From Nitratifractor sp. (lineage in GTDB: Bacteria > Campylobacterota > Campylobacteria > Campylobacterales > Sulfurovaceae), in contig WFQO01000141.1 in NCBI GenBank assembly GCA_015486995.1, positions 1-36,644 of the forward strand: a stretch of DNA of 36,644 bases. The letters are read 5' to 3'. Both the position numbers and the translations under genes were made by a program. Positions 1 through 36,644 of the stretch are shown here, piece after piece (within the stretch, counting starts at the first letter, position 1; each line of letters starts with the position of its first letter). The notes beneath the pieces were generated by a model. That model saw only the letters and a program-made list of their open reading frames with translations. It did not search any database and was not told the origin of the DNA.

Positions 1-1
1 C

Positions 2-550
<549 letters not shown>

Positions 551-573
551 GAGAGCGGAATTCCGAGGAGAAA

Positions 574-819
574 ATGCCGAGGGGAAGCAGCGGAGAGTGG
601 TTCGTCTTTTCCTTTCGCAGTCTTCTTGCGATCGCGGTCGGTATCGTTCTCTTCGCGTTGTACGTGAAAATTCTTCTTTTCGGCAACAATTCGCTGGAGG
701 TTCTTCGCTCTCTGGAAGCCGAAAAAACGAAGGTACTTCAGGAGCGCAGCGCTCTTCGTGAAGCCAATCAGGCTCTGCAGAAACACTACTTCGAATTGCT
801 GCAGATCACCGGGGGATAA
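574..819 (+). CDS. small single-TM coiled-coil protein, FtsB/DivIC-like septum formation initiator
   Basis: ORF 547-819; ATG at 574 has a strong SD (GAGGAG, 565-570). One N-terminal TM then a coiled coil (LEAEKTKVLQERSALREANQALQ). Directly follows eno, a common context for ftsB-like genes. Confidence 0.7.
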   Translation: MPRGSSGEWFVFSFRSLLAIAVGIVLFALYVKILLFGNNSLEVLRSLEAEKTKVLQERSALREANQALQKHYFELLQITGG

Positions 820-822
820 CCC

Positions 823-1989
823 TCACTTCTTTTCCCGTATCTTTTTCCGATAACGACTGAGGAATTTGATCGCCGTCATGGCGACGATGACTTCGAAGAG
901 ACTTGCCAGGATCAGTGTGTAGTAGGTCAAAATTCCGATCGATCCCGACTCGTAACCGATGGTCGCGACGGCGATGAGCAGGGTCAGAGGCATGGAGAGG
1001 GCGACGGCCATCATCAGGCCGTCGATCCGACTGTAGATTTTCCGCAGATGGTAGGCGGCAAGTATCCGAATACCGATCATGACCGCAGTGATGCTCAACG
1101 CACCGGTGACGACGCCGCGATAGAGCAGAGCTTGCAGATCAAAAGAAGCCCCTACATGGATGAAAAAGAGAGGCACCAAAAAGCCGAAGCCTAGACTGGA
1201 GAGTTTCTCTTCGAGCTGTTTTTCGTGGTGAAAAAAAGCGGAGATGGCTACGCCGGCGATGAAAGTCCCCAGAGCAAGTTCGAGATCCAAGGCCAGCATC
1301 GCTGAAATGAGGATGAAAAAGAGTGCCATCGCCATGCGAACATCCTGATCGGAGCTATCGACGGTGGGCATCAACTTCTTTTTGAGTTCGGGAAACCACC
1401 AAAAGAGCAGATTGAGAAGATGATAGGCCAGATAGATGGTGACGATGAAGAGCAGCAGATAAAAGAGCTTGATCAGAAGCGGGAGTCCGAAGCCGACGGT
1501 GCTGGCGGCGTCGAAAATCGTCAGGGTGGCGATGCTGGCGATCTCTCCCATGACGCCGACGATGATGGCGAGATTGAGCCAGGGTTCTTTCTTTCCGTAG
1601 ATTTTGGCGAGAGACGCGACCAGGCCGATCGAGATCAAGGGGAGGGAAAGAGTGACGATGGGGTTGAAATGCAGTAAAATCCCCGCCGTTACAGCGAGCA
1701 AACCGAGGGTCAGGACAAAGAAGAGAGCCTTACGGATCAAGATTCTGGAACTGTTGAGAATCTGTTTGAGATCCACTTCGAGGCCGGCAAGGAACATCAG
1801 ATAGAGGAACCCCACCTCGGCGATGAGGTCGAAGTATTCGTTTTCCCCGATAAAACCGAAATAGGCAAGTAGAGATCCAAGGACGATTTCGACCGGAGCT
1901 GTCGGAGTCTTGAGGATTTTGGCCAGAAAAGGGGAGAGCCAAATGAGTAGGGAGAGGGTAAGGATCAGTTCGATACCGTTATGATGCAT
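823..1989 (-). CDS. CPA2-family Na+/H+ (cation:proton) antiporter
   Basis: Highly hydrophobic 388 aa from MHHNGIELILTLSLLIWLSPFL; GLEVDLKQI and FFIHVGASFDL motifs typical of CPA2. Upstream ORF extension overlaps bioB and is not used. Confidence 0.85.
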   Translation of the reverse strand: MHHNGIELILTLSLLIWLSPFLAKILKTPTAPVEIVLGSLLAYFGFIGENEYFDLIAEVGFLYLMFLAGLEVDLKQILNSSRILIRKALFFVLTLGLLAVTAGILLHFNPIVTLSLPLISIGLVASLAKIYGKKEPWLNLAIIVGVMGEIASIATLTIFDAASTVGFGLPLLIKLFYLLLFIVTIYLAYHLLNLLFWWFPELKKKLMPTVDSSDQDVRMAMALFFILISAMLALDLELALGTFIAGVAISAFFHHEKQLEEKLSSLGFGFLVPLFFIHVGASFDLQALLYRGVVTGALSITAVMIGIRILAAYHLRKIYSRIDGLMMAVALSMPLTLLIAVATIGYESGSIGILTYYTLILASLFEVIVAMTAIKFLSRYRKKIREKK

Positions 1990-2827
1990 GACAGCTTTCG
2001 GCGACGGTGTAGCCGAGCTCTTCGAGGCGTCGGCGGTCTCGATCGGGTGCTTCACCCTCGGTGGTGAGATAGTTGCCCAGAACGATGGCGTTAGCCCCCG
2101 CATCGAAGAGCTCCTTCTCCCGGCCGGAGAAGAGCGCTTCACGCCCGGCGGCGACCATAAGGATGGAGAGCCGGGGCATCCGTCGGGCGGCGGTGCGGAC
2201 GATTTCCAGAGCTTCGGAGTGCCCGATGGTCCGTTCGGGGATCGGCAGGGCCGGGTTGGGGAGATAGAAGTTCAGAGGAACGGAGTCGGGATGCAGCTCG
2301 GCGAGGCTCTCGAGCAGATCGAGACGATCTTCGGGACGTTCGCCCATGCCGAATATTCCTCCGCTGCAGAGCGAAAGCCCGGCTGATTTGACCGCTTCGC
2401 AGGTGGCGTAGCGCTCCTCCCAGCTGTGGGTCGTACAGATCTGAGGATAGTAGCGCTGTGAGGTTTCGAGATTGTGGTTGTAGCTTTGGATTCCGTGGAC
2501 TTTGAGATAACGCAGTTGCTCCACGGTTGCCGTACCGTTGCAGGCGATGAGCCGAAGGTCGGGAATCTCCTCAGTGAGTCGCTGTGCCGTCCGGGCGATG
2601 TACTCCGTCTTGACGTCATCGAGTCCCCGGCCCGCGGTGACGAGGCAGTAACCCAGAGCCCCCTGGGAGCGTGCTCGTCTGGCTTCGGCGAGAACCGTTT
2701 CGGGATCCTTGAAGTTGTAGCGCTCGATTCGGGCTCGATAACGGGCACTCTGGGTACAGAACTTGCAATCCTCCGGACAACTTCCGCTCAGTACATTGTT
2801 GATGGCGCAGAGAAAAATCGTCCGCAT
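1979..2827 (-). CDS. bioB: biotin synthase
   Basis: Radical SAM CxxxCxxC (GSCPEDCKFCTQSARY), NHNLETS, CSGGIFGMGE; about 282 aa. Confidence 0.95.
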   Translation of the reverse strand: MRTIFLCAINNVLSGSCPEDCKFCTQSARYRARIERYNFKDPETVLAEARRARSQGALGYCLVTAGRGLDDVKTEYIARTAQRLTEEIPDLRLIACNGTATVEQLRYLKVHGIQSYNHNLETSQRYYPQICTTHSWEERYATCEAVKSAGLSLCSGGIFGMGERPEDRLDLLESLAELHPDSVPLNFYLPNPALPIPERTIGHSEALEIVRTAARRMPRLSILMVAAGREALFSGREKELFDAGANAIVLGNYLTTEGEAPDRDRRRLEELGYTVAESCHAS

Positions 2828-2856
2828 TCCCCTCCCTTCTGTTTTTTTGATACGTC

Positions 2857-2862
2857 ATTATA
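2857..2862 (-). promoter_or_regulatory. -10 element (TATAAT on minus strand) of bioB
   Basis: Minus strand GGGTATAATGACG about 30 nt upstream of bioB ATG. Confidence 0.5.
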
Positions 2863-2954
2863 CCCGGGAATCCGAAGGTGGCCCCCTAAGTGGGAAGGAA
2901 CGGGAATTTCGTGATAATATTGGTATCGGAATTGGTCTCAGAAGGAGGAGTGAG

Positions 2955-3464
2955 GTGTTGAAAGCGCTTGGAGTGTGGGTGATGATCGGTCTGGTCTGCC
3001 TGCAGGGGGGAGTGATTGTTCTTCTGGATACGTTTGCCGATAGAGAAGCGGCACAATCCGAAAAAAACAGGGCGGAAACTTATCTGAAAAAAATTTCTCC
3101 CCGGACGGCAGAGGATCTTCTTTTGCGGCGTCAAGGTAGTGAGTGGATTCTTATGGTGAAACCGGCGACCGACGATATGAAATCTTTGGAAGGGGCGCTT
3201 TTGCCGTTGGCGCGCCGTTATCCGAAACTGCTGGTGATGCCTTCAGAGGGGGAGCCTCTTGCAAAAAGCGGAAAGAAAGTGCAAAGAGAGATCCCTTTCG
3301 TTGTTTCACGCAAGGCACTCATCGCGGGAATCGCAGGAGCGGTCCTCCTTGTACTGGCCTGGTTCGCCATGAGGATTCGCCGTCTCGGAAATATACGGAA
3401 TACGGCAGGAAAAATGGAGAAGCGTTTCGAAGAGATCAGGAGGAGACTGAATGAACAATCGTGA
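2955..3464 (+). CDS. uncharacterised two-TM membrane protein with a short extracytoplasmic domain
   Basis: GTG at 2955 after SD GAAGGAGGAG (2941-2950); TM near the N-terminus and at FVVSRKALIAGIAGAVLLVLAWF, then a basic/coiled tail. Overlaps the next gene by 14 nt. Confidence 0.7.
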   Translation: MLKALGVWVMIGLVCLQGGVIVLLDTFADREAAQSEKNRAETYLKKISPRTAEDLLLRRQGSEWILMVKPATDDMKSLEGALLPLARRYPKLLVMPSEGEPLAKSGKKVQREIPFVVSRKALIAGIAGAVLLVLAWFAMRIRRLGNIRNTAGKMEKRFEEIRRRLNEQS

Positions 3465-5940
3465 TTGGAAAAGAGTTTTTCGCCGGGTATTTCCTCTGGC
3501 GGCGGGAGTGGTTCTGACGGTAACGATCGGAAGAGCGGAGACGATTTTCTTGCTGAAGTCTTCCGCCTCCGTTCAGCCGCTGAAAAGTGAGGAGATAGCG
3601 TTGAAGCGTAAGATCGGAGGGGACGAACATCTTGCCGATCTTGCGAAACGACTCGGCTTTTCCCTGAGGATTCGTCAGGTGGGAAAGGAGTATTATCTGG
3701 TGGGCGGTCCGGTCGCCGACAGTTTCGAGGCGGCACTGTTTGCCTGGAAACTGCGTGCTCTCTCACCCGGAGCGATCGCCCTGACGCTTCCGACTCCTCC
3801 TTCGCATGTCACTCTCCCCTCTTCTACCGTGGCCGTTTCACCGGATGAAGAGCTTCCCCGGCTCTGGATCGCTCTTTTCGCTTTGGCTTTGATCGGAGTG
3901 TTGGGGCTTTATGTCTCATCCCAACAGCTACGAAAAATCCAGGAGCGTTTCGAGGGGATGAAGAGGAGCCAGGAAGAGATAGAGAAGCAACTCAGCGGTT
4001 TCCTGACGACCGTGAGTGAAGAGATCTACAGTATGAGCAAGGAGGCGAATACCCAACTGGGGAAACTGGTTCGGAAAAGGAAAAGTGAATCGCTGGATGA
4101 AAACCTCAAACAGGTGATGCAGATCGAAAACAAAATTCTCGACAATTCGATGCATCTTCTCAATTTTCTGCGCCTAAAAGCCCATAAAATTGCATTGCGC
4201 GAAGAGCCTTTCGATCTGAATACGATGCTGGGAGACGTCCTGACAGCGCTACATGAGAGGATCGCTCCGAGTGACAAAGAACTGATCTTCGATCTCGAGC
4301 GGGATCTCCCACGCAAGGTCATGGGAGATTTCACCCACAGTGTCGAAATACTGAGCAATTTACTGGAAGAGGCACTTGTGAGTACCCGGGGTGAGGATGT
4401 CCAGCTTTCTCTTTCGGCGTTTCGTCCCTATACGGAACAGGGAGAGTTGCGTTTTCGGATCACGTATCTGGCGGCGGATGACGCATTCGATCCCGAGACT
4501 TTCTTTGTACCTCAACGCGACGAGGAGACGGGAGAGTATCGTAATATGGGGCTTTATGTGGCCAAAGAGTTGAGCGATCTGATGGGCGGGACTCTTCGGG
4601 CAGGATCGGCGGCTGGAGGTCATCTGCGACTTCTTGATCTGATGCTTCCGCTCGCTTCGGCGGAAAAGGAGGGAGAACAGCGACGCTATCGTCTACCTGA
4701 ACGGGAGTTGACCCGCAAAGAGATCCTCATCGTCACCCACAACGAGATCGCGTCGGAAGCGTTGCGTAAACTTTTCGCCTATTACCGACATAGGGTGACG
4801 CTCATGAATCTTGTGCATTTTGAGTCGAAGCGCCCCTCCCTGGAGCGTTTCGATCTCGTCGTTCTTGATGAGACGCTCATCGACAATCTCTTCGTGGAGT
4901 ATGTGCGTTCGATTCAAAGAGAGAGCGATGTCCGTATTGTGGCCTTGCACAACCTTTTTCAACCGCCGCGTCTTCTTCCCGAAGATGTCGTCAGTGCCAT
5001 GCTCAGAAAACCGGCCACACTTCTGGATGTCTACAACCTCATTGTAGATCTTTACGCTCCTCGAAAACCGGTTGAGAGCGAAGAGACGAGAGGGGAAGAG
5101 GAAGCGGATCGGAGCCGAACCTTCCATGCGGATTTCCCGGCCAAAAAGGAGGTGACCCTGAAAGATTTTCGGCATTTTGCCGGAACCCGCCTGCTTATCG
5201 TCGAAGACAATCCTCTCAATCTCAAGATGATTTTGAAAGTACTGGAAGATTCGGGCATCAGGATCGAAACGGCGGAAAACGGATTGAAAGCGGTAGAGAG
5301 TATCGAACGGCACTCTGCGGGAAGTTTCGATCTGGTTTTGATGGACATCAATATGCCGGTCATGGACGGATATCAGGCGACCCGTCTCATTCGGCAATCA
5401 CGTTCGGGGGTAGAGCTGCCGATCGTCGCACTTTCAGCCCTCAACCTGGAAAATGAAATTCAGCGAATGCGCGACGCGGGAATGGACGGGTATTTGCCCA
5501 AACCTATCGACCTGGGCAAACTCTACACGGCCTTTGCGACCTATCTCGAAGCCAAAAAAGTTCCCATTATACGAGAGGAGAAGACGAGCCGTGCTCCCGT
5601 CGAATATCGTACGATCGATTACAAAAAAGCGTTACAGTACTGTAGCGGTAACGCGACGCTTCTCGAAGAGATTCTGGAGAGTTTCGTCGATGCCTACGGC
5701 GAGAGTGATCGGAATCTGAGTCGTCTGCTTCAACGGAAGGAATACGAAGAGATGCGCAAGGTTTTGCTCGATCTTCTCGGAATCAGCGGCACCATTGCCG
5801 CAGAGGATCTTCACAAGCGAGTCAAAGCCTTCTATCGAGACATTCTCCTGCACCGTTTCGACGATCTCCCCCAGCGTCTGAAGGAGTACTCTTCGGCGCT
5901 GAAAGTACTCTGCGAAGAGATCAGGCAGAAGCGTTCCTAG
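3451..5940 (+). CDS. membrane hybrid histidine-kinase-like protein with degenerate kinase core, pseudo-receiver, intact receiver and degenerate Hpt-like C-terminus
   Basis: 829 aa; two TMs, HisKA-like FLTTVSEEIYSM, HATPase-like SNLLEEALVST/GLYVAKELSDLMGG, receiver LLIVEDNPLNLKM...LVLMDINMPVMDGYQATR...LSAL...KPIDL, Hpt-like LLDLLGISGTIAAEDL. Confidence 0.85.
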   Translation: MNNRDWKRVFRRVFPLAAGVVLTVTIGRAETIFLLKSSASVQPLKSEEIALKRKIGGDEHLADLAKRLGFSLRIRQVGKEYYLVGGPVADSFEAALFAWKLRALSPGAIALTLPTPPSHVTLPSSTVAVSPDEELPRLWIALFALALIGVLGLYVSSQQLRKIQERFEGMKRSQEEIEKQLSGFLTTVSEEIYSMSKEANTQLGKLVRKRKSESLDENLKQVMQIENKILDNSMHLLNFLRLKAHKIALREEPFDLNTMLGDVLTALHERIAPSDKELIFDLERDLPRKVMGDFTHSVEILSNLLEEALVSTRGEDVQLSLSAFRPYTEQGELRFRITYLAADDAFDPETFFVPQRDEETGEYRNMGLYVAKELSDLMGGTLRAGSAAGGHLRLLDLMLPLASAEKEGEQRRYRLPERELTRKEILIVTHNEIASEALRKLFAYYRHRVTLMNLVHFESKRPSLERFDLVVLDETLIDNLFVEYVRSIQRESDVRIVALHNLFQPPRLLPEDVVSAMLRKPATLLDVYNLIVDLYAPRKPVESEETRGEEEADRSRTFHADFPAKKEVTLKDFRHFAGTRLLIVEDNPLNLKMILKVLEDSGIRIETAENGLKAVESIERHSAGSFDLVLMDINMPVMDGYQATRLIRQSRSGVELPIVALSALNLENEIQRMRDAGMDGYLPKPIDLGKLYTAFATYLEAKKVPIIREEKTSRAPVEYRTIDYKKALQYCSGNATLLEEILESFVDAYGESDRNLSRLLQRKEYEEMRKVLLDLLGISGTIAAEDLHKRVKAFYRDILLHRFDDLPQRLKEYSSALKVLCEEIRQKRS

Positions 5941-6457
5941 AGGGAGGGAAAAGAAAATTCTCTTTTTCCCATTGCCCGCTCGAGAGAGCACGAGAGAAGT
6001 GGGTAACTTTCCACTCTTTGTCATTATGTTCGAGCAGGGCGCATTCGCTTCGGTTCCCCTCCCGAGCGCAAATCTCCCCGGGGTTGAGGTAGAGGCTTGA
6101 TCCTTTGAGCTCACAGGCGAAACGATGAGTGTGTCCGTAGACGATGAGATCGGTGTCGGGGGTGAGGTAGTAGGGTAGGTGCATCAATTTGATCGTCAGT
6201 GCATCGATTTTCAGATACCAAGGTTCTTTCTTGATGCGATACCGGGAAGCGAGGGGAAGCAGAGATCGGTCGTTATTGCCGAAGACTGCGGCGTAGGGAA
6301 GCCCTGTTGCTTCCAGTTGCCGCAGATTCTCTTCGACGCAGAAATCGCCCGCGTGAAGCAGAGTGCGGGCTCCCTCCTCCAGAAGTTTTTCCAGGGCACT
6401 TTTTTGCAGATCGCTGCGACGGTGGGGATCGGAGAGGATGCCGATTTTCAGACTCAT
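5921..6457 (-). CDS. YfcE/MJ0936-type metallophosphoesterase
   Basis: GILSDPHRR, LLHAGDFC, VFGNND, VYGHTHRF and LNPGE motifs; 178 aa. Confidence 0.9.
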   Translation of the reverse strand: MSLKIGILSDPHRRSDLQKSALEKLLEEGARTLLHAGDFCVEENLRQLEATGLPYAAVFGNNDRSLLPLASRYRIKKEPWYLKIDALTIKLMHLPYYLTPDTDLIVYGHTHRFACELKGSSLYLNPGEICAREGNRSECALLEHNDKEWKVTHFSRALSSGQWEKENFLFPPSRNASA

Positions 6458-6475
6458 TTGCAGACAGCTTTGTCC

Positions 6476-7858
6476 CTACAATCCCATTTTTCCCGGATTG
6501 AGAATACCGTTGGGATCGAAAGCGTGTTTGAGGCGGCGGAAGAGTTCCATCTCCGCCGGCGTGAAGGCGAGGGTCATGAATTCGGCTTTGCTCAGGCCGA
6601 TGCCGTGTTCACCGCTGAGAGTCCCGCCCATCTCTACCACTAGTTCAAAGATTTCCCGAATTGCCCGGTGGCCCTTTTCCAGCTCTTCAGGGTCGCTGCC
6701 GTCGACCATGACATTGACGTGGATATTCCCGTCGCCGGCATGACCGAAGCAGGGGACGACCAATCCGTACTTCTCCCCGATCGCGTAGATCCGTTCGAGA
6801 GCTTCGGGGAGCAGGCTACGCGGGACGGAGATATCTTCGTTAAGTTTTTTGCTTCCGTACATCGTAATGGAGGGCGAGGCGCCTCGGCGCCCTTTCCAGA
6901 TCCGTTCGCGCTCCTCGGTGCTCTCGGCGACGCGGAACTCCTGGGCACCGTTCTCCTTGAAGGAGTGTTCCAGGACTTCGAGCTGGAAGTCGAGCTCTTC
7001 GGGGACGTTACCGTCCACGTCACCGATAAGCAGAGCACCGGCCTCCTCGGGGAGCTCGATTCCCAACTTTTCTTTGACGGCTCGTACGACCAGCGCATCG
7101 AGAAACTCCATCGCCACGGGGTTGGCTCCCTCGGCCAGGGATTTGAAAACCGCGTTCATCGCCGCTTTGACATCGGGAAAGATTCCCATATAGGATTTGA
7201 CGTAGCGAGGTTTGGGGATCAGCTTGAGGGTCAGTTCCGTCAAAACCGCGAGGGTGCCTTCGCTGGCGGTGAGGATCCCGGCGATGTTGTATCCCGCCAC
7301 ATCTTTGATGGTTCGTTTGCCGGCACGGATCACGTCGCCGTTGGGCAGGACCGCCCGTAGCGCCATTACGTAATCTTTGGTCAATCCGTACTTGGCCGCC
7401 CGCATTCCTCCGGCATTTTCGCTGACGTTACCGCCGAGGGTGGAGTACTCTTCGCTGGCGGGATCGGGAGGGTAGAAGAGTCCCATCGCTTCCACGTGGC
7501 GTTGGAGATCCTTGTTGATGACGCCGGGTTGGACGATGGCGAGCATGTTTTCCCGGTCGATTTCGAGGATTTTGTTCATGTGTTTTTCGAAGCCCAAAAC
7601 AATGCCGCCGCTGGCGGGAAGCGCTCCGCCGGTGAAACCGCTGCCGGCACCCCGGGGAACGATGGGGATTCGGTGGTGATTGCAGTAGGTCAGGATCCGA
7701 CTCACATCCTCTTCGTCGCGGGGGAAGACGACGGCATCGGGTTCGTAATGGGTTCGGGTGGCGTCGTAGCTGTAAGCCCGTCGGTGGGCTTGGTCGCTTC
7801 GGACGTTCTCGTCGCCCACGAGCTCACGCAGGCCTGCAAGCAGCTGATCGTCGATCAT
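6476..7858 (-). CDS. glcD: FAD-binding oxidoreductase, glycolate oxidase GlcD family
   Basis: 460 aa; PRGAGSGFTGGALP, GGNVSENAGGMRAAKYG, CFGHAGDGNIHVN, GGTLSGEHGIG. Confidence 0.88.
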   Translation of the reverse strand: MIDDQLLAGLRELVGDENVRSDQAHRRAYSYDATRTHYEPDAVVFPRDEEDVSRILTYCNHHRIPIVPRGAGSGFTGGALPASGGIVLGFEKHMNKILEIDRENMLAIVQPGVINKDLQRHVEAMGLFYPPDPASEEYSTLGGNVSENAGGMRAAKYGLTKDYVMALRAVLPNGDVIRAGKRTIKDVAGYNIAGILTASEGTLAVLTELTLKLIPKPRYVKSYMGIFPDVKAAMNAVFKSLAEGANPVAMEFLDALVVRAVKEKLGIELPEEAGALLIGDVDGNVPEELDFQLEVLEHSFKENGAQEFRVAESTEERERIWKGRRGASPSITMYGSKKLNEDISVPRSLLPEALERIYAIGEKYGLVVPCFGHAGDGNIHVNVMVDGSDPEELEKGHRAIREIFELVVEMGGTLSGEHGIGLSKAEFMTLAFTPAEMELFRRLKHAFDPNGILNPGKMGL

Positions 7859-8544
7859 TTGATCCTCCCGACACTCTGATAATAGTCTCCCTCGCTCTTG
7901 CCGCCCAAGAATCCGCCTCGAACGCCGCTGAAACGGGTATAGAAAGGATAGCGGGCTTCACTGCCCCGGGGATGGAAGGGGCGGCTGGCTACGATACGGG
8001 AGCTGATAGGATCGAAGAGAATCGCCCGATCCTTCTGGACAATGTAGACGAGACCGACCTGGGCTTCCCGGGCGAAGCCGGCCAGATTGGAGGCGTCGGG
8101 TGCGCTATCGCCTTTTCGGGAAAGGTAGGCGGCGTAGAGATCGGGATGGATGAAGAAGCGGCCTCCGCTTTGAGTGATCGCCCGGTAGGTTTCGGCGTTG
8201 GGTGCCAGGACCAGGACATTATTATAGAGGTATCCACCGATCACTTTGTCCCCGGGACGTGCGACCTGTTTGGGGGTGGGAAGCCCCTTGTGGTCGAGAA
8301 GGTCCCCTTTGCGTACCGTCGCCTCTTTGGGAGCTGTCTGCACCAGAATTCCGGTGATCGCCTGTAAGCCCTTGCCGAAATCGTGCAGGACGATTCCGCT
8401 CATACCGTTAACGGGCAGGGCTGTGGAGAGGGTGACCCGATCTCCGTGGACGGCGCTGACGCTGCTGTGGACGGTAGGGGGATAGAATCCCGCCCACACG
8501 CTCATCAGACACAGGGTCAAAATCATTACAAATCTTTTTATCAC
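7855..8544 (-). CDS. plasminogen-binding N-terminal domain (PgbA/PgbB-like) secreted protein
   Basis: Signal peptide, then FYPPTVHSSVSAVHGDRVTLSTA...GMSGIVLHDF resembling the Helicobacter/Campylobacter plasminogen-binding N-terminal domain; 4-nt overlap with glcD. Confidence 0.7.
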   Translation of the reverse strand: MIKRFVMILTLCLMSVWAGFYPPTVHSSVSAVHGDRVTLSTALPVNGMSGIVLHDFGKGLQAITGILVQTAPKEATVRKGDLLDHKGLPTPKQVARPGDKVIGGYLYNNVLVLAPNAETYRAITQSGGRFFIHPDLYAAYLSRKGDSAPDASNLAGFAREAQVGLVYIVQKDRAILFDPISSRIVASRPFHPRGSEARYPFYTRFSGVRGGFLGGKSEGDYYQSVGRIK

Positions 8545-8649
8545 GTTTCTTCCTTTAGCTCAGACTGATGACGTATTTCTCTTTGAAAGACGATTATACT
8601 TTCTCTATTTTAAAAGACCGATGAGGGGGAGAGTAAACGGCTCCTTGGT

Positions 8650-8655
8650 TATAAT
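8650..8655 (+). promoter_or_regulatory. -10 element (TATAAT) of the M23 peptidase gene
   Basis: TTGGTTATAATTCCCGCC about 38 nt before GTG. Confidence 0.55.
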
Positions 8656-8692
8656 TCCCGCCAAAAAAGCGCAATGGGCCAGGGAGAGAACG

Positions 8693-10021
8693 GTGAAGAG
8701 ATTCTGGATGGTGATTCTACTGACAAGTATGGTACTTTGGAGTGCCGAAGTCCATCGCAGTCACTGGAAGAGCGGCGAAACCTTTTCCGAATATCTCCAG
8801 CGTTACGGAATCTCTCAGGATCTGCTCAAAAGCATCAGCGACGACGACAGCAAATACCTCTCCGAGATCCAGGGGGGAGAGCCTTTTTACGAGATGCTTG
8901 AGGGATCGACGTTGATTGACGCGCTGATCCCTATCGGGGAGGAGATGCAGATCGAACTCTCCCGGGATCTACGCAGCGGTCGCTACCGCTTCGACATCGT
9001 TCCCATCGTCTATCGGAAAGTCGAGGATGAAGTCCTGGTACGGATCGAGAGAAATTGCTACAGCGACATCGATCGCCTTACTCGCAATCCCCGTTTGGGA
9101 TTTCTTCTCAAACGTCTCTACAAAGGATCGGTGGATTTTCGTAAATTTAGGGCAGGGGACAAAATAGCCTTCGTCTATAGTCAGAAAAGTCGTCTGGGGC
9201 AGCCCTGGGGCCCGCCCCATATCCGGGGAGCCGTCGTCGAGGGACGGCGGGGCAAACCCCGCTTTATTTTTGTCGACGAGGAGGGAAACGCCTGGCGGGA
9301 CATCCGCAAAACCATCCGTAAAACGAAAACGGCCAAAAAACGGGTGGAGTACAGCACGACTCGAACGATCCGTATCCGGCAGCGTGGGGCGAGTCGCTTC
9401 GTCAGACCGATCCCCGGAGCGCGGATCACCTCCCGTTTCTCCTACAAGCGATGGCATCCGATTCTGCACCGGTATCGTCCTCATCTCGGTGTTGATTTCG
9501 GGGCCCGTCGAGGGACCCCGATCCATGCCACGGGAAGCGGCCGGGTGATCTACGCCGGGTGGATGCGCGGATACGGCAAAGTGGTCAAGATCGATCACGG
9601 TCGCGGCTATGTCTCTCTCTATGCGCATCAAAGCCGGCTGAAGGTTCGACGGGGAAGTTACGTCAAGCGGGGAGAGGTGATCGGTTATGTCGGAAGTACG
9701 GGGCGAAGCACCGGACCCCATCTGCACTTCGGTCTCTATCGCAACGGTCGGGCCGTCGATCCGCTGAAAGTTTTGGGACGGGGCTCCGGACCTCTCTATG
9801 TGACCCGCAGAATCACCACACACCATACGAAGATCCAGAGCTACACCAAAATCACCAAACACACCGTCCCGATCAAAGGGGCGGCGGCGATGAAAAAACG
9901 TCTTAAAAAACTTTTGGAGGGGTCGAAACCGCATGCCTTTCGCTGGGAAGTGATCGCCGAGAACTTGATCCATGTGGAGGATCGTAACGTTTCGGCGCGG
10001 GAGGAAAATTTGACGCATTAA
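8693..10021 (+). CDS. M23 family (LytM) peptidoglycan metallopeptidase, Csd3-like
   Basis: N-terminal signal; HLGVDFGARRGTPIHATGSGRVIYAG...GPHLHFGLYRNG with all Zn-ligand motifs; GTG start at 8693. Confidence 0.9.
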   Translation: MKRFWMVILLTSMVLWSAEVHRSHWKSGETFSEYLQRYGISQDLLKSISDDDSKYLSEIQGGEPFYEMLEGSTLIDALIPIGEEMQIELSRDLRSGRYRFDIVPIVYRKVEDEVLVRIERNCYSDIDRLTRNPRLGFLLKRLYKGSVDFRKFRAGDKIAFVYSQKSRLGQPWGPPHIRGAVVEGRRGKPRFIFVDEEGNAWRDIRKTIRKTKTAKKRVEYSTTRTIRIRQRGASRFVRPIPGARITSRFSYKRWHPILHRYRPHLGVDFGARRGTPIHATGSGRVIYAGWMRGYGKVVKIDHGRGYVSLYAHQSRLKVRRGSYVKRGEVIGYVGSTGRSTGPHLHFGLYRNGRAVDPLKVLGRGSGPLYVTRRITTHHTKIQSYTKITKHTVPIKGAAAMKKRLKKLLEGSKPHAFRWEVIAENLIHVEDRNVSAREENLTH

Positions 10022-10040
10022 GCATAAGGGGGATCGTTTC

Positions 10041-10622
10041 ATGAAAATACGAATCGAAAATTTCCGTCTGGAGCCTTTGGAGTCGGGGCATTACATTCAC
10101 CCCTATCTTGCCCGATTTCGGATGGACGGTGAGCAGAAGAGCTGGGAAGTTCTTCGTGCACGTGACAGTGTCGCGATCCTTCTTTGGCATCGGGAGCGGG
10201 AGCGTTTCATTCTGGTCCGTCAGTTTCGGCCGCCGGTCTATCTGAATAACGGAGAGGGGATGACGGTCGAACTCTGCGCCGGTTTACTGGACAAACCGGA
10301 GCTGAGTCCCGAAGAGGTGGCAAGCGAAGAGATCGAAGAGGAGTGCGGTTATCGTGTCACACCCACGGATCTGCAGCGGATCACTTCCTTTTATACCTCG
10401 GTCGGACATTCGGGAAGTCGGCAAATCCTCTACTATGCGGAAGTGACGGAAGCGATGCATATCGGACCGGGAGGAGGCGTCCCGGGAGAGGAGAAGATCG
10501 ACGTCGTTGAGTATACCCTGCAGGAAGCACACAGTCTCGAGGAGGATGAAAGGATCGCACGGACCCCGGGACTGCTCTACGCGCTGTGCTGGTGGGAAAA
10601 GAACCGGGGCAGCGGGATATGA
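10041..10622 (+). CDS. Nudix hydrolase resembling NUDT14 (UDP-sugar/ADP-ribose diphosphatase)
   Basis: Nudix-like CAGLLDKPELSPEEVASEEIEEECGY followed by GHSGSRQILYYAEV and GPGGGV. Confidence 0.88.
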   Translation: MKIRIENFRLEPLESGHYIHPYLARFRMDGEQKSWEVLRARDSVAILLWHRERERFILVRQFRPPVYLNNGEGMTVELCAGLLDKPELSPEEVASEEIEEECGYRVTPTDLQRITSFYTSVGHSGSRQILYYAEVTEAMHIGPGGGVPGEEKIDVVEYTLQEAHSLEEDERIARTPGLLYALCWWEKNRGSGI

Positions 10623-10639
10623 GAGTTGACGTGTTCTCC

Positions 10640-10667
10640 GCGAACGAACAACGAACGACGAAAAACG
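10640..10667. repeat. degenerate heptanucleotide tandem array
   Basis: GCGAACG AACAACG AACGACG AAAAACG between convergent Nudix and globin genes. Confidence 0.65.
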
Positions 10668-10670
10668 ATT

Positions 10671-11168
10671 TTACTGATCCTCTTTCGCCTGGGTGTAGCT
10701 GGCGTAGTAGGTGCTGCCGTCACTGAAGGTGTTGACGGTGAGTTTGGAGAATTGGTCGAGGTAATCCCAAAACTCCTTTTTGATCGCTTCGTCGACCCCT
10801 TCGACTTCGTCGAGGGCGTCACGCATCGTCCCGAGCCACTCGACGCGGGCCTTTTCGTTGATGGAAAATTCGTCGTGGAGGCGGATCATGTATTCGTTGA
10901 GGTCCATTCCCTGAGCTTCGTCTTCGTAAACTTTCGGGCCGCCGCAAATCTGGATGAAGAATTTTGAATTTTTCTCCTTGACCTTTTCGAACTCCTCTTC
11001 GTCCTGGGGAAAAAAGTGGGCGATGTCGCTCTCGTAGATCTTGTCGTAGAAGTTGTACATCAATTTGCGCATGCCCTCTTCGCCTCCGATCGCTTCGTAG
11101 AAGCGTTTGCTCGGGTTTTTGAAGCGGACCGTTTCGCCTTTTTCGACGGGGCTGATTTCCAGTGCCAT
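10671..11168 (-). CDS. truncated hemoglobin (group II-like globin)
   Basis: FYEAIGGEEGMRKLMYNFYDKIYESDIAHFFP, ICGGPKVYEDE, RLHDEFSINEKARVEWLGTMRDALDEV with proximal His and distal Trp. Confidence 0.85.
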   Translation of the reverse strand: MALEISPVEKGETVRFKNPSKRFYEAIGGEEGMRKLMYNFYDKIYESDIAHFFPQDEEEFEKVKEKNSKFFIQICGGPKVYEDEAQGMDLNEYMIRLHDEFSINEKARVEWLGTMRDALDEVEGVDEAIKKEFWDYLDQFSKLTVNTFSDGSTYYASYTQAKEDQ

Positions 11169-11254
11169 AGTTTTCCTTCGTGCTTTAATTAGGAGTAATA
11201 TTATCCTATTTAAAGTGAAAGCTCTTGACCTCGGTCAATTCTCGCGCCTTTCGC

Positions 11255-11260
11255 TATAAT
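11255..11260 (+). promoter_or_regulatory. -10 element (TATAAT) upstream of element A and HIT gene
   Basis: TTTCGCTATAATTTC; same context as other -10s in the window. Confidence 0.55.
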
Positions 11261-11300
11261 TTCGCCAGCGAGTTTCAATGGAGTACTCTGAAGAACCTCC

Positions 11301-11466
11301 GGTTTCACTCGATAGCTCTGGCAGTCGCGAACAGGAGAAGCGAACAAGGCAATATCAACTGCTTGATGTTGCCCGCTTCGAACGGCGCTTCGTCTATGCC
11401 GAAGGCATCGAAGACGCCCACACCTTTCACGGGTTGAGCGCTCCTTTGTCGCCATCGAGTGAAACC
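11301..11466 (+). repeat. structured element copy A (core motifs within 13-bp perfect inverted arms)
   Basis: Arms GGTTTCACTCGAT (11301-11313)/ATCGAGTGAAACC (11454-11466); GGCAGTCGC (11320-11328), GCGCTCCTTTGTCGCC (11438-11453); internal hairpins 11337-11379 and 11384-11418. Confidence 0.85.
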
Positions 11467-11512
11467 TCTCTTGGGCATTTTTCAGAGGGTTCAATGAGAA
11501 AAAGGAGAAAAA

Positions 11513-11866
11513 ATGTGCATTTTCTGCAAAATCGTCGCGGGAGAGATCCCCAACAATACCGTGCTTGAGAACGAAGAGTTCCTGGCCTTTCACGACCTCT
11601 ATCCCAAGGCGCCGATCCACGTCCTCGTCATTCCCAAGAAGCATATCTGCTGTTTTCAGGAGGTGGATCCGGAGACGATGGCCAAGATGACCCCCTTTAT
11701 CCAGGAGGTCACCCGCAAGCTCGGGATCGATCAGAGCGGCTATCGGCTCATCGTCAACAACGGAGAGGACGGCGGGCAGGAGATCCACCACCTGCACGTG
11801 CACATCCTCGGCGGCGGCAAGCTGCGCTGGGATCATCAGCACGAGGATGCCCGTAAAAACATTTGA
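11513..11866 (+). CDS. HIT family (histidine triad) nucleotide-binding protein
   Basis: CIFCKIVAGEIPNNTVLENEEFLAFHDLYPKAPIHVLVIPKKH ... HLHVHILGG; SD AAAAGGAG. Confidence 0.95.
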   Translation: MCIFCKIVAGEIPNNTVLENEEFLAFHDLYPKAPIHVLVIPKKHICCFQEVDPETMAKMTPFIQEVTRKLGIDQSGYRLIVNNGEDGGQEIHHLHVHILGGGKLRWDHQHEDARKNI

Positions 11867-11896
11867 CCGCTTTCATTGAAGAACTTCGAAGAGAAC

Positions 11897-11977
11897 TTTT
11901 ATTCGGCGGCGACAAAGGAGCGCTTGCCCCCTGGAGGTTCCAACGGAATCAGCGACTGCCTAAGCTGCCGGATGAAA
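11897..11977 (-). repeat. structured element copy C (inverted relative to A)
   Basis: GGCGACAAAGGAGCGC (11908-11923) and GCGACTGCC (11952-11960); arms TTTTATTCGGC (11897-11907)/GCCGGATGAAA (11967-11977) pair over 11 positions with two G.U. Confidence 0.8.
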
Positions 11978-12101
11978 TCGGCGAAATGACAAAAAACCCG
12001 TTTATATCGTTGTACTTAAAGACACAGAGCTTCGTTCCAAACCCGCCCCCCAGCGATTTTTCGCTAAAATCCCCACATTTCATCATCAGTGAGGTAATGG
12101 A

Positions 12102-13094
12102 TTGGAAAATCTCGAAGAAAAGATAGCGGGGGCGTCGTCCCTCGAGGATCTGGAGAAAGTCCGGATCGAAATCTTCGGCAAAAAAGGGGCCCTGGCGGCG
12201 GAATTCGCCAAGCTCAAGGACGTCCCCGGGCCGGAGAAGAAAGCGTTCGCCGAGGGCTTGAACCGACGCAAGGCTCAGCTGCAGGCCCTCTTCGACGCCC
12301 GTAAAGAGACGCTCGCGGCCGAAGCGTTGGAGCGGACGATGCGCTCCGAAGCGCTCGATGTGAGCCTCTATTCGGGCCTGGGAGAGAAGGGAGCGCTGCA
12401 TCCGGTGCGTGAAACGATGGATCGGATCATCGACTATTTCGTGGCGCTCAATTTCGCCGTCGAGAGCGGGCCGATGGTGGAGGACGATTTTCACAATTTC
12501 GAAGCGCTCAATCTCCCCAAGCACCATCCCGCCCGGGATATGCAGGATACCTTCTATTTCGCCGACGGAACCCTCCTGCGCACCCACACCTCTCCGGTGC
12601 AGATCCGCACGATGCTGCGTCAGAAGCCGCCGATACGGATGATCGCTCCGGGAGCGGTCTTCCGTCGTGACTACGATTTGACGCATACCCCGATGTTTCA
12701 TCAGGTGGAGGGGCTGGTCGTGGAGGAGGGCGACAAAGTGAGCTTCGCCAACCTCAAATGGATCCTCACTGATTTTCTGCACGAAATGTTCGGGGAGGTC
12801 GAGGTCCGTTTCCGCCCCAGTTTCTTCCCTTTTACGGAGCCTTCCGCGGAGGTGGATATCAGTTGCATCTTCTGCGGCGGTGAAGGGTGTCGGGTCTGTT
12901 CCCGCACCGGCTGGCTGGAGGTCCTCGGCTGCGGGGTCGTGGATCCCAACGTCTTCAAAGCGGTGGGCTACGAAGGTGTCAGCGGGTATGCCTTCGGACT
13001 GGGGGTGGAGCGTTTCGCGATGCTTCTGCACCGCATTCCCGATCTACGCTCTCTTTTCGAGGGTGATATTCGACTATTGGAGCAGTTCAGATGA
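12102..13094 (+). CDS. pheS: phenylalanyl-tRNA synthetase alpha subunit (TTG start)
   Basis: [76 protein letters not shown]. Confidence 0.97.
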
Positions 13095-15424
13095 TCGTTA
13101 CACGCAGTTGGCTGGAGGAGTACATCGATCTCTCCGGCATCGACAACGACCGGCTTTACGAAACCTTCAACTCCATCGGCCTGGAGGTGGATCGACTGGA
13201 GCCTCTGGAGCTTCCTTCCAAGGTGGTCGTCGGGAAGGTTCTGGAGTGTAGCAAGCATCCCGACGCGGACAAACTCAATGTCTGCCGGGTCGACACCGGG
13301 GACGGGGAGCGGCAGATCGTCTGCGGCGCCGCCAACGTCCGGGAGGCAGAATATGTCGCCGTGGCCCTTCCCGGGGCCGTACTGCCGGGCGATTTCGCGA
13401 TCAAACCCGCCAAGCTTCGTGGGGTCGAAAGCCTGGGGATGATCTGCTCCACGGAGGAGCTGGGATTGCCCCATGCCGGCCCGGGGATCTGGATCCTTGA
13501 CGAGAGCCTCGGAGAGATGGTTCCCGGCCGGGAATTGGCGGAGTATGAAAAGATCGCCGACACCGTCATCGAACTGGAGTTGACCGCCAACCGCGGGGAT
13601 TGCCTCAGTGTTCACGGGGTGGCCCGGGATCTTTCGGCGGCGTTTGAGCGGCCGCTGCACCGTCGGGAGACGAAACCGCGGCTGACGAGCAAACGAGGCA
13701 TCGCCCGGAGTGTCGATCTGCATAGCCGGGGAGCGGTCGACGCCGATCTGCTCTATGTACTGGCGGAAAACGAGAGGATCGTTGCCGACGCGTTGATCCG
13801 TCTGCGTCTGGCCTTGGTGGACGCCTATCGGGAGGAGGCCCTCGAAGCGCTGCTGGCTTACGCGACGCACGCGACGGGAGTGATCCTGCGTGCCTATGAC
13901 GTGGAGAAGCTTCGGGGTGAGGAGGGGCATCTGCCGCTGCAAATCGAGGAGAGAGAGAAAGGCTACGTCGAGATCCGTGCGGGCGAGACGGAACTCTCCA
14001 TCGTCGGGGTCCGCCAGAACGAAGAGAGTCGGGCGACGGCCGAGAGTCGGGAGATTCTCTTCGAAGCCTCCTACATCGATCCGGAAGTTCTGGTCCCGAT
14101 GGTGGCGCGAAGCGGGCTCCAGACCGACGCGCTCTACTATCGCAGTTCCCGGGGCAGCGAGCCCGATCTCGATTTCGGGATGGAGGCGCTCTTTGCCGCC
14201 TGCGACGCGAAAGGGGAGTGTCGGTTCAGTGAAGCGGAGCTGCGCATCGAAGCGGAGCGGGAGCGCCGCAGCGTGCCCGTCGATCTGAAAAAGCTCGACG
14301 CGATCATCGGGCAGCACATTCCCGCGGGCAAAGTCTATATGATTCTGGAGAAGCTCGGTTTTACGATGCACAAAGCTGCCGAAGGGGTCTTCGGAGCCGT
14401 CGTGCCCCCCTGGCGCCACGATATTTTCAACCTCCAGGATATCGCCGAAGAGATTCTGCGGATCGTCGGGATCAACCGCATCGACGCGCAGCCGCTGCAA
14501 CTGACCGAACGCAACCGACTGACGGAGACGACCCGTCGTTACCGTTTTCGGCGGGATCTTCGCCAGCGGGCCGTGGCTGCGGGCTATTTCGAAGCGGTCA
14601 CTTACGCCTTCGCCGAAAAAGCGACGCTGGAGCGCTACGGCTTTCCCCTTTTGGATGCGAGCGTCGAACTGGTCAACCCCATCGTCGAAGAGCTCAATAC
14701 CCTGCGCAGTACGTTGACGGTCAATCTCCTCGAAGCGGCACGACGCAACCTCAGTTACGGCAAGCGGCGCATTCCTCTCTTCGAGATCGGCTCGGTTTTC
14801 GATCGTGAGCGCAACGAACACGAGAAATTTACGCTGCTCTGGAGCGGGGATGCCGAAGAGCCGAGTATCGTCAACCACGGCAAGCCGCCCCGGATCGATT
14901 TCGCCCGTTTTGTCCGAACCCTTGGGGAGATTCTCGGCGAGTTTACTCTGGGCCCCTGTCGGGAGACGAACGGTCTGATCCACCCCTATCAGTCGGCGAC
15001 GCTCTACTTCGGAGATCGGCCGGCGGGATGGCTGAGCAAACTGCATCCCGAAGCGGCCGAAGCTTTCGGTCTGGAGGAGAGCTATCTGGCGGAGTTGGAC
15101 TTCGAGGTCCTGATCCCGCCGCACCGCAACGCCGAAGCGATTTCCAACTTCCAGGGAACCTACAAAGATCTCAGCCTCCTGGTGGAGAAGGAGCTCCCCT
15201 ACGCCCGGATGGCCGAAATCCTCGAAGCGCAGGATCTGCCGCTCTTGCAGCGCTTCTTCCCCATCGACCTCTACGAAGACGAGAGTCTCGGTGAGCGCAA
15301 GAGCGTCACGCTGCGTTTCTTCCTCCAATCTTCCGAAGGGACCCTCTCCGAGGAGGCGATCGAAGAGACGATGGAGACGATCCTCTCCAGCCTTGTCGAA
15401 GGGTGCGGGGCCCGTCTGCGATGA
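13091..15424 (+). CDS. pheT: phenylalanyl-tRNA synthetase beta subunit
   Basis: 777 aa; [68 protein letters not shown] overlap with pheS. Confidence 0.97.
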
Positions 15425-16716
15425 AAACGGTTCGCATCGCTCCGGCCCCCAAGGCTTTCACGATCGACTGTGACCGCATCGCTTCAGACAAATCGATCTC
15501 CCACCGCTGCGCCATCTTCGCACTTTTGAGCGATCGTCCCTCGATAATCGAAAATTTCCTTCGGGCCGAAGATACCCTCGCTTCTCTCTCCATCGCCGAG
15601 CAGTTGGGTGCGACGACCGAATGGAGCGAAGCGGGGAAGCTGACGATCACTCCTCCTGCGCGGCTGCGTGAACCCGACGACGTTCTCGACTGCGGCAACG
15701 CAGGGACCGGGATGCGCCTCTACTGCGGATTCCTGGCGGGAGTGGAGGGGAGTTTCGTCCTGACCGGAGACCGCTACTTGCGTGCCCGTCCGATGAAGCG
15801 GGTCACCGGGCCTCTGCAGAGTGTGGGAGCGAAGCTCGACGGGCGGGAAGAGGGCAATCTCGCTCCTTTGCATATCCGGGGCGGCAAGCTCAAAGCTTTC
15901 CGGTACGCCTCTCCCGTCGATTCGGCGCAGGTCAAATCGGCGATGATCCTGGCAGCGCTCCGGGGAGACGGACGCAGTTACTACCGCGAATCTTTCCTCA
16001 GTCGGGACCACAGTGAGCGGATGCTGCACGGAATGGGAGCGAGGGTCGGACGCGACACGGAGGGATGGATCACGATCGATCCGATGGAGGGACCCCTCGA
16101 ACCGCTGAAACTCCGGGTGCCCGCCGATCCCTCCAGTGCCTTTTTTTTCGCGGTCGCGGCGGCAATTCTTCCGGGTTCACGGATACGCTTCGAAGGGATC
16201 AGCCTCAATCCGACCCGTATTGAAGCCTTTCGGGTTCTGGAGAGTATGGGCGCGGCGATCGACTACCGGATCCGTCAGGATCTCTACGAGCCGATCGGTG
16301 AAATCACGGTGCGCTACAACGGACGCCTGGGGGCTGTGGAGGTGGCCGAACGCATTCCCTGGCTCATCGACGAGTTGCCGGCGTTGGCCGTGGCGATGGC
16401 GACGGCCGAAGGGGTCAGCCGGGTCCGCAACGCCGCCGAACTGCGGGTCAAAGAGAGTGATCGCATCGCCTCGACGCTCCGGGCTCTGGAGGCGTGCGGC
16501 ATCGAGACGGAAGAGTACGATGACGGTTACGCGGTGCACGGCGGGACGCTCCACTCCGCCGTCATCGACAGCCACGGAGACCACCGGATCGCGATGAGTT
16601 TCGCCGTCGCGGGACTGCTCTGTGGAATGGAGATCGTCGATACCGACTGCGTCGCCACCTCTTTCCCGAACTTTTTCGATATCCTTTCGCAGATGACGGA
16701 GGTTCACACCCTATGA
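15421..16716 (+). CDS. aroA: 3-phosphoshikimate 1-carboxyvinyltransferase (EPSP synthase)
   Basis: [67 protein letters not shown]. Confidence 0.96.
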
Positions 16717-17570
16717 ACATCAAACTCGCCTCCTCCTACGGGTTCTGTTACGGGGTCAAGCGGGCGATCCGCATCGCCGAGGAGAATCCCGGCAGTGCCA
16801 CCTACGGCCCGTTGATCCACAACAAAGACGAAATCGCCCGCCTCAAAGATCGGTACGACATTGGCCTGATCGAGAGCTTCGAAGAGGCGGAGAAGACCGA
16901 TTCCATCGTCATTCGGACCCACGGCATTCCGAAAAACGAGCTCAAACAGCTCAAAGCCGAGGGCAAAAAGATCGTTAACGCCACCTGCCCCTATGTCACC
17001 ACTCCCCAGCAGATCGTCGAGCAGATGAGCCGGGAGGGCTATAGCATCGTGATTTTCGGCGATCGCAACCATCCCGAGATCAAAGGGGTAGTCAGTTACG
17101 CCGACGATCCCCGCGACGCTTTCGTCGTCCTCGATCCCGAAGATTTGGACGAACTTCCGCTCAAATCCAAGGTCGCCGTCGTCGCCCAGACGACCCGCAA
17201 ACCGGAGGACTTTCTCAAGATCGTCGGAGCGTTGACGCTGCGTTCGAAAGAGGTGCGTGTTTTCAACACCATTTGCAATGCCACCTTTGAAAATCAGGAC
17301 GCCGCCGCCGAATTGGCCAGAGAAGCCGACGTGATGATCGTCATCGGAGGCAAACACTCCTCCAACACCAAGCAGCTCCACTCCATTTGCAAAAACTATT
17401 GCGACGACAGCTACTTGATCGAAAACGAAAAAGAGCTCGACTCCGCCTGGTTCGAGGGCAAAGAACTCTGCGGGATCAGCGCCGGGGCCTCCACTCCCGA
17501 CTGGATCGTGCAAAACGTCATCGATCGGATCGAAGCCATCGTGCGAGACGATGTCTCTAGTGAAGAGTGA
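16713..17570 (+). CDS. ispH: 4-hydroxy-3-methylbut-2-enyl diphosphate reductase
   Basis: [51 protein letters not shown]. Confidence 0.96.
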
Positions 17571-17586
17571 GGAGTTAGAAGTTAGT
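17559..17586. repeat. degenerate heptanucleotide tandem array at the 3' end of ispH
   Basis: AGTGAAG AGTGAGG AGTTAGA AGTTAGT; begins inside the last ispH codons. Confidence 0.65.
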
Positions 17587-17597
17587 GGTTTTGGATC

Positions 17598-17620
17598 GCG
17601 TTGCCATACAACGCTTTTTT
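17598..17620 (+). terminator. hairpin plus T-run downstream of ispH
   Basis: GCGTTG-CCATA-CAACGC followed by TTTTTT. Confidence 0.6.
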
Positions 17621-17628
17621 CAATGGAG

Positions 17629-17646
17629 GCGGGAATTCATTCCCGC
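17629..17646. repeat. perfect palindrome GCGGGAAT-TC-ATTCCCGC
   Basis: 8-bp stem, 2-nt loop; adjacent to a second palindrome GATCCG-CTATA-CGGATC (17702-17718). Confidence 0.7.
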
Positions 17647-17801
17647 AATGCACAGTTTTGGTTCTGCTTCTTGTAATCGCGCCCTAGACGCACACAATGC
17701 CGATCCGCTATACGGATCTCACTGCCGCCGTCCGAAGCAAAATTTCTTGACACATGACACGTCATACGTAACATATCCCCCCGACTTTAAACTATTCCCG
17801 G

Positions 17802-17807
17802 TATAAT
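17802..17807 (+). promoter_or_regulatory. -10 element (TATAAT) of rpsA
   Basis: CCCGGTATAATTAGCGCC, 34 nt before the start codon. Confidence 0.6.
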
Positions 17808-17840
17808 TAGCGCCAAAATGCGAAAAGTAAGGATTGGTAT

Positions 17841-19511
17841 ATGAAGTTCGAAGACATCGAAATTGAGGACGTTGATTTTGAAGCGATGCTGGAGGAGTCT
17901 TTCAAAAAAGAGGCTCGCGGCAGCGGGGATCTGACCGAAGGCACCATCGTCAAAATCAACGAAGAAGAGAACCAGGCGATCGTAGATATCGGCCGGAAAA
18001 ACGAAGCGTTCGTTAACCTGGATCAGCTCCGTGACGAAGAGGGGAATCTCCTCTTCAAGGAAGGCGACACTCTGCCCGTCGTCATTACCGGCAGCCGGGG
18101 CGAGCGCCCGATGGTCTCCTACGATCTGGCCAAAAAACGCCAGGCGATGAATGAATTCATCGAGGAGTATGATGAACAGCAGGAGTACATAGTCGAGGGA
18201 ACCGTCACCAAGAAAAACAAAGGCGGTTACGTCGTCGAAGCCGACGGGCTGGAATTTTTCATGCCCCGGACACTCTCCTATCTCAGCTCCAAGACCGACG
18301 CCATCGGCAAAAAAGTCAAAGGGGTCATCGTCAAGGTCGACAAGGACAAAGGCTCCGTCGTCATCTCCCGCAAAGAGCTCATCGAGCGCGACAAAGCCCG
18401 TGTTCAGGAGATCGTCGAAAAGCTCCTCGAGAGCAAAGAGCCCGTCGCCGGAATCGTCAAGAAGATCACCAGCTACGGTATGTTCGTCGACGTCGGCGGA
18501 ATGGACGGTCTGGTCCACTACTCCCAGATTTCTCACAAAGGGCCCGTCAACCCTTCCAAGTATTTTCAAGAAGGAGACGAAGTCAACGTCGTAGCACTCG
18601 ACTACGACAAGAAGAAGCGTCACCTCTCCCTTTCCATCAAAGAGGCCAATCCCGATCCCTGGAACAACATCGACGAAATCATCGAAGTGGGCGATACCGT
18701 CGAAGCGGTCGTCAGCAACATCGAGCCCTACGGCGTCTTCGTCGATCTGGGTGAAGATCTCGAAGCCTTCCTGCATGTCTCCGAAATCTCCTGGGACAAG
18801 AACGTCAAGCACCCCAAAGATTACCTCGAAGTGGGGGAAGAGATCAACGTCGAAGTGATCGAGATCGACAAAGAGAAGCGGCGCCTGCGCGTCAGCCTCA
18901 AAAACCTTCTGCCCAAGCCGATGGAGGAGTTTTCGCGCAAGCATCATGTCGGCGACGTCCTGACCGGTACCGTCTCTTCCTTGACCGATTTCGGTGCCTT
19001 CGTTCGCCTCGAAGGCGGAGTCGAGGGGCTGCTGCACAATCAAGAGACCTCCTGGGACAAGAGCAAGCGCGCCAAAGATCTCTTCAACGTCGGAGACGAA
19101 GTCGAAGTGAAGATCATCAAGATCGATACCGACGCCGGCAAAATCAGCCTCAGTCGCAAAGCGCTGGAGAAGTCGCCCGTCGAAACCTTCGCCGAGAACC
19201 ACAAGGTCGGTGACATCGTCACCGGAACCGTCAAAGACAAGAAAGATTTCGGTGTCTTCATCGCTCTGGACGACAACGTCGACGCCCTGATTCGCACCGA
19301 AGATTTGCATCCGCTGAAATTCGACGAGATCGAGCCCGGCCAGGAGATCAAAGGGGTCATCACCCACATCGATCCCCGCAACGACCGGATCCGTGTCTCC
19401 GTCCGCCGCCTCGAGCGTCAGGAGGAGCGCGAAGCGCTCAAACACCTCAACGAGGAGCAGGACAGCAGTATGACTCTGGGCGATCTGATCAAAGATCAGC
19501 TCCAGAAATAA
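17841..19511 (+). CDS. rpsA: 30S ribosomal protein S1
   Basis: 556 aa with repeated S1 domains (GMFVDVGGMDGLVHYSQIS, GVFVDLGEDLEAFLHVSEIS, GAFVRLEGGVEGLLHNQE, GVFIALDDNVDALIR). Confidence 0.97.
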   Translation: MKFEDIEIEDVDFEAMLEESFKKEARGSGDLTEGTIVKINEEENQAIVDIGRKNEAFVNLDQLRDEEGNLLFKEGDTLPVVITGSRGERPMVSYDLAKKRQAMNEFIEEYDEQQEYIVEGTVTKKNKGGYVVEADGLEFFMPRTLSYLSSKTDAIGKKVKGVIVKVDKDKGSVVISRKELIERDKARVQEIVEKLLESKEPVAGIVKKITSYGMFVDVGGMDGLVHYSQISHKGPVNPSKYFQEGDEVNVVALDYDKKKRHLSLSIKEANPDPWNNIDEIIEVGDTVEAVVSNIEPYGVFVDLGEDLEAFLHVSEISWDKNVKHPKDYLEVGEEINVEVIEIDKEKRRLRVSLKNLLPKPMEEFSRKHHVGDVLTGTVSSLTDFGAFVRLEGGVEGLLHNQETSWDKSKRAKDLFNVGDEVEVKIIKIDTDAGKISLSRKALEKSPVETFAENHKVGDIVTGTVKDKKDFGVFIALDDNVDALIRTEDLHPLKFDEIEPGQEIKGVITHIDPRNDRIRVSVRRLERQEEREALKHLNEEQDSSMTLGDLIKDQLQK

Positions 19512-19530
19512 AGTGAAGGACAACGTTTCG

Positions 19531-21123
19531 ATGCCTCAATACACCATTGTAGTCTGTGATCATATCCATGAAAGCGGGCTGAAGATCCTCGCCTCCGATC
19601 CCGAGGTGGAGATGATCAACGCGGCGGACGAACCCAAAGACGTCCTGCTCGAAAAGTACATTCCTCTGGCCGACGTGGCCATCACCCGCAGCTCCACCGA
19701 CGTCGACGAGAAGTTCCTGGCCCAGGCCAAAAAACTCAAAGCGATCGTTCGTGCCGGAGTAGGGGTCGACAACGTCGATATCCCCGGCTGTTCCAAACTC
19801 GGCATCGTCGTCATGAACGTTCCCACCGCCAACACCATCGCGGCGGTCGAAATGACGATGGCGCATATGCTTGCCTGTGTCCGGCAGTTTCCCTACGCCC
19901 ACAACAATCTCAAGCTCGATCGCGTCTGGCGTCGGCAGGATTGGTACGGGACGGAGCTCAAGGACAAAAAGCTCGGGATTATCGGCTTCGGAAACATCGG
20001 TTCCCGGGTCGGGAAACGGGCCAAGGCCTTCGAGATGGACGTTGTCGCCTACGATCCCTACATCGATCCGCGTAAAGCGACCGATCTCGATATCGCCTAT
20101 ACGGAGAATTTCGACGAGATCCTCGCCTGCGACATCATCACGATCCATACCCCCAAAACCGAAGAGACCGTCGGAATGATCGGCGCAGAAGAGATCGCGA
20201 AGATGAAAGACGGAGTGATCCTCATCAACTGTGCCCGTGGAGGCCTCTACGATGAAGCGGCCCTCTATGAAGGACTCAAAAGCGGCAAGATCGCCATGGC
20301 GGGAATCGACGTCTTCGAAAAAGAGCCGGCGACGGACAATCCTCTGCTGGATCTGAACAACGTGACCGTCACGCCCCACCTGGGAGCCAATACCCGGGAA
20401 TCACAGCGCAACATTGCGGTGCAGGCTTCCGAAAACGCCATCGCCGCCGCCAAAGGGATCGCCTATCCCAACGCGCTGAACTTGCCGATCCGGGAGAACG
20501 AACTTCCCGACTTTGTCGCTCCTTTCTTGGAGTTGGTTCAGAAGATCGGAAACATGAGTGCCCAGGTGCTCAAGAGCGGCCCCAAATCGATTCGGGTCAC
20601 GGCCCAGGGGCCGATCGCCGAGTATGTCGACTCCCTCGCGACTTTCGCGACGGTCGGAGTCCTCAGCGAATCCCTGGCGGACAGTATCAATTACGTCAAT
20701 GCAGAGTATGTGGCCAAAGAGCGGGAAATCGAGATCGTCAAAGAGACGGTTCCCGAGGCCCCGGGCTTCAAAAACCTCGTTACGGTCCGTCTCGCCGCGC
20801 AGAACGGGAGTGTGATCCGTATCAGCGGTACCGCCTTCGAAGAGAATCTCCAGCGCATCGTGGATATCGACGGCTATACGTTGGATCTGGTTCCCAAGGG
20901 GCGGTTGATCCTCTTCAAAAACAACGATGAGCCCGGCGTCATCGGCGATGTCGGCCGCATTATCGCCGAAGCGGGAATCAACATCGCCGATTTCCGCCTC
21001 GGACGGGACAAGACGGGCCAGGCACTGGCTGTCGTCCGTGTCGACGGGACGGTAGGAAAAGATCTCATTGATCGTCTGGCGGCTCTGCCCGCTTGCATCA
21101 GCGTCAAATCCGTCTCACTTTAA
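19531..21123 (+). CDS. serA: D-3-phosphoglycerate dehydrogenase
   Basis: RAGVGVDNVDIPGCSKLGIVVMNVP, LGIIGFGNIGSRVGKRA, INCARGGLYDE, C-terminal ACT domain (NNDEPGVIGDVGRIIAEAGINIADFRLGR). Confidence 0.97.
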   Translation: MPQYTIVVCDHIHESGLKILASDPEVEMINAADEPKDVLLEKYIPLADVAITRSSTDVDEKFLAQAKKLKAIVRAGVGVDNVDIPGCSKLGIVVMNVPTANTIAAVEMTMAHMLACVRQFPYAHNNLKLDRVWRRQDWYGTELKDKKLGIIGFGNIGSRVGKRAKAFEMDVVAYDPYIDPRKATDLDIAYTENFDEILACDIITIHTPKTEETVGMIGAEEIAKMKDGVILINCARGGLYDEAALYEGLKSGKIAMAGIDVFEKEPATDNPLLDLNNVTVTPHLGANTRESQRNIAVQASENAIAAAKGIAYPNALNLPIRENELPDFVAPFLELVQKIGNMSAQVLKSGPKSIRVTAQGPIAEYVDSLATFATVGVLSESLADSINYVNAEYVAKEREIEIVKETVPEAPGFKNLVTVRLAAQNGSVIRISGTAFEENLQRIVDIDGYTLDLVPKGRLILFKNNDEPGVIGDVGRIIAEAGINIADFRLGRDKTGQALAVVRVDGTVGKDLIDRLAALPACISVKSVSL

Positions 21124-21165
21124 CAAGAACGGAGAGATTTTATCCTCCGCTCCTTACTTTAAATC

Positions 21166-21280
21166 CATAAGTTCTATCAAAGAGATTCATAAGTTATCTT
21201 CGATATAATTCCCAAAATATTCATAAACTATTAACAGTTTATTAGTGAACTATTCATAACTTCATATTTTTTGCTATACT
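21166..21280 (+). promoter_or_regulatory. efflux-operon control region: four CATAA repeats, a 7-bp dyad, and extended -10 TGCTATACT
   Basis: CATAAGTT 21166, CATAAGTT 21188, CATAAACT 21222, CATAACTT 21255; ATAAACT-ATTAAC-AGTTTAT 21223-21242; TATACT 21275-21280. Confidence 0.5.
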
Positions 21281-21313
21281 ATGTTAATTGTCGAGAATTT
21301 CGAGGAGTAGACT

Positions 21314-22693
21314 ATGGTACGAACGCTTGCACTGTTGATGATCGGATTGCTTCCGCTTTCCGCCGGATTGAAAAACCTGACGATGAGAGATGCGCTGGGC
21401 ATGCTGGATAAGAAAAACCTGGAGATCCGAGTTTCCCAATACGATGAAGTAATGAAAAAATACGACGAAATAGCCGTCGAAGGCAAAAATTGGGGATCGG
21501 CGTCGATCACGATCCAGGCGCTGCGCTCCAACGATGCCGGTAACGTTTTCGGGTTTAAACTTCAGAGCCGTGAAGCGGATTTCGGGGATTTCGGATTTTC
21601 GGATTTTCTTCCCTGCATGGGACCGACACCTCCCGCATACTGTCGGGATATTCTGGACCGCCAGCCCCATGATTTGAACTACCCGGGAGCTCGAAACCAC
21701 TTTTTGACAAAATTCCACTACGAAGTACCGATTTATACGGGTGGAAAACTCAGCGAATACAAAAAGATCACCCAAAAGCTCTACGAAATGAGCAAACTCG
21801 ATACGAGAAAGCTTCGAGACGAAAAGATTTTCCAGGTCAAAAAGGCCTTCTACAATATCACTTTGGTCGAACGTTACGTCACCAATCTTCGCAAAATCCG
21901 TCGTAATATGCTCAAGCTCAAAAAGACGATCCTGGAGATGAAAAAAGAGGGCTATACCAAGAAAACCGATGTGCTCGAAATCGAAGCGCGCTTGGCGAAG
22001 GTAGACAGTATGCTCAATCAGGCCAAACTCAATCGTACATTGGCCTATCAATTTCTCTCCTTCCTCCTCGACACCGATGTCGATTCGATCCGCAAAGTCG
22101 ATCTCTTGATCCACGCTCCCAAAGTGACGCAGGCGGACATCGAGCGGATGAGCCTCGATATCCGCAAAGCGAAGATGGGGCTCGAAGTGGCCCGGCATGC
22201 CATCGCCACGGAGAAAGCCAACTTCCTGCCGATGGTCGGTGCCTTTGCCGAATACGGCAGTGCGGATGACCACCTTTGGAATGACTTCGCAAAAAAAGAT
22301 TTCTATACCGTGGGGATGCAATTCAAACTCAATATCTTCAACGGCGGCAGCGACAAGGCCAAACTTGAAAAGGCTCGGGTACGGCAGATGAAAGTGGCGA
22401 CTCAGGTCGAACTGGCCAAAAAAGGGATCGCTTTGAAAGTTCGCAAGCTTGAAACGGCGATCGATTCGTTGGAGTTCGATCTGCGTAGCGAACAGAAGCA
22501 GTTGGCGTTGGCCCGGGAGATCTACCGCACTTACGAAGCGAAGTACAAAGAGGGGCTTGCCTCCATCACCGACGTTCTGATCAAACAATCGGCAGAGTTG
22601 CAGGTCTTGCTGGAGTATCTCCAGGTCGCCAACAGACACAGTGAAAAAGTCTTCGAACTCGAAAAAATTCTCGACATGGGAGGTCGTTCATGA
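21314..22693 (+). CDS. TolC-family outer-membrane efflux protein
   Basis: Signal peptide; long helical repeats typical of OEP; first gene of an efflux operon. Confidence 0.88.
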   Translation: MVRTLALLMIGLLPLSAGLKNLTMRDALGMLDKKNLEIRVSQYDEVMKKYDEIAVEGKNWGSASITIQALRSNDAGNVFGFKLQSREADFGDFGFSDFLPCMGPTPPAYCRDILDRQPHDLNYPGARNHFLTKFHYEVPIYTGGKLSEYKKITQKLYEMSKLDTRKLRDEKIFQVKKAFYNITLVERYVTNLRKIRRNMLKLKKTILEMKKEGYTKKTDVLEIEARLAKVDSMLNQAKLNRTLAYQFLSFLLDTDVDSIRKVDLLIHAPKVTQADIERMSLDIRKAKMGLEVARHAIATEKANFLPMVGAFAEYGSADDHLWNDFAKKDFYTVGMQFKLNIFNGGSDKAKLEKARVRQMKVATQVELAKKGIALKVRKLETAIDSLEFDLRSEQKQLALAREIYRTYEAKYKEGLASITDVLIKQSAELQVLLEYLQVANRHSEKVFELEKILDMGGRS

Positions 22694-23499
22694 AAAAAAT
22701 CCTGCTTGCGGCGCTGTTGGCGTCGGGAACCCTGATCGCCGGAGTCCTTCAGCTTAGCGGCACCGTCATCTCCGACAATCAAAAGATGATCACGAGCCGC
22801 TTTATGGGCTTCATCAAAAATATGCGCGTCAGCGAAGGGGATCAGGTCAAAAAGGGGCAGATCCTCTACGAGATCGACTCCAAAGAGATCGAAGCGGCGG
22901 TCAAACAGGTCGACCTGGCGATTTCCCAGGCCCGCCTGGCGTTGCAGATGAACGAAAACCAACTCAACAACGTCCTGCTCAATCTCGCACGGAACAAGCG
23001 TCTTTACGAGAAAGATATGATCTCCAAATACGAGCTGGAGCAGCTGGAGCTGGCGGCGAAAAATATGCGCGATATGGTGAAAATCGCCAAAAAACAGGTG
23101 GAGCAGGCCGAAGCGCAGAAAGAAGCGGTCCTCAACCAGTACAAATATTTGACGATCAAAGCGCCCAACGACGGCGTCGTCGTCGCCAAAAAGCTCAACG
23201 AGGGAGATATGCAGATCCCCGGAATGCCGGCTCTGGTCATTACCGACCTGAAACACCTCAAAGTGCTGGTGGAGATCAGCGAAAGCAATCTCAAATTCGT
23301 GCGTATCGGCAAAAAGGTCAAAATAGAGATTCCCTCCGTCAACTTCAAAACAGAAGGAACGATCAGCGCCATCATCCCGGCGTCGAATCCGATGACCCAC
23401 AAGTTCAAAGTCAAAATCAGCTTCGAGAAGAAAGACGCTTTCGTCTTCCCCGGAATGTACGCCAAAGTCTATATCCCCGAAGAGGTCGGTAAGCAATGA
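22690..23499 (+). CDS. RND efflux periplasmic adaptor (MFP/HlyD family)
   Basis: Lipoyl-like GFIKNMRVSEGDQVKKGQILYEIDSKE, hairpin helices, TIKAPNDGVVVAKKLNEGDM. Confidence 0.92.
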   Translation: MKKILLAALLASGTLIAGVLQLSGTVISDNQKMITSRFMGFIKNMRVSEGDQVKKGQILYEIDSKEIEAAVKQVDLAISQARLALQMNENQLNNVLLNLARNKRLYEKDMISKYELEQLELAAKNMRDMVKIAKKQVEQAEAQKEAVLNQYKYLTIKAPNDGVVVAKKLNEGDMQIPGMPALVITDLKHLKVLVEISESNLKFVRIGKKVKIEIPSVNFKTEGTISAIIPASNPMTHKFKVKISFEKKDAFVFPGMYAKVYIPEEVGKQ

Positions 23500-25127
23500 T
23501 CTCCTACAAACCGAAAGATATCGCCGGGAAACTGGCGCTGGACTTTCTGAAAAATCCCCTCACTTCGGTGCTGGGGATTTCACTGCTACTGTTGGGCTTC
23601 ATCTCGTTGCAGGTCATGCCCCGCGAAGAGGATCCTCAGATCGCGATTTCAGGCGGGGCGGTCATCGCGCCGATGCCTGGAGCGACGCCCCGGGAGATCG
23701 AAAACGTCATCGTCAATCCGCTGGAGCGGAAACTGCGAGAGATCAAAGGGATCGACCACATCTACGGTATCGCGATGCACGACGTCGGGATCGTCAACGT
23801 CGTCTACAAAATCGGAGAGCGCCGGGAAGATGCCAACCTCAAGCTCTACGACAAAGTGATGCAGAATATGGATCATCTCCCCAAAGGGGTGATGCAGCCG
23901 TTGGTCAAACCTTTCGACATCGACATCGATATTCCCATTCTGACCTTCGCCTTTTATCCTCTGGAAGGGCAGAAAGCTGACTACGAGAAACTCTTTCCCA
24001 TCGCCCGGCGCTTGCAGCAGCGGATCAACGCCGTGCACAATGTCGCCAAAACGACGCTGGTCGGAGCGCACAAACCGCAGTTTAACGTTGAAGTGGATCT
24101 GGGCAAGTTGACGGCTTACAATCTTTCGATGGGGCAGATCATGAAAGCGATCCAATCCATCGCTGTCAACGTCCCCAACGTCAAAGGGCGCACCCAAGAC
24201 AAAAAACTGCTGATCTTCGGGGTCAAGAACGCCATCGATACCGTCGACGACGTCAAAAACATCATCGTGGCAGAGTATATGGGTTCGCCGATCTATCTGC
24301 GGGACGTCGCGCGGGTCCAGCGGGGGATCGACTTCCAGAATTTCAAGACGGCCTATGTCGGATTCAAAAAGGCCAAGACTCCCGAAGAGGCGGCCAAAGA
24401 GAAGCTCTCGCCGATCAAGCAGCAGATCACCCTCACGGTCTCCAAACTGGGGGGAACCAACGCTGTCTTCGTCGCCAACGATGTCCTGAAGGTGATGAAG
24501 GAGTACCGGGATCAGTTGCATAAATACGGCTTCGGCTACATCGTGACCCGAAACTACGGCAAGCGCGCCAACGACGCCGTCAACGAGCTGGTCGATCACC
24601 TGCTCATCACCATCGCAATCATCGCGGTGATGCTGGTCTTTGCCCTGGGCTTCAAAGAGGCGATCATCGTCACGCTGACCGTACCGGCGATCCTGGCGGT
24701 GACGCTCTTTATCGCCTGGATCTCCGGGCAGACGATCAACCGGATCACCCTCTTCGCCTTCCTGCTGGCTTTGGGTCTGCTCGTGGATGCGGCGATCATC
24801 GTCATCGAAAACATTCACCGTCACTTGCATGCCCACGATGTAGAAGAGCGGAGTATGGAGGAGATCCTCGTCGAAGCGACCGACGAAATCGGCGCACCGA
24901 CCAACGTCGCGACGCTGGCGATCATCATGACGATGATTCCGATGCTTTTCGTCGGAGGGATGATGGGCTCCTTTATGAAGCCGATCCCTCTCAACGTCCC
25001 CGTCGCGCTGGTGGCGTCCCTGGTCGTTGCCTACATCTTTACCCCCTATCTGAGCCTCAAGCTGCTCAAGAAACCTGAACACAAGCCTCATCACGGCAAG
25101 CGCGCCGGACAGGAAGGAGTGAAATGA
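23496..25127 (+). CDS. RND efflux permease, N-terminal half (split gene)
   Basis: AcrB-type start (ISLLLLGFISLQVMPREEDPQI...PGATPREIENVIVNPLE), TM4 LGLLVDAAIIVIENIHRH; ends after about TM6. Confidence 0.9.
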   Translation: MISYKPKDIAGKLALDFLKNPLTSVLGISLLLLGFISLQVMPREEDPQIAISGGAVIAPMPGATPREIENVIVNPLERKLREIKGIDHIYGIAMHDVGIVNVVYKIGERREDANLKLYDKVMQNMDHLPKGVMQPLVKPFDIDIDIPILTFAFYPLEGQKADYEKLFPIARRLQQRINAVHNVAKTTLVGAHKPQFNVEVDLGKLTAYNLSMGQIMKAIQSIAVNVPNVKGRTQDKKLLIFGVKNAIDTVDDVKNIIVAEYMGSPIYLRDVARVQRGIDFQNFKTAYVGFKKAKTPEEAAKEKLSPIKQQITLTVSKLGGTNAVFVANDVLKVMKEYRDQLHKYGFGYIVTRNYGKRANDAVNELVDHLLITIAIIAVMLVFALGFKEAIIVTLTVPAILAVTLFIAWISGQTINRITLFAFLLALGLLVDAAIIVIENIHRHLHAHDVEERSMEEILVEATDEIGAPTNVATLAIIMTMIPMLFVGGMMGSFMKPIPLNVPVALVASLVVAYIFTPYLSLKLLKKPEHKPHHGKRAGQEGVK

Positions 25128-26860
25128 TGAAAAGATTCGAAAATTTCGTTCACGCCATCCTGGAGAGCAAATCCAAAAAGACCCTGGTGATTCTGCTGAC
25201 GATCCTCGCTCTGTTGGGATCCGTCGCGATGATCCCCCTCAAGATCGTCAAAGCCAAGATGCTGCCGGGCAAAAGCGACAACACCTACTCCGTCTACGTT
25301 ACAACCCCCACCGGTAGTTCCATCGAACAGACCTACAAGGTGAGCAAATGCGTGGTCGAGCAGTTGAAAAAAGAGCCCCAGATTCTCAATATGGAGATAT
25401 ACGCCGGGATGGGGATTCCTCTCGACTACGCGGGTCTCGTCAAAGGCTCGGGGATGAAAAACAGCGAAAACGTCGCCGAAATCGCCGTCAACCTCACCGA
25501 CAAGCACGAGCGCGAAGAGACCTCCTATATGATGGTCCACCGTCTGCGGCCGGTCGTCAAAAAAGCGTGTGAAGGTCTCGTCCCCGGTACGACGATCCAG
25601 TTCGTGGAGCAGCCCGCCGGCCCCCCGACTTTGGCCTCCATCGTCGTCGAAGTCACCGGTCACAATCTCAAACGCGACCGCAAGCTCGCCGTCGAAGTCG
25701 CCAACATCCTCTCCAAGACTCCCAAGGTCGTTGACGTGGATATCATGATGGATGACATTTACAAGAAGTACGACCTGATTCCCGACAAGGAGAAGATCGC
25801 CCGTAGCGGACTCACTGTCGATCAGGTCAACAAAATCATCTACCTGGCTTTCGAGGGGATGGCCGTCGCGCACAAAAACTCCGCCAACGAGCCGGATCAG
25901 ATCCAGATCTTCGAAGTGCTGGATCCGAAAACGAAGCTTTTCCCCAACAAAAGCAAAGAAGCGCTGATGACGAAGCTCAACGAGCTGAACCTGATGAACC
26001 GCAAAGGAATGATGGTCCCCGTCAGCGAAGTGGTACAGGTCAAGGAGGTGGATTCCAAACCGAGCATTATGCAAAAAGATTTGCATCGGATGATCAATGT
26101 CACCGCCGAAGCGGACGAAGAGTCCCAGGTCTATCCTCTGCTCGAAGCGCGCCAGAAGATGATCGACTATTTCAGCAAAAAAGGCTGGAAGGTCGAGAAA
26201 GAACCCGGGATGTCCACCTATATGTTCGACCTGCATTTGACCGATCCGAAGACAGGGGAGAAATTCCTCCTGCGTTGGGACGGAGAGATGAAGGTGACGC
26301 TGGATACTTTCCGGGATCTGGGAGGTGCCTTCATCGGGGCGTTGATCCTGATCTTCCTGCTGCTGGTGATCTACTACAAAAACTACAGCCTGCCGACGAT
26401 CATTCTGATCGGAAGTTTCCTCTCGATCATCGGCGTTATCGTCGGGCATTGGGTGGCGGATCTGGTGACGCGGGACACCTTCTTCCTGACGGCGACTTCG
26501 CTGATCGGTTTCATCGCTCTGATGGGGATCAGCTCACGCAACTCCCTGTTGCTGATCGACTTCGCCAAATCGCTGATGGAGGCCAAAGGGATGCCCAAGC
26601 GTCGGGCCATCGCCGTCTCCTCCGCGACCCGGGCCAAGCCGATTATGCTCACGGCGATCGCGATCATCCTCGGTTCGGCGCTCCTGGCCAGCGATCCGAT
26701 CTTCGGCGGGCTTGGTGTCGCGTTGATCTCCGGGACCGTCGCGGCGGTCTTCGTCTCCCTGATCTTCGTCCCGGTCCTTCTGGACAACTCCAAGGGGATG
26801 GATCTCGACGACGACAACCCATTGCATCACGACCCCAGCGACATCTCCATCACCCGCTGA
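25124..26860 (+). CDS. RND efflux permease, C-terminal half (split gene)
   Basis: Begins at a TM7-like segment (KKTLVILLTILALLGSVAMIPLKIVKAKMLPG), ends at TM12; GISSRNSLLLIDFAKSL. ATGA-type overlap with the N-terminal half. Confidence 0.9.
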   Translation: MMKRFENFVHAILESKSKKTLVILLTILALLGSVAMIPLKIVKAKMLPGKSDNTYSVYVTTPTGSSIEQTYKVSKCVVEQLKKEPQILNMEIYAGMGIPLDYAGLVKGSGMKNSENVAEIAVNLTDKHEREETSYMMVHRLRPVVKKACEGLVPGTTIQFVEQPAGPPTLASIVVEVTGHNLKRDRKLAVEVANILSKTPKVVDVDIMMDDIYKKYDLIPDKEKIARSGLTVDQVNKIIYLAFEGMAVAHKNSANEPDQIQIFEVLDPKTKLFPNKSKEALMTKLNELNLMNRKGMMVPVSEVVQVKEVDSKPSIMQKDLHRMINVTAEADEESQVYPLLEARQKMIDYFSKKGWKVEKEPGMSTYMFDLHLTDPKTGEKFLLRWDGEMKVTLDTFRDLGGAFIGALILIFLLLVIYYKNYSLPTIILIGSFLSIIGVIVGHWVADLVTRDTFFLTATSLIGFIALMGISSRNSLLLIDFAKSLMEAKGMPKRRAIAVSSATRAKPIMLTAIAIILGSALLASDPIFGGLGVALISGTVAAVFVSLIFVPVLLDNSKGMDLDDDNPLHHDPSDISITR

Positions 26861-26925
26861 TCCCTCCGGCCCGTGCCCGGGAGGGTTGGAGGGACGGGCT
26901 ACTCCTCTTCTTATCCTCTCTTCGA

Positions 26926-26931
26926 TATAAT
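26926..26931 (+). promoter_or_regulatory. -10 element (TATAAT) of efp
   Basis: CTTCGATATAATCTGC 31 nt upstream of ATG. Confidence 0.6.
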
Positions 26932-26961
26932 CTGCTCCATCTAAAGTACGAGGAGTAGACC

Positions 26962-27525
26962 ATGGCAACCATCGGCATGGGTGATATCAAAAAAGGGGTT
27001 CGCCTCGAGATCGACGGCAACCCCTTCAAAGTGATCGAGTTTCAGCACGTCAAACCCGGCAAAGGCGCCGCGTTCGTCCGGATCAAGATCCGAAACCTCT
27101 CTACCGGCAAAGTGATCGAAAAGACGGTTCACGCCGGCGACAAGTTCGAGGTGCCCAATCTGGAGCAGAAAAAGATGCAGTATCTCTACGACGACGGAGA
27201 GTTTTTGCAGTTTATGGATACGACGACGTTCGACCAGATCGGCTTGACCCACGAGCAGGTTGGAGACGTTTTCGATTTTATGGTCGACGGGATGGAAGCG
27301 GATATCCTCTTCCACAACGGCAAACCCATCACCGTGGAGATTCCCCAGACCGTCATTCTCGAAGTGGTCGAAACCCCTCCCAACTTCAAAGGCGACTCCC
27401 AGGGCGGCAAAAAGCCCGCCACTCTTGAAAGCGGTGCCGTCGTGCAGGTCCCTTTCCATATTCTCGAAGGGGACAAGATCAAAGTCGACACCACGGAAGG
27501 GAAATATCTCGAGAAGGTGAAATGA
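26962..27525 (+). CDS. efp: elongation factor P
   Basis: 187 aa; [30 protein letters not shown], three KOW/EFP domains. Confidence 0.97.
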
Positions 27526-27528
27526 AAT

Positions 27529-27563
27529 AGTAACTAGAAACGAGTAACTAGTAACTAGGAATT
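27529..27563. repeat. degenerate heptanucleotide tandem array 3' of efp
   Basis: AGTAACT AGAAACG AGTAACT AGTAACT AGGAATT. Confidence 0.75.
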
Positions 27564-27570
27564 TTGGTAG

Positions 27571-27587
27571 GCGTTGCTTTGCAACGC
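27571..27587. repeat. palindrome GCGTTGC-TTT-GCAACGC related to the one at 17598
   Basis: 7-bp stem; follows heptad array plus TTTTGG as at 17598; followed by GGGG-TGTAG-CCCC (27613-27625). Confidence 0.7.
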
Positions 27588-27698
27588 TTCTATTCCAATC
27601 CAAAAACAAAAAGGGGTGTAGCCCCGTCCAGACTACTATAAACACCTGACCATCGGCTAATCACTGCGCCGAGGGTGCTTCTGTTTCCCCAATTCCGT

Positions 27699-27704
27699 TA
27701 TAAT
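27699..27704 (+). promoter_or_regulatory. -10 element (TATAAT) of the DJ-1/PfpI gene
   Basis: TTCCGTTATAATCTTCCG 35 nt upstream of ATG. Confidence 0.6.
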
Positions 27705-27738
27705 CTTCCGTATAAATTTCATTGTCAAGGAGGATCGT

Positions 27739-28299
27739 ATGGCACGAGCATTGGTACCTTTGGCTGAAGGTTTCGAAGAGATCGAAGGCGTCAGTATCAT
27801 CGACATTCTGCGCCGCGGAGGGGTGGAGGTGCACAGCGCCTATCTGCCCGGAGAGTTCGCCACCGATCTGGTGACCGGGGCCAACGGCATCACTGTTCAG
27901 GCGGATGTCCCTCTGGCGACGGTCGTCGTGGATGAGTACGATATCATCGCGCTTCCGGGCGGCTGGGGCGGGACCAACCGCCTGGCCGAAGACCCCACCG
28001 CCCAGCGTCTGCTCAAAGAGTTCGCCGCGGCGGGCAAATGGGTCGCGGCGATGTGTGCGGCCCCCTACGCCCTGCACGTGGCCGGGGTACTCAGCAAGCG
28101 CTACACCTGCTACCCCAGTGTCGAAGAGCAGATCCGCCCCGAAGACCGAGTGGATGAAAAAGTCGTCGTCGACGGAAAGGTCATCACTTCCCAGGGGCCC
28201 GGTACGGCGATCTGCTTCGCCCTGGAGATCGTCCGGCAGCTGGTCGGCCAGGAGAGTTACGAAACCGTCCGCAACGGCACCCTCGCCACCTACTGCTAA
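27739..28299 (+). CDS. DJ-1/PfpI (ThiJ) family protein
   Basis: VPLAEGFEEIEGVSIIDILRRGG, ALPGGWGGTNRLAED, AAMCAAPYAL (nucleophile-elbow Cys). Confidence 0.93.
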   Translation: MARALVPLAEGFEEIEGVSIIDILRRGGVEVHSAYLPGEFATDLVTGANGITVQADVPLATVVVDEYDIIALPGGWGGTNRLAEDPTAQRLLKEFAAAGKWVAAMCAAPYALHVAGVLSKRYTCYPSVEEQIRPEDRVDEKVVVDGKVITSQGPGTAICFALEIVRQLVGQESYETVRNGTLATYC

Positions 28300-28305
28300 G
28301 CGTCG

Positions 28306-28325
28306 CCCCGGCCTTTCGGGGTTTT
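28306..28325 (+). terminator. intrinsic terminator after the DJ-1/PfpI gene
   Basis: CCCCG-GCCTTT-CGGGG-TTTT. Confidence 0.65.
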
Positions 28326-28403
28326 CCCATACTTCACTTTTTCAAACAAATTTATACCTCGTGTTCCGAGTTTCGCTCTCTGTGTATTATTTTCCCAATA
28401 TCC

Positions 28404-28431
28404 AAAATCAAATCACGAATGACGAATAAGC
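28404..28431. repeat. weak degenerate heptanucleotide array between convergent DJ-1 and DedA genes
   Basis: AAAATCA AATCACG AATGACG AATAAGC. Confidence 0.45.
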
Positions 28432-28496
28432 TCCGAACATCGTCTCGTCTACAAAATTGTCGGAGATTTGATCGTCGCGGCGCAATGCCGATACCG

Positions 28497-29084
28497 TTAC
28501 TGAGCGTCGCGTTTACGCCGGGAGAAGAAGCGCCGAAGCTGCCAGGCGCCCAGCCCGATCAGAACGATGGCGAGCAGCAAATCCTCGAGGCGTCGAAGTT
28601 CGCCGAAAATCCGTTCGATCCCCGTCCCCAGCAAAGCGCCCAGGGCGATGCCTCCGGCTGCCCAGATACCGACCCCCAGAGCGTCGAGCAGGCTGAAGCG
28701 CTTCCAGGGGTAGCGGTAGACCCCCAGTGTCAGGGGAAAAAGGATCGCTCCGCTGTAGATGAAACGCCCGCTGAAGGCGAGCCAGTCCCCCTTGGAGCGG
28801 ACCTTCTCTTCCAGGCGGTTGACGTGCGTAGCGAGCCGGGGAAAACGGGCGAGAAGGGGACGGGTGTAACGGCGTCCCAGCAGATACCAGAGCTGGTCGC
28901 CCAGGATCGCCCCGGCGGCCGCCGCCGCAAACGCCTCTGCGGGTGAGAGCATCCCCAGATAGCAGAGGATCCCCGTGGCCAGGATCATTGTCGTCCCCTC
29001 GACCATCATCCCGAAAAAGACGATCCAAAGTCCGTACTGAGAAACCCAGGGAGTGATTTCGTGCAGGAGAGTTTCCATTGTCAT
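28497..29084 (-). CDS. DedA family membrane protein
   Basis: FFGMMVEGTTMILATGILCYLGML, GAILGDQLWYLLGRRYTRPLL, SGRFIYSGAILFPLTLGVYRYPW. Confidence 0.88.
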   Translation of the reverse strand: MTMETLLHEITPWVSQYGLWIVFFGMMVEGTTMILATGILCYLGMLSPAEAFAAAAAGAILGDQLWYLLGRRYTRPLLARFPRLATHVNRLEEKVRSKGDWLAFSGRFIYSGAILFPLTLGVYRYPWKRFSLLDALGVGIWAAGGIALGALLGTGIERIFGELRRLEDLLLAIVLIGLGAWQLRRFFSRRKRDAQ

Positions 29085-29200
29085 TCCGTTTTTTTGTCAA
29101 GTTTAGCAGAAGTAATGCAATGGATTTATTCGGAGCGTTTTCCTCTTGACAAGGCCGCACTTTGGGACTACAATCGCTGAAAAAAGTGCACGAGGTTTCC

Positions 29201-30328
29201 GTGAAAAAAATTGAGAGAGCGGTCCGGGAAATCACCCCTTTTTATGTGATGGAACTCCTGCGTAAAGCCCAACGCTACGAAGACACGATCCATTTCGAGG
29301 TGGGTCAGCCGGACCTGCCGCCCGCTCCCGGCGTCAAAAAGGCGCTGCTGGAGGCCGTGGAGGCGGAGCGTTTCGCCTACACCGAGAGCCTGGGGCTTCG
29401 GGCTCTGCGGGAAAAGATCGCGGCCCATTACCTTCGGGAGTACGGGGTGCAGATCGATCCCGGGCGGATTCTGATCACTCCGGGGACCAGTCTCGCTTTT
29501 ATGGTGGCCTACGAGTTGCTTCTGGGGCCCGGGGACCGGCTGGGGTTGAGTGATCCCTCCTATCCCTGCTACAAAAATTTCGCCGCGATGGTGGATGCCC
29601 GAACCCTCACCTTTCCCGTCGGTCCCCACAACGATTATCAACTTCGTCCCGAGGATCTGGGAGAGGCGGAACTCGACGTTTTGCACATCGCTTCCCCCTC
29701 CAACCCGACGGGGACCCTCTACCGGGCCGAACGCCTCGAGGCGCTGATCCGCCATTGCGAAACGCGTGGGATCGCCTTCGTCTCCGACGAGCTCTACCAC
29801 GGACTGGTGTATGAAGGGCGGGCCCGTACGGCTCTGGAGTTCAGCGACGAAGCGATCGTCATCAACGGTTTTTCCAAATATTTCTGCATGCCGGGGTTAC
29901 GCCTGGGGTGGATGATTCTCCCCGAAGCACTGGTCCGCCCCGCGGAGCTCATCGCGCAAAATCTCTACATCGCCGCCCAGACACCGGCGCAGTACGCGGC
30001 GCTGGAGGCGTTCGATTACGCACATTTGGATCGGGTGAGGGAGACGTTTCGCGAGCGTCGGGATTGGCTCTACGGCGAACTCTCGCAGCTTTTTACGATC
30101 GATGCCAAGCCCGACGGAGCCTTTTACCTCTGGTGCGATGTCTCCGCCTATCGTGACGACGCGGTCGCTTTCAGCGAAGAGTTGCTGGAGAGGCTGCACA
30201 TCGCCGTGACACCGGGGATCGATTTCGGAGAGAGGCAGACCCGGAAATACCTGCGCTTCGCCTACACCCGCAGCATCGAGCATATGGCCGAAGGGATGGA
30301 GCGGCTGAAACAGTATCTAAGAGGGTAG
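29201..30328 (+). CDS. PLP-dependent aminotransferase, class I/II
   Basis: ITPGTSLAFMVAYELL, SPSNPTGT, SDELYHGLVY, NGFSKYFCMPGLRLGW; likely GTG start at 29201. Confidence 0.92.
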   Translation: MKKIERAVREITPFYVMELLRKAQRYEDTIHFEVGQPDLPPAPGVKKALLEAVEAERFAYTESLGLRALREKIAAHYLREYGVQIDPGRILITPGTSLAFMVAYELLLGPGDRLGLSDPSYPCYKNFAAMVDARTLTFPVGPHNDYQLRPEDLGEAELDVLHIASPSNPTGTLYRAERLEALIRHCETRGIAFVSDELYHGLVYEGRARTALEFSDEAIVINGFSKYFCMPGLRLGWMILPEALVRPAELIAQNLYIAAQTPAQYAALEAFDYAHLDRVRETFRERRDWLYGELSQLFTIDAKPDGAFYLWCDVSAYRDDAVAFSEELLERLHIAVTPGIDFGERQTRKYLRFAYTRSIEHMAEGMERLKQYLRG

Positions 30329-30349
30329 ATTTTTTCTTCCCAACAGAGA

Positions 30350-31564
30350 TTAACGGCGTCGGGAGGAGCCTCTGCGGTTTTGTCCCCGATTCCCCCGGCC
30401 GTTTTGGATCGGTTCGGGGCGGATGCTGGGGTCGACCTCGAAGCCGGCGGTTTTCATCTTGGGGATTTCACTTTTGATGAAACGCTCGATGTTGCGCAGG
30501 AGCTGGTGTTCGTCGACGCAGACGAGGGAGAGGGCCTGCCCGCTGCTGCCGGCGCGTCCGGTACGGCCGATGCGATGGACGTAATCCTCGGGAACGTTGG
30601 GAAGCTCGTAGTTGACGACGTGGGGGAGTTCGGCGATGTCGATGCCCCTCGCGGCGATGTCGGTGGCGACCAGGACGCGGACGCGGTTTTCTTTGAAGCC
30701 TTTGAGGGCTTTCATCCGGGCGCTTTGGGTCTTGTTGCCGTGGATGGCGGCGGAGGAGATCCCTTCACGTTCGAGTTGTTGGGAGAGTTTGTTGGCGCCG
30801 TGCTTGGTGCGGGTGAAAACCAGGACCTGCTTCCACTCCTCCTCGCGGATGAGTTTGATCAGGAGCTCCTGTTTGCGGCGCTTGTCCACGTGATGGACCC
30901 GCTGGGCGACCTGCTCGGCCGTGGTGTTCTGCCGGGCGACCTCGACGGTGGCAGGATTGTGGAGCATCCCGGAGGCGAGGCGTTTGATCTCGGGGGAGAA
31001 GGTGGCGGAAAAGAGCAGGGTTTGACGATTTTTTGGCGCCATCGCGATGATCTTCTTGATGTCGTGGATGAAGCCCATATCGAGCATCCGGTCCGCCTCG
31101 TCGAGGATCAGGGTTTCGACGGCGGAGAGGTCGATGGCCCGCTGATTGGCCAGATCCAGCAGACGGCCGGGGGTGGCGATGACAATGTCGACGCCGTTGT
31201 TGAGCGCCCGCTTCTGGGGTTCGATGCCGACGCCGCCGTAGACGACGGTGGAGCGGATTTTGAGGTTTTTGCCGTAGGTGCGCACACTCTCGGCGACCTG
31301 CGCGGCCAGCTCCCGGGTGGGGGTCAGGACGAGGGCACGGATCTGTCGGCGTCCCATCTTTTTGGGGTGGCTGTTCAGGCGCTGAAGCAGCGGCAGGGTA
31401 AAGCCGGCGGTCTTGCCGGTGCCGGTCTGGGCGGCGGCCAGAAGGTCGCGTCCTTCGAGGACGAGGGGGATGGCCTGGGCCTGGATGGGGGTGGGCTCGG
31501 TGTAGCCCTCGGTTTTGACGGCACGCAGAAGCGCGTCGTCGAGTTTGAGTTGATCGAATGTCAT
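30350..31564 (-). CDS. DEAD-box ATP-dependent RNA helicase (RhlE-like)
   Basis: Q-motif, [36 protein letters not shown]. Start taken at [10 protein letters not shown] (31564); upstream ORF extension runs through palindromic element B. Confidence 0.95.
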
Positions 31565-31608
31565 TGGGTACCTTGTCGGTAGGTTCTCATTACTCCATAG
31601 CGTATCGG

Positions 31609-31704
31609 GGTATGTTCTTCGTTCAATACTCCGGCAGTCGCGAACGCCTGCGGCGCCCCTTCGGGGTTGGGCGCTCCTTTGTCGCATTGAACGAAGAACA
31701 TACC
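31609..31704 (+). repeat. structured element copy B (core motifs within 19-bp perfect inverted arms)
   Basis: Arms GGTATGTTCTTCGTTCAAT (31609-31627)/ATTGAACGAAGAACATACC (31686-31704); GGCAGTCGC (31633-31641), GCGCTCCTTTGTCGC (31671-31685); CGCC-TGC-GGCG and CCCC-TTC-GGGG inside. Confidence 0.85.
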
Positions 31705-31891
31705 GGTTGAAGAACAACCTTGCAGTGACTATGGTTTTCGGTCGGAACCTGGAAAAATTTTGGGTGGATTTATCAAATATCAAGAGGCAAAATGCGGAAT
31801 CAATAGTCGTAAATCATCGCAGACCGATGAGCGATTGGAAAGAGTATAGCGGAATCTTTGATGAAAAGATAGGGGCACGTATGGCGCCTTG

Positions 31892-31912
31892 TCATTGGTC
31901 ATTGGTCATTGG
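31892..31912. repeat. perfect heptanucleotide tandem repeat, 3 x TCATTGG, 3' of the RND gene
   Basis: TCATTGG TCATTGG TCATTGG read directly. Confidence 0.85.
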
Positions 31913-31958
31913 CTCCTTGGGGATAGGGATTTTAGCCCTGCATTGTGCGACGGAAGCG

Positions 31959-34900
31959 TCAGCGTTCCCGCACTCGGTAGATCACCGCGTACATCAACGG
32001 CACATAGATCAGGTTGAGCACTGTCGCCCAGGCGATACCGTAGCCGAGGCTGACGGCCATGGGTTGGATGATGAGGGCCTGGCCGCTGGCGAAAAAGATC
32101 AGGGTGAGCAGGCCGAGGACCGTCGTGAGAGAGGTCAGGAAAATCGGGCGTAGGCGCATCGACGCTTTTTCGGCCAGTTCGTCGTAATTCTTCGATCCGC
32201 GGATGAAATCGAGCATGATCAGCGCGTCGTTGACGACGACGCCGGCGAGGCCGACCATCCCCATCACTCCGGGGAGGGTGAGATTGAGCCCCATCAGTTT
32301 GGTACCGACCAGGGCTCCCAGGATCGAGAGAGGGATGACGGAGACGGTGATCAGAGGCAGGATCAGGGAGTTGAACATCCAGACCAGGGAGAGGAAGATC
32401 AAAAAGAGCGCGATGACGGCGGCTTCACCCATCTCCCGCTTGACCTGTCGGTTCTCCTTCTCTTCTCCTTTGATGATCACTTTGATCCCCTCCTTCTCCA
32501 GGCGATGGAGGAAGGGGCGCAAGCGCTCCATCACTTCACTGGGAAGGACGATTTTTTTGTCGGTGCGGGCGGTGACGGTCCAGACCCGATCGCCGTCCTC
32601 TTTGTAAATTTTGAGCATGCTTTTTTTGTAGAGGAAGTCGGCGACGTCCCGCAGCGCCACTTCGCGGCCGTCGGGGGTGGTGATGCGCAGGGCGCCCAGG
32701 TCGACATTACGGTCGCGTGAGGGGTCTTCGATGCGGATGCGGACCAGGCCGCTGCGGTCAAACATTTTGCCGTATTCGGCGTCGAGGTAGAGGCCGCGGA
32801 GGATCTGCACGAGCCGCCCCTCGTCCAGTCCCAGTTTCTGGCCGTAGTCGTTGACCCGCAGTTTCAGCTCCTGAGGCCCTTCGACGGCATTGTCGGAGAT
32901 GTCGAGGACGCCGGGAATCGCATGCAGCCTCTTTTCGAGGCGTTTGAGGGCGGCGAAGACTTTGTCGTCATCGAGGGCGGAGAGGCCGATCTCGATGTCG
33001 TGGCCGACGATCCCCGCCTGGGGGACGAAGGCGGTCAGCTCCTGATAGAGCGGTGTATGGCTTGGGCCGATCTTGAGCGCTTTGTAGGGGGCGAGGACCT
33101 TCTGCGCACGCCGGAGAATCTCCTGGGCGCTGTGTTCGCGCAGCATATCGTGGGCGTCGTATTCGATGGAGAGCAGGGGGTTGATGTATTTGTCGAAGAA
33201 GTTCTGCGGTTTGCGCTCGTGGAGATTGAGGAAGATGTGAAAGAGGTTTTCACCGCTCTCGGCGCGCTGGTCGGGGGTGAATTTCATCCCGACGATGGAG
33301 GTGATGGAGGAGACGTCGGTGCCGTTGAACTCTTTAAGCAGATCGTTTTCGATCCGGCGCATTAGCTTTTCGGTCTCTTCGAGGCGATTGTCCACATCGA
33401 CTTTGCCGCTGATGTAGACCTGGCTGGCGTCGAAGGCGGGGAAGAGCTGGAATTTACTGAGTTTGACCATCCCGACGGTGGCGGCGAGGATGCCGACGAC
33501 CAGCAGAGTCAGGGAGAGCTTTTTGCGGCGCAGCAGGGCATGCAGAAGCCGTTCGTAGAGGAGAATCGCGCGGTCCCAAAGGGGACTGGGCTCGTGGTGG
33601 TCGACCCGGTGCCCCCAGCTGAAGAGCTCTTTGGCGTGGAGGGGGAGGAAGTAGAAGGCTTCGAAGAGGGAGCTCAGCAGCAGGATCGTGATCATCACCG
33701 GCAGGACTTTCATGAAGACCCCGAGCTGCCCGCTCATGATCAGCAGAGGCAAAAAGGCGAAAACCGTCGTCAGCGTCGCCGTGACCACCGCGGGAAACAT
33801 TTCCGCCGCCCCGTCGATGGCGGCTTCTCTGGGGGGCTTGCCCATCTCCATATGCCGGTAGATATTTTCGGCGACGACGATCGCCTCGTCCACGAGCATC
33901 CCCAGGGCGATGAGGGCCCCGAGCATCGTCAGCATATTGAGGCTGTAGCCCAGCATCTCCGAGCCGATGAGGGCGATGAAGAAGCTGGTGGGAATCCCCA
34001 GCGCAACGACGGCGGCGATGCGCCAGTTGACGCTCAGGAAGAGGGCGGCGAAGACGAGGATCAGCCCGAAGAAGATGTTGGAGCTGACGAGGTTGATCCG
34101 GTTTTTGATCCAGATGGAGGTGTCGGTGTAGACTTCGAAGTGCAGGGAAGGGTATTTTTTGGCGAAAGTGTGCAGCAGGGCGCTGATCTGCCGGCTCAGG
34201 GCGATGGCGTTGCCCGATTTTGTTTTGGTGAGGTTGAGGGAGATGTTTTCGTGGCCGTTGAAATGGGAGATCTCTTTGGGGGTGCTGAGGCGGAACTCCA
34301 CCGTCGCCACCTCCCCGATGCGGATACGCCGCTCGCCGACTCCGAGCAGGGTGTTGCGGATCTTCGCGGCGTCCTTTTCGCCGTTGATCGTCGAGAGGTA
34401 GATCTCCCGGCCGTGCTGCTTGAAGGTTCCGGCGGGGTAGATCGAGCTCAGCCCCTGGATCGCCTGGTAGAAGAGTGTTTTGGGGATGCCGTAGGCTTCG
34501 AGCTTTTTGTCGTCGACGGCGATGCGCAGCTCCCGGTCGGCATCGCCCCGGACGTCGATGCTGTTGAGGCTCTTGAAGCGGGAGAGGCGGCTTTTGAGCG
34601 CTTTGGCCGCTTCGAGGAGTTCCGCTTTGGGGACGTCGCCGGAGACGGCGATGAGCAGGAGGGGAAAGTTGTGGATGACGATGCGGGCGATGGGCTCGTT
34701 CATATCCGCCGGCAAGTCGCGTTTGACGTTGGCGATGACATCTTTGACGTCGCTGAGGACCAGCTGCTGGTCTGCCCCGGGTTTGAGGTCGGCGGTAATG
34801 GAGAAGGAGCCGTTTTGGATCACGGTCTCGATGTCGCTGAGGTTTTCGACGCTTTTGAGATCCTCTTCGATGGAACGGACCGCCATCTTGTCGAGGATGT

Positions 34901-35075
34901 CGGCGCTGGCGCCGGGATAACCGCCGGTGATTCGGATCTTGTCCAGATCGGCGGGCGGGAAGATCTCTTTGGGGATCTTTTGATAGGCGAAGAGTGCGAG
35001 GACCATGACGAGCAGAAAGAGGATGTGGTTGAGAATCGGCCGATCGAGGGCGAAGGCGAGAAAGCGGCGGATCAC
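31959..35075 (-). CDS. RND efflux transporter (AcrB/AcrD/AcrF family), full length
   Basis: 1038 aa, 12 TM layout; TM4 ALGMLVDEAIVVAENIYRH; TM10 GVVVNDALIMLDFIRG. Confidence 0.93.
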   Translation of the reverse strand: MIRRFLAFALDRPILNHILFLLVMVLALFAYQKIPKEIFPPADLDKIRITGGYPGASADILDKMAVRSIEEDLKSVENLSDIETVIQNGSFSITADLKPGADQQLVLSDVKDVIANVKRDLPADMNEPIARIVIHNFPLLLIAVSGDVPKAELLEAAKALKSRLSRFKSLNSIDVRGDADRELRIAVDDKKLEAYGIPKTLFYQAIQGLSSIYPAGTFKQHGREIYLSTINGEKDAAKIRNTLLGVGERRIRIGEVATVEFRLSTPKEISHFNGHENISLNLTKTKSGNAIALSRQISALLHTFAKKYPSLHFEVYTDTSIWIKNRINLVSSNIFFGLILVFAALFLSVNWRIAAVVALGIPTSFFIALIGSEMLGYSLNMLTMLGALIALGMLVDEAIVVAENIYRHMEMGKPPREAAIDGAAEMFPAVVTATLTTVFAFLPLLIMSGQLGVFMKVLPVMITILLLSSLFEAFYFLPLHAKELFSWGHRVDHHEPSPLWDRAILLYERLLHALLRRKKLSLTLLVVGILAATVGMVKLSKFQLFPAFDASQVYISGKVDVDNRLEETEKLMRRIENDLLKEFNGTDVSSITSIVGMKFTPDQRAESGENLFHIFLNLHERKPQNFFDKYINPLLSIEYDAHDMLREHSAQEILRRAQKVLAPYKALKIGPSHTPLYQELTAFVPQAGIVGHDIEIGLSALDDDKVFAALKRLEKRLHAIPGVLDISDNAVEGPQELKLRVNDYGQKLGLDEGRLVQILRGLYLDAEYGKMFDRSGLVRIRIEDPSRDRNVDLGALRITTPDGREVALRDVADFLYKKSMLKIYKEDGDRVWTVTARTDKKIVLPSEVMERLRPFLHRLEKEGIKVIIKGEEKENRQVKREMGEAAVIALFLIFLSLVWMFNSLILPLITVSVIPLSILGALVGTKLMGLNLTLPGVMGMVGLAGVVVNDALIMLDFIRGSKNYDELAEKASMRLRPIFLTSLTTVLGLLTLIFFASGQALIIQPMAVSLGYGIAWATVLNLIYVPLMYAVIYRVRER

Positions 35076-35359
35076 TGCGTCGCCTCCGGCTCGTTGCCCT
35101 GACTGTCGTCGTCGAGGCTGAAGATCGTGTCGGTGATTTCACTTTTGTATTTGAGGCGCTCGACGTTGGTTTTGAGGATGCTGTTCTCTTCACGTAGTGC
35201 CGCGACTTCGGCGTCGAGTTTATTCAAGGCCCGGCTTTCATAATAGATGCGGTTGCTGAGATAGATTTTGACGGCGGCGAGCATGACGACGATCGTCATG
35301 GCGATCAGCGCGATGGCAAGGGTGCCGGGGGTGATGCCTCGGGGAGGACGACGGGTCAT
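35072..35359 (-). CDS. small single-TM coiled-coil protein, candidate FtsL
   Basis: 95 aa, N-terminal TM, then LDAEVAALREENSILKTNVERLKYKSE coiled coil; directly downstream of rsmH (4-nt overlap), the usual ftsL position. Confidence 0.6.
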   Translation of the reverse strand: MTRRPPRGITPGTLAIALIAMTIVVMLAAVKIYLSNRIYYESRALNKLDAEVAALREENSILKTNVERLKYKSEITDTIFSLDDDSQGNEPEATQ

Positions 35360-36327
35360 CCCTCTTTTCCTTGTTCAGGTTTTTCACGAAAGCGGAAGCT
35401 ACGGAGTTTGGCGCTGCGACTGCGGGGATTGGCGGCGGCCTCTTCGGGAGTGGCGGCGATCGCTTTGCGTTGCAGAGGCCGTCCCAGCGCGTGACCGCCT
35501 CCGCAGAGGCAGCGGGGAGTGCCGGGCGGGCAGATGCAGTCACGGCTCCAGTCGCGGAAGCGGTTTTTGACCCGACGGTCTTCGAGGGAGTGGAAGGTGA
35601 TCAGGGAGACGACCGCGCCGGCGGGGGGATCGGCTTGGAGGGTGTCGAGGAGGCGATCGATTTCGCCTAGTTCGTCGTTGACCGCGATGCGGATCGCCTG
35701 AAAGGGTTGGGTGGCGGGGTGGATGCGCCCCCGGCGGGGCAGGACGCTCTCGACGATCGCCGCCAACTCTTGGCCGCTGCGAATCGCCCGGCGGCTGCGG
35801 GCTTTTACGATCGCTTCGGCGAGACGGCGGGCGGGACGGATTTCGCCGTAATCCCGGAAAATGCGTTCCAGAGCCTCTACGGAGTAGCTATTGACCAGGG
35901 TTTCGGCACTGAACCCCTGCTGCGGGTTCATCCGCATATCCAGGGTTTCGCTTTCGAAAGAGAATCCGCGTTCACGGTGGTCGAGTTGAAGGGAAGAGAC
36001 CCCGAAATCGGCGAGGATACCCACGACCCGCTCCCGGGAGAGAAGACCGGGTAGAAGGTCGGAAAAAGAGCCGTGCAACAGTTGCACACGCTCGACATAA
36101 GGGGCGAGTCTCCGCCGGGAAAAGGCCAGAGCTTCGGGGTCCCGGTCGATGCCCAAAAGCCGCAGGCCGGGATGGGCACGCAGGAGCGCTTCGCTGTGGC
36201 CGGCGTATCCCAGGGTACAGTCGATGAAGCTTCCCGTCGCGTCGATCCCGTCGAAACTCTGAAGAACGGCATCCAGGAGGACCGGAATGTGGGGGCTTGC
36301 GACCTTCTCCTGCGCTCTCTCTGTCAC
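35356..36327 (-). CDS. rsmH: 16S rRNA (cytosine(1402)-N4)-methyltransferase
   Basis: HIPVLLDAVL, DCTLGYAGHSEALL, DFGVSSLQLD, GFSFESETLDMRMN, SLITFHSLEDRRVKN; GTG at 36327 preceded by AAGGA. Confidence 0.95.
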   Translation of the reverse strand: MTERAQEKVASPHIPVLLDAVLQSFDGIDATGSFIDCTLGYAGHSEALLRAHPGLRLLGIDRDPEALAFSRRRLAPYVERVQLLHGSFSDLLPGLLSRERVVGILADFGVSSLQLDHRERGFSFESETLDMRMNPQQGFSAETLVNSYSVEALERIFRDYGEIRPARRLAEAIVKARSRRAIRSGQELAAIVESVLPRRGRIHPATQPFQAIRIAVNDELGEIDRLLDTLQADPPAGAVVSLITFHSLEDRRVKNRFRDWSRDCICPPGTPRCLCGGGHALGRPLQRKAIAATPEEAAANPRSRSAKLRSFRFREKPEQGKEG

Positions 36328-36468
36328 GGTATTTTCCTTTTTACTGCGATACTCTATAGTGCGCAATCATACCAAAACTCTTTCCATATTATTTAACATA
36401 ATCCACAGAGTCTCTATGCTATGATCTGTGTCGGAATCCAAAGTTTTCGCGAAACGGTAAAGGGAAAA

Positions 36469-36644
36469 ATGGAAGAGATTACACTGCGTTTTGAGATCAT
36501 TCGATTGGCCGTAGAACTCGGTGATTTCGATACGATCGATCTGCAATGCCGCAAACTGCAAAGCCTCAGTCTCGACGAACGTCTGGATGAAATCATTGAA
36601 TTGCTCGAGAGTAGAAACTACCGGCAGGCTCTTTATGGAATGAA
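36469..36644 (+). CDS. truncated ORF of unknown function, runs off the right edge
   Basis: ATG at 36469 reads open to the end: MEEITLRFEIIRLAVELGDFDTIDLQCRKLQSLSLDERLDEIIELLESRNYRQALYGM...; upstream -10-like TATGAT near 36420. Confidence 0.6.
   Translation, partial: MEEITLRFEIIRLAVELGDFDTIDLQCRKLQSLSLDERLDEIIELLESRNYRQALYGM

Follow-up and report, generated by a model that had tools for sequence, protein, structure and literature searches.

A putative family of membrane pseudo-histidine kinases with one conserved receiver domain and an overlapping companion gene

What is the purpose of a receiver domain whose own kinase is dead? This question is raised by an 829-aa protein encoded in the window (the whole 36,644-nucleotide stretch of DNA that was analysed), which the first-pass annotation had described as a hybrid histidine kinase that has lost both phospho-histidines and kept its receiver Asp. 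Few pseudo-histidine kinases have been described in bacteria (DivL, RetS-like proteins), and a search of a collection of papers for Campylobacterota hybrid kinases or SPOR kinases found none on the present family. Judged by its sequence, the protein descends from a hybrid histidine kinase with the domain order DHp-CA-REC1-REC2-Hpt. It is a member of a family of membrane pseudokinases in sulfur-vent bacteria (Nitratifractor, Sulfurovum) in which both kinase histidines have been permanently lost. The features of the locus are collected in Table 1.

Table 1. Features of the pseudokinase gene and of its upstream companion, in window coordinates.
Feature	Position	Strand	Evidence or remark
Companion gene: signal/TM, SPOR-like periplasmic domain, TM helix, short cytoplasmic coiled coil	2955..3464	+	GTG start, AAGGAGGAG upstream
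Pseudo-hybrid histidine kinase, 829 aa	3451..5940	+	ATG start, preceded by AGGAGGAG
Periplasmic SPOR-like domain, residues 30-114	3538..3792	+	beta-alpha-beta-beta-alpha-beta; AlphaFold pLDDT 84
Transmembrane helix and coiled coil, residues 138-183	3862..3999	+	sequence LWIALFALALIGVLGLYV; long helix 131-208 in AlphaFold model
Pseudo-DHp, H-box lost, residues 184-246	4000..4188	+	alignments; dN/dS 0.026
Glu190 at phospho-His position	4018..4020	+	codon GAA
Pseudo-ATPase (CA) domain, residues 247-404	4189..4662	+	HATPase_c E=1e-4
Glu307 in place of second N-box Asn	4369-4371	+	alignment
Pseudo-receiver REC1, residues 422-537	4714..5061	+	receiver fold in model; acidic pair missing
Intact receiver REC2, residues 578-700	5182..5550	+	Pfam Response_reg E=2e-27; D632, K684 invariant
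Asp632, predicted phospho-acceptor	5344..5346	+	codon GAC; 60/60 core relatives
Pseudo-Hpt helical bundle, residues 718-829	5602..5937	+	helices in model; Hpt motif without His
Leu773-Asp774: hydrophobic residue at Hpt His site and family-invariant Asp	5767..5772	+	alignment

REC2 is the only domain of the protein that scores above its Pfam cut-off. The HATPase_c match falls below it (23 vs 26.4 bits), and HisKA and Hpt gave no Pfam match in the 829 residues. The codons at the four positions named in the first-pass annotation encode exactly the residues it claimed: GAA at 4018-4020, CTC at 5767-5769 and 5776-5778 and GAC at 5344-5346; the two CTC codons place Leu773 at the Hpt His position and Leu776 at the Hpt Lys position. 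In the alignment the H-box frame M-S-H-E-I corresponds to V-S-E190-E-I with the following Ile in register, so the change is a substitution; a deletion of the H-box was ruled out, as the neighbouring columns are in register. The stretch reads EEIYS and does not contain the HExxT phosphatase motif of the RetS type. The ATPase core has no DxGxG motif, REC1 is degenerate, with THNE where its acidic pair is expected, and the His of an unorthodox BarA/ArcB-type Hpt is missing. The second receiver, which had been proposed to be intact, does contain the complete catalytic set (E585, D586, D632, S662 and K684). Among the features of a functional hybrid kinase, the H-box His and the N and G1 boxes are thus missing, and the receiver Asp and Lys are present. 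Since there is no DHp His, no N-box Asn and no DxGxG, no autophosphorylation is expected. The pseudokinase should be unable to autophosphorylate or to relay phosphate through its own Hpt, and Asp632 in REC2 is predicted to be its only intact phosphorylatable site.

Modelling by AlphaFold, a check proposed in the first-pass annotation, still forms every domain fold despite the lost catalytic residues: a periplasmic alpha/beta domain, a long membrane, coil and DHp helix, the ATPase, two receivers and a C-terminal helical bundle (mean pLDDT 78, from a 24-sequence alignment). The model therefore suggests that the folds have been preserved while the chemistry has been lost.

Homologues were drawn from the relatives of the genome, from named genomes and from a class-wide sample, and 116 were aligned; most of the genomes in the comparison are metagenome bins. 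Counts refer to a core set of 63 relatives (Sulfurovaceae), over the rows readable at each column. The H-box position is Glu in 61/62 readable core rows and Gln in one. The Hpt His position is occupied by Leu, Val, Ile, Phe, Glu or Asn and by His in 0/58, and Asp774, which directly follows it, is invariant (58/58). The N-box Asn is replaced by Tyr or His in most members, and REC1 has lost its acidic pair and, in more than half of the rows, its Asp as well. Column 191 is mostly Asn. REC2 is retained, with Asp632 in 60/60, Lys684 in 59/59 and Ser/Thr662 in 60/61 rows. The loss of both phospho-histidines and the retention of the receiver Asp therefore hold family-wide, and a search of the orthologue alignment for His in the H-box and Hpt columns leaves the loss standing within the family; Hpt His is present in a sister group (L149-L151). 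The REC2 counts give good support to the suggestion that the protein may be an acceptor of phosphate from another kinase.

The order of these losses can be read from a tree of 94 rows, which was calculated by a quick method with the H-box and Hpt columns left out. All 23 His-bearing kinase rows fall on one side of a single branch, with moderate support (85, quick method), and the H-box-loss clade on this tree comprises at least 68 rows. On this topology the H-box His was lost once, in an old event. In the sister group the H-box is already Glu and the Hpt His is intact (LAHDIKG), which places the loss of the H-box before that of the Hpt. The ATPase core is degenerate, as had been claimed, in the window protein and its Nitratifractor-type clade, where the G1 Asp is present in 0/14 members and the Hpt Lys is likewise lost; the claim does not extend in full to the other clades, which mostly retain the G1 Asp (48/56). 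Most members, including all but 6/56 of those in the other clades, lack the Mg-binding N-box Asn, so the ATP site decayed in steps.

The sister group has a tandem pair of genes (L149:1943-3466 and 3390-6080, also in L150 and L151). The first encodes a soluble protein with an ATPase-like domain (DYGVGMD) and no DHp, the second a membrane pseudokinase with the Glu H-box and intact Hpt His. A diverged homologue in two further genomes (L020 and L021, in G022 and G031) has the reverse pattern of decay, its ATPase is nearly intact and its receiver Asp is changed to Asn (ILNLNLP). The nearest His-bearing kinases include a 917-aa paralogue in the same genome (L051:1034-3784, G000:C183), which shares the degenerate REC1. 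This paralogue has an intact H-box and ATPase and has lost its Hpt His, which is retained in its relatives L056 and L067.

Purifying selection on the pseudokinase is strong. Compared with its nearest relative (G005, 90% identical) the overall dN/dS is 0.088, and by domain it is 0.026 for DHp, 0.041 for CA, 0.040 for REC2, 0.068 for the pseudo-Hpt and 0.19 for the periplasmic domain. The dead domains are among the most constrained, which implies that they are still functional, most plausibly in binding.

The 3' end of the companion gene overlaps the start of the pseudokinase gene by 14 nt, and what would correspond to the H-box region lies just beyond the end of the companion protein. In a profile-profile comparison (E=1.5e-18, probability 99.1) the companion matches the N-terminus of the pseudokinase over the whole stretch between signal helix and coiled coil, both included; by sequence the companion is a truncated copy of the pseudokinase's own front half. 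Profile searches found it adjoining 17/17 core members that have the periplasmic domain and readable flanks, and beside 0/46 core members without this domain; seven long-form outliers outside the core have no companion. With the outliers included, the association of companion and periplasmic domain gives a Fisher p of 4e-11, which is only a guide because the rows are related. The companion lies between or beside pseudokinase copies in G003, G004 and G007. Two loci contain tandem full-length pseudokinases with a companion gene in between (L037:4766-10283, L039:6442-12038). In the simplest reading the companion is a truncated paralogue and would form a mixed membrane complex with the pseudokinase. 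This partner-like upstream gene, an overlapping copy of the front half, was absent from the first-pass annotation, as were the single old loss event, the degenerate REC1 and the kinase overlap in two other genomes that is described below.

In the periplasmic domain that companion and pseudokinase share, strands and helices follow one another as in a SPOR domain. Foldseek searches with this domain matched the SPOR domains of CwlC and RlpA (prob 0.99/0.96) with weak statistics (E about 0.04). These are the best natural structural matches by TM-score among the matches listed, with TM 0.48/0.60 to 1x60, and designed ferredoxin folds rank above it. The Pfam SPOR family (PF05036) does not match the window domain and matches 2/14 relatives weakly (best E=0.003), and a sequence search of the domain against solved structures gave no match.

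No operon partner was found in the genus: the neighbours are bioB and genes for a phosphoesterase, a glcD-like oxidase, a pgbA-like protein and csd3, and the only signalling gene is the companion. The conserved downstream block (phosphoesterase, glcD-like, pgbA-like, csd3) includes a Csd3-type M23 peptidoglycan peptidase at window positions 8621-10021, which may bear on the SPOR-like domain. In G021 and G030, both from a single other genus, the pseudokinase gene overlaps the next gene by a few bases, and that gene encodes a canonical hybrid kinase with an intact H-box (FFANMSHEIRTP) and intact N and G boxes; a kinase neighbour occurs only there, with none adjacent in the window's genus. The H-box of this kinase lies at about residue 31-40, so it has no sensor or membrane part of its own. 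The overlap of a sensorless kinase with the pseudokinase suggests that anchoring in the membrane and control come from the pseudokinase. The other genes around this kinase in G030, which by eye look like NAD kinase and RecN, offered no clue to function.

Active-looking kinases are also present in the window's genome (G000:C139, 1022 aa; C183, 917 aa; C26, 1263 aa, with its Hpt intact). The closest is that of G000:C139, with 44% identity over the kinase core; it also occurs in genomes without the pseudokinase and is therefore only a candidate partner. A separate family of about 360-395 aa is represented by L071:2599-3705 (G000:C139) and its relatives L072, L023, L024, L068 and L026. It consists of a transmembrane helix, a linker, an intact receiver and a pseudo-Hpt, in which the same hydrophobic-Asp pair replaces His-x (e.g. 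LAVDLEG, LLIDLNG). This family is also found in genomes without the pseudokinase, and what looks by eye like an ABC-F ATPase beside its gene was of no help in assigning a function.

We therefore favour, at a probability of about 0.55, a RetS-like pseudokinase, a membrane-bound protein whose receiver would accept phosphate from an active kinase and which would modulate that kinase. The coiled coil and pseudo-DHp would most likely associate with an active hybrid kinase, and phosphoryl groups would move from the histidine of that partner onto REC2. We infer the direction of the effect from RetS and GacS: the pseudokinase would drain phosphate from its partner and modulate it allosterically, and its pseudo-DHp and pseudo-Hpt would be docking surfaces. 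Where the SPOR-like domain is present, the companion would join the pseudokinase in the membrane and complete its sensory part. Consistent with this proposal are the strict retention of the REC2 catalytic set while the other sites died, the one H-box loss on the tree with dN/dS of 0.03-0.07 in the dead domains, the structural matches to ShkA, RetS, GacS and DivL with the precedent of RetS REC2 (PMC5992135), the overlap with a sensorless canonical kinase in G021 and G030, the overlapping and homologous companion, and the active-looking kinases of the same genome. Against it, the partner kinase is not adjacent in the window's genus, RetS retains an H-box and HExxT, both of which the pseudokinase is without, and the G022/G031 homologue has no REC2 Asp.

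The signal may instead run from the inside of the cell outwards. REC2 would then get its phosphate from a soluble Hpt or from acetyl phosphate, with no kinase as target, and the reshaped REC2-pseudo-Hpt part would signal by way of the coil and the transmembrane helix to the companion and the SPOR-like domain, with the cell wall as one possible destination. The short-form members without any sensor domain suggest that REC2 may be the input. The separate family described above shares the receiver and the hydrophobic-Asp Hpt in the same genomes, and 2.7 kb downstream, within the block that the genus has conserved, is the homologue of a Csd3-type cell-wall peptidase. We regard this as possible, though unlikely: the high constraint on pseudo-DHp and pseudo-CA (dN/dS 0.026 and 0.041) is hard to square with mere linkers, the SPOR assignment is weak and the Csd3 neighbourhood is not common to other genera. 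That the G022/G031 homologue has been retained without its REC2 Asp implies that phosphorylation is not required in every lineage, and would fit a scaffold whose domains are protein-binding surfaces only, with REC2 kept for its fold. Such a scaffold is distinctly unlikely, as about 60 sequences show virtually no variation at D632, K684, S/T662 and the acidic pair, which exceeds the needs of a fold.

We consider quite improbable a DivL-like reading, in which a stand-alone receiver, once phosphorylated, would dock in trans on the pseudo-DHp and its fixed Glu, and the pseudo-DHp would pass that state on to a partner kinase. The pseudo-DHp is the most constrained domain, and DivL without its His binds DivK~P through its DHp with kinase activity unneeded (PMC4211667); however, DivL has a Tyr, keeps its other motifs and has no receiver, and such a model does not need the strictly kept receiver in cis. 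It is very improbable that the protein is a still-active kinase with its acceptor shifted three residues downstream to His193. This residue is found in 36/63 relatives and is frequent in the Sulfurovum members, but the window protein has Tyr193, most members have Tyr or His for the N-box Asn, and the Hpt His is gone. The several dead sites might also point to a decaying pseudogene or an assembly error, to which we give next to no weight. The frame is open with good translation signals, the dN/dS is 0.09, and over 60 relatives as well as an independent genome bin carry the same residues; this conservation refutes an error, and with the dN/dS it rules out decay.

More widely, and only tentatively, the pseudokinase could be seen as a dead kinase rebuilt into a membrane device dedicated to receiving phosphate. 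A receiver and pseudo-Hpt would form a read-out cassette, perhaps common to the pseudokinases and to the separate TM-REC-pseudo-Hpt family of the same bacteria. The cassette would be set on a paired SPOR-like membrane sensor, conceivably made of the pseudokinase and the truncated copy of its own front half. Across dozens of genomes the conserved clade shows a readable order of decay of the kinase site, ATP site, REC1 and Hpt while one receiver stayed perfect, and it makes the purpose of a receiver whose own kinase is dead directly testable. Natural intermediates exist in the Hpt His of L149-L151, the G1 Asp of Sulfurovum and the lost receiver Asp of G022/G031.

In Foldseek searches with the full model ShkA is the best match, followed by RetS, and GacS and DivL are among the top 40. 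RetS, of Pseudomonas aeruginosa, has a degenerate ATPase, and its REC2 D858 receives phosphoryl groups from the DHp His of GacS (PMC5992135). RetS is the best functional model; both are membrane hybrid kinases with a DHp, a degenerate ATPase and two receivers of which the REC2 Asp is in use in RetS. Unlike the pseudokinase, RetS keeps its H-box His and HExxT motif and has no Hpt, a different periplasmic domain and no front-half companion.

DivL of Caulobacter has lost its His and binds DivK~P through the DHp with no need for kinase activity, and is a precedent for a DHp without His acting as a binding sensor (PMC4211667). As in the pseudokinase, the phospho-His is replaced by one nearly fixed residue family-wide, and the protein is kinase-dead with the DHp-CA fold kept (structure 4q20). 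The residue in DivL is Tyr (or Ala) and not Glu, its other catalytic motifs are kept, and it has no receiver or Hpt; in place of its PAS sensors the pseudokinase has the SPOR-like domain and transmembrane helix. RcsD is a membrane protein with a degenerate pseudo-transmitter before its Hpt, it works by an active Hpt His and has no working receiver. It is the reverse case of the pseudokinase, which has no Hpt His and has kept a working-type receiver; an active Hpt of the RcsD type is found only in the sister group L149-L151.

ShkA, also from Caulobacter, shares the order DHp-CA-pseudo-REC1-REC2 but is an active kinase, its REC1 binds c-di-GMP and it has no Hpt (PMC7010744). The subfamily II ethylene receptors (e.g. 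ETR2) likewise sit in a membrane and have a histidine kinase domain that is degenerate, and a receiver is found in some of the isoforms (PMC4730734). These are proteins of the plant ER with a GAF domain and no Hpt, and are not close relatives. In the extent of its losses the pseudokinase surpasses both RetS and DivL, as its H-box, ATPase, REC1 and Hpt are all predicted to be inactive.
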